Positions 1 through 64,000 of a DNA stretch of 64,000 nucleotides are shown here, piece by piece. The first letter of the stretch is position 1. The number at the start of each line of letters is the position of its first letter. The translations under genes and the position numbers were made by a program. The DNA comes from a beta proteobacterium AAP65 (GTDB lineage: Bacteria; Pseudomonadota; Gammaproteobacteria; Burkholderiales; Burkholderiaceae_C): positions 186,001-250,000 of the forward strand of contig LJHW01000004.1 of the NCBI GenBank assembly GCA_001295865.1, written 5' to 3'. The notes beneath the pieces were generated by a model. That model saw nothing but the letters and a program-made list of their open reading frames with translations. It made no database searches and had not been told where the DNA came from.

Positions 1-306
1 CGGGCGCAATGTGAAGCTGTAGCGCTTGCCGTCGGCCGACACGGCCCACTGCGTGGCGATGTCGGCCACCAGCTTGCTGGGCTCGGCCACGTCGTAGCGC
101 AGCAGGCGGTCGTAGGTGTTGCCCAGCAGCTCACCGGCCGTGATCTCGAAGGCCTCGGCCGGGTCCAGGCTGATGAGGTCGTCCAGCTGCATGGCCAGCA
201 CCAGCGTGTCGGGCGGCGTGGCGGCCTGGGCAGGCCACCAGGCGGTGGCGCCGAGGGCGGCCGCGGCCTGGCCGAGACGGCGGCGGGTGAGCGGGGGTAG
301 GGACAC
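1..306 (-). CDS. ABC transporter substrate-binding protein, family 5 (peptide/nickel type), N-terminal part
   Basis: Only the first 102 codons are present; the 3' end lies before the window. The product starts with a twin-arginine-like signal (TRRRLGQ followed by an Ala-rich stretch ending PAQAA). It continues with the family-5 pattern of early residues (LDPAEAFEITAGELLGNTYD), which places it among DppA/OppA-like periplasmic binding proteins of ABC importers. The start is GTG, chosen because GGAG lies 8 nt upstream and no better start is in frame. It follows the SRPBCC gene on the same strand after 41 nt and may share its transcript. The ligand cannot be read from this fragment. Confidence 0.8.
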   Translation of the reverse strand, partial: MSLPPLTRRRLGQAAAALGATAWWPAQAATPPDTLVLAMQLDDLISLDPAEAFEITAGELLGNTYDRLLRYDVAEPSKLVADIATQWAVSADGKRYSFTLRP

Positions 307-347
307 GAAAGAACTCCGGGCGGTCGACACGACAGCCCGAGAGTGTG

Positions 348-821
348 TCACCCCACCTCGCCTCCGAATTTTTTGATCAGGTTGGCGATGTACTTGTCCA
401 CCAGCTTCTCGAACTCGCTGCTCACCACCGGCCCCACGAGTGCCTTCATCAGCCCGGGCAGCGGCACGTCCACGCTGCCGGCCACCTTGAACTCGATCTC
501 GGTGCCGGCCTGGCCTTCCTTCAGCTTCCAGTGCCCACCCACCAGCGCGTTGCCTTCGCCCTTCACGGGTGTCCAGACCACGGTGCCCTTCTTGCGGTCG
601 GCCACGTACTTGCTGGCGTAGACGGTCTGGATGTTCACCTGCGCGGTGCCCACCTTCTCCATCTCCCAGCGGTAGGTGTCTTTCGCGATCTCGGTGAGCT
701 TGTCCACCTTCGGGAAGAAGCTGGCCGAGGTGGGCACGTGCGAGAGCAGGTCGAACACCTCTTTCATGCCGGCCTTGACGGTGAATTCGTAGCCGAGGTC
801 GATGTCGACGGTGATGGTCAT
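348..821 (-). CDS. SRPBCC (polyketide cyclase/START-like) family protein
   Basis: The 157-residue protein has the SRPBCC layout: a short N-terminal strand, a helix (VKAGMKEVFDLLSHV), a long antiparallel sheet and a C-terminal amphipathic helix. Such folds hold hydrophobic ligands in a central cavity; no enzyme activity is implied. The start MTITVDIDLGYEF is preceded by GGAGA. The gene begins 23 nt after the stop of the wax ester synthase gene on the same strand, so co-transcription is likely, and a role in handling acyl or lipid ligands is an inference from that. No signal peptide is visible, so it is probably cytoplasmic. Confidence 0.75.
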   Translation of the reverse strand: MTITVDIDLGYEFTVKAGMKEVFDLLSHVPTSASFFPKVDKLTEIAKDTYRWEMEKVGTAQVNIQTVYASKYVADRKKGTVVWTPVKGEGNALVGGHWKLKEGQAGTEIEFKVAGSVDVPLPGLMKALVGPVVSSEFEKLVDKYIANLIKKFGGEVG

Positions 822-844
822 GGCGGTCTCCAGAAAAGGTGTGG

Positions 845-2284
845 TCAGGCGCTGTCCTGCCCGGCCCAGGGCAGCATCAGCGTCAGGTAGAGCAGCTTCT
901 CGAACTCGGGCTCGAAACGCTCGATGATCTGCTGCGGCTCGGGGCACAGGCCCGCGTCGGTGATCAGCCCGAACTGCACGCCACCGCCGTAGCTGAGGAT
1001 GGACACGCCCACGCCGATGTCGCCCGAGGCCGGCACCCAGAACATGGTCTGGCGCAGCGTGCTGCCGCAGAACTTCAGCGGCACCGCGGGCCCGGGCACG
1101 TTGGTCATCACCGCGGTGGCCTTTTTCGCGAACATGCCCAGCACGGCATCTTGCACCGGCTTGATGAACAGGCCCGACATCGCCAGCACCGCAAAAGCCA
1201 GCAGCGGCTGGTAGCTGCCCTTCAGCTCGTTCATGCGCTGGTGCACGGCGTAGGTGCGTTCCACCGGGTTGGTGATGCCGATGGGCAGCACCAGCGGCGC
1301 CAGGCCGAAGCGGTTGCCGAGCTGCCAGGCTTTGTCCAGCGGGCGCAGGTTCACCGGCACCATGGCGCGGATTTCCTTGCCCGCGGGGTCTTCGCCGCGG
1401 CCGCGCAGGTACTCGCCGATGGCGCCGGCCACGCAGCCCAGCAGCACGTCGTTGACGCTGCAGCCCAGGCCCTTGCCGATGGACTTCACCACGTCCAGCG
1501 ACATCGGCTCGCTCCAGGCCACGGCCTTGCGGCCGGCGGGCTTGCCCTTCAGCAACGTGGGCGAGTCGTCGGGCATCACGGCCAGCGCGGCCACGTCGCC
1601 CAGCACCTTGTAGCCGGTGCGCGCCATGTCCATGCTGCCCAGCAGCGGCTGGTAGGGGTTGGCCAGCATGTCGATGCTCTTGGCCATGCCGCCGCCGTAC
1701 ATGCCGATGGCCTTGATGGTCAGGTCGGTCAGCGGCTTGAGCACGGCATCGGCCAGCCAGTCGGCCTCACCCGCCTCTTCCGCCGGCTCGCGCTTGCGGC
1801 GCTTGGGCGGCTCGGCACCGCCGTCGGTGATGCTCATCATCACGCTGATCAAAGCGATGCCGTCGCCAATGCAGTGGTGCACACGCGCCACCAGCGCGCT
1901 GCCACCTTCGTAGTCTTCGATGAACTGGAACTGCCACAGCGGGCGCGCCGGGTCCAGCGGTGTCATCGCGAGTTCGCCGCACAGGCGCTGCAAGGCTTGG
2001 CGTTCGCTCTCACCGGGCTGGCGCTGCAAGGTGGCGGGCACCACGTGCCGGGCGATGTCGAAGTTGTCGTCGGGCACCCAGGTGGCGCCCATCGCATCGG
2101 CCACGGCCTTGTGGCGGAAACGCTCGTACTTCAGCAGCTTGCTCTCGATGCGCTCGCGCAGCGCCGCCAGGCTGATGGCCGGCGTGAGCAGCCACACGCC
2201 GACGATCATCATCAGGTTCACCTCGTTGTCCATGCGCAGCCAGGCGGTATCGACCCGCGACATGCGCTCGGCGGCATGGGACAT
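845..2284 (-). CDS. Wax ester synthase / diacylglycerol acyltransferase (WS/DGAT)
   Basis: The enzyme joins an acyl-CoA to a fatty alcohol (wax ester) or to diacylglycerol (triacylglycerol) at the surface of lipid inclusions. The 479-residue product carries the catalytic HHxxxDG motif as HHCIGDG at residues 136-142, the PLW element near 115, and the C-terminal-half ND motif (VNDVLLG). The length is normal for bacterial WS/DGATs. The start at MSHAAERMSRVDTAW is preferred over one 12 codons upstream because AGGAG lies 9 nt before it and family members begin there. It is divergent from the acyl-CoA-binding protein gene (106 nt) and upstream of the SRPBCC gene. Substrate preference, alcohol or diglyceride, cannot be read from sequence; a fatty acyl-CoA reductase elsewhere in the window favours wax esters. 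Confidence 0.93.
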   Translation of the reverse strand: MSHAAERMSRVDTAWLRMDNEVNLMMIVGVWLLTPAISLAALRERIESKLLKYERFRHKAVADAMGATWVPDDNFDIARHVVPATLQRQPGESERQALQRLCGELAMTPLDPARPLWQFQFIEDYEGGSALVARVHHCIGDGIALISVMMSITDGGAEPPKRRKREPAEEAGEADWLADAVLKPLTDLTIKAIGMYGGGMAKSIDMLANPYQPLLGSMDMARTGYKVLGDVAALAVMPDDSPTLLKGKPAGRKAVAWSEPMSLDVVKSIGKGLGCSVNDVLLGCVAGAIGEYLRGRGEDPAGKEIRAMVPVNLRPLDKAWQLGNRFGLAPLVLPIGITNPVERTYAVHQRMNELKGSYQPLLAFAVLAMSGLFIKPVQDAVLGMFAKKATAVMTNVPGPAVPLKFCGSTLRQTMFWVPASGDIGVGVSILSYGGGVQFGLITDAGLCPEPQQIIERFEPEFEKLLYLTLMLPWAGQDSA

Positions 2285-2390
2285 GTGAAGGAACTCCTGG
2301 AAGGCGTGGGCGCAAGGCACCGGCGCGGCGCACGATGCTGGGTAACATGCGGCCCGTCAACCAAGGATTTTCACCCACGGAGCCCCCGCC

Positions 2391-2645
2391 ATGGCCGACC
2401 TGAAAGCCACCTTTGAAGCCGCCGTCGCCGCCAGCAAGCAGCTGCCGGAAAAGCCGGACAACATGACGCTGCTGAAGATCTACTCGCTCTACAAGCAGGC
2501 CACCGAGGGCGACGTGCAGGGCAAGCGCCCGGGCTTCACCGACATGGTGGGCCGCGCCAAGTTCGACGCCTGGGATTCGATCAAGGGCACCAGTGCTGAA
2601 GAGGCCATGCAGGCTTACGTCGATCTCATCGAATCGCTGAAGTAA
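2391..2645 (+). CDS. Acyl-CoA-binding protein (ACBP)
   Basis: This 84-residue protein is a single four-helix ACBP domain. It shows the family's LKIYSLYKQATEGD segment, which contributes to the CoA-adenine pocket, and KFDAWDSIKG in the third and fourth helices. ACBPs bind medium to long acyl-CoA in the cytosol and deliver it to acyltransferases. The gene is divergent from WS/DGAT, whose substrate is acyl-CoA, and precedes a binding-protein gene by 6 nt on the same strand. ACBPs are patchily distributed in bacteria, so the pairing with WS/DGAT is informative. Confidence 0.92.
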   Translation: MADLKATFEAAVAASKQLPEKPDNMTLLKIYSLYKQATEGDVQGKRPGFTDMVGRAKFDAWDSIKGTSAEEAMQAYVDLIESLK

Positions 2646-2651
2646 CGCACG

Positions 2652-3797
2652 ATGCCGATGGTGACCCTGCCGCGCCGCCGCGCCCTCAAGACCCTGGCGG
2701 CCGGTGCCGCGGCGACCCTGGGCCTGCCCACCTGGGCGCAGAATGAACGCCGCATCGTGCTCGGCCAGAGCGCCGCGATGAGCGGCCCTGCCGCCCAGCT
2801 GGGCCTGCAGATGAACCGCGGCGCGCGCATCTTCTTCGAGCGCCTGAACGCCGAAGGTGGCGTCAACGGCCGCCGCGTGGAGATACGCGCGCTGGACGAC
2901 GGCTACGAGCCCGAGCGCTGCGCCGTCAACACGCGCACACTGATCGACGACGAGGTGTTTGCGCTCTTCGGTTACGTGGGCACGCCCACCTCGCTGGCGG
3001 CGCTGCCGCAGGTCACGTCATCGGGCATCCCGTTTTTCGGCGCTTTCACGGGCGCCGAGGCGCTGCGCGAGCCCTTCCACCGCAACGTCTTCCACGTGCG
3101 CGCTTCGTACTACGACGAGACCGCGCTCATCGTGAAGCAGCTCACCTCGCTGGGGCTGAAGAAGATCGCCGTTTTCCGCCAGAACGACAGCTACGGCCAG
3201 GCCGGCCTGGACGGCGTGGTGCGCGCGCTGAAGGCGCAGCAGCTGGCCCCTGCGGCGGTGGGCCTGGTGGAACGCAACTCGGTGGACGTGACTGCGGCCG
3301 TGAAGGCCATCGTGCCGACCATGCCCGACGCCGTGGTGCAGATCAGCGCCTACAAGAGCTGCGCCGCCTTCGTGCGCGAGGCGCGCAAGGCCGGCTACGG
3401 CGGCACTTTCTACAACGTCAGCTTCGTGGGCACACAGGCCCTGGCCGATGAATTGGGCAAAGACGGCCTGGGCGTGGTGGTGAGCCAGGTGATGCCCTTC
3501 CCCTTCAGCACCACCAACGCGCTGGCGCGCGAGTACCTCGCTGCCGTCAAACGCGCCGGGGGCGACGCCACGGCCAACTACAGCAGCATCGAGGGCTACC
3601 TCGGCGCCAAGGTGCTGGCCGAAGGCCTGCGCCGCGCCGGCGGCAACCCCACCCGTGCCGCATTCATCGAAGCATTGGAATCGATGCAACGCTACGACGC
3701 CGGCGGCTTCCCGGTGAGCTTCGGCGCGCGCAACCGGCGTGGCTCGAGCTTCGTCGAGCTGTCAATGCTCACCGGCGACGGGAAAGTGCGGCGCTGA
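2652..3797 (+). CDS. ABC transporter substrate-binding protein, branched-chain amino acid (LivJ/HAAT) type
   Basis: The 381-residue product has a twin-arginine-like signal (LPRRRALKTLAAGAAATLG, cleavage near TWAQ) followed by a periplasmic binding protein type I fold: VLGQSAAMSGPAAQLGLQMNRGA at the N-terminus and a later FRQNDSYGQAG segment. Proteins of this family deliver branched-chain amino acids, amides, urea or aromatic acids to Liv-type ABC permeases. No permease or ATPase gene is adjacent, so it is an orphan receptor here. It begins 6 nt after the acyl-CoA-binding protein gene and converges with the glutathione peroxidase gene 12 nt away. The ligand is unknown. Confidence 0.82.
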   Translation: MPMVTLPRRRALKTLAAGAAATLGLPTWAQNERRIVLGQSAAMSGPAAQLGLQMNRGARIFFERLNAEGGVNGRRVEIRALDDGYEPERCAVNTRTLIDDEVFALFGYVGTPTSLAALPQVTSSGIPFFGAFTGAEALREPFHRNVFHVRASYYDETALIVKQLTSLGLKKIAVFRQNDSYGQAGLDGVVRALKAQQLAPAAVGLVERNSVDVTAAVKAIVPTMPDAVVQISAYKSCAAFVREARKAGYGGTFYNVSFVGTQALADELGKDGLGVVVSQVMPFPFSTTNALAREYLAAVKRAGGDATANYSSIEGYLGAKVLAEGLRRAGGNPTRAAFIEALESMQRYDAGGFPVSFGARNRRGSSFVELSMLTGDGKVRR

Positions 3798-3809
3798 GGC
3801 CGCACGGCC

Positions 3810-4397
3810 TCACTTCGCCGCCAGCGCCTTCTCGATCTCGGCCACCAGCGTAGGCGCCGTGGGCGTGACGTTGCTGCCGTAGCTGCCCATGGGCTTGCCG
3901 TCGCGGCCCACCAGGTACTTGTGGAAGTTCCAGCCCGGCGTCTTGCCGGTGGCCTGGATGAGTTGCACGTAAAGCGGGTTGGCCGCCGCGCCCTTGACCG
4001 AGCTCTTCGAGAACATCGGGAACTTCACGCCGTAAGTGTTGAAGCAGAAGTCGGCGATCTCCTTGCTGTGCTTCAGTTCCTGCCCGCCGAAGTCGCCGCT
4101 CGGGAAGCCCAGCACCACCAGGCCCTGCGGGCCGTACTTGGCGTTCAGCGCCTCCAGGCCTTCGTACTGCGGCGTGAAGCCGCACTTGCTGGCCGTGTTG
4201 ACCACCAGCAGCACCTTGCCGGCGTACTGGCACAGGTTCTGCGGTTTTTCGTCCTGCAGCCGTGGAAAGCTGTGCTGCAAGAGTGCGGGGCAGGCCGCAG
4301 GGGCGGCTGCCGGCGCCGTCTGGGCCCAGGCGGCACCGGGGGCTGCGCCCAGCACCAGGGCCGAGACCAGCAAAGAAGCAGGGGTGAGAAGTTTCAT
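3810..4397 (-). CDS. Periplasmic glutathione-peroxidase-family thiol peroxidase
   Basis: The 195-residue protein has a Sec signal peptide (cleavage near AWAQ) and a thioredoxin-fold GPx domain. The peroxidatic Cys72 lies in NTASKCGFTPQY, the catalytic Gln106 in GDFGGQE and the Trp in WNFHKYL. It is a cysteine, not selenocysteine, type. In many members the segment before that Gln reads FPCNQF; here it is FPSGDF, so that Cys is missing. The start follows GGAAGG. It lies 72 nt downstream of the fructose-bisphosphate aldolase gene, at the end of the cbb operon, and may be read through. Likely role: peroxide detoxification in the periplasm. Confidence 0.88.
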   Translation of the reverse strand: MKLLTPASLLVSALVLGAAPGAAWAQTAPAAAPAACPALLQHSFPRLQDEKPQNLCQYAGKVLLVVNTASKCGFTPQYEGLEALNAKYGPQGLVVLGFPSGDFGGQELKHSKEIADFCFNTYGVKFPMFSKSSVKGAAANPLYVQLIQATGKTPGWNFHKYLVGRDGKPMGSYGSNVTPTAPTLVAEIEKALAAK

Positions 4398-4469
4398 CGG
4401 GGCCACCTTCCAGCAAGCAAAGAGCCCGGATGCTGCCACCAAGCGCGCGGGCAGGTCGGCCCGGGGGCA

Positions 4470-5507
4470 TCAGCGGTAGCGCTGCACCATGGCGTCCAGC
4501 GGCACGGGCCGGATGCGCGCTGCCATGCCGGCGCAACCGAAGGCTTCGAAACGCAGCTTGCACAGGCCGCGTGCGGCCTTCTTGGCCGCCGCCAGGGCCT
4601 TGCGCGGGTCGAACTCGGCCGGCTGCTCGGCGAAGACCTGGCGCATCGCGCCCGTCATCGCCAGGCGGATGTCGGTGTCGATGTTGATCTTGCGCACACC
4701 GCTCTGGATGCCGCGCTGGATCTCCTCCACCGGCACGCCGTAGGTTTCCTTGATCTCGCCGCCGTAGCGGCGGATCACGGCCAGCCACTCCTGCGGCACG
4801 CTGGACGAGCCGTGCATCACGAGGTGGGTGTCGGGCACGGCGGCATGGATGGCGGCGATGCGTTCGATGGCCAGGATGTCGCCCGTGGGCTCGCGGGTGA
4901 ACTTGTAGGCGCCGTGGCTGGTGCCGATGGCGATGGCCAGCGCGTCCACGCCGGTGCGGGCGACGAAGTCGCGCGCCTGCGCGGGGTCGGTGAGCATCTG
5001 CTCGTGGCTGAGCTGGCCCTCGGCGCCCACGCCGTCTTCTTCGCCGGCCTGGCCGCTTTCCAGGCTGCCCAGGCAGCCGAGTTCACCTTCCACGCTCACG
5101 CCCACGGCGTGCGCCATGCGGCAGACATCGCGCGTGACCTCGACGTTGTAGTCGTAGCTCGCCGGCGTCTTGGCGTCTTCGAGCAGCGAGCCGTCCATCA
5201 TCACGCTGGTGAAGCCGCTGCGCAGGGCCTGCAGGCACACGGCCGCCGAAGCCCCGTGGTCTTGGTGCAGCACCACCGGGATGTCAGGGTGGGCCTCCAC
5301 CGCGGCCAGCACCAGGTGGCGCAGGTAGGGCTCACCCGCGTACTTGCGGGCGCCGGCGCTGGCCTGCAGGATGACGGGCGCCTCGGTCTCCTGCGCCGCC
5401 TCCATGATGGCGTGCACCTGCTCGAGGTTGTTGACATTGAAGGCCGCCACGCCGTAGCCGTGCTCGGCGGCGTGGTCCAGCAGTTGTCGCAGCGATATCA
5501 AGGCCAT
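4470..5507 (-). CDS. cbbA: Class II fructose-bisphosphate / sedoheptulose-bisphosphate aldolase
   Basis: The enzyme condenses dihydroxyacetone phosphate with glyceraldehyde 3-phosphate, or with erythrose 4-phosphate in the Calvin cycle. The 345-residue product shows the zinc-dependent class II pattern: HQDHG near residue 90, EGELG, the GTSHGAYKF segment and [10 protein letters not shown], each carrying metal- or phosphate-binding residues, and INIDTDIR near the C-terminus. The start [10 protein letters not shown] is the family start; an upstream in-frame Met would extend into the spacer. It is the last gene of the cbb operon, 13 nt after cbbY. Its final residues (VQRYR) match the CbbA subgroup as recalled. 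Confidence 0.93.
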
Positions 5508-5520
5508 GGGGTGCTCCCGT

Positions 5521-6297
5521 TCAGCCGAATTGAGAAACCAGATCCATGCGCGCATGCCACTCGATGAGGTCGTCGAGCGTCACACGCTGCGCCGTGCCGC
5601 CGCCCTCCGGCACCGGACGCCAACCCTGGCGCGTGTGCAGCCCCGGGCCCACGGCCACCACGGCTTCGACGGTGTCGTCGGGAAAGTAGGCGCTGCGGGT
5701 CACCACCACCGGCACATCGGCCGCACGTGCAGCGGCCACGCCGGCGGGTGAATCTTCCAGCGCCAGCGTGGCCAGCGGCGACAGGCCGAGTTGCGCCAGC
5801 GCCAGCAGGTAGGCCTCGGGGTCGGGCTTCTTGGCAGCCACGTCTTCGCCGCACACCACCACCTCGAAGGACGCCAGCGCGGCTGCGCCGCGCGTGTGCC
5901 GCAGCAGCGCCTGCACATTGGCCCGGCTGGTGGTGGTGACGATGGCCAGGCGCAGCGGGCGCACCAGCGCTTCGTCCAGCAGTTCGGCCACACCCGGGCG
6001 CAGCGTGATGGCGCCGGCGGCCAGGCGGGCCTCGTAGGCCATGTTCTTGCGGCGGTGCAGTTCGCGCGCCAGGGCCTCGCGTTCGCCCTGGGTGCCCGGG
6101 GCATCGGGCTGTGTGGCCATGTCGAGCAGGAGGCGTTCGCGGCCGCCCGTCACGCGCAGCAGTTCGCCGTAGCGCGCCTCGCTCCAGCGCCAGCCCAGGC
6201 CCATGGCGGCAAAAGCGTCGTTGAAGGCCAGGCGGTGGCCGTCGCGTTCGGTTTCGGCCAGCGTGCCGTCCACGTCCCAGAGCAGGGCTTCGATCAT
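5521..6297 (-). CDS. cbbY: CbbY, HAD-family xylulose-1,5-bisphosphate phosphatase
   Basis: The 258-residue protein is a HAD hydrolase with the nucleophile motif WDVDGTLAE at the N-terminus, a helical cap domain, TTTSR as motif II, the lysine in [10 protein letters not shown], and [11 protein letters not shown] as motif IV. CbbY enzymes remove xylulose-1,5-bisphosphate, a misfire product that inhibits RubisCO, so its place in a RubisCO operon fits. Its ATG overlaps the stop of cbbZ by 4 nt (ATGA), which indicates translational coupling. It is distinct in sequence from the neighbouring phosphoglycolate phosphatase. Confidence 0.9.
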
Positions 6298-6962
6298 GCG
6301 GCGTTCTCCTGGAGCACGAGGTCGGCCACGGCGGGCAGCGTGTGGAAAAGCCGGTCGGGCCCGGCGCTGAGGATGGGCTGGCCGGCGTTGTAGCCCCAGG
6401 GCACCGCCCAGGCGACCACGCCGGCGTTGCGCGCGGCGTTCACGTCGGTGGCCGAATCGCCCACGTGCGCCACCTCGGCCAGCGCCACGCCACAGTGCCG
6501 GGCCGCGTGCTGCAACACACTGGCGTGCGGCTTTTTCTGCGGCAGCGTGTCGCCACCGATGACGAGGTCGAAAGCCTGCGTCCAGCCGTGGCAGCGCAGC
6601 AGCGTCTGCGTGTGGCGTGTTTCCTTGTTGGTGACGCAGGCCACCTGCACGCCGGCGGCGCGCAGGCGCTGCAGCGTTTCGGTGGCGCCGGGGTAAGGCG
6701 CGCCCAAGGTGCCGGTGGTGTCGGTGTAGTGGCGGTCGAAACTCGCCAGCACCGCAGCCACATCGATGTCGGGTGGCGCCACGCGCCCCAGCAGCTGGCG
6801 CATCAGCGCATGCGCGCCTTGGCCGATCAGCAGCGTCAGTGCGGGTACCGGCTGGCGCGGCAGGCCGTGGTTTTCGAGCGCCCGGTTGGCCGCTTCGGCG
6901 ATCTCGCCGGCGGTGTCGACAAGCGTGCCGTCGAGATCGAAGCTGACGAGGCGGTAGGGCAT
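6294..6962 (-). CDS. cbbZ: Phosphoglycolate phosphatase
   Basis: It dephosphorylates 2-phosphoglycolate, made when RubisCO uses oxygen. The 222-residue HAD protein has FDLDGTLVDT at its N-terminus, a cap domain, VTNKETRH as motif II, KKPHASVL and HVGDSATDVNAARNAG as motif IV. The Gly-rich terminal half and length match Gph/CbbZ. It follows transketolase by 15 nt and overlaps cbbY by 4 nt. Assignment to CbbZ rather than another Gph rests on its place in the operon. Confidence 0.92.
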   Translation of the reverse strand: MPYRLVSFDLDGTLVDTAGEIAEAANRALENHGLPRQPVPALTLLIGQGAHALMRQLLGRVAPPDIDVAAVLASFDRHYTDTTGTLGAPYPGATETLQRLRAAGVQVACVTNKETRHTQTLLRCHGWTQAFDLVIGGDTLPQKKPHASVLQHAARHCGVALAEVAHVGDSATDVNAARNAGVVAWAVPWGYNAGQPILSAGPDRLFHTLPAVADLVLQENAA

Positions 6963-6977
6963 GGCGTCGAGCTGGGT

Positions 6978-9035
6978 TCAAGCAACCGCGGGCGCTTCGG
7001 CGTCTTGCAGGGTGTTCAGCACCAGCCCCACCAGCGCTGCGGCGGTGAGCCCGAGCGCGCGCGCCACGTCGGCGGCGGGGGCGCTCTCGCCGAAGCGGTC
7101 GACGCCCAGCGCAGCACTGCAGCCCAGGTCGCCCCAGCCGCGCGTGACGCCGGCCTCCACCGCCACACGCGGCACCCCGCGCGGCAGCACGGCCTCGCGC
7201 CAGGCCCGCGGCTGGCGCTCGAAGACCGTGGTGGAAGGCATGGACACCACGCGCACCGCCACGCCCTGGCCGGCCAGTTCGGCCTGCGCCTGCAGCGCCA
7301 GCGGCACTTCGGAGCCGGTGGCGATGATCACGGCGCGTGCCGTGTGGCCTTCAGCGGGCTCGCGCAGCACGTAGCCGCCGCGCGAGACGGCTTCGCACTG
7401 CGCCGCCGTGCGCGGCTGCGCCGGCAGGTTCTGGCGCGAGAGCAGCAGCGCGGTGGGCCGGTCGGGCAGCGTCACGGCGCTGGCCCAGGCGGCGGCGGTC
7501 TCCGCGCCGTCGCAGGGCCGCCAGACGTCCAGGTTGGGGATGAGGCGCAGGCTGGCCGCATGCTCCACCGGCTGGTGCGTGGGCCCGTCTTCACCGAGGC
7601 CGATGCTGTCGTGCGTGAACACGTGCACCACGCGGCGCTTCATCAGCGCGGCCATGCGGATGGCGTTGCGGCTGTAGTCGCTGAAAGTCAGGAAGGTGCC
7701 GCCGTAGGGAATGAAACCGCCGTGCAGCGCGATGCCGTTCATCACCGCGGCCATGCCGAACTCGCGCACGCCGTAGTTGATGTGGCGGCCACCGCTGGCC
7801 CCGCCGCGCACGGCGCCGCAGCCCGGGAAATCGGTGAGGTTGCTGGCCGTGAGGTCGGCGCTGCCGCCCAGCAGTTCGGGCAGCAAGGCCGCCAGTTCGG
7901 CCAGCACCTTCTGCGAGGCCTTGCGCGTGGCCAGCGTTTCACCACGTTCCTGGAAGCCCTGGATCACCGCGCCCAGCTGCCCGGCCAGGCCGGCAGCTTG
8001 CGCACCGCTGCAGCGGCGCTCGAACTCGGCGGCCAGGGCCGGGTGTTCGCTGCGGTAGGCCTCGAAGTCCAGGCGCCAGCGGCTTTCGCTGCGCTGGCCG
8101 CGCTCGGCAGCGCTCCAGGCCGAGGCCACCTCGGCCGGAATCTCGAAAGGCGCGTGCGGCCAGCCCAGGCGTGCGCGGGTGGCAGCGATCTCTTCCGCAC
8201 CGAGCGGCTCGCCGTGCGCCTTGGCCGTGCCCTCGCGGGCCGGCGAGCCAGCGCCGATGGTGGTGTGGCACAGCACGATGGAGGGCCCGCCCGTGTGGGT
8301 CTTGGCCTGCGCCAGCGCGGCGTCCAGCGCTTCGACATCGTGGCCGTTCACCGGCCCGAGCACGTGCCAGCCGTAGGCGCGGAAACGCCCCGCGGTGTCG
8401 TCGGCGAACCAGCCTTGCACGTCGCCGTCGATGCTGATGCCGTTGTCGTCGTACAGCGCAATGAGCTTGTGGAGCTTCAGCGCGCCGGCCAGCGAGCAGG
8501 CTTCGTGGCTCACGCCTTCCATCAGGCAGCCGTCACCGATAAAGACGTAGGTGTGGTGGTCCACCACGGTGTGGCCTGGGCGGTTGAAATGGTCGGCCAG
8601 CAGCTTCTCGGCCAGGGCCATGCCCACGGCGTTGGTGAGGCCCTGGCCCAGCGGGCCGGTGGTGGTTTCCACGCCGGGGGTCACGTCCACCTCGGGGTGG
8701 CCGGGCGTCAGGCTGTGCAGCTGGCGGAAGCGCTTCAACTCGGCCAGCGGCAGCGCATAGCCGCTCAGGTGCAGCAGCGCGTACAGCAGCATCGAGGCGT
8801 GGCCGTTGCTCAGCACGAAACGGTCGCGGTCGGCCCACTGCGGGTTGGCCGGGTTGTGCCTGAGGTGGCGCTGCCACAGCGCGGTGGCCATCTCGGCCAT
8901 GCCCATGGGTGCGCCGGGGTGGCCGCTGTTGGCGGCCTGCACCGCGTCCATGGCCAGTGCACGCAAGGCGTTGGCGCTGGTGTTGTCGAAGCGGGGCGTG
9001 CCGCGCAGCACGCGCTCGGTGCAGGTGCTGGCCAT
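6978..9035 (-). CDS. cbbT: Transketolase, Calvin-cycle isozyme
   Basis: A thiamine-diphosphate enzyme that moves two-carbon units between sugar phosphates to regenerate ribulose 5-phosphate. The 685-residue protein has the order thiamine-pyrophosphate domain ([24 protein letters not shown] with the NGISIDG region), pyrimidine domain ([38 protein letters not shown]) and C-terminal domain (RQNLP, IATGSEV). The start [10 protein letters not shown] overlaps the cbbP stop by one base (TGATG). A housekeeping copy would be expected elsewhere in the genome. Confidence 0.96.
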
Positions 9036-9919
9036 CACAGGGCTCCCAGGGCACGCTTGCGCCGCTCGACCATGCGCCAGATGTAGGGCGTGAAGATCAG
9101 TTGCATCGCCAGCTCCATCTTGCCGCCGGGCACCACCAGGGTGTTGGCACGGCTCATCCACGAGTCGTTGATCATGTTCAGCAGGTAGGGGAAGTCGATG
9201 CCCTTGGGGTTCTTGAAGCGGATGACGCAGATGCTCTCGTCGGCCGTGGGGATGTCGCGCGCGATGAAGGGGTTGCTGGTGTCCACCACGGGCACACGCT
9301 GGAAGTTCACGTGCGTGTGTTCGAACTGCGGCACGATGTAGTGCACGTAGTCGGGCATGCGGCGCAGGATGGTGTCGGTCACGGCCTCGGTGCTGTAGCC
9401 GCGGATGTGCTTGTCGCGCCAGAGCTTCTGGATCCACTCGAGGTTGATCACCGGCACCACGCCCACCAGCAGATCGGGGTACTTGGCAATGTCCACCTCG
9501 GCCGTGCGCACGGCGCCGTGCAGGCCCTCGTAGAACAGCATGTCGGTGCCGGCGGGGATGTCTTCCCAGGCCGTGAAGGTGCCCGGCTCTTGCTGGTAGG
9601 GCGCAGCTTCCACGGGGTCGTGCAGGTACTTGCGGCGTTTGCCGGTGCCGGCTTCGCTGTAGGCGCGGAACAGGGCCTCCAGCTCGGGGAAGAGGTTGTT
9701 CTCGGGCCCGAAGTGGCTGAAGTTCTTGTTCCCGGCCTTCTCGGCCTCGGCCTGGCGGGCACGCATCTCCTTGCGGTCGTAGCGGTGGAAGCTGTCGCCT
9801 TCGATGACGGCAGCTTTGACGCCCTCACGGCGGAAGATGTTCTCGAAGGTGCGCGTGACGCTGCTGGTGCCGGCACCGCTGCTGCCGGTGATGGCGATGA
9901 TGGGATGTTTGTGCGACAT
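9035..9919 (-). CDS. cbbP: Phosphoribulokinase
   Basis: It phosphorylates ribulose 5-phosphate with ATP to make the RubisCO substrate. The 294-residue product is of the short proteobacterial type, with the Walker A-like loop GSSGAGTS at residues 12-19, [10 protein letters not shown] for substrate binding, and FYEGLHGA. It lies between cbbF (17 nt) and cbbT (1-nt overlap). Proteobacterial phosphoribulokinases of this class are typically octamers activated by NADH; that is family knowledge, not seen here. It is a diagnostic gene for a working Calvin cycle together with cbbLS. Confidence 0.97.
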
Positions 9920-9936
9920 GGCTCGTCTTTCTCGGG

Positions 9937-11028
9937 TCAGTCTCGGAACAGGCTGCGGGGCGCGAAGAGCGGCGGCGGCGCTTCGTCGGGCTGAGGCTCG
10001 TGGTGGTAACGCTCGATGCGCTCCACCTCGGCCGCGCTGCCGAACACGAGGCCGATGCGCTGGTGCAGCGAGGTCGGCTGCACGGCCAGCATGGGCTGGC
10101 GGCCGGTGCTGCAGCGGCCACCGGCCTGCTCCATCACCATGCCGATGGGGTTGGCCTCGTAGAGCAGGCGCAGGCGGCCGGGTTTGCTGGGATCTTTGGT
10201 ATCGCGCGGGTAGAGGAACACGCCCCCGCGCATCAGGATGCGGTGCGCCTCGGCCACCATGCTGGCGATCCAGCGCATGTTGAAGTCTTTGCCGCGCGGG
10301 CCCGGCTTGCCGGCCAGGCACTCGTCGACGTAGCGCTTGACCGGCGGCTCCCAGAAGCGCGAGTTGCTGGTGTTGATGGCGAACTCGTGGGTCTGCTCGG
10401 GCACGCGGATCTTGTCGTGCGTGAGCACGAACTCGCCCAAGTTGGGGTTGAGCGTGAAACCCGCCACACCGTCGCCCACCGTCAGCACCAGCATGGTGGT
10501 GGGGCCGTAAAGCGCGTAACCCGCGGCCACCTGCGCCGTGCCGGGCTGCAGGAAATCGGCCTCGGTGACATCACGCCCGCTGTCGATCACGTCTTGCGGC
10601 GCCCGCAGCACGCTGAAGATGCTGCCGACACTGACGTTGACGTCGATGTTGCTGCTGCCGTCCAGGGGGTCGAAGACCAGCAGGTACTTGCCGCGCTGGT
10701 AGTCGGTGGGGATCTGCTTGGGCGCGTCCATCTCCTCGCTGGCCATGCCGGCGAGGTGGCCGTTCCACTCGTTCATGCGGATGAAGAGCTCGTTGGACAT
10801 CACGTCCAGCGGCTTCTGCACCTCGCCCTGCACGTTGGTGGCGCCGCCTTGCAGCCCGGGGCCAGGCATCGCGTCGCCCAGGGCGCCCATGGCCACGATG
10901 CGGGCGATGGACTTGCAGGCCAGCGACACATCCAGCAGCAGCGCGTTGAGTTCGCCGCTGGCCTGGGGGAAACGCTTGCGCTGCTCGATGAGGTAACGCG
11001 TGAGCGTCCAGCGTCCGGTGATGGGCAT
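9937..11028 (-). CDS. cbbF: Fructose-1,6-/sedoheptulose-1,7-bisphosphatase, class 1
   Basis: It removes the C1 phosphate of fructose and sedoheptulose bisphosphates in the regenerative phase of the cycle. The 363-residue protein has the class 1 metal-binding signature [13 protein letters not shown] starting near residue 119, an earlier MASEEMD segment carrying acidic metal ligands, and the C-terminal substrate motif around [17 protein letters not shown]. It follows cbbX by 29 nt and precedes cbbP. The Calvin-cycle role is inferred from the operon. Confidence 0.95.
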
Positions 11029-11057
11029 GGGAGTCTTCCGGGAGTATTGATGCGGTG

Positions 11058-11999
11058 TCAGCCGGCCGTGAACACGCGGCTGGCGCGCACGTCGCTTTCG
11101 GCCAGCGTGGTCAGGTCCTCGCGGCTGAGCACGCGGTCGCGCTCGCCGAAAAGACGGCTGGCCTGGCGCAGGCGCATGCGGTCCAGCGCGTTGCGCACGC
11201 TGCGCGCGTTGGCGAAGTGCGGCTGCTGCCTGCGGTGCTGCAGGTACTCGTCGAAGGCCTCGCGCGCGCCGGGGCCGAAGCAGTAGTTCAGCGTGGCCAG
11301 CATGCGCTCGGCAATGGCCTGCAGCTCGCCGTGCGCATAGTCGGGGAAGTCGAGGTGGTGCGCGACGCGGCTGCTCATGCCGGGGTTGCTCTGGAAGAAG
11401 GTGTCCATGCGGTCCTTGTAGCCAGCCAGGATCACCACCAGGTCGTCGCGCTGGTTCTCCATCACCTGCAGCAGGATCTCGATGGCCTCCTGCCCGTAGT
11501 CGCGCTCGTTGTCGGGGCGGTAGAGGTAGTAGGCCTCGTCGATGAAGAGCACGCCGCCCATGGCCTTCTTCAGCACCTCTTTCGTCTTGGGCGCGGTGTG
11601 GCCGATGTACTGGCCGACGAGGTCGTCGCGCGTCACGGCCACGAGGTGGCCTTTGCGCACGTAGCCCAAGCGGTGCAGGATCTGCGCCATGCGCATCGCC
11701 ACCGTCGTCTTGCCGGTGCCGGGGTTGCCGGTGAAGCACATGTGCAGGCTCGGGGTCTGGGCCTGCAGGCCATGCGCCAGCCGCAGTTTGTCCACCACCA
11801 GCAGCGCGGCGATGTCGCGGATGCGCTGCTTCACCGGCACCAGGCCGATGAGGTCGCGGTCGAGTTCGTCCATCACGGTCTCGACCTGGCTTTGCGCCAG
11901 CACCTCGCCGATGGTCTGCGGGGCCGGCGGCGCGTCGGCCGGCACCGCGGCAACGGGCGCCGCCGTGGTGCCGGGGATGCGGTAGAGCGGCGCGTTCAT
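11058..11999 (-). CDS. cbbX: CbbX, red-type RubisCO activase (AAA+ ATPase)
   Basis: CbbX is a hexameric AAA+ motor that pulls on the C-terminus of red-type RubisCO large subunits to release inhibitory sugar phosphates. The 313-residue product has Walker A GNPGTGKT (91-98), the pore-loop YIG (131-133), Walker B VLFIDEA (150-156) and an arginine-finger/sensor region (SNPGMSSRV). It sits directly after cbbS (10 nt), the usual cbbLSX order. Its presence fits the form IC assignment of CbbL. The N-terminal 35 residues are Ala/Pro-rich and probably disordered. Confidence 0.95.
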
Positions 12000-12009
12000 G
12001 GCCGGCCGG

Positions 12010-12444
12010 TCAGTAACGCTGCGCTTCGGGCTTGTCGGTGGCGTAGCTGTGCACCGTGTAGCGGATGCTGCGGCCGTCCACCTCTTGCCGCACGAGACCG
12101 AAGCCGGGCTCGTTCGCGGGGCGGTTGACGATGAAGCTCATCGCGATGCTCTCGATGCCGCGTGTGCTGTCGAAGGCCATCAGCCGGATGTAGTGGCTGG
12201 GGAAGGTCTTGCGGCAGTTGTCCAGTTCCAGCATCACGCCTGCGGCGTCGGCCAGGTCGAACATCGGCATGCCGAACATCTCCCAGTAGGTGTTGCGCGG
12301 GTGCGGGTCGTCGGTGTACTCCACGCTCCAGGCATAGCCCTTGTCCAGGCCGTACTGGATCTGCGCCGTGATCTCCGCGTCGGTGAGGTCGGGCAGGAAG
12401 CTGAACTGGCCTTGCGTGATGCGGCCGGTGGGGTTGCTCATCAT
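12010..12444 (-). CDS. cbbS: RubisCO small subunit, form I red type
   Basis: The 144-residue protein has the small-subunit core ([12 protein letters not shown], a red-type helix, [11 protein letters not shown], and [16 protein letters not shown]) followed by a long C-terminal extension. In red-type enzymes this extension forms a beta-hairpin lining the central solvent channel. Two ATG codons are adjacent; the first is used here because AAGGAG lies 9 nt upstream, and starting at the second would remove one residue. It follows cbbL by 23 nt. Confidence 0.96.
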
Positions 12445-12467
12445 GGTGTGGGGCTCCTTGGGTCGCG

Positions 12468-14068
<1,601 letters not shown>

Positions 14069-15010
14069 ATGAACGTCACCTTCCGTCAGCTGCGGGTTTT
14101 CCTGGAGGTCGCCAAACTGGGCAGCGTCACGCGCGCGGCCGAGGCCTTGCACCTCACGCCGCCGGCGGTCTCGATGCAGCTCAAAGAGGTGGAAACGCAG
14201 GTCGGCCTGCAGCTCTTCGACCGCACCGGCCGCACGCTGTCGCTGTCGACCGCGGGCGAGTACTTCGTCGTGCATGCCAAGAAGCTGCTGGGCGCCTTGC
14301 GTGATGCCGAAAACGCCATGGGCCGCTTCAAGCGCCTGGAGCACGGCCTGCTGACCGTGGGCATGGTCAGCACGGCCAAGTACTTCGTGCCGCGGCTCTT
14401 GGCGCAGTTTCGCGCCGAGCACCCGGGCATCGACGTGCGCCTGGTGGTGGCCGGCAACCGCGAAGACCTGCTCGCGCGCATGCACAGTGGCGATGTCGAC
14501 CTGTCGGTGATGGGCCGCCCGCCGCGCGAGCTGGCCGCGCGTTCAGAAGCTTTCGCCGCGCACCCGCTGGTGTTCGTGGCGCCGCCCGGGCACGAGCTGC
14601 TGCGCCTGGGCCACCCGCCGCCCGATGCGCTGGCGCCCTACCCCTTCATCGTGCGCGAGCAGGGCTCGGGCACACGCAACGCGATGGAGCGCTTTTTCGA
14701 AGAACACCGCTTCGAGCCGCGCATCACCATGGAGATGGGCAGCAACGAGGCCATCAAGCAAGCGGTGATGGCCGGCATGGGCGTGAGCTTTCTTTCGCTG
14801 CACACCATCGGGCTGGAGGTGCACAGCGGGCTGCTCAAGGTGCTGGACATCGTGGGCACGCCGGTCATGCGCACCTGGAACGTGGTGCACCTGGCCGAGA
14901 AGGTGCTCAGCCCGGCGGCCGAGGCCTTTCGCTACTACCTCATCGAACAGGGCTCTGATTTCCTGCAGGCGCACGACACGCCGCTGCTCGGCCTGCCGCG
15001 CCGGGACTGA
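14069..15010 (+). CDS. cbbR: LysR-type transcriptional regulator of the cbb operon
   Basis: The 313-residue protein has a winged helix-turn-helix in its first 60 residues (FRQLRVFLEVAKLGSV, AVSMQLKEVE, LFDRTGR) followed by a two-lobe substrate-binding-like effector domain. CbbR senses Calvin-cycle or redox metabolites and activates cbb transcription. It is divergent from cbbL with the dyads described for the control region between them. There is no clear ribosome-binding site before the ATG (only AGG 12 nt away), so translation may be weak or leaderless. Specificity is assigned from position and overall resemblance. Confidence 0.93.
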   Translation: MNVTFRQLRVFLEVAKLGSVTRAAEALHLTPPAVSMQLKEVETQVGLQLFDRTGRTLSLSTAGEYFVVHAKKLLGALRDAENAMGRFKRLEHGLLTVGMVSTAKYFVPRLLAQFRAEHPGIDVRLVVAGNREDLLARMHSGDVDLSVMGRPPRELAARSEAFAAHPLVFVAPPGHELLRLGHPPPDALAPYPFIVREQGSGTRNAMERFFEEHRFEPRITMEMGSNEAIKQAVMAGMGVSFLSLHTIGLEVHSGLLKVLDIVGTPVMRTWNVVHLAEKVLSPAAEAFRYYLIEQGSDFLQAHDTPLLGLPRRD

Positions 15011-15014
15011 GCCT

Positions 15015-15347
15015 TCACTTCGCGGCCTTCTTGGCCGCCACCTTCTTCGCCGGCTTGCCGCTGGCCAGCAAGGCGTCGAGGTTCTTGGTGATCTCGGCCT
15101 CGATGGTCTTGCTGAAGGCGCCGAGCAGGAAACCCAGCTTGGCGTCGAGCTCGAAGTGGTCGGCGGCCACGATCAGGCGGCCACTCACGCCCGTGCGCTT
15201 GAACTCCACGGTGTCGCTGGTTTCGCCTTCGACCACGGTGCACGCCATGTCGAACTTGTTCTCCACCTCTTCGGCCCATTGCCAGGCGATCTTGCGCGCC
15301 TGGGCCAGGCCCAGGCTGTGGTCTCGGTGGATGTGGATGTCGGCCAT
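15015..15347 (-). CDS. Polyhydroxyalkanoic acid system family protein (PHA granule region type)
   Basis: This 110-residue protein matches the small family found near or linked to PHA metabolism: MADIHIHRDHSLGLAQARK at the N-terminus and a SRPBCC-like core (VEFKRTGVSGRLIVAADHFELD). It ends in a lysine/alanine tail (KPAKKVAAKKAAK) resembling the DNA- or granule-binding tails of phasin-like proteins. Function is not established. It is the last of three minus-strand genes (oxidoreductase, lipoprotein peptidase, this one) and converges with cbbR 4 nt away. Confidence 0.7.
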   Translation of the reverse strand: MADIHIHRDHSLGLAQARKIAWQWAEEVENKFDMACTVVEGETSDTVEFKRTGVSGRLIVAADHFELDAKLGFLLGAFSKTIEAEITKNLDALLASGKPAKKVAAKKAAK

Positions 15348-15375
15348 GGTGGGGGTGTTTCTGTCGCGGGTGCCT

Positions 15376-16470
15376 TCAAGGCGTTGCAGGGGATGATGCG
15401 GCAGCGGCCGGGGGCCGCAGGCGCGTGCGTCTTTCGTCTCTGGGCAGGGCGGCCAGTTCCTTCACGGCGCCATGAAATTTCAACCAGTCGCGGCCCTGGG
15501 CCTCGAAGAGCTGCTCGAAGCCGGGCACCAGTTCGTTGTAGGCGGCCAGCACGCCGAACGAGGCATTGTTGGCGCGGGCGAACCAGCCGTCATATCCCGA
15601 GAACCCAGCCCAGGGTCCGGCCTTCAGCGCGGTGTACTCGGCCTGCAGCGTGGCCATCACCTCGGCTTTGGCTTGGCGCTTCTGTTCATCGCTGCCCGGG
15701 CCTGCGTACACCTGCAGCAGGCGCTGGCGCGTGCGCGCCGTGATCGCCCGAAAGTCTTCCCGCCGCCGCTCGCTCACCTGCACCTCGGCCAGCGCGGCGG
15801 CGCTGCCGTGCTGCGCCAGCCACAGGCGGCCGCCCAGGCGCTCCACCGCGGTGGCGTAGCTTTCGTTGAAGGTGGTGTCGTCGGCCACGTAGACCACCTG
15901 GTGCGCCAGCTCGTGGAAGATCAGGCGCGCGAGTTCGGGCTCGCTCCAGGTGACGAAGGTGTTGAGCAGCGGGTCGCCGCCCACCCAGTTGCTCCAGCCC
16001 AGCGTGCTGTAGGCCGGCACGCCGTAGAGCATGACCTCCCAGCCTTCGGCCTTGAGCTGCGCGGCCGTGGCCTCGGCGGCCTCGCGGCTGAAGTAGCCGC
16101 GGTAACCCACGCAGCCCATCACCGGGAAGCACCAGGTCTTCAGCGTCAGGCCCAGTTCGGGGGCGGCCACCACGTTCCACACCACGGCTTCGCGCTGCAG
16201 GTCGGCGTAGCGGCGGTAGCTGTTGTTGTCGGGCAGCTGCAGTTCACGCGCGGCGAAATCGCGCATCTGCTGGCTGCGCTGCAGGCGCTGGCGCAGCGGC
16301 TCGGGCGTGGCGGGGTCGGCCAGCACCTCGGCCACGGGGCGGGCGCGCTGCAGGAGCTCCAGGTGGCCGCCAGCGGCCTGCGCGTAATAGCCGAGCGTGC
16401 TGCAGCCGCTCGTGAGGCACACGGCCGCTGCGGCCAGCAGCACGGTGCCGATCAAACCGCCGGTGGCCAT
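15376..16470 (-). CDS. Putative lipoprotein zinc aminopeptidase (DUF2265 family)
   Basis: The 364-residue product begins with a lipoprotein signal (hydrophobic stretch, then a lipobox ending LTSGC), so it should be anchored to the outer membrane or inner-membrane periplasmic face. HELAHQ in the middle is a gluzincin-type HExxH zinc motif, followed by NESYATAVE, which could supply the third ligand. The start used has GGAGG 10 nt upstream; a start 31 codons earlier would run into the preceding gene and spoil the signal peptide. Substrate unknown. Confidence 0.8.
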   Translation of the reverse strand: MATGGLIGTVLLAAAAVCLTSGCSTLGYYAQAAGGHLELLQRARPVAEVLADPATPEPLRQRLQRSQQMRDFAARELQLPDNNSYRRYADLQREAVVWNVVAAPELGLTLKTWCFPVMGCVGYRGYFSREAAEATAAQLKAEGWEVMLYGVPAYSTLGWSNWVGGDPLLNTFVTWSEPELARLIFHELAHQVVYVADDTTFNESYATAVERLGGRLWLAQHGSAAALAEVQVSERRREDFRAITARTRQRLLQVYAGPGSDEQKRQAKAEVMATLQAEYTALKAGPWAGFSGYDGWFARANNASFGVLAAYNELVPGFEQLFEAQGRDWLKFHGAVKELAALPRDERRTRLRPPAAAASSPATP

Positions 16471-16535
16471 CAGTGCAAGACCTCCGATGTGCCAGAACGC
16501 CCGGCGCCGGGGCTTGTTCGTGTGCCCACCCCCGC

Positions 16536-18605
16536 TCAAGCCGCGCGCACCTCGACGAGGCAATCGTAGAAGGTGGGCGCGCGGCCCAGGTCCGTCAGGC
16601 GCTGGTGCGTCAGTTCATTGACGTTGGTGCCGTTCATGCCCAGCTTGCGCCACCAGATGCCCAGACCGTTGACCACACCCGGCCGCGCGCGGGTGCTCAC
16701 CTTCAGGCGGCAGCGGTAATGGCCGCGGTCGTTGAAGACCAGCACCTCGCTGGCGTCTTGCAGGCCGCGCGCGGCGGCGTCGTCGGCGTGCATCTCCAGC
16801 AGCGGTTCTTTTTCGGCTGCGCGCAGGCTGGCCACGTTGACGAAGGTGCTGTTCAGGAAGTGGCGCGCGGGCGGCGAGATCATCGCCAGCGGGTAACGCG
16901 CAGCCAGCGCCGGCGCGCTTTCGGCGCTTTCGTAGTTGGGCAGGTGGTCGGGCAGGCCGTAACCCGGTGCATCGGCCCAGGCCTTGCCGCTGGGCGTGGG
17001 AAAACCACCCTCGGCAAAAGGCGCTTCGGCGATCTTCAGCTTCGACCAGCCGCGCGCGAACAACTCGTCCAGGTCGACATGGCGCGCATCGAAGGCGCCG
17101 CGCGCCATGGCCTCGTCGCTGTCGGTGAAACAGGGCTCCTCGAAGCCCATCTGCGCGGCCAGCGCACGGAAGATGGCCGCGTTGCTGCGCGCCTGCCCCA
17201 GCGGCGCGACGGCCGGGCGGTTCAGCAGCGCGTAGGTGTGGCCGTAGGCGCTGTGCGCGTCCCAGTGCTCCAGTTGCGTGGTGGCGGGCAGCACGTAATC
17301 GGCGTGGTCGGCGGTGTCGGTGAGAAAGTGCTCCAGCACCACGGTGAAGAGGTCTTCGCGCGCGAAGCCCTGCACCACCTGGCCGCTTTCGGGCGCCACG
17401 GCCACCGGGTTGCTGTTGTAGACCACCACGGCCTCGATCCTCGGGCCGAAGGTGGGTGACGTTGCGCTGAGCAGCGCGTCGCCGATGGTGCTCATGTTGA
17501 TGGTGCGCGGCATCCGCGCGCCGAGCAGATCAGGCCGCTGCAGCCAGGCGTCGTGCCGCACGCCCTTGAACCAGCCCGAGCTGCTCAGCAGCAAACCACC
17601 GGCGCGGTGGCGCCAGGCGCCCGTCAGGCAGGGCAGCAGCGCCACCAGGCGCACGGCGTTGCCGCCGCCGCGCACGCGCTGCATGCCGTAGTTCAGGCGG
17701 ATGGCCGCGGGCCTTGTGCGGCCGTAGTCCTGCGCCAGGCCGCGCACCTCGTCGGCCGTGATGCCACAGACCTGGGCCACACGCTCGGGCGGCCACTGCA
17801 GCGCACGCTCGCGCAGCGCCGGCCAACCTTCGACGAAACGGTGCACGTAGTCGTGGTCGAGCAGATCGTGCGTGATCAGCTCGTGCATCAGGCCCAGCGC
17901 CAGCGCGCCATCGGTGCCCGGGCGCAGTGCGATGTGCTGGTGGCACTTCTCGGCGGTTTCGGTGCGGCGCGGGTCGATGCAGATCAATTTCGCGCCGGCG
18001 CGTTTGGCCTGCTGCGCGAAGTTCCAGAAGTGCACGCTGCTGGTGATGGGGTTGCTGCCCCACACCAGGATGAGCTGGCTCTCGGCAAAAAACTCCACGT
18101 GCATGCCGACCTTGCCGCCGTAGGTGGCCATCAGGCCTTCGGCGCCGGCGCTGGCGCAGATGGTGCGGTCGAGCAGGCTCGCGCCCAGCCGGTGGAAGAA
18201 GCGGGCCGCCATGCCGTCGCCCTGCACCAGGCCCATGGTGCCGGCGTAGCTGTAGGGCAGGATGGCTTCGGGGTCGCGTGCGGCGATGGTGGTCAGGCGG
18301 CTGGCGATGTCGGCCAGCGCTTCGTCCCAGCCCACCGGCTCGAACCGGCCCTCGCCCTTGCGGCCCACACGCTTCAGCGGCGTGAGCACCCGCTCGGGGT
18401 GGTAGGTGCGTTCGGCGTAGCGACTCACCTTCGTGCACAGCGCGCCGTGGGTGGGCGGGTGCTCGGGGTCGCCGGCCACGCGCGTGACGCGGCCGTCTTC
18501 CACGGTGATGTGCAGCGCGCAGGTGTCGGGGCAATCGTGCGGGCAGGCGCCCTGCACCACGGTGGCGGCCGGCAGCGCGGGCCGGCTGAGGGAAGCGGAA
18601 CTCAT
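16536..18605 (-). CDS. Molybdopterin oxidoreductase (DMSO reductase superfamily) with [4Fe-4S] site
   Basis: The 689-residue protein has the N-terminal cluster motif CPHDCPDTC plus CTK (Cys21, 25, 29, 57), then MGD-binding domains (LVWGSNPITSSVH, IDPRRTETAEKC, LPATTQLEHWD) and the C-terminal dinucleotide-binding domain. Cys150 in RTICASAG is a candidate molybdenum ligand. No signal peptide or Tat motif is seen, so it is probably cytoplasmic. Partner subunits and electron carriers are absent nearby, so substrate and donor are unknown. Formate dehydrogenase-like and assimilatory nitrate reductase-like members both have this layout. Confidence 0.85.
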   Translation of the reverse strand: MSSASLSRPALPAATVVQGACPHDCPDTCALHITVEDGRVTRVAGDPEHPPTHGALCTKVSRYAERTYHPERVLTPLKRVGRKGEGRFEPVGWDEALADIASRLTTIAARDPEAILPYSYAGTMGLVQGDGMAARFFHRLGASLLDRTICASAGAEGLMATYGGKVGMHVEFFAESQLILVWGSNPITSSVHFWNFAQQAKRAGAKLICIDPRRTETAEKCHQHIALRPGTDGALALGLMHELITHDLLDHDYVHRFVEGWPALRERALQWPPERVAQVCGITADEVRGLAQDYGRTRPAAIRLNYGMQRVRGGGNAVRLVALLPCLTGAWRHRAGGLLLSSSGWFKGVRHDAWLQRPDLLGARMPRTINMSTIGDALLSATSPTFGPRIEAVVVYNSNPVAVAPESGQVVQGFAREDLFTVVLEHFLTDTADHADYVLPATTQLEHWDAHSAYGHTYALLNRPAVAPLGQARSNAAIFRALAAQMGFEEPCFTDSDEAMARGAFDARHVDLDELFARGWSKLKIAEAPFAEGGFPTPSGKAWADAPGYGLPDHLPNYESAESAPALAARYPLAMISPPARHFLNSTFVNVASLRAAEKEPLLEMHADDAAARGLQDASEVLVFNDRGHYRCRLKVSTRARPGVVNGLGIWWRKLGMNGTNVNELTHQRLTDLGRAPTFYDCLVEVRAA

Positions 18606-18689
18606 CAAATGACTATCGCACACCGCCCAGCGGTGCACAGCGCGGCTGGCTAAGATGCACCTTCCACCGCCTGCAGCCCACCCCGCGCC

Positions 18690-19892
18690 ATGAAGCTCAT
18701 CGAACCCATCCTGGCCGACGCGGCCGAAGTCACCGCCATCCGCCGCGACATCCACGCCCACCCGGAGCTGTGCTTTCAAGAAGTGCGCACGGCCGATGTC
18801 ATCGCCAAGGCCCTCACCGACTGGGGCATCCCCGTCCACCGCGGCCTGGGCAAAACCGGCGTGGTGGGCATCGTCAAGAACGGCACGTCGAACCGCGCCG
18901 TGGGCCTGCGCGCCGACATCGACGCGCTGCCCATGACCGAGCACAACACCTTCGCGCACGCCAGCCAGCACCCCGGCAAGATGCACGCCTGCGGCCACGA
19001 TGGCCACACCGCCATGCTGCTGGCCGCGGCCAAGCATTTCGCGAAGCACCGCAACTTCGACGGCACCGTCTACCTCGTTTTCCAGCCCGCCGAAGAAGGC
19101 GGTGGCGGCGCGCGCGAGATGATCCAGGACGGCCTCTTCGACCTCTTCCCGATGGAGGCCATGTTCGGCGCCCACAACTGGCCCGGCATGCCCGTGGGCA
19201 GCTTCGCGGTGAAAAACGGGCCGATGATGGCCAGCAGCAACGAGTTCAGCATCACCATCCGCGGCAAGGGCAGCCACGCCGCGCTGCCGCACCTGGGCAT
19301 CGACCCGGTGCCAGTGGCCGCGCAGATGGTGATGGCCTTCCAGACCATCATCACGCGCAACCGCCGCCCCATCGACCCGGGCGTGATCAGCGTCACCATG
19401 ATCCACGCCGGCGAGGCCACCAACGTGGTGCCCGACAGCTGCGAGATGCAGGGCACGGTGCGCACCTTCAGCATCGAGACGCTGGACCTCATCGAGCGGC
19501 GCATGCGCGAGGTGGCCGAGCACACCTGCGCGGCCTTCGGCGCCACCTGCGAGTTCAGCTTCAAGCGCAACTACCCACCCACGGTGAACCACCCGCACGA
19601 AACCGCCTTCGTGCAGCGTGTGCTGGGCGAGGTGGTGGGCCGCGAGAACGTGCAGGAATTCGAGCCCACGATGGGCGCCGAAGACTTCAGCTACTTCCTG
19701 CAGGCCAAGCCGGGCTGCTACTTCATGATCGGCAACGGCGACGGCGCCCACCGCGAGGGCGGCCACGGCCTGGGCCCCTGCATGCTGCACAACCCCAGCT
19801 ACGACTTCAACGACGAGCTGATCCCGCTGGGCGCCACGGCCTGGGTGCGCCTGGCCGAAGCGTGGCTGAAAGCACCGGCGCCGGTGCGCTGA
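18690..19892 (+). CDS. M20 family amidohydrolase (hippurate hydrolase / N-acyl-amino-acid amidohydrolase type)
   Basis: A 400-residue metal-dependent amidase. The metal ligands are visible in RADIDALPM, HACGHDGH (100-106) and QPAEEGGGG, with a later GAEDFSYF segment carrying the last His-side ligand region. The dimerisation (lid) domain with GKGSHAALPH lies in the middle. It is of the HipO/AmhX class that cleaves N-acyl amino acids or related amides. It forms a two-gene unit with the following peptidase (16-nt gap). A TAAGAT hexamer 33 nt upstream may be its -10. Confidence 0.9.
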   Translation: MKLIEPILADAAEVTAIRRDIHAHPELCFQEVRTADVIAKALTDWGIPVHRGLGKTGVVGIVKNGTSNRAVGLRADIDALPMTEHNTFAHASQHPGKMHACGHDGHTAMLLAAAKHFAKHRNFDGTVYLVFQPAEEGGGGAREMIQDGLFDLFPMEAMFGAHNWPGMPVGSFAVKNGPMMASSNEFSITIRGKGSHAALPHLGIDPVPVAAQMVMAFQTIITRNRRPIDPGVISVTMIHAGEATNVVPDSCEMQGTVRTFSIETLDLIERRMREVAEHTCAAFGATCEFSFKRNYPPTVNHPHETAFVQRVLGEVVGRENVQEFEPTMGAEDFSYFLQAKPGCYFMIGNGDGAHREGGHGLGPCMLHNPSYDFNDELIPLGATAWVRLAEAWLKAPAPVR

Positions 19893-19908
19893 GCGCCCCA
19901 CTTCCCCC

Positions 19909-21021
19909 ATGGACGCCGACCCCCACTTCGCCCCCAGCTACCGCGCCGCGCGGCGGCTCTTCCTCGACGCCAGCAGCGCCGTCGGCGCCACCGTGCAGAC
20001 CCTGGCCCACCCGCTGCCGGGCGCCGAAGGCGAAGCCCTGGCGATGGACGTGGCGCGTGTGGGCGGCTTCGACCTGCCGCGCCTGCTGGTCATCAGCAGC
20101 GCCTGCCACGGCGTGGAAGGGCACTGCGGCTCGGGCGTGCAGCACGCGCTGCTGAGCCACACCTCTTTCCTGCAGGAAGCGCAAGCCGTCGGCGTGGCGC
20201 TGCTCTTCGTGCACGCGCTCAACCCGCACGGCTTTTCGCACAGCCGGCGGGTCACGCACGAGGGCGTGGACCTGAACCGCAACTTCATCCCCTTCGACGG
20301 GCTGGACGGCCTGCACCGCCCCGCCAACGCCGGCTACGACGCTCTGGCCCACCTGCTGGTGCCGCCCTCCTGGCCGCCCAGCGCCGACAACGAAGCCGCG
20401 CTGCAGACCTTTACCCAGCAGCACGGCGAGCGCGGCTTCCAGCAGGCCGTCAGCGGCGGGCAATACCGCCACCCGCTGGGCCTGTTCTACGGTGGCAGCG
20501 GGCCCACGTGGAGCCGGCTGAGCATCGAACGGGTGCTGCGCCAGCACGGTGCCGGCGTGCCGCATCTCGCCTGGATAGACCTGCACACCGGCCTGGGCCC
20601 CAGCGGCCACGGCGAACGCATCTTCGCAGCGCGCCCCGATGCCGAGACCCTGGCCCGCGCGCGCGCCTGGTGGCAGGCCGACGGCGGCGTGGTGACGGCG
20701 TTGCACGACGGCAGCAGCAGCGCCAGCCAGATCAGCGGCATGCTGTGGCAGGCGGCTTACGACAGCTGCCCGCAGGCCCAGTTCACCGGCATCGCGCTCG
20801 AGTACGGCACCGTGCCGCTGGCGCAAACGCTGTGGGCCTTGCGCTTCGACCACTGGTGCGCCGCGCAGCCACCGGGCAGCGTGCCGGCCGACACGCGTGA
20901 GGCCGCACGCGCCGCCATGCGCGAGGCCTTCTACACCGAGACCCCGCTGTGGCGGCAGCAGATCGTCACCCAGGGCCTGGCGGCCGCGCGGCTGGCGCTG
21001 GCGGGGCTGTCGCAGGCCTGA
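19909..21021 (+). CDS. M14-like zinc carboxypeptidase, DUF2817 family
   Basis: The 370-residue protein has the funnelin pattern: HxxE in SACHGVEG (His67, Glu70), then VDLNRNF (120-126) with the substrate-binding Asn-Arg, a later DLHTGLG that can supply the third zinc ligand, and LEYGT with the catalytic Glu. No signal peptide, so it is cytoplasmic. It follows the M20 amidohydrolase by 16 nt on the same strand; the pair could degrade an acylated peptide in two steps (inference). Substrate is not known for the family. Confidence 0.78.
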   Translation: MDADPHFAPSYRAARRLFLDASSAVGATVQTLAHPLPGAEGEALAMDVARVGGFDLPRLLVISSACHGVEGHCGSGVQHALLSHTSFLQEAQAVGVALLFVHALNPHGFSHSRRVTHEGVDLNRNFIPFDGLDGLHRPANAGYDALAHLLVPPSWPPSADNEAALQTFTQQHGERGFQQAVSGGQYRHPLGLFYGGSGPTWSRLSIERVLRQHGAGVPHLAWIDLHTGLGPSGHGERIFAARPDAETLARARAWWQADGGVVTALHDGSSSASQISGMLWQAAYDSCPQAQFTGIALEYGTVPLAQTLWALRFDHWCAAQPPGSVPADTREAARAAMREAFYTETPLWRQQIVTQGLAAARLALAGLSQA

Positions 21022-21049
21022 ACACGGCGCCGGGCGCGCCGCCGCGCCT

Positions 21050-23272
21050 TCAGGGCGCGCCTATCACCAGGTAGGCGTTCACCAGCCCGCCGCTGCCGCG
21101 CCCCACGCCCACGAAAAACGGCCCCACGGGCGTTTCACCGCCCAGGTAGACCGCGATGCTGTGCAGCGTGCCGGTGCGCACCTGCGCGGTGTAGGGCACA
21201 CCCACACGCGCCACCTCCAGCGCCACACCGGCGCGCAGCTCGCCGCGCAGGCCCAGCGGTGCGCGGCCGATGACACGTTCGCCGCGCAGCTGCCCGTAGG
21301 CCACCTCGTCGCCCACCAGCTGGCCCGCTGCGAAGCCCGTGAGGTTCAGCAGCCCGCCCAGGCGCGCGGCGTCGCTCAGCGGCAGCTGGCCGCGCGTGGC
21401 GCCCACCCAGGTGCTGCGCGCCGAGATCACGTAACGCTCCCAGGGCACGGCCCAGCTGCCTTCCAGCGCCAGGCGCCCGTAGTCGCGCCGCGGTGAGTCG
21501 TACAGGTTCAGCTTGGTGGCCCAGCCGCGGCTCGGGAAGTACAGGCGGTCGGCCTGCTCCAGCTCCAGCGCCAGCAGCCAGCCGCCGCTGGCGCGCTCGG
21601 CGCGGTTCGTGGCCAGCCCACCCAGCACATCAAGCCCCGTTTCCAGGCCGCTGCTGATGCGCGTTTCACGCCAGCCCAGGCGCAGCTGGCCGAGCAGCCG
21701 GAAGTTGATGCCCACGGCCAGCTCGGCCCGCGTGCGTGCCGTGCGGTACTCGGCGATGCGCCGCTCCAGGAACCAGTAGTCGTTGCGCTCGCGCTTGTAT
21801 TCGATGGCGCTGGTGATGAAGGCCTGCTGCCGGTCGTCTACCGGCTGGTACCACTCGACACTGCCGCCGGTGCTGCCGCCGAGTTCGCCCACGAAGAGCA
21901 GCTCGCCGCCCAGACGGTTGAGCCAGGTCTTCTGGTAACCCGCGCGCAGCGTGTAGCTGCTGCCCTGGCTGAGGTTGCTGTCCAGGCGCAGCGCCAGGCG
22001 CAGGTAGTCGGGACCCCAGGGCTTCTCCACAGGCAGCAGACGCAGCACGTTGCGGCCGTGCTGGTTGACCACGGCGTAGTCCACGCTTTCGTAGTGGCCG
22101 TCGCCGTAGGCACGCAGCAGGTCGCGGTTGAGCGCCGTGGTGTCCAGCGGGGCGCCGTCGCGCTGCTCCAGGTACCGGCGAACCACCTCGGGGTTCACGC
22201 GGCCCAGGCCGGCGATCTCCACCGCGTCGATACGCGGCACGTCGCGTTCGCGCACGGCCACGCTGCGCTGCCAGGCGGCATAGGCCGGCGCGGTCACGCC
22301 CAGCGGCGCCAGGCGCTCGGCCAGCAGCGCGGCAGCGGCGCGGCCGCGGTCGGCGGCCTCGACGTGGCGGTCGAAGTCGGCCGCGGAGATGGGCCCGAGG
22401 TCGGGTTGGATGTAAATGTCCTGCGGCTGCAGCGTGGCCAGGCTGGCGACCACGTTCTGCTCGGTCAGCAGCACCACCATCTGCGTGGTGATGCTGAGCA
22501 GGCCCAGCACCTGCTCGGGCTTGAGCGGCGGCGAACCCACGTTGACGGCGATGACCACATCGGCACCGCAGCGTTCGCGCACCTCCTTGATGGGCAGGTT
22601 GTCCACCAGGCCGCCGTCCACCAGCTTGCGGCCGCGGTACTCCACCGGCGCCAGCAGCCCTGGCACGCTCATGCTCGCGCGCATGGCCAGCGTGATGCTG
22701 CCGTCGCGCAGCACCACACGCTCGCCGGAACCGATGTCGGTGGCCACGATGCTCACCGGCAGCGGCAGTTGCTGCAGCTCACGCTCGCCGGTGTCGGCAC
22801 GCACCAGGTGGTTGAAGAAGAGCTTGATCTTCTGCCCCGTCACCACGCCCGGCAGCGCCACGGCGCCGCCGGCGGCGAAGCCCGTTTCGCTGCCCGGCAG
22901 GAAACGCTGCTGCAGCCGCTTGTTGCGGAAGTTCAGCTCTTCGTAGCCGGGGTCGTCGCGGAACATGTCGCCCCAGTCGGCCCGGGCCAGTTCCTGGCGC
23001 ATCTCGGCCGGGCTCAGGCCCGCGGCCCAGGCCCCGGCCACCAGCGCGCCCATGCTGGTGCCGGCCACGCAGGCCACGGGGATGCGCAGGCGCTCCAGTT
23101 CTTCCAGCACGCCGATGTGGGCCGCACCGCGCGCCCCGCCCCCGCCCAGCACCAGCCCCACACGCGGGCGCGGCGGCTCTTGCGCCCAGGCGGGCGCCAG
23201 ACCCTGCAGCAGCAGCCCCAGCGCCAACACAGCGGCGCTTCGCACCCAGAACCCATGCCATACCGTCGTCAT
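21050..23272 (-). CDS. Patatin-like phospholipase with POTRA and outer-membrane barrel (type Vd / PlpD-like)
   Basis: The 740-residue product has a Sec signal peptide (cleavage after AWAQ) and a patatin domain with oxyanion hole GGGARG (44-49), nucleophile elbow GTSMG (71-75) and catalytic DGG (219-221). A POTRA-like segment follows (about 330-410) with a C-terminal surface-antigen/Omp85-type barrel (about 410-740). This is the layout of type Vd autotransporters, which expose or release a lipase at the cell surface. It is divergent from the diguanylate cyclase gene (62 nt). All catalytic residues are intact. Confidence 0.92.
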   Translation of the reverse strand: MTTVWHGFWVRSAAVLALGLLLQGLAPAWAQEPPRPRVGLVLGGGGARGAAHIGVLEELERLRIPVACVAGTSMGALVAGAWAAGLSPAEMRQELARADWGDMFRDDPGYEELNFRNKRLQQRFLPGSETGFAAGGAVALPGVVTGQKIKLFFNHLVRADTGERELQQLPLPVSIVATDIGSGERVVLRDGSITLAMRASMSVPGLLAPVEYRGRKLVDGGLVDNLPIKEVRERCGADVVIAVNVGSPPLKPEQVLGLLSITTQMVVLLTEQNVVASLATLQPQDIYIQPDLGPISAADFDRHVEAADRGRAAAALLAERLAPLGVTAPAYAAWQRSVAVRERDVPRIDAVEIAGLGRVNPEVVRRYLEQRDGAPLDTTALNRDLLRAYGDGHYESVDYAVVNQHGRNVLRLLPVEKPWGPDYLRLALRLDSNLSQGSSYTLRAGYQKTWLNRLGGELLFVGELGGSTGGSVEWYQPVDDRQQAFITSAIEYKRERNDYWFLERRIAEYRTARTRAELAVGINFRLLGQLRLGWRETRISSGLETGLDVLGGLATNRAERASGGWLLALELEQADRLYFPSRGWATKLNLYDSPRRDYGRLALEGSWAVPWERYVISARSTWVGATRGQLPLSDAARLGGLLNLTGFAAGQLVGDEVAYGQLRGERVIGRAPLGLRGELRAGVALEVARVGVPYTAQVRTGTLHSIAVYLGGETPVGPFFVGVGRGSGGLVNAYLVIGAP

Positions 23273-23334
23273 GGGCGCCCATTCTGGCGTGGGCGGCTCA
23301 AGCGCGGCCGGCCGCGGCCGATAGACCGGGTTCC

Positions 23335-25137
23335 ATGGCCCGATCTTCCCGCTCCCTCACACCCGCCTGGGCCTGGTTGTGCCTGGTGCTGCTGGCTGCG
23401 CTGCTGCTGAGCAGCGGCCGGGCCGCCGCGGCCAAGGGCCAGGCCGGCGACAGGGATGAAGCCGACGCCGGCGAAGTAGCCCTGCTGCTCGACAGCCGGG
23501 CGGCCGTGCCCGTGTGGCCGGGCGTGCGTGTGCTGCCCGACCCCGAATCGCAGTGGTCGCTGGAAGAAGTGCTGGCCGCGCCGCAGCGCTTTGAACGGCC
23601 CAGCGGCACGCCATCCAACCTGGGCCGCAGTGCCAGCGTGCTGTGGTTGCGCTTCTCGGTGGAAGTGCCCGGTGCGCTGCCGGTGCAGCGCGTGCTGGAG
23701 ATCGACTACCCCGCGCTGAACCTCATCGACCTGTACGTGCTGAGCCAGGGCGAACTCGTGCAGCGCCTGCGCATGGGCAACCAGCAGCTCGGCACCGACA
23801 AGGTGATGCCCGCGCGTGCACACGCCGCGCCACTCAGCCTGCCGCCAGGCCGCCATGAACTGCTGCTGCGCGTGCAGACGCAGAGCTCGATGGTGCTGCC
23901 CATGACGCTGCGCACCCCACAAGACTTCACGGCCCACGAATCGCGCTCGCAGATGCTGCTGGGCATCGTCATCGGTCTGGCGCTGTGCATGCTCATCTAC
24001 AGCCTCACGCACTGGGTGAGCCTGCGCGACGCGCTCTTCCTCGACTACGCGCTGCTGCTCGCCGCCAACCTGGTGTTCGTGCTGGCCTACTTCGGCCTGG
24101 GTGCGCAATACCTCTGGCCCGACTGGCCCGCCTTGTCGATGAGCGTGGCACCCATGGCCGTGATGGTGGCCGTGGCCGCGGCCGCGCGTTTCATGAACGC
24201 CGCGCTGGCGATCTGGGAGGTGAGCCCTCTCATCTCGCGCCTGTTGCACCTCATCAGCGCGGCGGCGCTGCTGGCGCTGGCGGCCACCCTCACCGGGTTG
24301 CTCGACTACCGCAGCGCGCAGGGCATCGTCACGCTGCTGGGCATGGTGGCCACGCTGGTGGTGCTGCCGGCGGCCTACATCCGCGCGCGGCAGGGCGCCA
24401 TGATGGCCGTGTACATGCTCTTCGGCTGGGCCTTCTACGCCATCGGCGCGGTGGTCACGGCCGGGCTGCTGCGCGGCCACGTCGAACCCACCTTCTGGGC
24501 GCAGCACGTCTACCCCTTCTCGCTGATGGTGGAGATGAGCGCCTGGATGGCGGTGCTGAGCCTGCGTGTGCAGGCCATCCACCGCAGCGCCGACCGCGCG
24601 CGGCTGGAAACCGAGACCCTGCGCACCCTGGCGCAGACCGACGCCCTCACCGGCCTGCCCAACCGCCGCGGCCTGCAGCAGCACCTGGCGGCCCTGCTGC
24701 CGCAGGCGCGGCCGCAGCAGCTGCTGGCGCTGTTCCTGCTGGACCTGGACGGCTTCAAGCCCGTGAACGACCGCTACGGCCATGATGTGGGCGATGCGCT
24801 GCTCGTGGCCGTGGGCCAACGCCTGCAGGCCCAGTTGCGCGCCAGCGACGTGGTGGCACGCCTGGGTGGTGACGAGTTCGTGGTGCTGGCCGCAGGCCTG
24901 CCCGACGAAAGCGCCGCCCATGCGCTGGGCCAGAAGATGCTGGGCGCCTTCAACGAGCCCTTTGTCATCGACGGCCAGCACTGCCGCGTGGGCCTGACCG
25001 CCGGCTACGCGCTGGCCCCGCTGGACGGCCACACCGCCGACGAACTGATCAAACGCGCCGACGCCGCCATGTACGCCGGCAAGGAAGCCGGCCGCCACCG
25101 CGTGCAGCGCGGCGGGCGTTCGCTGGCGGCGGCCTGA
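23335..25137 (+). CDS. Membrane diguanylate cyclase with 7TMR-DISM sensor
   Basis: The 600-residue protein has a signal/anchor segment, a periplasmic 7TMR-DISMED2 beta-sandwich domain (about 45-200), seven predicted transmembrane helices (about 205-410), and a C-terminal GGDEF domain. The active site is intact (GGDEF at 511-515) and an RxxD inhibitory site is present (RASD, 502-505), so it should make cyclic di-GMP and be feedback-inhibited. The 7TMR-DISM module is thought to sense carbohydrates or other extracellular ligands. No partner phosphodiesterase is adjacent. Confidence 0.93.
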   Translation: MARSSRSLTPAWAWLCLVLLAALLLSSGRAAAAKGQAGDRDEADAGEVALLLDSRAAVPVWPGVRVLPDPESQWSLEEVLAAPQRFERPSGTPSNLGRSASVLWLRFSVEVPGALPVQRVLEIDYPALNLIDLYVLSQGELVQRLRMGNQQLGTDKVMPARAHAAPLSLPPGRHELLLRVQTQSSMVLPMTLRTPQDFTAHESRSQMLLGIVIGLALCMLIYSLTHWVSLRDALFLDYALLLAANLVFVLAYFGLGAQYLWPDWPALSMSVAPMAVMVAVAAAARFMNAALAIWEVSPLISRLLHLISAAALLALAATLTGLLDYRSAQGIVTLLGMVATLVVLPAAYIRARQGAMMAVYMLFGWAFYAIGAVVTAGLLRGHVEPTFWAQHVYPFSLMVEMSAWMAVLSLRVQAIHRSADRARLETETLRTLAQTDALTGLPNRRGLQQHLAALLPQARPQQLLALFLLDLDGFKPVNDRYGHDVGDALLVAVGQRLQAQLRASDVVARLGGDEFVVLAAGLPDESAAHALGQKMLGAFNEPFVIDGQHCRVGLTAGYALAPLDGHTADELIKRADAAMYAGKEAGRHRVQRGGRSLAAA

Positions 25138-25155
25138 AGCCCGGGCCTCACCCCT

Positions 25156-26166
25156 TCACTGCATGAAGCCGATGGCCGAACGCTTGGCGTTCGCGCACGG
25201 CAGGTCGGCCAGTTCCAGCGTGCTGCGGCCGGCCAGGCGGGCGTTGCCGAAGGCCGTCATCCAGGCGCGGCGCATCTCGCGCGGGGCGGTACTGGCCAGG
25301 CGTTCGAGCACGGCCTCTGAAGGCTGCTCGTCGAAACGCTGGCCCCAGTCGTGGCTGGCGCGCAGCTGGCGGTACAGGCGCAGCGCAATCGCGCGCGCCG
25401 CGTCGGCATCGGGCGCCTGCACCTCGAACACGTTCATGCGGTTGAGGATGGGCTCGGGGATGGCGCGTTCGTCGTTGGCGGTGGCCACCCAGATCACCTG
25501 GCTGGCGTCGATGGCCACCTCGGCGAACTCATCGGTGAAGGCGCCGGCGGTGTCGTGCTCGAGCAGGCTGTACAGCGCGCCCAGCGGGTCGTAGGCGTGT
25601 TCGGCGCGCGCCTTGTCGATCTCGTCTACCACCATCACCGGGTTGGCGTACTGGCCGTCCACCAGGGTTTCGAAAACCTTGCCCGGCCGCGCGCCCTTCC
25701 ACTGGCTGGAAGCGCCGCTCAGCACCCAGCCGGCGGTGAGGCTGCTCATGCTGATGAAACCCAGGCCGGTGCCCAGCAGCTGCGCGATCTCGCGCGCGAA
25801 GTGCGTCTTGCCGATGCCGGGCGGGCCCAGCAGCAGCATGGGCGTGATCTCCAGTGCGTCGCGGCTGTCGGTGCACAGTGCGAGCTGACGCTTCACGTCG
25901 TCGAGCACGGCGTTGAAGTTGGGCATCTCGTCGTAAAGGTGGTCCATGGCCGGCAGGCCGCCGGGCTTGACCTGGAACCGCTCGGGGCCCTTCTCCAGCA
26001 TGCGCTCGTAGGTGGCGCGCAGGTTCTCGTGTTCGCGCTGGGGCAGCTTGTCGAGGCGCTTTTCCACCTCGTCGAGGCGGTACACCGCCCGCATGCGGGC
26101 CACGGGCAGGCCGTGACCGAGGTGAGACAGTTGCGAAACGGGGACCAGGCCGGTTTCAGCGCTCAT
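25156..26166 (-). CDS. Stand-alone Lon-like AAA+ ATPase without protease domain
   Basis: The 336-residue protein has Walker A GPPGIGKT (114-121), Walker B VMVVDEID (177-184), a sensor in VWVATAND and the arginine-containing NRMNVFEV segment, in the manner of the Lon ATPase module, plus about 100 N-terminal residues rich in charged helices. The C-terminal Ser-Lys protease domain of Lon is absent. The start with AAGGAG 8 nt upstream is favoured over one 40 codons earlier. Converges with the cyclase gene. Function unknown; unfoldase or remodelling activity is plausible. Confidence 0.78.
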   Translation of the reverse strand: MSAETGLVPVSQLSHLGHGLPVARMRAVYRLDEVEKRLDKLPQREHENLRATYERMLEKGPERFQVKPGGLPAMDHLYDEMPNFNAVLDDVKRQLALCTDSRDALEITPMLLLGPPGIGKTHFAREIAQLLGTGLGFISMSSLTAGWVLSGASSQWKGARPGKVFETLVDGQYANPVMVVDEIDKARAEHAYDPLGALYSLLEHDTAGAFTDEFAEVAIDASQVIWVATANDERAIPEPILNRMNVFEVQAPDADAARAIALRLYRQLRASHDWGQRFDEQPSEAVLERLASTAPREMRRAWMTAFGNARLAGRSTLELADLPCANAKRSAIGFMQ

Positions 26167-26505
26167 CAGGCGGGCTCCTTCCACATGCACAGAACACACA
26201 GACGACAAGGACGGTGCGGGTGCGTCTTGATTGAAACAAAGCCTGCCACAAGCAGGTCTTGAATCAAACCCGGTGTCACACCGCAAATCGGGGCATCACA
26301 CCCTGTTCAGCTCCCGGCTTGCGGGCAGGCTTCACGCAAGCGCCATGCCGTTCATCGCCGCTTTCTGCTGCTGGCCGCTGCAAGCCTGCAGACCATCGCA
26401 AGCCGGTCGCGGCGCAGCGCGGTGCTGCCTACAGTGCACCCATCGACAAAGCGTTATGCAACACCGCACCGCACCGCACCGCCCCGAACACAAGGACACC
26501 GCACC
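26167..26505. other. 339-nt intergenic region between divergent ATPase and small-membrane-peptide genes
   Basis: No convincing gene is seen. It holds a cluster of repeats: GTCTTGA directly repeated at 26224-26230 and 26256-26262, TTGATT/AATCAA inverted arms at 26227-26232 and 26262-26267, a hairpin CCTGC-CACAA-GCAGG at 26242-26256 between them, and a second dyad CGGTG-TCA-CACCG at 26271-26283. These may be operators for either flanking gene. Nearer the small gene, CGCAC is repeated three times (about 26465-26480). Confidence 0.45.
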
Positions 26506-26679
26506 ATGAACACCACCGCCCAGAACACCCTGAACACCGCCGCCCCCACCCGCCTGTCGGCCCTGGCCCTGGCCAGCGTGATGACGGTGGCCATGCTGCT
26601 GGCCGTCAACGGCCTGGCCACCAGCGAGCCCAGCGCGGCGCAGCTGGCGCACCACAGCGCCCCGGCCGCCAAGGCCTGA
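26506..26679 (+). CDS. Small single-pass membrane peptide, unknown function
   Basis: A 57-residue product with one hydrophobic segment (about 18-38, SALALASVMTVAMLLAV) followed by a short Ala/Ser/His tail that may be periplasmic. The start has AAGGA 9 nt upstream, and a strong intrinsic terminator lies 76 nt after the stop, which supports it being a real transcription unit. Similar short peptides are common, unnamed, in related bacteria (recollection). It could also be a secreted peptide if the segment is a signal peptide cut after GLA. Confidence 0.6.
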   Translation: MNTTAQNTLNTAAPTRLSALALASVMTVAMLLAVNGLATSEPSAAQLAHHSAPAAKA

Positions 26680-26754
26680 GCGCCCACCGCACACCGGCCG
26701 CAGGTTCGCGGCCCCAGGTTCACTCCTGAGTCTCAGTCAACACCGAGACCCTTC

Positions 26755-26783
26755 CAGCCCCGCTTGCCGGGGCTGCTTTTTTT
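26755..26783 (+). terminator. Intrinsic terminator of the small membrane peptide gene
   Basis: Seven-base arms CAGCCCC (26755-26761) and GGGGCTG (26769-26775) close a GCTTGCC loop and are followed by C and seven T residues. There is no T-run on the other side, so it acts only on the plus strand. Confidence 0.85.
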
Positions 26784-26830
26784 GGGGCGCCGCGCCCTGC
26801 GGCAGTGCCGGCATGCGGCAGCCCCCGCAC

Positions 26831-27379
26831 TCAGAACGTGCGGCCCTTGCGGTACTGCGCGTGCTGGCGGCGCGCCAGCGGCGCGGCCGCGGCCAGCGCC
26901 GTGAACGAAGCCCCGGCATGCGCGTGCGAGATGGCCAGGCCCAGAGCATCGGCGGCGTCCTTGCCCGGCAAAGCGGGCAGCTTGAGCAGGCGCTTGACCA
27001 TCTCCTGCACCTGCGCCTTGTTGGCCAAGCCGTGGCCGACCACGGCCTTTTTCATCTGCAGCGCGGTGTACTCGGCCACCGTGAGCCCACCGGACACCAA
27101 CGCCGCCAGCGCCGCGCCACGCGCCTGGCCCAGCAGCAGCGTGCTCTGCGGGTTGACGTTGACGAACACGATCTCGGCGCAGGCGCAGTCGGGCGTGTAG
27201 CGCTGCACCACCTCCTGCACGCCTTCGAAGATGATCTTCAGCCGGCCCGGCAGGTCGCCGCGCGGCGCTTCCAGCGTGCTGATGGTGCCGCTGGCCACGT
27301 AGGCCAGGCGCGGGCCGTCGGCTTCGATCACGCCGAATCCGGTGCGCTGCAAACCAGGGTCGATGCCGAGGATGCGCAT
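26831..27379 (-). CDS. ruvC: Holliday junction endodeoxyribonuclease RuvC
   Basis: RuvC nicks Holliday junctions symmetrically during recombinational repair. The 182-residue protein has the acidic active-site residues in ILGIDPG (Asp7), ACAEIVFVN (Glu69) and [12 protein letters not shown] near 140. The start overlaps the stop of the preceding gene by one base (TGATG). ruvA and ruvB are not downstream within the window: the next gene is on the other strand, so ruvAB must lie elsewhere. Last gene of the dusB operon. Confidence 0.96.
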
Positions 27380-28341
27380 CAGAGCTTGAAGTACCAGCGC
27401 ACGGAGTGGAAGAACACCGGCGCGGCGAAGCACAGCGGCGCCAGCCGGTCCAGCAGGCCCACAGCGCCTGTCACGCTGGCGGTATTGCCCCAGTAGCGCA
27501 CGCCGGCGTCCTTCTTCAGCGCCTTCATCACCAGCTCACCGAGCGTGCCCGCGCCGCCGGCGATGAAGGCCATGGCCAGCGCCTGCCCGGCCTTGAAAGG
27601 CGTGGCCCAGTACAGCAGCGCACCCGTGATGCCCGCGGCCAGCGCACCGGCGAACCAGGCGCGGTAGCTGAAACTGCGGTCGATGTGGCGGGCCACCGGC
27701 CGGCGCCGCAGCCAGCGGCTGCAGGCCTCTTGCACCAGCTGCGCCACCACGGCCACCACCACCAGGAAAAACAGCAGGAAGGCGCCACGCCCTTCGAAAC
27801 GCGGGAAGTTCAGCAGCAGCAGCGCCGGTGCATGGCTCAGGCCGTAGACGCAGACCATGATGCCCCACTGGATCTTGGCGTTGCGCTCCAGAAAACGTTC
27901 GGGGTCACCAGCCAGCGCGCTGGCCACGGGAATGGCGAGAAAAACGTAGACCGGGATGAAGACCGTGAAGAGGTCGAAGAAGCGCCCGCCGGCCATCACG
28001 TACTGCAGCGGCAGCACGACAAAAAACGCCAGGAGCAGGCTGCGGTGGTCGGCCCGCCGCGTGTGCATCAAGGTGATGAACTCGCGCAGCGCGAAGAAGC
28101 TGAAAGCGCCGAAGAGCAGCGTGGCGCCCACGGGCGCGCTGATCCACGCCAGCCAGAACACGATGGCCCCCACCCACAGCGCGCGCAGGTCGCGCAGCAC
28201 GCGCAGCCGGCGGTCGCTGGCCTCGCCTTCCCGGCGCAAGAGCAGCAGCACCAGCAGCGAGCCCAGCGCCAGCAGCCCGAAGAGCACCACGAACAGCAGG
28301 CTCACCTGCTGGTCGACGCTGAGTTCGCGCAAGGCCCTCAT
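27379..28341 (-). CDS. CdsA-like phosphatidate cytidylyltransferase homologue with degenerate signature
   Basis: A 320-residue polytopic protein of the CdsA/YnbB family with about eight hydrophobic segments. Active CDP-diacylglycerol synthases end with a motif containing KRxxxxKD..G and HGGxxDRxD. Here the equivalent reads KALKKDAGV (273-281) and [13 protein letters not shown] (291-303), so the His and the last Asp of DRxD are missing (Ala at that place). It follows an acyltransferase gene by 18 nt, a pairing known for PlsC-YnbB genes. Whether it makes CDP-diacylglycerol is doubtful; a housekeeping cdsA should exist elsewhere. Confidence 0.75.
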
Positions 28342-28359
28342 CGTGTGCTCACAGCGCCG

Positions 28360-28980
28360 TCATGCCGCATGGGGCCGCAGCTCGACCACGGCCTGCCGCG
28401 CGCGGGCCAGGAACTCGCGCTTGTCTTCGCCGGGTTGCAGCTGCAGCGGCGCGCCGAAGGTCACGGTGCAGAGGATGGGCACCGGCACCACCTCGCCCTT
28501 GGGCATGACACGCTGCACGTTGTCTATCCACGCCGGGATCAGCTGCACCTGCGGGAACTGCGCCGCCAGGTGGAAGAGCCCACTCTTGAAAGCCTGCGGC
28601 TCGCCCTTGTTGCTGCGTGTGCCTTCCGGAAAGATCACCAACGAGTCGCCGTTGCCCAGGGCCTGCACCAGCGGCTCCAGCGGGTCTTGGTCGTCGGTGC
28701 GCGTGCGGTTGACGTAGACGGCGTTGAAGACCTCGCGCGTGATCCAGTGCTTCAGCGGCGAGGATGTCCAGTAGTCCTTGGCGGCGATGGGGCGCGTCAC
28801 GGCACGCAGCTCGTGCGGCAGCGCGGCCCAGATCAGCACCCAGTCGAGGTGGCTCTGGTGGTTGGCGAAGTAGATGCGCTGCTCGGCCTTGGGCGGGCAG
28901 CCCTTCCAGTGCCCCTGCGCGCCCGTGATCAGGCGCGCGATGAAGGCCAGCACCCCGCCCGCGGCGTCAGCGCGTGTCAT
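28360..28980 (-). CDS. 1-acyl-glycerol-3-phosphate-type acyltransferase (PlsC family)
   Basis: The 206-residue protein carries the acyltransferase motifs NHQSHLDW (the H(x)4D catalytic pair), a following arginine-rich block II and FPEGTRS (block III), with a proline-bearing block IV (QLIPAWIDN). It transfers acyl groups to lysophospholipid or a similar acceptor. It begins 22 nt after purH and 18 nt before the CdsA-like gene, both on the same strand, so it sits inside the dusB-fis-purH-ruvC operon. Acceptor unknown. Confidence 0.85.
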   Translation of the reverse strand: MTRADAAGGVLAFIARLITGAQGHWKGCPPKAEQRIYFANHQSHLDWVLIWAALPHELRAVTRPIAAKDYWTSSPLKHWITREVFNAVYVNRTRTDDQDPLEPLVQALGNGDSLVIFPEGTRSNKGEPQAFKSGLFHLAAQFPQVQLIPAWIDNVQRVMPKGEVVPVPILCTVTFGAPLQLQPGEDKREFLARARQAVVELRPHAA

Positions 28981-29002
28981 GGGCGGGGGTGGCGCAACAC
29001 CA

Positions 29003-30592
29003 TCAGTGTCTGAAATGCCGGGTGCCAGTGAACACCATCGCGATGCCGCGCTCGTCGGCCGCGGCGATCACCTCGTCATCGCGCATGCTGCCGCCGGGCT
29101 GGATGACGCAGGTGGCGCCTTCGTCGATCACCACGTCCAGGCCGTCACGGAAGGGGAAAAACGCGTCGCTGGCCACCGCCGAGCCGGCCAGGCTCAGGCC
29201 CGCCGCGTTGGCCTTCACGCGCGCGATGCGCGCGCTGTCGAGCCGGCTCATCTGGCCCGCGCCCACGCCCAGCGTGGCGCCGCCGCCGCAGAAGACGATG
29301 GCGTTGCTCTTCACGAACTTGGCCACCTTCCAGGCGAAGAGCAGGTCGTCCATCTGCGCCGCCGTGGGGGCGAGTTTGGTGACCACACGCAGCTCGCCCG
29401 GCGCCACGTTCTTCACGTCCGGCGTCTGCAGCAGCATGCCGCCGCCCACACGCTTGAAGTCCAGCACATTGGCCTCGGTGCCCAGCGGCACTTCCAGCAG
29501 GCGCACGTTCTGCTTGGCGGCGAAGAGCGCGCGCGCCTCGGGTGTGATGGCCGGGGCGATCAGCACCTCGACGAACTGCTTGTGCTCGCCGATCTGCCGC
29601 GCGGTGGCTTCGTCCAGCGGGCGGTTGAAGGCGAGGATGCCGCCGAAGGCCGAGGTCGGGTCGGTCTTCCAGGCCTGGATGTAGGCCTCCACCAGGCTGC
29701 TGCCCACGGCCACGCCGCAAGGGTTGGCGTGTTTGACGATCACGCAAGCGGGCACGTCGAAGGTCTTCACGCACTCCCAGGCGGCGTCGGCATCGGCGAT
29801 GTTGTTGTAGCTGAGCTCCTTGCCCTGCAGCTGCACCCAACCGGCCAGCAGGCCCGGGGCCACCTTGGCGTCGCGGTAGAAGGCGGCGGCCTGGTGCGGG
29901 TTCTCGCCGTAGCGCATGTCCTGCGTCTTGGTCAGCTGCAGCGTGTAGGTGGCCGGGAAGGGCTCGCGCGCCGGCACGGCGTCGGCCTGGTCTTCCACGC
30001 CCGGCTGCAACGCGCCGAGGTAGTTGCTGATCATGCCGTCGTAGGCCGCGGTGTGCGCGTACACCTTCCTGGCCAGGCGGAACTTGGTGCAACGCTGCAG
30101 GCCGCCGGCACGCAGTTCGGCCAACACCTGCGCATAGTCGCTCGGGTCGATGAGCACCGCCACGTCGGCCCAGTTCTTGGCCGCGGCGCGCAGCATGGCC
30201 GGGCCGCCGATGTCGATGTTCTCGATGGCGTCTTCCAGCGTGCAGTCAGGCCGCGCGGTGGCCATCGCGAAGGGGTAGAGGTTGACCACCAGCAGGTCGA
30301 TGGTCTGGATGCCGTGCGCAGCGAGTGCGGCCATGTGCTCGGGCAGGTCGCGCCGCGCCAGCAGGCCGCCGTGGATGCGCGGGTGCAGCGTCTTCACGCG
30401 GCCGTCCAGCATCTCGGGGAAGCCGGTCACCTCGGCCACCTCGGTGACGGCCAGGCCGGCATCGGCCAGCAGGCGCGCGGTACCGCCGGTGGAGAGCAGG
30501 CGCACGCCCTGCGCGGCCAGGGCCTGGGCGAATTCGACGACGCCGGTCTTGTCGGAGACCGAGATCAGGGCGGTGAGTGGGGATGCAGCCAA
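29003..30592 (-). CDS. purH: Bifunctional AICAR formyltransferase / IMP cyclohydrolase
   Basis: PurH carries out the last two steps of purine synthesis. The 529-residue protein has the N-terminal IMP cyclohydrolase domain ([23 protein letters not shown]) and the C-terminal transformylase domain ([22 protein letters not shown]). The start appears to be TTG: AAGGAAA lies 7 nt before it, the next upstream in-frame stop is only 14 codons away, and the protein then begins [17 protein letters not shown] like its relatives. It follows fis by 34 nt. Confidence 0.96.
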
Positions 30593-30626
30593 GATGCGCT
30601 TTCCTTGCAGCCGGTGAGGGCCGCGT

Positions 30627-30863
30627 TCATTTCAGAAGTTTGTGGTCGAGCAGCTTGCGCCGCAGCGTGTTGCGGTTGATGCCCAGCCATTCGGCGGCCT
30701 TGCTCTGATTGCCCTCGGCGTGCCGCAGCACCACCTCCAGCAGCGGCTTCTCGGCCGCGCCGAGAAAGAGCTCGTGCAGGTCGGCGGGATCGGCACCGCG
30801 CAGGTCTTTGAGGTACTGCTCCACGCTCGTGCGGATGCAGGCATCGATGTCTTTTTTGCTCAT
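30627..30863 (-). CDS. fis: Fis-family nucleoid protein
   Basis: The 78-residue product has the Fis dimerisation helices followed by a C-terminal helix-turn-helix ([21 protein letters not shown]). Fis bends DNA and controls stable RNA and many growth-phase genes. Its ATG overlaps the dusB stop by 4 nt, the classic dusB-fis coupling. Length is a little under the enterobacterial 98 residues because the N-terminal flexible arm is short. Confidence 0.95.
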
Positions 30864-31939
30864 GCAGCTTGGGCCGTCTGTTCTGCGAGTTCGGCGCTGT
30901 CTTCGTCGTTGGCGGCCCCGGCATTGGCATCGACATCAGCCGGCTGCGGGAGCAGCGGGTGCACGTCGGCCAGGGCTTCGAAATAGTCGTGCACCGCGCG
31001 CAGCTGCGCGCCGGTGTCGTCGATGAGGTTCATCTCGGCGCGGAAGGCTTCGCCGCCCGGCAGCGCACGCACGGCCCAGCCGATGTGCTTGCGCGCGCTG
31101 CGCACGCCGATGTGCTCGCCATACAGGCCGTAGTGCTGGTGCAGGTGCTCCGTGAGCCAGCGCCGCACCTCGTGCGTGGCCGGCGGCGGCAGGTGCTCGC
31201 CGGTTGCCAGGAAGTGCAGGATCTCGCGGAAGATCCACGGCCGGCCCTGCGCCGCGCGGCCGATCATCAGCGCGTCGGCGCCGGTGGCGCGCAGCACCTG
31301 CAGGGCCTTCTCGGGGCCGTGGATGTCGCCGTTGGCCACCACCGGGATCTTCAGCGCCGCTTTCACCGCGGCCACGGTGTCGTACTCGGCATGGCCCTTG
31401 TAGCCCTGCTCGCGCGTGCGGCCGTGCACGGTGACCATGGCCACGCCCGCGCTCTCGGCCATCTTCGCCAGGCGCACGGCGTTGCGTTCGGCCTGGCACC
31501 AGCCGGTGCGCATCTTCAAGGTCACCGGCACGTTCAATGGCGCGCAGGCGGCCACCACGGCGCTGACGATGGCGGTAGCCAGCGGCTCGTCCTGCATCAG
31601 CGCCGAGCCGGCCCATTTGTTGCACACCTTCTTGGCTGGGCAGCCCATGTTGATGTCGATGATCTGCGCGCCGCGGTCGACGTTGTAGCGCGCGGCATCG
31701 GCCATCTCTGCGGGGTCCACGCCGGCGATCTGCACCGCGATGGGGGCGGGCTCGCCTTCGTGGTCGGCACGGCGCGAGGTCTTCAGGCTCTTCCAGAGCT
31801 CGCGCTTGCTGGTGACCATCTCGCTGACAGCATAGCCCGCCCCGAGGCTGCGGCACAGCATGCGGAAGGGGCGGTCGGTGACACCGGCCATCGGTGCGAC
31901 GAACAGCTTGTTCGGCAGTTCGATGGAGCCGATTTGCAT
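30860..31939 (-). CDS. dusB: tRNA-dihydrouridine synthase B
   Basis: An FMN enzyme that reduces uridine in tRNA D-loops. The 359-residue product has APMAGVTDRPFR, MGCPAKKVCNK with the catalytic Cys, HGRTREQGYKG and NGDI. The last 35 residues are an Ala/Asp/Glu-rich tail not needed by the fold. The start MQIGSIELPNKL is standard, though without a good ribosome-binding site. First gene of an operon continuing to fis, purH, the acyltransferase, the CdsA-like gene and ruvC. Confidence 0.95.
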   Translation of the reverse strand: MQIGSIELPNKLFVAPMAGVTDRPFRMLCRSLGAGYAVSEMVTSKRELWKSLKTSRRADHEGEPAPIAVQIAGVDPAEMADAARYNVDRGAQIIDINMGCPAKKVCNKWAGSALMQDEPLATAIVSAVVAACAPLNVPVTLKMRTGWCQAERNAVRLAKMAESAGVAMVTVHGRTREQGYKGHAEYDTVAAVKAALKIPVVANGDIHGPEKALQVLRATGADALMIGRAAQGRPWIFREILHFLATGEHLPPPATHEVRRWLTEHLHQHYGLYGEHIGVRSARKHIGWAVRALPGGEAFRAEMNLIDDTGAQLRAVHDYFEALADVHPLLPQPADVDANAGAANDEDSAELAEQTAQAA

Positions 31940-31979
31940 GGGGAGGAAGGCCGGGTGCGGTGCTGAAAAATGAGGCGCG

Positions 31980-31985
31980 AGTATA
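31980..31985 (-). promoter_or_regulatory. Probable -10 element of the dusB operon
   Basis: On the minus strand this reads TATACT, one mismatch from consensus, 40 nt before the dusB ATG. No good -35 is seen at 16-18 nt, so recognition may depend on an activator or extended contacts. Confidence 0.4.
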
Positions 31986-32052
31986 GCCAGCCCACCTGGG
32001 TCCGGCCTTGCACGGCCAGGGGCCCGGGCGCTGCCCATAATGCAGGCTACCG

Positions 32053-32535
32053 ATGGAAGCCTGGTTCCTGTCTGTCTTGCACACCTTGGCCGAGCCCAGC
32101 TACGGGCTGGCAGTGGTCTTCGTGGTGGCCGTGGTGTCGGCGACGCTGCTGCCCATGGGCAGCGAGTTCGCCGTCATCGGCCTGCTCAAGCTCAACCCCG
32201 ATCTGTTCTGGCCTGCCGTGCTGGTGGCCACCGCGGGCAACACCTTGGGCGGCGCCATCAGCTGGTGGATGGGCTATGGCGCAGAAACGCTGTACGAGAA
32301 GGTCCAGCACAAAAAGCTGGAACTGCGTGCGCTCACCTGGCTGGAGAAGCTGGGCCCCAAGGCCTGCCTGCTGAGCTGGCTGCCCGCGGTGGGCGACCCG
32401 CTGTGTGCGCTGGCCGGCTGGCTGAAGCTGCCTTTCTGGCCTTGCGTGTTCTACATGGCCATCGGCAAGTTTCTGCGCTACGTCACGATGACCGGGGCGC
32501 TGCTCTGGCTCTTTCCGGGCCAGCTGAATCTGTAA
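32053..32535 (+). CDS. YqaA-family (DedA/SNARE-associated) membrane protein
   Basis: The 160-residue protein has four to five hydrophobic segments and the YqaA/DedA pattern: LLPMGSEFAVIGLL, a GN-containing half-helix (TAGNTLGGAISWWMGYG), and a mirrored SWLPAVGDPLCALAG segment. DedA relatives act in membrane homeostasis, and some members flip lipids. CATAAT ends 11 nt before the ATG and could be a -10 giving a very short leader. It is divergent from dusB. Confidence 0.82.
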   Translation: MEAWFLSVLHTLAEPSYGLAVVFVVAVVSATLLPMGSEFAVIGLLKLNPDLFWPAVLVATAGNTLGGAISWWMGYGAETLYEKVQHKKLELRALTWLEKLGPKACLLSWLPAVGDPLCALAGWLKLPFWPCVFYMAIGKFLRYVTMTGALLWLFPGQLNL

Positions 32536-32610
32536 CCGGGTTGTTGCGCTCGCAGCGCAGGCTGCAGCCCGCCACAATGCCGGCCTCTTCAGCACCCCCC
32601 GCTGCACCCC

Positions 32611-34104
32611 ATGAGCACCGCCACCCCCGCTTACGAACAGCTGGCCGCCACCTGGACGCGCCTGCACCACCTGGAACACCTGCAGGCCATCGCCGGCTGG
32701 GACCACGCGGCCAACATGCCCCCGAAAGGCAACGAGGCACGCGCCGCGGCGCTGGCCGAGATGGCCGCACTGCTGCACCGCATGCGCACCGACGCCGCGC
32801 TCGGCAGCGGCCTGCAACACGCCGAGCAAGAGCCCCTGAGCGAAGAGCAGCGCGCCAACCTGCGCGAGATGCAGCGCCAGTGGCGGGCCGCCACCGCGCT
32901 GCCCGAAAGCCTGGTGCAGCGCCAGCAGATCGTCACCTCGCGCTGCGAACACGCCTGGCGCCAGCAGCGCCCGGCCAACGACTGGGCCGGCTTCGCGCCG
33001 CAACTCAAGGAAGTGCTGGCCCTGGCGCGTGAAGAAGCCGCGCTGCTGGCCGACAAGAGCGGCCTGCGTGCCTACGATGCGCTGATGGACCGCTTCGAGC
33101 CTGGCATGCGCTGCACACAGGTTGACCAGGTCTTCGGCGAGGTGCGGCGCTGGCTGCCAGGCCTGATCCAGCAGGTGATCGCCAAGCAGGCGCAGGAAGA
33201 CGTGATCCAGCCCGTGGGGCCGTTTGCGCAAGACAAGCAGCGTGCGCTGTGCGAACAGGTGATCCGCCTGCTCGGCTTCGATTTCGAGGCCGGCCGTCTC
33301 GACGTCAGCACCCACCCGTTCTGCGGCGGCGTGCCCGAAGACGTGCGCCTGACCACGCGTTTCCGCGACGACGAGTTCATCACCAGCCTGATGGGCACCA
33401 TCCACGAAACCGGCCACGGCCGCTACGAGCAGAACCTGCCGCGTGAATGGCTGGGCCAGCCGATGGCGCAGGCGCGCAGCATGGCATTGCACGAGAGCCA
33501 GAGCCTGAGCTTCGAGATGCAGCTGGGCAGCCACCCGGGCTTCGTGGCGCGCCTGGCGCCCATGGTCACGGCCACCTTCGGTGCGCAGCCGGCCTTCACG
33601 CCGCAGAACCTGCACCGGCTGATCACGCGTGTGAAGCCGGGCTACATCCGCGTGGATGCCGACGAAGTCACCTACCCGGCCCACGTGATCCTGCGCTACG
33701 AGATCGAGCGTGCGCTGATCGAAGGCGAGGTCGAGGTCGACGACATCCCGGCGCTGTGGGACGCCAAGATGATGGAGTTGCTGGGCGTGGACACGCGCGG
33801 CAACTTCAAGGACGGCCCCATGCAGGACGTGCACTGGCCCTCGGGCCTGTTCGGCTACTTCCCCTGCTACTCACTCGGGGCCATGTACGCGGCGCAGTGG
33901 TTCGCCACCATGCGCCGCCAGATGCCCGACCTGGATGCGCGCATCGGCGCGGGCGACCTGGCCCCGGTGTTCGACTGGCTGCGCAGCAACATCTGGAGCC
34001 AGGCCAGCCGCTGGACCACCGACGAACTGGCGCGCCGCGCCAGCGGTGAGCCGCTGAACGCGGCCCACTTCAAGTTGCACCTGGAAGCGCGCTACCTCGG
34101 TTGA
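32611..34104 (+). CDS. M32 family carboxypeptidase (Taq type)
   Basis: A 497-residue cytoplasmic zinc carboxypeptidase. The HExxH motif is HETGH in GTIHETGHGRYEQ (around residues 265-270), with the third ligand Glu in MALHESQS. Other family hallmarks are HPFCGG and the C-terminal tail with WSQASRWTTDE. Helical throughout and of standard length. Overlaps the convergent unknown gene by 13 nt at its 3' end. Role: trimming C-terminal residues of peptides. Confidence 0.95.
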   Translation: MSTATPAYEQLAATWTRLHHLEHLQAIAGWDHAANMPPKGNEARAAALAEMAALLHRMRTDAALGSGLQHAEQEPLSEEQRANLREMQRQWRAATALPESLVQRQQIVTSRCEHAWRQQRPANDWAGFAPQLKEVLALAREEAALLADKSGLRAYDALMDRFEPGMRCTQVDQVFGEVRRWLPGLIQQVIAKQAQEDVIQPVGPFAQDKQRALCEQVIRLLGFDFEAGRLDVSTHPFCGGVPEDVRLTTRFRDDEFITSLMGTIHETGHGRYEQNLPREWLGQPMAQARSMALHESQSLSFEMQLGSHPGFVARLAPMVTATFGAQPAFTPQNLHRLITRVKPGYIRVDADEVTYPAHVILRYEIERALIEGEVEVDDIPALWDAKMMELLGVDTRGNFKDGPMQDVHWPSGLFGYFPCYSLGAMYAAQWFATMRRQMPDLDARIGAGDLAPVFDWLRSNIWSQASRWTTDELARRASGEPLNAAHFKLHLEARYLG

Positions 34105-34538
34105 GCGGGGCGCCCATCGAGCGAGCGCCCATCGTCTATTTCGGTGGGCGCCTCGGCGCGCTGGATGGTCATGAAGTCGGTGTGGCTCATCTCTTCGATG
34201 ACCACCGTCTTCTCGATGTCGAAGGGCTCGTTGCTGACTTCGGCACGGCGCGCTTCCAGGCTGTCCATCACGCGGTGCAGCAGGTCTTGCAGCGGCTTGT
34301 CGTCCTCCGGCAGCGGCAGGCTGGCCAGTTGCGAGGCGATGCGGCCCAGCACCGGCGTGGAAGCGCCCGACAGCGCCGGCAGGCCTTCGGCCAGCAACCC
34401 GCGCTCCAGCGCCGCCAGGTGCGGCAGCACCTCGCGCGAGCCGCGCACACGGTCGAGCAGGCGGCCCAGCGCTTCGGCCATCAAGCGCCCACGCAAGCGG
34501 TCTTGAGAGGCAGGGCTGGGCGGTGGGGTGAGGCTCAT
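34092..34538 (-). CDS. Protein of unknown function, 148 aa
   Basis: Not recognised. The product has a helical N-terminal half (LRGRLMAEALGRLLDRVRGSREVL) and an acidic C-terminal part (FDIEKTVVIEEMSHTDFMTIQRAEAPTEIDDGRS). No signal peptide or membrane segment. The start is the first Met giving a compact protein, but its ribosome-binding site is weak. It lies 147 nt downstream of the patatin gene on the same strand, so it may be part of the phasin-patatin unit. Its stop (TAG) lies inside the end of the M32 gene. Confidence 0.6.
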   Translation of the reverse strand: MSLTPPPSPASQDRLRGRLMAEALGRLLDRVRGSREVLPHLAALERGLLAEGLPALSGASTPVLGRIASQLASLPLPEDDKPLQDLLHRVMDSLEARRAEVSNEPFDIEKTVVIEEMSHTDFMTIQRAEAPTEIDDGRSLDGRPAQPR

Positions 34539-34685
34539 GGTCGGGCTCGGTGCAGACGGCGGGCTCGCTGGCTGCGCATGTTGCCGCAAGCCGGGCGGCA
34601 CGTCACCGGCAAGGCCAGCGGCAGCGACATTTCGTCACGTTGCGCGCACCTGGCCTGCCGGCCACGGCAGCCCGCGGCGCCGGCT

Positions 34686-35960
34686 TCAGCGGGCGGCCAG
34701 CGCCCGTTCCAGGTCGTTCAAGACCTCGTCCAGCCGTTGCAAGGTGCGCCCCGCCTCGGTGCGCGCGGCCGGTGGCGCCGCGGGGCGCCGGCCCATGCGG
34801 CGGCGCAGCAGGCGGCGCTGGGCATCGTCAAGCACGGCTTCATCCATCCGCAGCCCGTGCGCAGCCAGCGTGGTGCGCAGCTGGCTGCGGCGCGAGCGCA
34901 GGTCGGCCCGGGTGTGCTGGTAGGCGTGCTCGGCCAGCACACGCCGCTGCGAATAGCCGAAGGTGTTGGCGAGGAACATCTCCGGGTCGGCGTGGTCGGG
35001 CTCGAAGAGCAGGATGTCCGTGTCCGGATGGCTGGCCTCGTAGCCCTTCATGCCCAGTTCCAGGCGCGAGTGGATGAGCGAGCGGAAGGTCTGGCTCAGC
35101 ACCAGCGGCAGGCCGCCGGCCACGAGCTGCGGAATGCGCTCGCTGGCACCGCCCAGCACACGGTGGCGCGGGGCTTCACGGGAAGTGGCACCGCGAGCGT
35201 CGAACGGCACCAGCGGGTTCAGGCACAGCAGCAGGTCCAGGCCTTCGTCGAGCAGCACGCGGGCGTGCAGCGTCTTCTTCAAGGCGCCGTCCACATACCA
35301 GCGGCCGTTGATGGGCTCGGGCGGAAACAGCCCCGGCAGCGCCGCGCTGGCGGCCACGGCTTGCGAAATGGGCACGTGGTCCCAGCCGGGCAGGCCGAAG
35401 GGCGCGGCTTCACCGCTGTCGAGATCGGTGGCCACCAGCACCAGGCGGCGGCCGCGTTCACGTTGCAGCTGGCGGAAATCGTTGCTGCGCCCGGGGGCGG
35501 AGAACACCTGCGCCAGTTGGGCCTGCAGCGCGGCATTGCTGAACATCCCCGCGGGCAGCACCCGCCCCAGGCGTTCGGCCGCGGCCAGCAAGGTGCGGCC
35601 GCGCACGGCCACGTCCCAGGCAGCCTGGCCGGCCAGCCGTGGGGCGGCCAGCACGCGCTGGACGTACTCCTGCCAGGCGGGGCGGAAAAAGAGACCCGGG
35701 CGGATGAGGTCGGTGGCCGGGCCTTCGTTCTCGACGAACGAGGTGCACAGCTGGCGCGGCGTCAGGCCGTTGGCCAGGCCAGCAGCGATGAAGCTGCCGG
35801 CCGAGACACCGACATAGCCATCGAGCGCCGTGAAGTCGACACCCGGCAGGGCTTCGGCCAGCGCGCAGAGCGCGCCGATCTCGTAGATGGCGCCCAGCGG
35901 CCCGCCGCCGGCCAGGGCCAGGCCGATGCGCGGGCGCGGTGCGGGCACGGCGGGGCTCAA
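34686..35960 (-). CDS. Patatin-like phospholipase/esterase, cytoplasmic
   Basis: The 424-residue protein has the patatin triad elements: GGGPLG (18-23, oxyanion hole), GVSAG (51-55, nucleophile Ser53) and YVDGA (Asp). No signal peptide, unlike the other patatin in this window. The only in-frame starts are TTG (used) or GTG four codons later; an upstream stop follows within four codons. It starts 22 nt after the phasin gene, so it is likely made with it and may act on lipid or polyester granules (inference). Confidence 0.85.
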   Translation of the reverse strand: MSPAVPAPRPRIGLALAGGGPLGAIYEIGALCALAEALPGVDFTALDGYVGVSAGSFIAAGLANGLTPRQLCTSFVENEGPATDLIRPGLFFRPAWQEYVQRVLAAPRLAGQAAWDVAVRGRTLLAAAERLGRVLPAGMFSNAALQAQLAQVFSAPGRSNDFRQLQRERGRRLVLVATDLDSGEAAPFGLPGWDHVPISQAVAASAALPGLFPPEPINGRWYVDGALKKTLHARVLLDEGLDLLLCLNPLVPFDARGATSREAPRHRVLGGASERIPQLVAGGLPLVLSQTFRSLIHSRLELGMKGYEASHPDTDILLFEPDHADPEMFLANTFGYSQRRVLAEHAYQHTRADLRSRRSQLRTTLAAHGLRMDEAVLDDAQRRLLRRRMGRRPAAPPAARTEAGRTLQRLDEVLNDLERALAAR

Positions 35961-35982
35961 GCGCTGGGGTCAGCGCCCTGGA

Positions 35983-36564
35983 TCAGGCAGCGACGGCCGG
36001 CTTGGCGGCGGTCTTGCGGGCGCGCTTGACCGGTGCCTTTTCGGCCACGGGCGCGGCAGCGGCGGGCTTGGCCTTGGCGACCTTGGCGGCCTTCACGGCA
36101 GGCTTGGCGGCGGCCTTCACGGCAGCCTTGGGCGCCGCGCCCTTGCCCAGCTTGGCCACGGCAGCGGCCAACGCGTCCACGCGCTCGGCCAGGGCCTGCA
36201 CGTCCTTCGCGGTGGGCACGCCCAGCTTGTTCAGCGCCTTGGCGGTGCGGGCTTCGAAGATGCTTTCCAGCTTGTCCCAGTTCTGGCCGGCCTTGTTGCT
36301 GACGGTGTCGGCCATGGCGCTCATCTTGCCGGTGACTTCGCTGATCTTCTCTTCGGCCATGCCCTGCGTCTTCTTCTGCAGCGTCATGCCTTCCTTGACC
36401 AGGGCCTCGAAGACCTTGCTGCCTTCTTCCTGGGCCTTGCTGAAGGCGCCCATGCCGGCCAGCCAGATCTGCTGGGCCGAGTCCTTCACGGCGCCGGCCA
36501 GCTGGCTGTGCTTGGCGGCTTCGGGGGCGCTGGTGGTGGCGGCGGCTTTCGTCTTCTTGACCAT
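35983..36564 (-). CDS. Phasin-family granule-associated protein with histone H1-like tail
   Basis: The 193-residue protein has a phasin-type amphipathic helical region (about 15-140: QIWLAGMGAFSKAQEEGSKVFEALVKEG) followed by a coiled-coil-like stretch and a Lys/Ala/Pro tail of AAKPAVKAAK-type repeats. This is the layout of PhaF/PhaI-like proteins, which coat PHA granules with the helix and bind DNA with the tail. The start has GAGGAAG upstream. First of a phasin-patatin unit and divergent from the fatty acyl-CoA reductase (213 nt). Confidence 0.88.
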   Translation of the reverse strand: MVKKTKAAATTSAPEAAKHSQLAGAVKDSAQQIWLAGMGAFSKAQEEGSKVFEALVKEGMTLQKKTQGMAEEKISEVTGKMSAMADTVSNKAGQNWDKLESIFEARTAKALNKLGVPTAKDVQALAERVDALAAAVAKLGKGAAPKAAVKAAAKPAVKAAKVAKAKPAAAAPVAEKAPVKRARKTAAKPAVAA

Positions 36565-36663
36565 GGTGGCTTCCTCTGGGTTGCTGCGGCCTTCGGTGAA
36601 GTGAAGGTCGCTTGTAGTGGGGGCTGGTGCCACAGCGCAGAAAGCGGCAACACCACGACGATG

Positions 36664-36687
36664 AATATAGGGTTCCCCCCTGGGGGG
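36664..36687. promoter_or_regulatory. TATATT element and C6-T-G6 palindrome between phasin and acyl-CoA reductase
   Basis: On the minus strand TATATT (36664-36669) could be a -10 for the phasin gene, 99 nt from its start. A perfect CCCCCC-T-GGGGGG palindrome (36675-36687) sits where the -35 should be, and thus could be an operator; it also resembles the palindrome core at 49654-49666 and may be a dispersed repeat. Confidence 0.4.
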
Positions 36688-36777
36688 CGCAGCCTAAATC
36701 TCTAGTGAGACGGCTCTATGCTGTACGCCCACCGCACCCCGCGTGACGGACCCCGAACACCCCGAGAGGAGCATTGC

Positions 36778-38772
36778 ATGCAGTATTTCGTGACCGGCGC
36801 CACCGGCTTCATCGGCAAACGGCTCGTGAAGGCGCTGCTGGCGCGGCGCGGCGCGAAGGTGCACTTCCTCGTGCGCGCAGGCAGCGAAGGCAAGCTGGCC
36901 GCCCTGTACGAATACTGGGGCCTCAACGGCTCGGGCAAGGCCCGCGCGGTGCCCGTGACGGGTGACCTCACGGCGAAGAAGCTGGGCGTGGCGGCCGACG
37001 CACTGAAGTCGCTGAAGGGCCACATCGACGCCGTCTACCACCTGGCCGCCGTGTACGACCTGGGTGCCGACGCAGAGAGCCAGGTGCAGGTGAACGTCGA
37101 AGGCACGCGCAACATGGTCGAGTTCGCCAAGGCCGTGGATGCCGGGCACGTGCACCACGTCAGCAGCATTGCCGCGGCGGGCCTGTACGAAGGCGTGTTC
37201 CGCGAAGACATGTTCGACGAAGCCGAGGGCCTGGATCACCCGTACTTCATGACCAAGCACGAGAGCGAGAAGATCGTGCGCAAGGAGTGCAAGGTGCCCT
37301 GGACGGTCTACCGCCCGGCCCTGGTGGTGGGCGACAGCAAAACCGGCGAGATGGACAAGATCGACGGGCCCTACTACTTCTTCAAGCTGATCCAGCGCAT
37401 GCGGCAGATCCTGCCGCCGTGGATGCCCAGCGTGGGCATCGAGGGCGGCCGCATCAACATCGTGCCGGTGGATTTCGTCGTCGCCTGCCTCGACCACATC
37501 AGCCACGACAAGAACAAGCACACGGGCAAGTGCTACCACCTGGTCGACCCCAAGGGTTACCGCGTGGGCGACGTGCTCGACATCTTCAGCAAGGCGGCGC
37601 ACGCGCCGAAGATGAACCTCTTCGTCAACGCCGCGCTGCTGGGCTTCATTCCCAAGAGCGTGAAGAAGGGGATGATGGCCCTGGCCCCGGTACGCCGCAT
37701 CCGCAACGCGGTGATGAAGGACCTGGGCCTGCCCGACGACATGTTCACCTTCATCAACTTCCCGACGCGTTACGACCGCCGGGAACTGGATGCGGTGCTC
37801 AAGGGCAGCGGCATCGAATGCCCCGACCTGCGCGACTACGCGTGGCTGCTGTGGGACTACTGGGAGCGCCACCTCGACCCCGACCTCTTCATCGACCGCA
37901 GCCTCAAGGGCACGGTGGCCGGCAAGGTGGTGCTGGTGACGGGCGGCAGCAGCGGCATCGGCCTGGCCGCGGCGCACAAGTTCGCCGAAGCCGGCGCCAC
38001 CACCATCATCTGCGGGCGTGATCAAGACAAGCTCGACGAAGCCTGCGCCGAGGCCAAGGCCAAGGGCTACAAGTTCGTCGCGTACTCGGCCGACATCGCC
38101 GACATGGCCGACTGCGACCGCTTCATCCAGCAGCTGATCGCCGACCACGGCGGTGTCGACTTCCTCATCAACAACGCCGGCCGCAGCATCCGCCGCGCCA
38201 TCGAGGGCAGCTACGACCGTTTCCACGACTTCGAGCGCACGATGCAGCTGAACTACTTCGGCTGCCTGCGCGTGACCATGGGCCTGCTGCCGGGCATGGC
38301 GGCGCGCAAGAAGGGGCACGTGGTCAACATCAGCAGCATCGGCGTGCTGACCAACGCGCCGCGCTTCAGTGCTTATGTGGCCAGCAAGGCCGCGCTGGAC
38401 GCCTGGACGCGCTGCGCCAGCAGCGAGTTCGCCGACCAGGGCGTGACCTTCACCACCATCAACATGCCGCTGGTGCGCACGCCGATGATCGCGCCCACGA
38501 AGATCTACAACAACGTGCCGACGCTCAGCCCCGAAGAAGCGGCCGACATGATCGCGCAGGCCTGCATCGCCAAGCCAGTGCGCATCGCCACGCGCCTGGG
38601 CATCTTCGGCGAGGTGCTGCACGCGCTGGTGCCGCGCATCGCGCAGATCACGATGAACACCACCTTCCGCATGTTCCCCGACAGCGACGCCGCCAAGGGC
38701 GAGAAGGGCAAGCCACAGCTCAGCGCCGAGGCCGTGGCGGTGCAGGCGCTGATGCGCGGCATCCACTTCTGA
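36778..38772 (+). CDS. Two-domain fatty acyl-CoA reductase (alcohol-forming, Marinobacter FAR type)
   Basis: The 664-residue product fuses an extended SDR/epimerase-like NAD(P) domain (TGATGFIG at 6-13; YFMTK, Tyr156/Lys160) to a classical SDR domain (TGGSSGIG at 388-395; NISS at 517-520; YVASK, Tyr533/Lys537). Order, length and long shared stretches (HHVSSIAAAGL, GEMDKIDGPYYFFK, ISSIGVLTNAPRFSAYV) match the Marinobacter enzyme that reduces fatty acyl-CoA through aldehyde to fatty alcohol with NADPH (recalled). The start has AGGAG 6 nt upstream. The alcohol would feed the wax ester synthase at the window's start. Both active sites look intact. Confidence 0.88.
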   Translation: MQYFVTGATGFIGKRLVKALLARRGAKVHFLVRAGSEGKLAALYEYWGLNGSGKARAVPVTGDLTAKKLGVAADALKSLKGHIDAVYHLAAVYDLGADAESQVQVNVEGTRNMVEFAKAVDAGHVHHVSSIAAAGLYEGVFREDMFDEAEGLDHPYFMTKHESEKIVRKECKVPWTVYRPALVVGDSKTGEMDKIDGPYYFFKLIQRMRQILPPWMPSVGIEGGRINIVPVDFVVACLDHISHDKNKHTGKCYHLVDPKGYRVGDVLDIFSKAAHAPKMNLFVNAALLGFIPKSVKKGMMALAPVRRIRNAVMKDLGLPDDMFTFINFPTRYDRRELDAVLKGSGIECPDLRDYAWLLWDYWERHLDPDLFIDRSLKGTVAGKVVLVTGGSSGIGLAAAHKFAEAGATTIICGRDQDKLDEACAEAKAKGYKFVAYSADIADMADCDRFIQQLIADHGGVDFLINNAGRSIRRAIEGSYDRFHDFERTMQLNYFGCLRVTMGLLPGMAARKKGHVVNISSIGVLTNAPRFSAYVASKAALDAWTRCASSEFADQGVTFTTINMPLVRTPMIAPTKIYNNVPTLSPEEAADMIAQACIAKPVRIATRLGIFGEVLHALVPRIAQITMNTTFRMFPDSDAAKGEKGKPQLSAEAVAVQALMRGIHF

Positions 38773-38916
38773 GGCCCGCTGAAAGGCGCTGAACGGCGCT
38801 GGAGCGGTTTTGGCGGGCCTTCATCCGCCCGGGTGACCATCCGTCGCACGGGTGGATGCAGGCCCCAGGGCCGGCATGCAGAATGCCCGCCATCGCTGTC
38901 ACACCGGGGCCCCGCC

Positions 38917-39741
38917 ATGTTTGCTGCCACTGACCTGAACACCCGCAACCGCCGCCGCCTGCTGCGCCTGGCCTTGCCCACGGCCCTGGGTCTGGGTGCG
39001 GGCCTCTTGGCCACCGGCCCGGCGCTGGCAGCGCGGCCCGCCATCGGCAAGTTGGGGGTCTTCTCGCTGATGGGCGATGGGCTGCAGTTGGTGTTCGCCG
39101 CGCCCGTCACCGACACACGGCTCGACCGCAACCTGCGTGAATCGCTGCCCACCAAGAACATCGGTTTCGACCAGGCGGCCCTGCGCGCCGTGACGAAGAC
39201 GATGGAGAACCACTACCCGCAGACGCAGCTGCAGATGTTCCGCGCCACGCAGCCGATGACGCTGTCCGAACAACGGGCCGTCTCCGAAGGCGCTGCGCGC
39301 GCCGAGCTGCCGGCCTGGGTGATCGAGGCCATCAACCGCAACGGGCTCACGCACATCCTGCTGATCACGCGCAACCGCGGTGATGCACGTTTCCCGGTGA
39401 ACGACGGTTTCAGCGTCGGCCGCGGCGTGGCCGAAGGCATCGGCTACTACCTGGACAACACCACCGAGTTGAAAAACGTCGACACCGGGCTGCCTTCGTC
39501 GGGCTTCCTGGGCGCCTTCATGATGGTGCGCATGCAGCTGATGGAAGTGAAATCCGGCGACATCGTCGGCAGCGAGACCATCCGCGTGGGCCGCATGTTC
39601 GCGGGCCGCAAGGACATCGAGGCCGAGAACATCTGGAACGCGCTCGATCCGCAGGAGAAGGTCGAGGTGCTGCGCAACATGGTGGAGCAGAACGTCGAAC
39701 GTGTGCTGCTCGGCGTGCTGGGCGGCGCCAGCCTGCGCTGA
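38917..39741 (+). CDS. Secreted protein of unknown function, 274 aa
   Basis: Not recognised. Starts with an arginine-rich region (NTRNRRRLLRLAL) and a hydrophobic stretch ending GPALAARP, an export signal; the twin Arg may be Tat-like. The mature part contains FSLMGDGLQLVF, ITRNRGDARFPV and VGRMFAGRKD, with no metal or catalytic pattern that stands out. It follows the fatty acyl-CoA reductase by 144 nt on the same strand but likely has its own promoter. The RGD at 176-178 is probably chance. Confidence 0.7.
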   Translation: MFAATDLNTRNRRRLLRLALPTALGLGAGLLATGPALAARPAIGKLGVFSLMGDGLQLVFAAPVTDTRLDRNLRESLPTKNIGFDQAALRAVTKTMENHYPQTQLQMFRATQPMTLSEQRAVSEGAARAELPAWVIEAINRNGLTHILLITRNRGDARFPVNDGFSVGRGVAEGIGYYLDNTTELKNVDTGLPSSGFLGAFMMVRMQLMEVKSGDIVGSETIRVGRMFAGRKDIEAENIWNALDPQEKVEVLRNMVEQNVERVLLGVLGGASLR

Positions 39742-39786
39742 GGTCACGTGGCGGGCCCGGCCCGCCTCAGCCCGGCCCGGGCGGGC

Positions 39787-40866
39787 TCAGCCCTCGGCCA
39801 CCTGCAGCACCAGCTTGCCGAAGTTCTCACCCGTGAAGAGCTTGGGCAGCGTGCCGGGGAAAGCGGCTACGCCGCCCGTCACCACGTCTTCCTTGCTCTT
39901 CATGCGGCCGTCCTTCAGGTAGCCGGCCATCTCGGACACCGCCAGGTGGTAACGGTCGGCGTAGTCGAAGACGACGATGCCTTCCATGCGCGCGCGGTTG
40001 ACCAGCAGGCTGAGGTAGTTTTTCGGGCCCTGCACGGCGGTGGTGTTGTTGTACTGGCTGATGGCGCCGCAGATGATGATGCGGGCCTTGCGGTTGATGC
40101 GCGCCAGCACGGTGTCGAGGATCTCGCCGCCGACGTTGTCGAAGTACACGTCCACGCCGGCCGGGCAGTGCTGCTTCAGGCCTTCACGCACGGCGTCCCA
40201 CTTGGTGTTGCCCTCGGGCGCCGGGGCCTTGTAGTCGATGCAGGCGTCGAAGCCGAGTTCCTTCACCACCCACTCGCACTTGGCGGGTCCGCCGGCGATG
40301 CCGACCACACGGCAGCCCTTGATCTTGGCCATCTGGCCCACGGTCTGGCCCACGGCGCCGGCCGCGCCCGAGACGACCACGGTTTCGCCGGGCTGGGGCT
40401 GGCCCACGTCCATCAGGCCGAAGTAGCCGGTCATGCCGGGCATGCCCAGCACGTTGAGCCACTGCGTCAGCGTGCCGGCGCGGAGGTCGATCTTGACGAG
40501 GCCGCTGCGCTTGATCTGGTCGGCGGTGATGCTCCAGTACTCCTGCACGCCGGGGCCGCCGCTGACATGGTCGCCCACGGCGAAGGCCGGGTTCTTCGAC
40601 GCGACGACCACGCCCACGCCACCAGCGCGCATCACCTCGCCGATGCCGACGGGCGGGATGTAGCTCTTGCCTTCGTTCATCCAGCCGCGCATGGCCGGGT
40701 CGAGGCTCAGCGCCAGCACCTTGACGACCACACCACCCTCGCCCGGCTCGGGCACGGGCTCTTGCGTGTGCTGCCAGCACTCGGGGCCGGGCAGGCCTTG
40801 CGGGCGGGCGGCCAGGCGGACCTGGTGGTTGACGAGGGTGGCCAGGGTGGCGGCGGGGGTGTTCAT
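39787..40866 (-). CDS. Zinc-free medium-chain NADP-dependent oxidoreductase (enone/leukotriene reductase type)
   Basis: The 359-residue MDR protein lacks the catalytic zinc ligands of alcohol dehydrogenases and has the NADP-binding [16 protein letters not shown] segment and the family's [15 protein letters not shown], which place it with 2-alkenal / curcumin / 15-oxoprostaglandin reductases. It reduces carbon-carbon double bonds of enones. Cytoplasmic, monocistronic, convergent with the preceding secreted-protein gene. Confidence 0.9.
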
Positions 40867-40984
40867 GGGGGCTGCTCCAACAGACGCAGCGCGAGAGGTC
40901 GCGCTGCGGGCGGATGCTACCCAGCCCCCGGAGGCACCGGCGTCGCGTTTGCGACGCGGTGAAGGCCCGCGCGGCGCGAGTCGC

Positions 40985-41269
40985 TCAGGGGGCCTTGCTC
41001 AGCGCGGTGACGGTGTACTGCCCGTCCACCTTGTCGGCGGTGAAACGCACGCGGTCGCCGACAGCCACACCGTCGAGCAGCTTGGCTTCCCGCACGCGGA
41101 AGACCATGGTCATGGGCGGCATGTCGAGATGCTTGATCTCGCCATGCTTGAGCGTCACGCGCCCGTTGGCCTTGTCGAGCTTGGTCACTTCACCGGCCAC
41201 GGGGGCGGCCTGGGCCCAGGCCGAGGCGGCCAGCACGGCAGCAGAAACGGCAAGCAGCAAGCGCTTCAT
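40985..41269 (-). CDS. Periplasmic copper-binding protein, CusF-like
   Basis: The 94-residue protein has a signal peptide (cleavage near AWAQA) and an OB-fold of the CusF_Ec type. In CusF, copper is held by a His, a Trp and two Met; here the segment is HLDMPPMTM (His47, Met50, Met53, Met55), so the Trp is replaced by Met. It should carry Cu(I) in the periplasm. No CusABC efflux genes are near. Confidence 0.85.
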
Positions 41270-41354
41270 CAGAGTTCCTTCCTTCCAAACCGCCAGCCGG
41301 CGGCCCTGCTTTGGAGTGTGCCGCAGGCCGATGGTTCCTGCAGGCGGGGCTTCC

Positions 41355-41360
41355 TACAAT
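41355..41360 (+). promoter_or_regulatory. Probable -10 element of argB
   Basis: TACAAT 42 nt before the argB ATG. The hexamer 17 nt further upstream (TGGTTC) is a weak -35. Confidence 0.4.
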
Positions 41361-41402
41361 CACGCCCCAGACCCGCCCGAGACCACGCCCAGGACGCCCC
41401 CG

Positions 41403-42305
41403 ATGAGCAGCCCCGACCCCGACCTGTCCCACATCACCCCGCGCGACCAGGCCGAGATCCTGGCCCAGGCCCTGCCCTACATCCGCAAGTTCCACGGCAA
41501 GACCCTGGTCATCAAGTACGGCGGCAACGCCATGACCGACCCGGCGCTGCAGCAAGACTTCGCCGAAGACGTGGTGTTGCTGAAGCTGGTGGGCATGAAC
41601 CCCATCGTCGTGCACGGTGGCGGGCCGCAGATCGACGACGCCCTGGCCAAGATCGGCAAGAAGGGCACCTTCATCCAGGGCATGCGCGTCACCGACGAAG
41701 AAACCATGGAAGTGGTGGAGTGGGTGCTGGGCGGCGAGGTGCAGCAGGACATCGTTGGCCTGATCAACGCTGCCGGCGGCAAGGCCGTGGGCCTGACCGG
41801 GCGTGACGGCGGCATGATCCGCGCGCGCCAGATGAAGCTCACCGACAAGGACGACCCGAACAAGCAGCACGACATCGGGCAGGTCGGCGAGATCACCAGC
41901 ATCGACCCCAGCGTGGTGAAGGCGCTGCAGGACGACCAGTTCATCCCCGTCGTCAGCCCCATCGGCTTCGGCGAGAAGAACGAGAGTTACAACATCAACG
42001 CCGACCTCGTGGCCGCCAAGCTGGCCACGGTGCTGAACGCCGAGAAGCTGGTGATGCTCACCAACATCAAGGGTGTGCTGAACAAGGCCGGTGAATTGCT
42101 GACCGACCTGACGGCGCGCCAGATCGACGAATTGATCGAAGACGGCACCATCAGTGGCGGCATGCTGCCGAAGATTGCGGGCGCCATCGACGCGGCCAAG
42201 AGCGGCGTGAATGCCGTGCACATCGTCGACGGGCGCGTGCCGCACGCCATGCTGCTGGAGATCCTGACCGACCAGGCCTACGGCACCATGATCCGCTCGC
42301 ACTGA
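41403..42305 (+). CDS. argB: N-acetylglutamate kinase
   Basis: Second step of arginine synthesis. The 300-residue amino-acid-kinase protein has [29 protein letters not shown], the [12 protein letters not shown] nucleotide site and SGGMLPKI. The N-terminal helix ([16 protein letters not shown]) is the one that, in arginine-inhibited hexameric homologues, links dimers; so feedback inhibition by arginine is likely. Followed 22 nt later by an unknown gene, then by a HAD gene and slmA, a common betaproteobacterial order. Confidence 0.97.
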
Positions 42306-42327
42306 GCGGCAGGCGCGGCGAAGCCCC

Positions 42328-42834
42328 ATGTCCTGGATCCAGAAAGAACTCAAGCGCCGCCAGCGCAAGCCGGCAGCACCACCGGCCACCGTGGCCGGCG
42401 AGGCCAGCGCTGAAGCCCAGCGCGCGGGCGAAGACGCAATGGCCGCGCTGTGGCAACGGCTGGAGGCCTTCAACGACGCACTGCCCGAAGAGCTGAAGCT
42501 GCGGCGCGAGACCGTCACCGAAACACCGCTGCAGGGCCCGGCCTTCCGCGTGTGGCTGCGCTCGCACCAGGGCGCGTCGCTCGGCTACACCGGCGATGGC
42601 GTGCGCTACAACTGGCCCGGCCCGAGCGGCCGCCGCAGCCACAACTTCTGGATAGGCTGGGACGCCCAGGCCGGCCGGCTGGAACTGCGCCAGCGCATCT
42701 CGCCCATGCCCTCGCCCGTGATCGCACGCCACTGCTTCGACGAGCGCCGCACCGAGCTCATCATCAAGCGGCTGGTGCTGGGCCAGCGTGTGGCGGTGCG
42801 CGCGCTGCGCAAGAAGCGGCTGTGGCTGTTCTGA
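42328..42834 (+). CDS. Conserved protein of unknown function between argB and slmA region, 168 aa
   Basis: Not recognised. A basic N-terminus (WIQKELKRRQRK), an Ala/Glu-rich linker, then a compact domain with GYTGDGVRYNWPGP and GRRSHNFWIGWD. No signal peptide. It is 22 nt after argB and 16 nt before the HAD nucleotidase on the same strand, so it belongs to the argB transcript. Confidence 0.65.
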   Translation: MSWIQKELKRRQRKPAAPPATVAGEASAEAQRAGEDAMAALWQRLEAFNDALPEELKLRRETVTETPLQGPAFRVWLRSHQGASLGYTGDGVRYNWPGPSGRRSHNFWIGWDAQAGRLELRQRISPMPSPVIARHCFDERRTELIIKRLVLGQRVAVRALRKKRLWLF

Positions 42835-42850
42835 GCGGCTGCGCTGTGCA

Positions 42851-43522
42851 ATGAGTTCGCGCCGCCGCGTCTGGCTCTTCGACCTGGACGACACGCTGCA
42901 CGACGCCGCCGGGGCCTCGATGCCGCAGATACGCGACGCCATGGGCGACTACATCGAGCAGCACCTGGGCTTGCCTCGCGCCGAGGCCGAGGCGCTGCGC
43001 AACCAGCACTGGCACCGCTATGGCGCCACCCTGCTGGGCCTCGTGAAGCACCAGGGCGTGGACGCCGCGCACTTCCTGCACCACACCCACGTGCTGCCCG
43101 GGCTGGAGGCGCGCGTGCGCGGCCACCGCGCCGACATCGCGGCGCTGGCGCGGCTGCCGGGGCGGCGCTACATCCTCACCAACGCACCCGCGGGTTATGC
43201 GGCGCGGGTGCTGGGGGCCCTGGGCATTGCGCACCTCTTCGAAGGCGTGATCGCCATCGAACAGATGCAGGTCTTCGGCCAGTTGCGGCCCAAGCCCGAT
43301 GCACGCATGTTGCGTGCAGTGGCCGCGCGGCTGCGCGTGCACCCGGCGCAGTGTGTGCTGGTGGAAGACACACTGGTGCACCAGAAAGCCGCTCGCCGCG
43401 TGGGCATGGGCACGGTGTGGATGCAGCGCTGGCTGCCCGCCGAGCGCACACGGCCACACCGGCGGCCGGCCTACGTGGGGCAGCGCGTGCGCCACCTGCG
43501 CCAACTGCTGCGCACGGGCTGA
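42851..43522 (+). CDS. HAD-family pyrimidine 5'-nucleotidase (SDT1-like)
   Basis: The 223-residue HAD protein has FDLDDTLHDA at its N-terminus, a C1-type helical cap (MGDYIEQHLGL), LTNAPAGYA as motif II, KPDARM with the motif III Lys and VEDTLVHQKAA as motif IV. This is the pattern of pyrimidine 5'-nucleotidases that dephosphorylate UMP/CMP. Same-strand neighbour of argB and slmA. The assignment to pyrimidine nucleotides rests on family resemblance. Confidence 0.85.
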   Translation: MSSRRRVWLFDLDDTLHDAAGASMPQIRDAMGDYIEQHLGLPRAEAEALRNQHWHRYGATLLGLVKHQGVDAAHFLHHTHVLPGLEARVRGHRADIAALARLPGRRYILTNAPAGYAARVLGALGIAHLFEGVIAIEQMQVFGQLRPKPDARMLRAVAARLRVHPAQCVLVEDTLVHQKAARRVGMGTVWMQRWLPAERTRPHRRPAYVGQRVRHLRQLLRTG

Positions 43523-43671
43523 CCACAGCCGCTGGGCCGCCCGGGCAGTGGGCTTCCCCCCGACTGCGGGCCGGGGTTTGTCAGTGTTTACCTGCAAGCG
43601 GGGCCGCGCGGGCGCTGTGCAAGAATCTTTTTTGTTTTTGCCACCTTGCCGCAGCCGAGCCGCCCGACCGC

Positions 43672-44343
43672 ATGTCCGACGTGACAGATGACATCCCCCC
43701 GGTCGGCGAAGACGACCTCGACGAAGCCGCCGCCGACAACCCGGCCGCCGCGGCGCCCACGCGCAAGCGCCCGAAGCCAGGTGAGCGCCGTGTGCAGATC
43801 CTGCAGACGCTGGCCGCCATGCTGGAGCAGCCCGGTGCCGAGCGCATCACCACCGCCGCGCTGGCCGCGAAGCTGCAAGTGAGTGAAGCGGCGCTGTACC
43901 GCCACTTCGCGAGCAAGGCGCAGATGTTCGAAGGGCTCATCGAGTTCATCGAAAGCAGCGTCTTCACGCTGGTCAACCGCATCACCGAACACGAACCCTC
44001 GGGCGCCGTGCAGGCGCAGAAGATCGTGGCCGTGCTGCTGCAGTTCGGCGAGAAGAACCCGGGCATGACGCGTGTGATGGTGGGCGATGCGCTTGTCTTC
44101 GAGCACGAGCGCCTGACGCTGCGCATGAACCAGTTCTTCGACCGCCTGGAATCGCAGCTGCGCCAGAGCCTGCGCGCCGCGGCCGAGGCGGCCGGTTCGC
44201 CCACGCCCACCGTCGACGCCCAGGCGCTGGCCTCGGCGCTGAGCGCGCTGGCCATCGGCCGGCTGCAGCGCTACGCGCGCTCGGGCTTCAAGCGCCTGCC
44301 CACCGAGCACCTCGAACCCGCGCTGCACCGGCTGACGACCTGA
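43672..44343 (+). CDS. slmA: TetR-family nucleoid occlusion factor
   Basis: SlmA binds chromosomal sites and blocks FtsZ ring assembly over the nucleoid. The 223-residue protein has an acidic leader (about 35 residues, DDIPPVGEDDLDEAAADN) before a TetR HTH (TTAALAAKLQVSEAALYRHFASKAQMFEGLI) and the SlmA-type C-terminal dimer domain with ALSALAIGRLQRYARSGFKR. Downstream of argB as in many betaproteobacteria. The acidic leader is longer than in E. coli SlmA (198 residues). Confidence 0.92.
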   Translation: MSDVTDDIPPVGEDDLDEAAADNPAAAAPTRKRPKPGERRVQILQTLAAMLEQPGAERITTAALAAKLQVSEAALYRHFASKAQMFEGLIEFIESSVFTLVNRITEHEPSGAVQAQKIVAVLLQFGEKNPGMTRVMVGDALVFEHERLTLRMNQFFDRLESQLRQSLRAAAEAAGSPTPTVDAQALASALSALAIGRLQRYARSGFKRLPTEHLEPALHRLTT

Positions 44344-44374
44344 GCCGCTGAACGCGGCGACAGCGCACCCGGCC

Positions 44375-45028
44375 ATGCTGGACGTCCAAGCTGGCGGCAC
44401 CACGCTGAGGCTCTTGCCGCAGCGCGCCGCCTACCTGCCCGAGCACCGCACGCTGCTGGTGGCCGATGCGCACATCGGCAAGGCGGTGAGCTTCCGGCGC
44501 CTGGGCGTGCCCGTGCCCGGCGGCACCACCACCGAGACGCTGCAGCGGCTGAGCGACGCCGTAGCGGCCACAGGCGCTGAAGAAATCGTCTTTCTGGGCG
44601 ACCTGCTGCACTCGGCACGTTCGCGCGCCGCGGCCACCTGGGCGGCCGTGGCGGCCTGGCGCGAAGCCCACGCGCACCTGCGCCTGACGCTGGTGCGCGG
44701 CAACCACGACGGCCATGCCGGCGACCCACCTGCAGCCTGGGACGTGCGCTGCGTCGACGAGCCCTGGGCCCTGGGCGGCCTGGCCTTGTGCCACCACCCG
44801 CAGCCTGTGGCCGGCGCCTACGCGCTGGCTGGCCACCTGCACCCCGCGGTGGTGCTGGGCGGGCGGGCGCACGAGCGCCTGCGGCTGCCGTGTTTCCACT
44901 TCGGCGCGGCGGCGGGCGTGCTGCCGGCCTTCGGCGCCTTCACTGGCATGCACGTGGTGCAGCGCCAGCCTGGCGAACGCGTCTACGTGGTGGCCGGCGA
45001 CGAAGTTCGTGCCCTGCCCGCCGCCTAA
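44375..45028 (+). CDS. Metallophosphoesterase of the PdeM (ligase-associated) type
   Basis: The 217-residue protein has the calcineurin-like motifs in order: DAHIGK (31-36), GDLLH (75-79), GNHD (109-112) and GHLHP (153-157). PdeM-type enzymes often sit in a DNA repair cluster with a DNA ligase, an exonuclease and an Lhr-type helicase; none of these is next to it here. The DUF815 ATPase gene follows after 11 nt. Substrate unproven; a phosphodiesterase is likely. Confidence 0.85.
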   Translation: MLDVQAGGTTLRLLPQRAAYLPEHRTLLVADAHIGKAVSFRRLGVPVPGGTTTETLQRLSDAVAATGAEEIVFLGDLLHSARSRAAATWAAVAAWREAHAHLRLTLVRGNHDGHAGDPPAAWDVRCVDEPWALGGLALCHHPQPVAGAYALAGHLHPAVVLGGRAHERLRLPCFHFGAAAGVLPAFGAFTGMHVVQRQPGERVYVVAGDEVRALPAA

Positions 45029-45039
45029 ACTGCGCGCCC

Positions 45040-45909
45040 ATGAACGCTGCATTTGAGCACCTGCTGGTGCGCGCCGAATCGCTGCTGGCGCGGCTGGAGG
45101 CCATCCTCCCCCACGCCGCCACGGCCCCCGATTGGCGGGCCTCGGTGGCCTACCGCTACCGCAAACGCGGCAGCGCAGGTGTGCTGGAGCCAGTGAAACA
45201 CGTCTCGCGCATCACGCTGGCCGACCTGCAGGAAGTGGACGCGCAGAAAGAGCGCCTGCAGCGCAACACCGCCCAATTCGTCGCCGGCCATGGTGCCAAC
45301 AACGTGCTGCTGACGGGCGCGCGCGGCACCGGCAAGAGCAGCCTCGTGAAGGCCATGCTCAACGAATACGCATCGCAGGGCCTGCGCCTGATCGAAGTGG
45401 ACAAGGCCGATCTCGTCGACCTGCCCGACCTCATCGATCTCGTGGCCGAACGGCCCGAGAAGTTCATCGTCTTCTGCGACGACCTCAGCTTCGACGAAGG
45501 CGAACCTGGCTACAAGGCACTGAAAAGCGTGCTCGACGGCAGCGTGGCCGCCGCCAGCGATAACCTGCTGATCTACGCCACCAGCAACCGCCGCCACCTG
45601 CTGCCCGAGTACATGAAGGAAAACCTGAGCTACCAGCACACCGAAGACGGCGAGGTGCACCCGGGCGAGGTGGTGGAAGAGAAAATTTCGCTGAGCGAGC
45701 GTTTCGGGCTGTGGATCAGCTTCTACCCCTTCACGCAGGGCGAGTACCTGGCGATCGTGGCTCAGTGGCTGCGCCACTTCGGGGTCGCGCAGGAAGCCAT
45801 CACGGCAGCGCGGCAGGAAAGCCTGGTCTGGGCGCTGGAGCGCGGCAGCCGCAGCGGCCGCGTGGCCCAGCAGTTCGCGCGCGACTACGCGGGGCGGCAC
45901 GGTGGCTGA
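45040..45909 (+). CDS. DUF815 AAA-type ATPase
   Basis: The 289-residue protein has Walker A GARGTGKS (93-100), a Walker B-like FIVFCDDLSF and a sensor in IYATSNRRHL, the pattern of the DUF815 P-loop family. TAAACT overlaps the stop of the preceding gene and ends 8 nt before the ATG, with no ribosome-binding site, so the message may be leaderless. Overlaps mutT by 8 nt. Function of the family is unknown. Confidence 0.85.
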   Translation: MNAAFEHLLVRAESLLARLEAILPHAATAPDWRASVAYRYRKRGSAGVLEPVKHVSRITLADLQEVDAQKERLQRNTAQFVAGHGANNVLLTGARGTGKSSLVKAMLNEYASQGLRLIEVDKADLVDLPDLIDLVAERPEKFIVFCDDLSFDEGEPGYKALKSVLDGSVAAASDNLLIYATSNRRHLLPEYMKENLSYQHTEDGEVHPGEVVEEKISLSERFGLWISFYPFTQGEYLAIVAQWLRHFGVAQEAITAARQESLVWALERGSRSGRVAQQFARDYAGRHGG

Positions 45910-46339
45910 GGACACCACGTTGCCCGAGCGCCAGGCGGTCGATGTCGCGGTCGGGGTCTTGATCGACACCGAAGGCCGCTTCCTGCTCACCAGCCGCCCG
46001 GAGGGCAAGGTCTACGCCGGCTATTGGGAGTTCCCGGGCGGCAAGTTCGAAGCCGGCGAAACCGTGGTGCAGGCGCTGCGCCGGGAACTGCAGGAAGAAC
46101 TCGGCATCACCATCGGCCACGCCGAGCCCTGGAAGATCGACCTGATGGACTACCCGCACGCCCGCGTGCGCCTGCACTTCTGCAAGGTGTGGCAGTGGAC
46201 GGGTGACTTCGAGATGCGCGAAGGCCAGACCATGGCCTGGCAAACGCTGCCCGTGCAGGTGGCCCCGGTGCTGCCCGGCACGGTGCCGGTGCTGGCCTGG
46301 CTGGCCACCGAGCAGGGTTTCTCGGGGCCTACCCACTAG
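45902..46339 (+). CDS. mutT: Nudix hydrolase, MutT-type 8-oxo-dGTP diphosphatase
   Basis: The 145-residue protein has a full Nudix box (GKFEAGETV then REL and EELGI, the Gx5Ex7REUxEExGU form) and an EFPGGK entry. MutT removes oxidised dGTP. The start is GTG inside the end of the DUF815 gene (8-nt overlap), which shows coupling. Other Nudix substrates cannot be excluded, but length and the WEFPGGK segment are of MutT type. Confidence 0.88.
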
Positions 46340-46349
46340 ACTGTGGCCC

Positions 46350-46751
46350 ATGAGCTGGTTGGATCAAGTGAAGTGGGATGCGCAAGGCCTGGTGCCCGTC
46401 ATCGCCCAGGAGCACGGCACGAAGGACGTGCTGATGTTCGCGTGGATGAACCGCGAGGCCCTGGCCGCCACCGCGGCGCGTGGGCAGGCCGTGTACTACA
46501 GCCGCTCGCGGCAGCGCCTGTGGCACAAGGGTGAAGAATCGGGCCACTTCCAGCAGGTGCACGAGATGCGCCTGGACTGCGACGCCGACGTGGTGCTGCT
46601 CAGCGTGACGCAGCACGGGCACGACCCCTCGATCGCCTGCCACACCGGCCGCCACAGCTGCTTCTTCAACCGCCTGGACACCAGTGCACCAGCGCCGCAA
46701 TGGCAGGCGGTGGAGCCCGTGCTGAAAGACCCCGAGAGCATCTACAAATGA
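46350..46751 (+). CDS. hisI: Phosphoribosyl-AMP cyclohydrolase
   Basis: Third step of histidine synthesis. The 133-residue protein shows [24 protein letters not shown], the metal-binding [10 protein letters not shown] and [10 protein letters not shown]. Separate from hisE, as in betaproteobacteria, and overlapping it by 4 nt (ATGA). hisF is not directly upstream; mutT is. TAGACT ends 7 nt before the ATG with no clear Shine-Dalgarno. Confidence 0.96.
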
Positions 46752-47122
46752 GCAGCAACGACACCCTGGCGCGGCTGGCCGAGGTCATCGAGGCGCGGCG
46801 TGGGCAAGACCCCGACAAAAGTTATGTCGCGCGCTTGTTTTCCAAGGGCACCGACGCCATCTTGAAAAAGGTGGGCGAGGAGGCCACCGAGGTGGTCATG
46901 GCTGCCAAGGACGGCGGCGGCCCCGCCCTGGTGGGCGAAGTCGCCGATCTCTGGTTCCACACCATGGTGGCCCTGGCGCAGTTCAACCTGAAACCGGCCG
47001 ATGTGCTGGCCGAACTTGAACGGCGTGAGGGCTTGTCGGGGCTGGAAGAATTTGCCTTGCGCAAGGTGCGCGAGCGTGAATCTGCCGAGTCATCTGCCGT
47101 AGCGAAAGGGCCGCAGCCATGA
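46748..47122 (+). CDS. hisE: Phosphoribosyl-ATP pyrophosphatase
   Basis: Second step of histidine synthesis. The 124-residue all-alpha MazG-like protein has [20 protein letters not shown] and [12 protein letters not shown] with the metal-binding acidic residues, plus [13 protein letters not shown]. Overlaps hisI and the following gene by 4 nt each. Confidence 0.96.
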
Positions 47123-47496
47123 ACCAGGTCATCGACACCGTCGAGCGTGACAACAGCCTCAAGACGGTGGGCCACATCAGCTACCTGCTGCACGCGATCG
47201 TGGCCGTGGGCGCGGTGATCCCGGGCGCGCAGCCCGGCGTGGCGCTGCTGCTGGTGGCCTTCATCATCGACCTCGTCAAACGCGGCGACGCCGTGGGCAC
47301 CTGGCAAGAGTCGCACTTCGGCTGGCGCATCCGCAGCGTGGTGATCGCGGCCATCCTCTACCTCATCACCGCCCCGCTCTGGCTGCTGTTCGCGGTGCCG
47401 GGCTGGATCGCCTGGACCTGCATCTCCATCTGGTTCCTGTACCGCGTGGTGCGCGGGTGGATGAACCTGAACAGCAACCGCGCCATCGGCGCCTGA
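47119..47496 (+). CDS. DUF4870-type small membrane protein
   Basis: The 125-residue protein has three hydrophobic segments (about 23-55, 75-95, 97-112), the layout of DUF4870 proteins. Function unknown. It is translationally coupled to hisE (ATGA) and 14 nt before hit, so it is a stable member of the hisIE-hit-tat region. Short loops and few charged residues. Confidence 0.8.
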
Positions 47497-47510
47497 CGCC
47501 CAGCAAGCGC

Positions 47511-47861
47511 ATGAGCAGCACCGACCCGAACTGCATCTTCTGCAAGATCATCGCCGGGCAGATCCCGGCGAAGAAGGTCTTCGAAGACGAAGAACTGCTG
47601 GCCTTCCACGACATCGCGCCCTGGGCGCCGGTGCACGTGCTGGTGATCCCCAAACAGCACATCGCCACGCTGGCCGACGTGGGCCCCGAACACGAGGCTT
47701 TGCTGGGCCGTATGCTGGGCCTGGCGCCGAAGCTGATGCAGCAACTCGGTGTGACGGGCGGCTTTCGCACCGTCATCAACACCGGGCCGGATGGCGGGCA
47801 AGAGGTCTACCACCTGCACATGCACGTGATGGGCGGGCCGCGGCCCTGGGCCAAGGGCTGA
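47511..47861 (+). CDS. HIT-family purine nucleoside phosphoramidase (HinT)
   Basis: The 116-residue protein has the N-terminal CIFCKIIAGQIPAKKVFED zinc/dimer segment and the histidine triad HLHMHVMGG that gives nucleotide hydrolysis. Usual neighbour of hisE and tatA in Burkholderiales. It cleaves AMP-amino acid or lysine phosphoramidates. Confidence 0.94.
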   Translation: MSSTDPNCIFCKIIAGQIPAKKVFEDEELLAFHDIAPWAPVHVLVIPKQHIATLADVGPEHEALLGRMLGLAPKLMQQLGVTGGFRTVINTGPDGGQEVYHLHMHVMGGPRPWAKG

Positions 47862-47926
47862 ATTCCGCGGGCCGGCGGTGGTGCGGGGCGAGACCCGCCT
47901 GCCACAGGCCCTTCACGCATCAACCG

Positions 47927-47932
47927 TAGAAT
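47927..47932 (+). promoter_or_regulatory. Possible -10 element of tatABC
   Basis: TAGAAT 31 nt before the tatA start, whose ribosome-binding site is AGGAGAG. No clear -35. Confidence 0.35.
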
Positions 47933-47963
47933 CGAGGGCTTCGCCTTCCTCAGGAGAGAGATC

Positions 47964-48203
47964 ATGGGTTCGTTCAGCATTTGGCACTGGCTGATCGTTT
48001 TGCTGGTCGTCGTGGTCATCTTCGGCACCAAAAAACTTCGCAACATCGGCAGCGACCTCGGTGGCGCCGTCAAGGGCTTCAAGGAAGGCATGAAAACCGG
48101 TGGCGACGACACGCCCGCGGCCGATGCACCGGCCCAGCAGGTCACCACCGCCAAGCGCGCCGACACCAACACGGTGGACGTGGACGCCAAGACCAAGAGC
48201 TGA
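47964..48203 (+). CDS. tatA: Sec-independent protein translocase TatA
   Basis: The 79-residue protein has one N-terminal transmembrane helix ([15 protein letters not shown]), the FGTKKL hinge and an amphipathic helix, then an acidic and lysine-rich tail. TatA rings form the pore for folded proteins. 102 nt after the hit gene, with AGGAGAG before the ATG. Confidence 0.96.
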
Positions 48204-48243
48204 GCCGCTTGACTGAAGCTGCTTCCGCTGCGGTGCTGACGCC

Positions 48244-48765
48244 ATGATGGACTTCGGCCTCGACAAGATCGCGCTCATTGGCGCCGTGGCCCTGGTGGTC
48301 ATCGGCCCCGAGAAACTGCCGCGCGTGGCGCGCACCGTGGGTGCGCTCTTCGGCAAGGCGCAGCGCTACGTCTCCGACGTCAAGGCCGAGGTGAACCGCA
48401 GCATCGAGCTCGAAGAGCTCAAGAAGATGAAGACGCAGTTCGAAGACGCGGCGCGCAACGTGGAAGACACCGTGCGCACCGAAGTCAACTCGGCCAGCGC
48501 CGCCTTCGACAACGAGTGGGCCTCTGCCACTGCCGGGCTTGACGGCAGTGGCACGAACAGCGGCACCGGCAGCATCGGCTACGAGCCGCTGGCCTCGCCG
48601 CCGCCCTACTACACGCACCCCAAGAAGAACTGGCGCCTGAAGCGCGGCGCCACGCCGCAGTGGTACAAGCAGCGCAACGGCGTGCGCACCAAGGCGCTGT
48701 CGGGCGCAGCGCGTGTGGCGCGTTTCCGTCCCAAGGGCGGCGCCGGGCAGTTCCCAGGCCGATGA
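48244..48765 (+). CDS. tatB: Sec-independent protein translocase TatB
   Basis: The 173-residue protein has the TatB N-terminus ([20 protein letters not shown]), the [10 protein letters not shown] hinge and a long cytosolic amphipathic helix. The last 80 residues, with [13 protein letters not shown], are longer than in E. coli TatB. Two Met codons are adjacent; either may be the start. Overlaps tatC by 4 nt. Confidence 0.95.
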
Positions 48766-49559
48766 GCAGCAACAACGACAACAAGCCCGACGAGCTCGCC
48801 GGCACCGAAGCGCCTTTCGTTTCGCACCTGGTTGAGCTGCGCGACCGGCTCATCCGCGCCTTCATTGCCGTGGGCGTGGTCTTCGGCGCACTGTGTTTCT
48901 GGCCGGGGCCTGCAGGCTTGTACGACCTGCTGGCCGCGCCCATGGTGGCCCACCTGCCGGCCGACACCAAGCTCATCGCCACCAACGTCATTTCGCCCAT
49001 CCTGGTGCCGCTGAAGATCACGCTGATGGCGGCCTTCATGGTGGCGCTGCCGGTGGTGCTGTACCAGCTGTGGGCTTTCGTGGCGCCGGGCCTGTATTCG
49101 CACGAGAAGAAGCTGGTGCTGCCGCTGGTGGTGAGCAGCACCATCCTCTTCATTGCCGGCGTGGCCTTTTGCTACTTCCTGGTGATCCCGGGGATGAGCA
49201 AGTTCATTCAGGCCTTCGCGCCCACCACCATCACGGCCGCGCCAGACATCGAACAGTACTTCGGCTTCGTGCTGACGCTCTTCCTCGTCTTCGGCATCGC
49301 CTTCGAAGTGCCGATTGCGGTGGTGGTGCTGGCCCGCATGGGTGTCGTCACGCTGGTGCAGCTGCGCGCCTGGCGCGGCTACTTCATCGTCGCCAGCTTC
49401 ATCGTCGCCGCCGTGGTGACCCCGCCCGACGTCATCAGCCAGCTGGCCTTGGCCATCCCGATGTGCATCCTGTACGAGATCGGCATCATCGCCGCCGGCC
49501 TCCTCATCAAGCACACCAAAGCCCCCGACGCCGAAACCGACGCCAAGCCGTCGGCATAA
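48762..49559 (+). CDS. tatC: Sec-independent protein translocase TatC
   Basis: The signal-receptor subunit. The 265-residue protein has six transmembrane helices, and the marker segments [15 protein letters not shown], the Glu-containing [13 protein letters not shown] and VTPPDVISQ. It binds twin-arginine signals with TatB. Last gene of the hisIE-hit-tatABC run, then convergent with gspF. Confidence 0.97.
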
Positions 49560-49650
49560 GGCAAAGCGCCAGCGAGCGCAAACGGGCGCGCGAAGCGCCG
49601 CCCAACACCAAGCCAGAGGCCGTGCACGGGTCCCCCGGGCACAGGCCGAA

Positions 49651-49691
49651 CCTCCCCCTCGGGGGGTAGCGAGCGCAGCGAGCCGGGGGGC
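49651..49691. repeat. GC-rich palindromic intergenic repeat between tatC and gspF
   Basis: The space between the converging tatC and gspF holds CCCCCTCGGGGGG (49654-49666), then a GCGAGCGCAGCGAGC unit and a second GGGGGG run. The form resembles dispersed palindromes in Burkholderiales intergenic regions (recalled) and the C6-T-G6 element at 36675. It may fold as a bidirectional terminator. Confidence 0.5.
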
Positions 49692-49692
49692 C

Positions 49693-50910
49693 TTATTTCA
49701 CCCAGGTATTCAGCTGAATGATCGGCATCAGCACCGCCAGCATGATGACCACCACCACGCCGCCCATGCCCACGATGAGCAGCGGCTCCAGGATGGTGGC
49801 AGCGCTCAGCGCCCGGCGCTGCACCTCGGCCGACATCTGCGTGGACGCGCGCTGCAGCATCTGCGGCAGCTGGCCGGTCTGCTCCCCCAGCCGCGCGAAC
49901 ATCGCCAGCAGCCCCGGAAAGCGCTTCTTGCCCGCCAGCGCGCTGGCCAGCGGCGCACCTTCGCGCACCTGCACCAGCGCGTCCAGCGCATCGGCCCGCA
50001 TCGCGCGGTTGCCCAAGGTCTCGGCCGCGGCTTGCAGCGCTTTCAGGATGGGCACACCCGCCCCGGCCAACATGGCCAGCGTGCCGCCGAAACGCGCGGC
50101 GTTGTAGCCGCGCGCCAGGCGGCCGAAGAGCGGCAGGTTGAGAAAAGCCGCATCGGTGCGCTCGCGAAAAGCTTCGTTGCGCCGCGCCAGCACAAAGGCC
50201 GTGATGCCGCCCGTGGCCAACAGCGCAACCGCCCAGCCCCAGCTGCGCACGAAGCTGCTCACGGCGAGCATGGCCACCGTGAGAAAGGGCAAGGCCCGCT
50301 TGCCAGTGGTGAAGACATTGGCGATCTGCGGCACGACAAAGGTCACCAGCACGATCACGATGACCAGCGCCACCAGCGAAACGATGGCCGGGTAGAGCAT
50401 CGCGCCCAGCACCTTGCTGCGCAGCGCCTGGCGGTCTTCCAGGTCGTCGGCCAGGCGTTCGAGCACGGCGCCCAAAGCGCCGCTCTGCTCACCAGCGGCC
50501 ACCACGGCGCGGTAGATCTCGTCGAACTCGCGCGGGGCCGTGCCCAAGGCGCGGCCAAAAGAGCTGCCGGCGTTGACCTCGCTCTTCAGGTGCGCCACCA
50601 GCTCGCGCTGGCGCGGGTTCTCGGCCTCTTCGGCCAGCGCCGTCAGCGCGCGCTCCAGCGGCAGGCCCGAGCCCACCAGGCCGGCGAGTTGGCGCGTCCA
50701 CACCGCCAGGCTGGTGGCGGAAAACACGCGGCGGGTGAAACGTGCCGCCGTGCTGTTGTCGGTAGCCGCCATGGTGACCGCCGTCACCGCCAGCGGCACC
50801 AGATCGCGCCCGCGCAGCTGCTGCCGCGCGGCTTTCACGTTGTCGGCTTCCAGCAGACCGCTCTGGGCCTTGCCGGCGGCGTCCAGCGCCTCGAAGCGGT
50901 AGGCCGGCAT
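49693..50910 (-). CDS. gspF: Type II secretion inner-membrane platform protein GspF
   Basis: The 405-residue protein has two repeated T2SSF domains (each with three-helix bundles ending in ERLADDLEDRQALRSK-type and EQTGQLPQMLQRAS segments) and three transmembrane helices. It anchors the ATPase GspE to the pseudopilus. 2 nt after gspE; last gene of the gsp operon. Confidence 0.96.
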   Translation of the reverse strand: MPAYRFEALDAAGKAQSGLLEADNVKAARQQLRGRDLVPLAVTAVTMAATDNSTAARFTRRVFSATSLAVWTRQLAGLVGSGLPLERALTALAEEAENPRQRELVAHLKSEVNAGSSFGRALGTAPREFDEIYRAVVAAGEQSGALGAVLERLADDLEDRQALRSKVLGAMLYPAIVSLVALVIVIVLVTFVVPQIANVFTTGKRALPFLTVAMLAVSSFVRSWGWAVALLATGGITAFVLARRNEAFRERTDAAFLNLPLFGRLARGYNAARFGGTLAMLAGAGVPILKALQAAAETLGNRAMRADALDALVQVREGAPLASALAGKKRFPGLLAMFARLGEQTGQLPQMLQRASTQMSAEVQRRALSAATILEPLLIVGMGGVVVVIMLAVLMPIIQLNTWVK

Positions 50911-50912
50911 CG

Positions 50913-52349
50913 CTAGTCTCGAGTCACCCGGATCACTTCTTCAAGTGACGTGATGCCTTCACGCACCAGCCGCTCACCGTCTTCCCGCATGCTCTTCAAA
51001 CCGCCAGCGCGCGCGGCCGCGACCAGCTCCTGTTCGGCGGCGCGGTTGTGGATCAGCGCCTGCACCTGCTCATCCACCCGCATGAGTTCATAGACGCCGG
51101 TACGGCCCTTGTAGCCCGTCATGCTGCACTTCTCGCAGCCCACGGGGTGCCAACGCGGCTGGCCGTCTTCACCATCGTCACCGCGCTTCTTGCAATGCGG
51201 GCACAGCTTGCGAACCAGGCGCTGCGCCAGCACACCCAGCAGGCTGCTGCTCAGCAGGAAGGGCTCCACGCCCATGTCGATCAGGCGTGTGACGCTGCTG
51301 GGCGCGTCGTTGGTGTGCACGGTGGCCAGCACGAGGTGGCCCGTCAGGCTGGCCTGGATGGCGATGCTGGCGGTCTCGTGGTCGCGGATCTCGCCGATCA
51401 TGATGACGTCGGGGTCCTGCCGCAGGATGGCGCGCAGCGCCTTCGCAAACGTCAGGTCGATCTTCGGGTTCACCTGCGTCTGGCCGATGCCCGAGAGCTC
51501 GTACTCCACCGGGTCTTCCACGGTCAGCACGTTGGTCGTGGCGGTTTCCACACGCCCCAGGCTGGCATAGAGCGTGGTGGTCTTGCCGCTGCCGGTGGGG
51601 CCCGTCACGAGCACGATGCCGTGCGGCTGCTGCACCAGGCGGTCGAAGCTCTTGAGCACCTCGCCGTCCATGCCCAGGCCTTCCAGCGTGAAGCGGCTCT
51701 CGGTCTTGTCCAAGAGGCGCAGCACGGCGCGCTCACCGTGTGACGAGGGCAGCGTGCTCACGCGCACGTCGATGGCACGGCCGCCGATGCGCAAGCTGAT
51801 GCGGCCGTCCTGCGGCAGGCGCTTTTCGGCGATGTCGAGCTCGGCCATGATCTTCAGCCGGCTGATCAGCGCAGCGTGCAGCGCCTTGTTGGGCTGCACC
51901 ACCTCGCGCAGCGTGCCGTCGACGCGGAAGCGCACGCTGCTGCTGCGCTCGTAGGGCTCGATGTGGATGTCGCTCGCGCCATCCTTCGCGGCCTGCGTCA
52001 GCAGCGCGTTGAGCATGCGGATGATGGGCGCGTCGTCTGCCGCCTCCAGCAGGTCTTCCACCGCGGGCAGGTCTTGCATCATGCGGCTCAAGTCGACGCC
52101 GCTTTCCACTTCACCGATCACGGCGGCGGCGCTGCTCTCACCGCCGGCGTAGGCCGCCGCGATGCGCTGCACCAGCGTGCTGCTGTTCTCGCGCTCGAAG
52201 GCGGCCACGTCGAAGAGCCGCCCCACCTCGGCCAAGGCCGAGGGCGAGGTGGTTTCGGCGGCCCACAGCGCCAGTTGCTCGCCGTCGTCTTCGAGCAGCA
52301 ACGTGTGCGCCTTGGCGTAGGCGTAGGGCAAGGGGTGACGCACGGCCAT
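50913..52349 (-). CDS. gspE: Type II secretion ATPase GspE
   Basis: The 478-residue protein powers pseudopilus growth. It has Walker A GPTGSGKT (250-257), Asp box and His box segments ([22 protein letters not shown]), and a tetracysteine zinc element (CPHC 383-386 and CEKC 405-408). N-terminal domain for GspL binding is short. It lies 20 nt after gspD and 2 nt before gspF. Confidence 0.97.
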
Positions 52350-52369
52350 GGCGGTGTCTCTGCCTGCGA

Positions 52370-54517
52370 TCAGGGCCGCTGCGCCGGGGCCGGCGCCGGC
52401 GCAGATGCCGGTGTGCTGCCCAGCGGCTGGCTGGCCGAAGGCCGCGCCGGCAGCACGGGCGATTCATTGATCGGCATCACCACGCTGGGCGCGGGCTGCG
52501 CGTTCTGTTGCTGGCCGCGCATCTGCTCGTAGCGGTCGGCCGAGAAACGGTTAGCCGATTCGGCGTCACGCATCACGATGGGCCGCAGGAAGACCATCAG
52601 GTTGGTGCGGCGGCGTTCGCGGCTTTCGCTGCGGAAGAGCGCGCCCAGCCAGGGGATGTCGCCCAGCAGCGGCACCTTGCTCTGGTTGGTGATGAAACGG
52701 TCTTCGATCAAGCCGCCCAGCACGAGGATCTCGCCATCGTCCACCACCACCGCGCCTTCGTAGCTGCGCTTGGTGGTGCTGGGGCCGGCGTTGGTGGTGC
52801 CGGCGGCGGTGTCCTGCTTGACGCTGCTCTGCTCCTGGAAGATGGTCATGCGCACCGCACCGCCTTCGCCGATCTGCGGGCGGATGCGCAGCGTGATGCC
52901 CACGTCCTTGCGCTCGATGGTCTGGAAGGGGTTGGTGGTGGCGCCGCTGGTGCCGCCCACGCCAGTGAACTGGCCGGTGATGAAGGGCACGTTTTCGCCG
53001 ACGACGATCTTGGCTTCTTCGTTGTCCAGCGTGATCAGCGTGGGCGTGCTGACGATGTTGGTCTGCGCCTGGCTCTGCAGCATGCGCGCGATGGCCGCCA
53101 GCGAGGTGACGCCGTTGTAGGCCCGCAGCAGGCCCACGTTGAGGCCCTGGCCGAGGTTGATCTGCCCCTGCACCGCGCCGGTGTTGACGCTGATGATGTT
53201 GCCCACGCCGCCGGCGGGCGTGAAGTTGGTGCCGCCGGCGAGACCCGTGCGGTCGCCACTCTGGCCCAGCAGGCCCTGCCACTGGAAGCCGAAGTCGGCG
53301 GCGTCGCCGCCGGCCACCTCGACGATCATGCTTTCGATGTAGACCTGCGCGCGGCGCGTGTCGAGCTGGTCGATGAGCGCGCGCACCTGTTTGTAGAGCG
53401 GCTCGGGCGCCGTGATGATCAGCGAGTTGGTGGCCGGGTCGGCCTGGATGAAACCGCCCGTGCTGGGCTGGGCTGCGGCCGTCACGGCGCCCCCCCCGGT
53501 GCCGCCAGCGCCGGCTGCACCAGCGGCCCCGCCCGTGGTGGCCGCACCCGCGCTGGGTGCGGCCGTGCCGCCAGTGCCAGCCGCGGCGCTGCCGCTGGCG
53601 CCGCCGCCGAAGGCGCCGAAAGCGGCGCGGATGACCGTGGCCAGGCGCGTGGCCTCGGCGTTTTTCAGGTGCACCACCCACATGCCACCGCCCGGGCCCA
53701 GCAGCGTGCTGGGGCGGTCGAGCTGCGCGATGGTGGCGCGCACCTGGGCCAGGCGTGCCGGGTTGGCGGCCTTCACCAGCAGCGCGTTGGCGCGCGAGTC
53801 GGCCACCACCGTGGTGCCGCCGCCGGCGTTGGGCACGCCGGGCACAGCCGTGGTGGCCGCATCGCTCAGGCGTTGCACCAGCGGGGCCAGGTCGGCGGCC
53901 ACCGCGTGCTGCAGCGGCACCACCTCCACGCCGGTGCTGGAAGGCAGGTCGAGCGCGGCGATGATGCGGCCGATGCGCTCCAGGTTGCCGGCGTAATCGG
54001 TGATCACCAGCGAGTTGCTCGCCGGGTTGGCGTTGATGGTGTTGTTGGCGCTGATCAGCGGCCGCAGGATGGGCACGAGGTTGTTCGGGTTCTCGTGGCG
54101 CAGCGAGAAGATCTGCGTGATGACCTGGTCGCCCTTGACACCCACCTCGCCGATGGACACGGTGCCGGTCTGCAGCTTGGCATCGGCCTCGGGCACCACC
54201 TTCAACAGGCCGCCACTTTCCACCACGGCAAAGCCCAGGCCGCGCAGCGCGCTCTGGTAGCTCTGCCAGGCTTGGCGGATGGTCTGCGGCTGTTCGCTGT
54301 AGACGGTGATGGTGCCCTTCACCCGCGGGTCGACCACGATCGCGCGGCCGATCATCGCGGCGAAGGCGCGTGTCACGCCCTCGATGTCGGCGTTGACGAA
54401 GTTCACCGTCACCGGTGCGCGCGAGCGCGTCGGGAGGTCCTGCGCGCTGGCGGGCAGTTGTGCCAGCAGGGCCAGGGCCAAAGCGCAGCGGCCGAGATGC
54501 CGAAGGTTCATGCTCAT
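52370..54517 (-). CDS. gspD: Type II secretion outer-membrane secretin GspD
   Basis: The 715-residue protein has a signal peptide (cleavage near ASAQD), N0 to N3 periplasmic rings and the C-terminal secretin pore ([19 protein letters not shown]). A Gly/Ala/Thr low-complexity insert of about 54 residues (301-354) interrupts the region between N2 and N3. No separate pilotin gene is seen nearby. Start overlaps the gspN stop by 4 nt. Confidence 0.97.
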
Positions 54518-55347
54518 CCTATGGAAATGACCGACGACGCACCCTGGCGCCGCCCGATGATGTTCAGCAAGTTGCCCAAGGCGGCTTCAAAGCCGCTGGC
54601 CGCGCTGGCCTGGCCGCGGAAACGCAAGCGCGAAGCCGCACCGCTGCCCAGCAGTTCACCGCTGCCGCTGAGCTGCAGCGCGCCTTCGGTGGTGAGCAAC
54701 TGCAGCCGTGAGGGCTGATCGCCAGCAGCGTCGCCGCTCAGCGTGAGGCGGTAGCTGCCCAGGCTATCCAGCGTGGACAGGCGCGAGGCCAGCGTGGCCA
54801 GCGTCAGGTCGAGCCGGCCGCTGAAGCGCCAGCGGCCCTGCACCTGTTCCAGCACCAGCCCGGGGCTGCTGAGCTGCAGCGTGCCCGTGGGCTTGAGCGT
54901 GTTCCAGGGCGTGCCCAGGCCGGTGAGCCAGGCGGCTGGCCACTGGCCCAGGGTGGGGCCCGGGCCCACCTGCGGGGCCGCCGAGGCTGAAACGTCTGCG
55001 GCCGGCAATTCCAGGCGCACCCGGCCCAGCCCGAAGACCACGCGCAAAGGCTGCTCGCCGTTCAGGCAGCAAGACTGGCGGGCGTAGAGCGTGAACCCTG
55101 CGCCAGCGGGGCGCAGGCGCCAGTGCAGGCGGTCGGGCAAGGCGCTGGCATCGCGGCTGCCTTCGCCGCCGGTCAGCACCAGCACGGCATTGCCGTTCCA
55201 CACCGTGCCGCGGGCGTCGGCCAGCAGCAGACGCTGGCCGCTGGCCGTCGCCAGCGCACCGGCCAGCCAGGCCGCGGGCGCGAAGGCCACCAAGGCGACC
55301 ACGGCCCCGGTGGCAGCACCGGCGGCGGCCCAGCGTTTCAGCGTCAA
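54514..55347 (-). CDS. gspN: Type II secretion protein GspN
   Basis: The 277-residue bitopic inner-membrane protein has one N-terminal membrane helix (AGAATGAVVALVAFAPAAWL) and a periplasmic beta-rich domain (PWNTLKPTGTLQLSSPGL). GspN is found in only some systems and is not essential in all. Overlaps gspM and gspD by 4 nt each. Confidence 0.88.
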   Translation of the reverse strand: MTLKRWAAAGAATGAVVALVAFAPAAWLAGALATASGQRLLLADARGTVWNGNAVLVLTGGEGSRDASALPDRLHWRLRPAGAGFTLYARQSCCLNGEQPLRVVFGLGRVRLELPAADVSASAAPQVGPGPTLGQWPAAWLTGLGTPWNTLKPTGTLQLSSPGLVLEQVQGRWRFSGRLDLTLATLASRLSTLDSLGSYRLTLSGDAAGDQPSRLQLLTTEGALQLSGSGELLGSGAASRLRFRGQASAASGFEAALGNLLNIIGRRQGASSVISIG

Positions 55348-55877
55348 GGTGCGCCCCCGAGGGCCAGCACGAGGGTGCCGCTGTAACCCGGGCCGTTGCG
55401 CAGCAGGCTGGCTTCCACCGGGCGCGCGCGCGCACCCGAGCGGGCTTCAGCCAGCCAGTCGCTCAGCTGGCTGGTGCTGACGCCGTTGAGCGTGAGAACA
55501 GCGCGGTCGCCCTGCAGCGAGAGCTTGGCGAGTTCGCCCAGGCGTTCGGTGGCGGCGCGCAAGGCGGCGCCGGCCTGCTCGACGTTGACGGGCGGCGCGT
55601 TGCGCAGTTCGGTGGCCTCGGCGGCCAGGCGCTGCATGGCGCGCAGTTGGTTCTCGCTGGCCTCGATGGCCGCCGGCGCGGTGCGCAGCGTGCGCAGCGC
55701 GGGCTGCAGCGCCACCCACCACAGCAGCGCCACACCGAGAACCGCGCCCGCCAGCGTGAGCAGGCGTTGTTCACGGGCGGGCAGCGCGCGCCACCAGCCG
55801 CGCAGCGGGGCCAGCGCCTGCGCGCCGGCAGCGCCGGGGGCGGCAGCGGCTGAAGGAGATGAGGTCGGTGCACTCAT
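55344..55877 (-). CDS. gspM: Type II secretion protein GspM
   Basis: The 177-residue protein has one membrane helix (LTLAGAVLGVALLWWVAL) and a periplasmic ferredoxin-like domain with coiled coil (AIEASENQLRAMQRLA). It supports GspL in the inner-membrane platform. Overlaps gspL and gspN by 4 nt each. Confidence 0.9.
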   Translation of the reverse strand: MSAPTSSPSAAAAPGAAGAQALAPLRGWWRALPAREQRLLTLAGAVLGVALLWWVALQPALRTLRTAPAAIEASENQLRAMQRLAAEATELRNAPPVNVEQAGAALRAATERLGELAKLSLQGDRAVLTLNGVSTSQLSDWLAEARSGARARPVEASLLRNGPGYSGTLVLALGGAP

Positions 55878-57148
55878 GGCAGGGGCCTGCGGTTCGGTGC
55901 GGCGGCACGGGCCAGCACCAAGCGGCCCTCCACCAGTTCGGCCTGCAGCGGCGTGCCGCGCAGGCGCTCTTGCATCTGCGCAAGTTGCGGCGCGCCGAAG
56001 CCGGGTGCCGACAAGCTCAGGCGGGTGCCGTCGAAGTTCAGCGTCTGCACCGGGCCCTGGCCATCGGGCCAGGCGGCGGCAGCGGCGCCCATCAGCGATT
56101 CCAGATCACTCTCACCGGGCCGGCCGGCCGCGGCGCGCAGGCGCTCGGTTTCGCGCTGCATCTGCAGCGGCGCATCGAGCACGGTGCGCACGCCGGGGTG
56201 GGTGGCTTGCAGCAGACTGTTCATCGCCACGCGCTGCTGCGCCAGCGTCTGCCGCTGCTGCCAGGCGTGCACGTTCAGGCCGATGAGCTGCACGCCCACC
56301 AGCGCCGCCAGGCCCCAGCGCACGGGCCGCCACTCGGTGCTGAAAAAGCGTTTGCCGAGATCACGCGCCGCGCGTGAACCGCGGTGGCGCACGGCCAGGT
56401 CGAACTGGCGCAGGTTGGTGGCGGCCGACGTGGCTTCCAGCGTCCGCTCGGCCTCGCTCATCACGGCCACGGGCGCGCCCAGCCAGCGTTCGGCCGCGGC
56501 CGTGGCCGCGGGCGTGGCGGTGTAGCGCACCGCTTCGCCTTCGGGCTGCAGCACACGCGCCAGCGGGCCGGCGCGCAGGCAGGCCACACCGTCGGCGCGG
56601 GCCAGTGTGAACCAGGGGGCGCTGTCGCTGTCGTCACCGGCCGTGTGGAAGTGGCCGCGGGCCGGCTCGCCCGCAGCCACCGGGCTGGCGGCGGCCACCA
56701 CCCGCTCCACCGCCAGGCCGGCGGCTTCCAGCGCGGCCAGCGCGGCTGCCAGGCGCGGCCGGTGCGTCACCGCCACCCAGCCATTCTGGCCGGGCGCGGC
56801 GCCTTCGGCCAGCGCGAAATGCAGGTGCTCGTCGTCTTCGAGCAGCGTCTCTTCCATCACGCCCAGCAAGGCCGCGCGCAGGCGCGCGGGTGGGGCTTTC
56901 GGCAGATCGATGCGGTGCCAGCTGACGTCGCCTTCGGCCAGCACCAGCACGGTCTGGTCGGCACGCGGCAGCAGCGCCGGGGCGGCGCTGCCCTGCTGGG
57001 TGACGCTGCGGCCGTCGGCGCTGAACACGAAGCTCCACTGTGCGGGCAGCTTCATCGCCGCACCCGCGTGGGCCGCGGCATCGGCGCCGCCGGCGGCGCG
57101 GGCGGCCAGGCGTTCACGCGGGGGGAGCAGCAGGGCTAGCAGGGACAT
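55874..57148 (-). CDS. gspL: Type II secretion protein GspL
   Basis: The 424-residue protein has a cytoplasmic actin-like domain (about 1-250), one membrane helix near residue 290 (WGLAALVGVQLIGLNVHAW) and a periplasmic C-terminal domain. It recruits GspE. The start MSLLALLLPPRERLAA is of GspL type, although no clear ribosome-binding site is seen. It is the first gene after the only sizeable gap in the operon. Confidence 0.93.
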   Translation of the reverse strand: MSLLALLLPPRERLAARAAGGADAAAHAGAAMKLPAQWSFVFSADGRSVTQQGSAAPALLPRADQTVLVLAEGDVSWHRIDLPKAPPARLRAALLGVMEETLLEDDEHLHFALAEGAAPGQNGWVAVTHRPRLAAALAALEAAGLAVERVVAAASPVAAGEPARGHFHTAGDDSDSAPWFTLARADGVACLRAGPLARVLQPEGEAVRYTATPAATAAAERWLGAPVAVMSEAERTLEATSAATNLRQFDLAVRHRGSRAARDLGKRFFSTEWRPVRWGLAALVGVQLIGLNVHAWQQRQTLAQQRVAMNSLLQATHPGVRTVLDAPLQMQRETERLRAAAGRPGESDLESLMGAAAAAWPDGQGPVQTLNFDGTRLSLSAPGFGAPQLAQMQERLRGTPLQAELVEGRLVLARAAAPNRRPLP

Positions 57149-57249
57149 CGGTGCTCAGGCAGCAGGGCAGCGGGGAACGGGTGAACGTGGGCCGAACCAC
57201 CACCGGCCTAGGGCCGGGGCGGCGCGTATTGTGGCCTTGCTGCGCGGGC
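57149..57249. promoter_or_regulatory. 101-nt break in the gsp operon with palindrome, possible internal promoter of gspLMNDEF
   Basis: Most gsp genes overlap; this gap is the exception. It holds a perfect CCGGCC-TAG-GGCCGG palindrome (57203-57217) and, on the minus strand, CACAAT (57228-57233) that could be a -10 with a poor -35. The hairpin could alternatively slow transcription or tune the ratio of pseudopilins to platform. Confidence 0.4.
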
Positions 57250-58221
57250 TCACTGTGTCGGGGCCGTGAAGCTGTGGCGCTCGCGCCGGCGCACGACCAC
57301 GCGGTCGCCATCGCGCTGCAGCAGCGACCGTTCTTCGAGCACCCGTTCTTCCAGCCGCAGCCGGCCCGAGACCAGGAACCAGGCCGACGAGACGCCGATG
57401 CGCGCGCCCTCGACCTTGGCATCGGCCGGCAGCAGCGCCTGCACATCGGCCAAGGTCTCGAAGGGCTTGCGCTGGCGCGCCAGCACCAGGCGCTCGGCGG
57501 TGCCGAGGTCGATGTTGTCGATGGCCGCCAGCAGCACCTCGCGCGGGGCGGTGTTGGCGTTCACGGGCGTGGCCAGCGGCAGCAACTCGACCCAAGGCGC
57601 CAAGCGCGCCAGCGTCGCCGCATCGATGCCCAGCCAGCGCAGATCGTCCAGCTGCACCGGGCGCAGCGGTGCGCCCGCGGCGCCGGCTTCTTCGGGCGGC
57701 AGCTGCGCCAGGCGCAGGCCCTCGGCGATGCGCGCGGCGGTGTCGCCCGGGGCGCCGGCCAGGTCGGCCAGGCGCTGCAGCGCGGCCACCTGGGCGGACA
57801 CGGTCTTGCCGCTGCCATCGACCAGGCCGCGCAGGTTCAGGCGCGATTGCGCGTCGACGATGGCGCCGCTGATGAAGGCCTCGGGGCCGCTGTCGGCGTT
57901 GTTGTCCTGGTCGGCGGCCAGGAAGGTGGACAAACGCGCCTCGGCCAGCGGCGTGGCCCAGGGCTCGTCGAGTGAATCGCGGTTCTGGCCGCGGTTGCGC
58001 GCCTCGCGGGCGTCTTCCTTCAGGATGAGGCGCGACCAGTCCAGCGCACCGGCCAGGATCCAGGCCGCCTGCGCGCGGGCGCGCTCGGCGGCTTCCACCT
58101 GCACGGCACGGGTCTGCAGCCACACCATGCCCGAGGCGATGGTGACGATCAGCACCACGATCATCATCGCCAGCAGCAAAGCGGCGCCACGCTGCCGGCC
58201 AGGTGCGAGCCCGCGTTTCAT
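57250..58221 (-). CDS. gspK: Type II secretion minor pseudopilin GspK
   Basis: The 323-residue protein has a type III-like prepilin start (QRGAALLLAMMIVVLIVTIASG) and the large GspK insert (DGSGKTVSAQVAALQRL, VNANTAPREVLLAA). It caps the pseudopilus tip with GspI and GspJ. Starts in the ATGA overlap with gspJ. Confidence 0.93.
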   Translation of the reverse strand: MKRGLAPGRQRGAALLLAMMIVVLIVTIASGMVWLQTRAVQVEAAERARAQAAWILAGALDWSRLILKEDAREARNRGQNRDSLDEPWATPLAEARLSTFLAADQDNNADSGPEAFISGAIVDAQSRLNLRGLVDGSGKTVSAQVAALQRLADLAGAPGDTAARIAEGLRLAQLPPEEAGAAGAPLRPVQLDDLRWLGIDAATLARLAPWVELLPLATPVNANTAPREVLLAAIDNIDLGTAERLVLARQRKPFETLADVQALLPADAKVEGARIGVSSAWFLVSGRLRLEERVLEERSLLQRDGDRVVVRRRERHSFTAPTQ

Positions 58222-58898
58222 GACGACGCCGGGCCGAGCGCGATGTCGCGCGTGAGCGGCTTTTCGCCGAAGAAGATCTGCAGGCGCACGGCCTCGGGGA
58301 GCTCTTCGCGCAGCTGCACGGCGCCCTGGGGCGCACTCGCAGCACTGGCCGCCGGCGAGGGCGTCGGCGGGCTCGGCACCGCCACCACGTTGCCGCTGGA
58401 CTGCGCGTTGCTCCACTGCCCGCCGCGCGCAAAGTAGATCTGCCAGCTGGCCACGCCTTCGCTCAGCAGCAAGGTGCCGGGCTCGGTGCCCAGCAGCTGC
58501 TGGCTGCGCAGCCAAGCCTCCTGCAGTTCTGTGCCGCGCACGACGGTGGGCCCGACCCAGCGCTGCCAGCGCCCGCTGCGCACCGCCCAGGCCACGAGCT
58601 GCACGCCGCCGTCGGCGCGCCGCGTCAGGCGCAACGTCTGGCCGTCGAAGGCCAGCGGCGGCACGAGCTCGGTGTCGTGCAGCGCCATCAGGTCCTGCTC
58701 CCACTGCGTGAGCACGGTGGCCAGCCGCACGGTGCGGTCGACGGAAGCCTGGCCTTCGTCACGCGCACGCACCACCGAATCCAGCGCCCGCCAGGCCAGC
58801 GCCGTCAGCAGCGCCATCATCAGCAGCGCAACCAGCACTTCCACCAGCGTGAAGCCGGCGGCGCGGTGACGAGGGCCCGCCTGCGAGATGCGTTTCAT
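58218..58898 (-). CDS. gspJ: Type II secretion minor pseudopilin GspJ
   Basis: The 226-residue protein has the prepilin signature AAGFTLVEVLVALLMMALL with the cleavage Gly and Glu5, then a beta-rich globular part (RWQRWVGPTVVRGTELQEAW). Member of the I-J-K tip complex. Overlaps gspI and gspK by 4 nt each. Confidence 0.93.
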   Translation of the reverse strand: MKRISQAGPRHRAAGFTLVEVLVALLMMALLTALAWRALDSVVRARDEGQASVDRTVRLATVLTQWEQDLMALHDTELVPPLAFDGQTLRLTRRADGGVQLVAWAVRSGRWQRWVGPTVVRGTELQEAWLRSQQLLGTEPGTLLLSEGVASWQIYFARGGQWSNAQSSGNVVAVPSPPTPSPAASAASAPQGAVQLREELPEAVRLQIFFGEKPLTRDIALGPASS

Positions 58899-59257
58899 GG
58901 CCGGGGCAGCACCGTGGACAGGGTCAGCAGCGGGCGCCCCTCGCCGTCTTTCACCACCGCGTCCACGCGGCGGAAGTTCGGGTTGGGCGTGGGCCGGGTC
59001 ACCAGTTGCCCGGGGTAACTGCGGCCGAGCTGTTCGCAGGTGAAATCGGCCTCGCCCACCCCCGGGAACACGCGGCTGATGCGCAGCGCGGTGAGTTCGT
59101 TCTCGGCGCACCACTGCGCGGCCACCACATCGGCCAGGCGGGCGGCGTTGTCGGTGAGCACGCCGGCAGCGCGCAAGCCGGCACCCAGGGCGATGGCCAC
59201 GATGGCCAGCGCCACCAGCACCTCCAGCAGCGTGAAGCCGCGGTGCCGGTGTTTCAT
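58895..59257 (-). CDS. gspI: Type II secretion minor pseudopilin GspI
   Basis: The 120-residue protein has a short leader (MKHRHRG) and FTLLEVLVALAIVAIALG, the prepilin helix with Glu5, then a small globular domain. Overlaps gspH and gspJ by 4 nt each. Confidence 0.93.
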   Translation of the reverse strand: MKHRHRGFTLLEVLVALAIVAIALGAGLRAAGVLTDNAARLADVVAAQWCAENELTALRISRVFPGVGEADFTCEQLGRSYPGQLVTRPTPNPNFRRVDAVVKDGEGRPLLTLSTVLPRP

Positions 59258-59748
59258 GGTGGCACCTCGGCGGTGGTCACGGCGAAGGGGCCCAGGCCGT
59301 CGCTGGCGAGTTCGAGCCGCTGCGCTTCCAGCCTCAGCACGATGCGCTGCGGCGGCAGGATGGCCTCGGGGCCCAGCAGCACCTGCGGCGCGCCCACCAC
59401 CTCGGCCCGCGTGGCGGGGTCGAGCCAGCGGGTGGGCAGGGCCTGCGCGGCCGACAGGCCGACAAAACGGAACTGCACCGCCGGATCGGGGTCGGCATTG
59501 CCTTCGGCCTTGGGCACCCAGCGCACCGCCACGCCCGAGACACGCGCCTCGGCGCGTGCCATTTCCAGCAACGCGGCCAGGCGCGCGCCTTCTTCTTCCA
59601 GCTTGGCGGCATGGCCGTCGCGCAGCGACAGCGTGATCAAGCCGGCCGACACCGCCACGATGGCGATGACCACCAGCAGCTCGATCAGCGTGAAACCGCG
59701 CGCCGCGGCGCGGCCCGGGCGGCTACTGCCAGGAGCCGATGTCGGCAT
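59254..59748 (-). CDS. gspH: Type II secretion minor pseudopilin GspH
   Basis: The 164-residue protein has a basic leader ending AAARG and FTLIELLVVIAIVAVSAGL. The chosen start has GAAGG upstream; a Met 16 codons earlier would give a 34-residue leader, too long for a prepilin. It overlaps the end of gspG by 26 nt. Confidence 0.85.
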   Translation of the reverse strand: MPTSAPGSSRPGRAAARGFTLIELLVVIAIVAVSAGLITLSLRDGHAAKLEEEGARLAALLEMARAEARVSGVAVRWVPKAEGNADPDPAVQFRFVGLSAAQALPTRWLDPATRAEVVGAPQVLLGPEAILPPQRIVLRLEAQRLELASDGLGPFAVTTAEVPP

Positions 59749-60178
59749 TGGCGCCTTCACCCCCCGGCTGGCCATCGGCGCCGAAGCTGAAGACATCGAT
59801 CTCGCCGTTCACCCCGGGGTTGAGGAACTGGTAAGGCCGGCCCCAGGGGTCGGCCGGCAGCTTGTCGAGGTAGGGCTTCCAGTTCGGCGGCGGGGTGCCG
59901 GCGGTGGGCTTGCGCACCAGGGCATCGAGCCCTTGCTCTGCGCTGGGGTAGCGCTGGTTGTCGATCTTGTAGCGCTTCAGGCCTTCCACCAGCGTCTTGA
60001 TGTCGGTGCGCGCCGCGGTGCTGCGGGCGTCGTCGAGGCTGCTGAATAGGTTGGGCACGATCAGCGCGCCCAACACGCCGATGATGACCAGCACCACCAA
60101 CAGCTCGATGAGCGTGAAGCCGCGTTGGCGCAGCGTGGGGGCCGACGGGGGGCGGTGCATCAGGGGCATGGAACGCAT
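59723..60178 (-). CDS. gspG: Type II secretion major pseudopilin GspG
   Basis: The 151-residue protein has RQRG before FTLIELLVVLVIIGVLGAL (prepilin cleavage and Glu5) and the GspG calcium-site loop region (YPSAEQGLDALVRKPT, FSFGADGQPGGEG). Three in-frame ATGs lie within 19 nt; the first is used because only it has a faint upstream AGAG. The leader could be as short as 14 residues if the last one is used. Confidence 0.92.
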   Translation of the reverse strand: MRSMPLMHRPPSAPTLRQRGFTLIELLVVLVIIGVLGALIVPNLFSSLDDARSTAARTDIKTLVEGLKRYKIDNQRYPSAEQGLDALVRKPTAGTPPPNWKPYLDKLPADPWGRPYQFLNPGVNGEIDVFSFGADGQPGGEGANADIGSWQ

Positions 60179-60257
60179 GGGGCTCTGCGCCAGCCACCGG
60201 GGGCCGGCAGCCAGCAGGAAGGCCAGGGTGGCCGGTGGCTTGCATGATAATCCGCAC

Positions 60258-60872
60258 ATGTCAGCACGCTGGTGGACGGGGGGGGTTTGGGCGCTGGCCG
60301 CAGGCAGCGGCCTGTTCTGGGGTTTGCAGCTCCTTGTGAAGCCGCCCGCAGCACCCGCGCACACCCAGGTCACAGGCCCGGCGACCGCCCCCCGCGGCGA
60401 CCTCGCCCGCCTGCTCGGCAATGACCCGCCACCCCCGGTGGACGAGGCCGTCCCCGAAGCCGCGGCCGACGCCCGCTTCCAGCTGGTGGGCGTGCTCAGC
60501 GCCCCGCCGCGGCAAGCCCAACAGGAAGGCGTGGCGCTGATCGCCATCGACGGCCAGCCGCCCAAGGCCTACCGCGTGGGCGCGCGCATCGACGGTGACA
60601 AGGTCGTGCAAAAGGTGGAAGCCCGCGGCGTGACGCTCGGCCCGCGCAACGGACCGGTGCTGGTGGCGCTGAACCTCGCACCGCCCGCCCCGCCGGCCAC
60701 GGGCAGCCTGCCCGAGCTCGCTTACGGCCCGGGCGGCCAGGGCGCGCGGCCCGGCACGGTGCCGCCGCTGCCGGGCCAGCAACGCCCGCCGGGCCAGCCC
60801 ATGCCTGCCGTTGAAGCGCAGGAGATGGCCGAGCCGATGCCGAACCAGGTGGACAACCAGCCGCAGCGCTGA
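60258..60872 (+). CDS. gspC: Type II secretion protein GspC
   Basis: The 204-residue bitopic protein has an N-terminal membrane helix, a Pro/Ala linker and the HR homology domain (RFQLVGVLSAPPRQ, KAYRVGARIDGDKVVQKVEARGV) that contacts GspD. No PDZ or coiled-coil domain follows; instead there is a Pro/Gly/Gln-rich tail. It is divergent from gspG by 79 nt, and GATAAT ends 6 nt before the ATG with no ribosome-binding site. Confidence 0.9.
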   Translation: MSARWWTGGVWALAAGSGLFWGLQLLVKPPAAPAHTQVTGPATAPRGDLARLLGNDPPPPVDEAVPEAAADARFQLVGVLSAPPRQAQQEGVALIAIDGQPPKAYRVGARIDGDKVVQKVEARGVTLGPRNGPVLVALNLAPPAPPATGSLPELAYGPGGQGARPGTVPPLPGQQRPPGQPMPAVEAQEMAEPMPNQVDNQPQR

Positions 60873-60894
60873 ACAGCCGCTCGGCGTTCCGGCC

Positions 60895-61998
60895 TCAATA
60901 GAGCGCGTCGCCGAAGGGCGAAGCTTCCGGTTCTGCCGGTGTGAAGCTGTCGTTCATCTCGTCAGGCACCGAAGGCCCCGGGTCTTCACCATCGGCCACC
61001 TCGGTGAGCAGCGCCGCGGCGCTTTTCACCATCGGCCAGGCCAGCGTGGCGCCTGTGCCGTCGGTGCTTTCCATGCCGAGCTCCAGCAGGGCCGACGCGC
61101 GGAAAAGGTTCAGCGCCTGGTCCAGCCCCAGGTGGCTGTGGCTGCGGCAGAAGAGGCAGTAGTCGGTGACGGGCTGTGCGATGCGCGCGGCCAGCATCAG
61201 CGCCGCGCAGGCCGGCATGCCGTCCACCATCAAGAGATGGCGCTTGCTGGCCGCCATCAGCATCACGCCCACCATCACGGCCACTTCGTAGCCGCCGAAG
61301 GCCGCCAGCACCTCGATGGGCTCGGTGACCTCGCGGTGGCGGCCGTGCGCGGCCTGCAGCACCGTGAGCAGGTGCGTGAGCTCGTCCTTGTTCATGTCGG
61401 GGCCGCTGACCACGAGATCGCGCACCGGCGTGTTGGTCAAGCGCGAAAGCACCATGGCAGCACTTTCGTGCGAACCCACGCCCACGCCAGACAGCACGGT
61501 GCAGTTGCCGCGCAGCTTGTCGCCGATCTCCATGCCGGCGCGCATGCCGGCGTGGGCCTGCGGCAGCGTCATCGCCGAGGCCACACGTGCGTTGCGTGTG
61601 CCGTGCGATATCTTGCGCATCAGCAGGCGGTCGTGCGGCGGCAGCTTTTCGGCCATGCCGCAGTCGACCACCGTCACCTCGAGCTGCTGCGCCCGCGCAA
61701 ACACCGTCAACGGCAGCTGGTTGCTCAGCAGCATGCGCACGGTGTCGTGCGTGGCGCGGCCGTGGGCATCGCGGATGCCGTCCACCGCGATGCCGTGGTC
61801 GGCGGCGAACACCAGCAGCTGCGGGTGCTGGAAGCGCGGCTTCAGCGTGTTCTGCATCAGCCCGAGGCGGATGGCCAAGGGCTCCAGTTCGCCGAGGCTG
61901 CCACCGGCCTCGTTGCGGCGCTGCAGCTTCTCGCGCAGGGCCTTTTCCAGCAGGGGGTTGCTGGTGGGCGTGACGAGGGAACGGTTCGAACTGGCCAT
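60895..61998 (-). CDS. CobT-family phosphoribosyltransferase homologue with altered catalytic motifs
   Basis: The 367-residue protein has the CobT fold pattern (LGLMQNTLKP, FAADHGIA, FGGYEVAVMVGVML). CobT transfers phosphoribose from nicotinate mononucleotide to a lower-ligand base for cobalamin. In true CobT the catalytic Glu is in GEGTGA; here that site reads STDGTGA (Asp313), and the conserved GEMGIGNTT segment is SGVGVGSHES (170-179). There are no other cobamide genes in the window. It may use another base, or do something else. Converges with gspC, 42 nt after ilvA's... the ilvA gene lies upstream on the same strand. Confidence 0.75.
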   Translation of the reverse strand: MASSNRSLVTPTSNPLLEKALREKLQRRNEAGGSLGELEPLAIRLGLMQNTLKPRFQHPQLLVFAADHGIAVDGIRDAHGRATHDTVRMLLSNQLPLTVFARAQQLEVTVVDCGMAEKLPPHDRLLMRKISHGTRNARVASAMTLPQAHAGMRAGMEIGDKLRGNCTVLSGVGVGSHESAAMVLSRLTNTPVRDLVVSGPDMNKDELTHLLTVLQAAHGRHREVTEPIEVLAAFGGYEVAVMVGVMLMAASKRHLLMVDGMPACAALMLAARIAQPVTDYCLFCRSHSHLGLDQALNLFRASALLELGMESTDGTGATLAWPMVKSAAALLTEVADGEDPGPSVPDEMNDSFTPAEPEASPFGDALY

Positions 61999-62043
61999 GG
62001 CGCGGCAGTGTAGCGAGCGGGCCGGCGCGGCTGTGAGGCTGGG

Positions 62044-63636
<1,593 letters not shown>

Positions 63637-63722
63637 GGGCAGGTTCTTCGAGTGAAAGGGGCCAGGATGATAAGGCGCCCCCCTGGGCCGATCGTTCCTC
63701 GCGCGGCGGTCCGCGCAGGCAG

Positions 63723-63753
63723 AAAAAAGGCCCGGGGCTTGGGGCCCCGGGCC
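63723..63753 (-). terminator. Strong intrinsic terminator on the minus strand upstream of ilvA
   Basis: Perfect 10-bp stem, GGCCCGGGGC (63729-63738) and GCCCCGGGCC (63744-63753), with a 5-nt loop, followed on the minus strand by six T (63723-63728). Nothing T-rich follows on the plus strand. Confidence 0.85.
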
Positions 63754-63816
63754 GAATCCACCGGTTGGAGGTGGAGGAGACAATCGGCGGGCGGTGCCAC
63801 TTGCAACACCGTCCAT
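63723..63816 (-). ncRNA. Candidate small RNA / terminated leader upstream of ilvA
   Basis: A promoter at 63823-63850 predicts a start near 63816. The RNA would run about 94 nt to a T-run after a strong hairpin. Its middle (63762-63779 on the other strand) is a C/U-rich stretch, CUCCUCCACCUCC, complementary to Shine-Dalgarno sequences, as in C-rich-loop riboregulators. Because the next upstream gene is on the opposite strand, the terminator serves no upstream gene. The alternative is an attenuator for ilvA, 87 nt downstream. Confidence 0.55.
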
Positions 63817-63822
63817 GAAGTC

Positions 63823-63850
63823 AATATAGCACCTGAATGCTGCGGTGCAA
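63823..63850 (-). promoter_or_regulatory. Sigma-70-type promoter for the ilvA leader / small RNA
   Basis: On the minus strand TTGCAC (63845-63850), 16-nt spacer, TATATT (63823-63828). Both hexamers are near consensus in a GC-rich genome. The expected start is about 63816, 180 nt before the ilvA ATG. Confidence 0.65.
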
Positions 63851-63935
63851 TATGCGTTTTGCACCGCGTTCTGGTGAGCGCTCTCTACAAACTCCAGCCG
63901 CTGCGCGCGGCGCGCCTGAAAGGGGCAGATTCAAC

Positions 63936-64000
63936 ATGGAATGCACCATCAACTGGATGCCGGGCACCGGTATGGGCTTCGTCGCGGAAACCGGCAGCGG
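63936..64000 (+). CDS. OsmC/YhfA-family protein, N-terminal fragment
   Basis: The first 21 codons are visible (MECTINWMPGTGMGFVAETG), matching the N-terminal strands of the OsmC-like hydroperoxide reductase family, YhfA branch. AAGGGG lies about 11 nt upstream of the ATG. The remainder is past the window end. It is divergent from the RNA/ilvA transcript. Confidence 0.65.
   Translation, partial: MECTINWMPGTGMGFVAETGS

What the first reader, a model, noticed from the sequence alone, without database searches (positions are those of the whole stretch)
63723..63850. Candidate undescribed small RNA or attenuated leader upstream of ilvA
Seen: near-consensus promoter on the minus strand (TTGCAC-16-TATATT), a predicted 94-nt transcript with a C/U-rich CUCCUCCACCUCC centre, and a perfect 10-bp terminator hairpin with T6. 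The upstream neighbour (OsmC-type gene) points away, so the terminator cannot end an upstream gene. Inference: either a free anti-Shine-Dalgarno sRNA with its own terminator, or a leader RNA that controls read-through into ilvA. The open frame through the RNA has few Ile, Val or Thr codons, so it does not look like a classical leader peptide.
Basis: partly seen in the sequence, partly recalled or inferred. Interest (0 to 1): 0.78.

Follow-up and report, generated by a model that had tools for sequence, protein, structure and literature searches.

The report
Small RNA beside ilvA, PhaR-type promoter
This is a bacterial small RNA of a known family that probably blocks ribosomes on many carbon-metabolism messages; its promoter appears to carry a binding site for the protein that senses stored bioplastic, which would make it a brake linking carbon storage to carbon uptake.

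Summary
The promoter, C/U-rich RNA and terminator are real. The RNA is not undescribed: it matches Rfam RF02278 ("Betaproteobacteria toxic small RNA"; relatives NcS27 of Burkholderia cenocepacia, S17 of Bordetella pertussis) at 58.5 bits over the full model. One copy here. It lies just upstream of ilvA, same strand, in 86 of the 104 family genomes that have a match; its hairpins show compensatory change.

An ilvA leader is disfavoured: a TATNAT box lies between terminator and ilvA in 70 of 86 loci, and 21 of 76 named ilvA loci lack the RNA upstream.

New: the -35 box lies inside a dyad (TTGCACCGCAGCA) that fits the footprinted PhaR/PhbF motif. Such a site lies upstream in 78 of 84 ilvA-linked loci, 75 of 78 with a -10-like hexamer 15-18 nt on, and twice at this genome's phasin promoter. 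PhaR is the repressor titrated by polyhydroxybutyrate granules. The 5' seed matches 30 AGGAGACA sites before ATG here, including pyruvate dehydrogenase E1 and solute-binding proteins. Inferred model: granules release the RNA, which brakes carbon uptake. Binding and function are untested.

The parts
63838..63850 (-). candidate PhaR operator TTGCACCGCAGCA; its reverse complement TGCTGCGGTGCAA is an exact fit to TG[N]TGC[N]3GCAA
   Evidence: experimental consensus from PMC3206438 and PMC12849132 (passages read)
63845..63850 (-). -35 element TTGCAC, inside the dyad
63823..63828 (-). -10 element TATATT
63723..63816 (-). predicted 94-nt primary transcript
   Evidence: start predicted, not measured
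63722..63782 (-). RF02278 core (Betaproteobacteria toxic sRNA), possible processed form
   Evidence: processing inferred from S17 and NcS27
63773..63782 (-). 5' seed UGUCUCCUCC; its first nine bases are invariant in the 56 aligned cores; its first seven are unpaired in the predicted fold
63757..63775 (-). hairpin 1 with C-rich loop
63723..63753 (-). hairpin 2: intrinsic terminator, 10-bp stem 63753-63729 and T6
63667..63672 (-). TATCAT, candidate -10 of ilvA's own promoter
62044..63636 (-). ilvA, threonine dehydratase (PALP + Thr_dehydrat_C), 530 aa
63936..64000 (+). start of the divergent 140-aa gene (continues beyond the window)

Best explanation
A trans-acting small RNA of family RF02278, made from its own promoter and ended by its own terminator. 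Its C/U-rich 5' end (UGUCUCCU) pairs with AGGAGACA-type ribosome-binding sites and blocks translation of many carbon-uptake and carbon-catabolism genes, with pyruvate dehydrogenase E1 (aceE) as the one target whose conservation I checked. The promoter's -35 box lies inside an operator for PhaR, so the RNA is repressed while PhaR is free and released when polyhydroxybutyrate granules bind PhaR: a brake on carbon inflow once storage has begun. Its place next to ilvA is conserved but ilvA is transcribed separately. Shown by sequence: family membership, structure, synteny, dyad and its geometry, seed-matching ribosome sites. Inferred: expression, PhaR binding and sign of control, target repression, physiological role. 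My step-wise odds: sRNA of RF02278 0.95; free sRNA rather than ilvA leader 0.9; PhaR operator 0.8, acting as repressor 0.7; targets include PDH and transporters 0.55.
For: RF02278 58.5 bits vs cut-off 50, full model. 104 of 120 family genomes have a match, 82 over cut-off; of 132 matches fetched (of 135) ilvA follows in 74 of 88 of at least 50 bits and 12 of 44 weaker ones. Covariation: 129 double-change cells vs 39.6 in shuffles and at most 28 in slid controls, 56 sequences. PhaR palindrome in 78 of 84 loci vs 64 of 1680 resampled sequences; exact PhbF motif 66 of 84 vs 7 of 1680. TANNNT at 15-18 nt from the -35 arm in 75 of 78 vs 82 of 1560 resampled; TANANT 72 of 78 vs 26 of 1560; spacers mostly 17 (45), 16 (16), 18 (10). 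Named genomes: 52 of 55 (partly the same genomes). phaR gene present, as in 117 of 120 family genomes. Own phasin gene has two such sites around its likely promoter. The S. meliloti mmgR site, listed with gel-shift data (PMC12542648, passages), shares the 14 bases TGCACCGCAGCATT with the window. AGGAGACAN{1,8}ATG: 30 sites vs 10 and 9 for two one-base variants; aceE site of 8 or more bases in 19 of the 30 best-scoring loci vs 1 of 77 for ilvA. NcS27, NcS03, NcS05 are raised in glucose, starvation and biofilm, fitting release under carbon excess.
Against: No expression or binding data for this organism. The one same-genus relative, G094, keeps the RNA but lacks the dyad, as do five other ilvA-linked loci. 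Of copies not beside ilvA only 7 of 14 (50 bits or more) and 7 of 32 (weaker) have it, and RF02278-like copies in other families 4 of 28. PhaR is nearly universal in the family, so presence and absence could not be correlated. PhaR can also activate (phaP3 in R. eutropha). The aceE ribosome site is also kept in genomes where one search found no RF02278 match (G009 7 bases; G014, G040, G041 8 bases), so it does not track the RNA. AGGAGACA may simply be a favoured ribosome site here. Only one control gene (ilvA) and the gene's own interior were used for aceE. The eighth seed base is paired in the predicted fold. S17 overexpression did not impair exponential growth of E. coli BL21 and only modestly impaired entry into stationary phase.
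Confidence: 0.68

Rival explanations
1. A 5' leader of ilvA: transcription starts at 63816 and the terminator is an attenuator whose read-through sets ilvA expression.
For: Same strand and close upstream in 86 of 104 genomes; short gap, 86 nt from T-run to ATG here; co-directional.
Against: TATNAT box in the gap in 70 of 86 loci vs 47 of 1720 resamples. 21 of 76 named IlvA loci lack the RNA in the 500 nt upstream and 13 of these 21 have a TATNAT box within 160 nt. The open frame through the RNA reads MDGVASGTARRLSPPPPTGGFGPGPQAPGLF: no Ile, one Val, two Thr. The minimum-energy and centroid folds show only the terminator form; I did not search for an antiterminator. RF02278 relatives in Burkholderia and Bordetella lie elsewhere.
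Confidence: 0.06
2. Free RF02278 small RNA as above, but the dyad is read by another regulator, or PhaR acts there as activator; the PHB-brake model is then wrong in sign or input.
For: TGC-N3-GCA dyads are short; PhaR activates phaP3 in R. eutropha; same-genus G094 lacks the site.
Against: Overlap with the -35 favours repression; exact match to a footprinted consensus, same dyad at the own phasin gene, 14 bases shared with the mmgR site of S. meliloti.
Confidence: 0.2
3. A chance promoter-terminator pair, or only a terminator hairpin, without a functional RNA.
For: Terminator-like hits are expected by chance (1.7 in this stretch) and no promoter passes the generic scan.
Against: Rfam match, matches in 103 of 119 genera and compensatory changes.
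Confidence: 0.01

Closest known systems
RF02278 Betaproteobacteria toxic sRNA; NcS27, NcS03, NcS05, NcS62 ('double-hairpin RNAs') of Burkholderia cenocepacia (PMC5688073, PMC4603805; passages read)
   Same: C/U-rich 5' end and loop, two hairpins, T-run, ribosome-site complementarity; covariance score over cut-off.
   Different: Here one copy, upstream of ilvA; NcS27 lies between BCAL3348a and BCAL3349. The passages name no regulator; [quoted passage not shown] It mentions a common upstream motif of three of them (Fig. S3), which I could not see.
S17 of Bordetella pertussis (PMC11722255, abstract, sections 12-13 and passages read)
   Same: Long primary transcript with a conserved processed 3' form, seed against ribosome sites, repression of transporters and regulators.
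   Different: Located beside coq7; higher in the virulence state; no PhaR link in the parts read.
MmgR (alpha-r8 family) of Sinorhizobium meliloti (PMC8401924 section 15, PMC12542648 passages)
   Same: Small RNA whose promoter dyad is a PhaR/AniA site and which PhaR represses; tied to carbon-nitrogen balance and storage; 14 identical operator bases.
   Different: Different RNA family; lowers phasins; also under NtrC. The window matches no Rfam family other than RF02278 at its cut-off.
Amino-acid attenuator leaders (features recalled)
   Same: Promoter, short RNA and terminator ahead of an amino-acid gene.
   Different: No Ile-rich leader peptide, separate TATNAT box before ilvA.

Membership tests
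RF02278 Betaproteobacteria toxic sRNA | covariance score at or above the curated cut-off of 50 bits | tested here: met
   58.5 bits, model 1-64 of 64
RF02278 Betaproteobacteria toxic sRNA | two hairpins, the second an intrinsic terminator, with unpaired C/U-rich 5' end | tested here: met
   predicted fold and covariation
RF02278 Betaproteobacteria toxic sRNA | expressed as a short RNA | not testable with these tools
   known for relatives
RF02278 Betaproteobacteria toxic sRNA | slows growth when overexpressed | not testable with these tools
   reported for family members, not in exponential growth for S17 in E. coli BL21
PhaR/PhbF-controlled promoter | TG[N]TGC[N]3GCAA motif | tested here: met
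   exact at 63838-63850; 3 matches in the window with 1.7 expected by chance on both strands, so a lone match proves little; conservation carries the weight
PhaR/PhbF-controlled promoter | R. eutropha palindrome YTKNTGCRNYGCANMAR with at most 3 mismatches | tested here: met
   3 mismatches, none in TGC or GCA
PhaR/PhbF-controlled promoter | phaR gene present and same motif at the phasin promoter | tested here: met
PhaR/PhbF-controlled promoter | conserved in relatives | tested here: inconclusive
   78 of 84 ilvA-linked loci in the family, but absent in the one same-genus relative G094
PhaR/PhbF-controlled promoter | binding and repression by PhaR | not testable with these tools
   none
amino-acid biosynthesis attenuator | leader peptide rich in codons of the regulated amino acid | tested here: not met
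   frame through the RNA has no Ile, one Val, two Thr
amino-acid biosynthesis attenuator | gene depends on read-through of the terminator | tested here: inconclusive
   separate TATNAT in 70 of 86 gaps argues against; no transcript data

The most novel reading that the evidence does not exclude
In the family that holds Rubrivivax, Roseateles, Acidovorax and Hydrogenophaga, an RF02278 small RNA is the output of the storage-granule sensor PhaR: growing polyhydroxybutyrate granules titrate PhaR, the RNA is released, and it shuts ribosome sites of pyruvate dehydrogenase and solute-binding proteins, closing a feedback loop on acetyl-CoA supply. The alphaproteobacterial MmgR circuit would then be a parallel invention with a different RNA and nearly the same operator.
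Probability: 0.45. Interest if true: 0.72.

Novelty: new variant of a known kind. Interest (0 to 1): 0.5.

Why it matters
What switches RF02278 RNAs on is open: the 2017 study says regulation of its small RNAs is unknown, and a 2021 review says the role of riboregulation in storage in Cupriavidus necator 'remains undeciphered'. A PhaR operator built into the -35 box gives a direct, cheap test, and ties a widespread anti-Shine-Dalgarno RNA to bioplastic storage.

Tried and rejected
ilvA attenuator: disfavoured by the separate TATNAT box and by ilvA loci without the RNA. Conserved small protein from the 5' part: unlikely, since the distance from dyad centre to core varies from 31 to 119 nt and at 31-32 nt (L154, L161) almost no 5' extension is left. 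Correlating operator with phaR presence: not possible, phaR is in 117 of 120 genomes. OsmC synteny: my script looked on the wrong strand and returned nothing; not repeated across relatives. Strict seed pattern GGAGGAGACAN{0,9}ATG gave one site, so the shorter seed was used. Functional classes (my sorting): 8 of 29 scanned AGGAGACA genes have solute-binding or TonB-plug domains and 8 of 29 central-carbon domains (the 30th frame, L256, has 29 aa and was dropped; 3 of 29 matched no family), against 1 solute-binding protein and 1 porin of 10 for AGGAGAGA; the 9 AGGAGCCA sites were not scanned with Pfam, one of them starts a 3-aa frame and the reversed pattern occurs 6 times; too few for a test. 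Papers: whole-word searches for PhaR with sRNA terms listed 6, 0 and 12 papers; I looked at passages of PMC8401924, PMC9049629, PMC11332829 and PMC12542648 among them and saw no RF02278 RNA; the rest I know from the listing only. Searches matched the word start 'phar' and were swamped. One search listed the RF02278 papers. Sass 2019 on NcS27 and Kimelman 2012 were not read (Kimelman not held), nor any supplement, so prior mention there cannot be excluded.

Controls are first-order Markov resamples, not exact dinucleotide shuffles. Rows dropped: 3 of 135 hits not fetched; 2 of 86 ilvA-linked loci with under 150 nt upstream (L023, L079); 4 of 80 named loci with under 500 nt upstream; L074 (gap 739) and L145 (overlapping match) counted as not adjacent; A1 holds 56 of the 86 ilvA-linked cores. 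For aceE only the 30 best of 59 genomes were given as loci, the own genome included, and in two (L307, L309) the region taken probably misses the true start.

Full report
What is there. On the minus strand the window has TTGCAC (63850-63845), a 16-nt spacer, TATATT (63828-63823), a predicted start at 63816, a C/U-rich stretch and a 10-bp GC hairpin with T6 (63753-63723). The 94-nt RNA folds into three hairpins at -46.9 kcal/mol, z -3.4. The seed UGUCUCC (63782-63776) is unpaired, probability 0.92-0.97; the next bases are in hairpin 1, whose loop is again C-rich and open.

What it is. Rfam names it at once: RF02278, Betaproteobacteria toxic small RNA, 58.5 bits, cut-off 50, full length, one copy in the 4.84-Mb genome. 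In 120 genomes of the same family, 104 have a match at E 0.001 and 82 pass the cut-off; none of 14 control genomes has one. In 185 genomes of the class, which include the own genome and one more of the family, 51 match and those 2 pass. In 56 aligned cores the first nine bases, UGUCUCCUC, are invariant, and both hairpins show compensatory change: 94.5% of cells paired, 129 double-change cells against 39.6 in shuffles and 28 or fewer in slid controls; hairpin 1 alone has 2 of 5 pairs with a change on both sides.

Position. Of 135 matches I fetched 132. ilvA follows on the same strand within 400 nt in 74 of 88 matches of 50 bits or more and 12 of 44 weaker ones, that is in 86 of 104 genomes. Among the 80 best named IlvA genes (nearest a Rubrivivax assembly, 89% identity), 76 had 500 nt upstream and 55 of these have seed and T-run there. 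The other 21, such as Limnohabitans T6-20 and Rhodoferax KJN.1, have ilvA without it at that place; whether the RNA lies elsewhere in them was not tested. Relatives in other families lie elsewhere: 1 of 28 class-level loci had an ilvA match in reach, on the other strand; NcS27 lies between BCAL3348a and BCAL3349, S17 next to coq7.

Not a leader. Between terminator and ilvA a TATNAT hexamer is found in 70 of 86 loci against 47 of 1720 resampled gaps; here it is TATCAT at 63672-63667. Of the 21 named loci without the RNA, 13 have TATNAT within 160 nt. The frame through the RNA has no Ile codon before the terminator. The simplest reading is two transcription units. Read-through adding to ilvA is not excluded.

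The promoter. In 78 of 84 ilvA-linked loci the 150 nt upstream of the core hold the R. eutropha PhaR palindrome (core exact, at most 3 of 17 mismatches); resamples do so in 64 of 1680. The Herbaspirillum PhbF motif TG[N]TGC[N]3GCAA, either strand, is exact in 66 of 84 against 7 of 1680. The dyad's left arm serves as the -35 (TTGCRN in most): a TANNNT hexamer lies 15-18 nt on in 75 of the 78, against 82 of 1560 with the flank resampled, and TANANT in 72 against 26, at spacers 17 (45 loci), 16 (16), 18 (10) and 15 (1). In named genomes 52 of 55 carry the palindrome and 42 the exact motif. Both motifs come from papers whose passages I read: DNase I footprint and lacZ repression in Herbaspirillum (PMC3206438), palindrome and titration by granules in R. 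eutropha (PMC12849132).

In this genome phaR is present. The pattern TTGCANNGCAGCA occurs nine times against one for its reversed control. One copy is at the phasin gene (phasin domain), which has two palindromes, at G000:C24:47362 and 47422, on either side of a likely promoter (TTGCAA at 47386, TATACT at 47408), much as described for R. eutropha phaP1. Several of the other copies lie inside long open frames. In S. meliloti the mmgR promoter has the PhaR site CAATTGTGCACCGCAGCATTA, listed as 'Efficient' in a paper that reports gel shifts with this promoter (PMC12542648, passages and legend); it shares TGCACCGCAGCATT with the window, and there PhaR represses that small RNA.

Against. The one same-genus relative, G094, lacks the dyad, as do five other ilvA-linked loci. 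Copies not next to ilvA have it in 7 of 14 (50 bits or more) and 7 of 32 (weaker), class-level copies in 4 of 28. So the PhaR link belongs mainly to the ilvA-linked copies and is not a feature of RF02278 at large.

Targets. The seed complement AGGAGACA with ATG 1-8 nt on occurs 30 times in the genome, none for the reversed pattern; variants AGGAGAGA and AGGAGCCA occur 10 and 9 times, reversed 0 and 6. Of the 30, 29 start frames of 102 aa or more, some cut by the end of the locus. Pfam finds three Peripla_BP_6, one SBP_bac_1, three TctC, one TonB plug, a 2-oxoacid dehydrogenase acyltransferase (taken as PDH E2) and a Transketolase_N protein taken as PDH E1 (names recalled), acyl-CoA dehydrogenase, enoyl-CoA hydratase, carboxyl transferase, RuBisCO large chain, a TPP enzyme and an FMN dehydrogenase, besides 10 others with a family and 3 with none. 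In the 30 best-scoring loci of 59 genomes (own included) the E1 ribosome region keeps 8 or more complementary bases in 19 and 7 or more in 26, against 8 or more in 1 of 77 ilvA regions and 1 of 390 stretches inside the gene. Four of these genomes (G009, G014, G040, G041) had no RF02278 match and still keep 7, 8, 8 and 8 bases, so the site does not depend on the RNA. It is a plausible target, not a proven one.

Mechanism. Shown by sequence: family, predicted structure, promoter and terminator, dyad at the -35, seed-matched ribosome sites. From the literature: relatives are processed or short RNAs; S17 is Hfq-dependent, cut by RNase E, and represses one tested target directly, with complementarity at or near the ribosome site in 70 of 92 genes; NcS27 overexpression slows growth, and NcS03, NcS05 and NcS27 rise 8.0, 6.9 and 4.3-fold in glucose medium. 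Inferred: free PhaR represses, granules release, the RNA lowers carbon entry and acetyl-CoA formation. In S. meliloti PDH is under positive regulation by PhaR and 30% of one PhaR-activated group are transport proteins, which is what a PhaR-repressed small RNA acting on them would produce; that this works through a small RNA is my inference.

Verdict. Real, known family, ordinary as an RNA. I saw neither the conserved PhaR-type operator nor the ilvA linkage in the papers that I searched and read in part (and the passages named); together they make a testable circuit.

Noticed in passing
L159, L160, L163, L164, L165, L169, L170 (GGATCC kind) and L144, L150, L155, L168 (GGTACC or GGTGCC kind), core positions: Weaker RF02278 matches in relatives share the seed TGTCTCCT and terminator but have a different hairpin 1, as if the seed is the constant part of a larger set of small RNAs.
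   Followed up: no
window 63842-63867: A longer perfect dyad GCGGTGCAA-N8-TTGCACCGC reaches from upstream into the -35 arm of the PhaR-type site; seen by eye, possibly a second half-site.
   Followed up: no
L033-L060: RF02278-like RNAs of other families mostly have a different start (often TGACTCCTCCATCCTCCTTTGGTGG), are not beside a co-directional ilvA and mostly lack the PhaR-type site (4 of 28 have it): probably a separate subfamily.
   Followed up: partly
L061 1351-1426 (G000:C24:47362-47437): Phasin promoter region of this genome holds two PhaR-type palindromes, TTGCTGCACCGCAACAA and TGTTGCAGCGCAGCAA, on either side of a likely promoter.
   Followed up: partly
L067 1501-1513 (G000:C18:43260-43272): Another PhaR-type site lies about 100 nt from the starts of two long divergent open frames, a candidate further PhaR target.
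   Followed up: no
window 62044-63864 (-): One open frame of 606 codons runs from upstream of the small RNA promoter through the RNA into ilvA; probably coincidental in GC-rich DNA.
   Followed up: no
ilvA, window 62044-63636 (-); [quoted passage not shown] it may bear on why a PhaR-type small RNA sits beside ilvA here.
   Followed up: no
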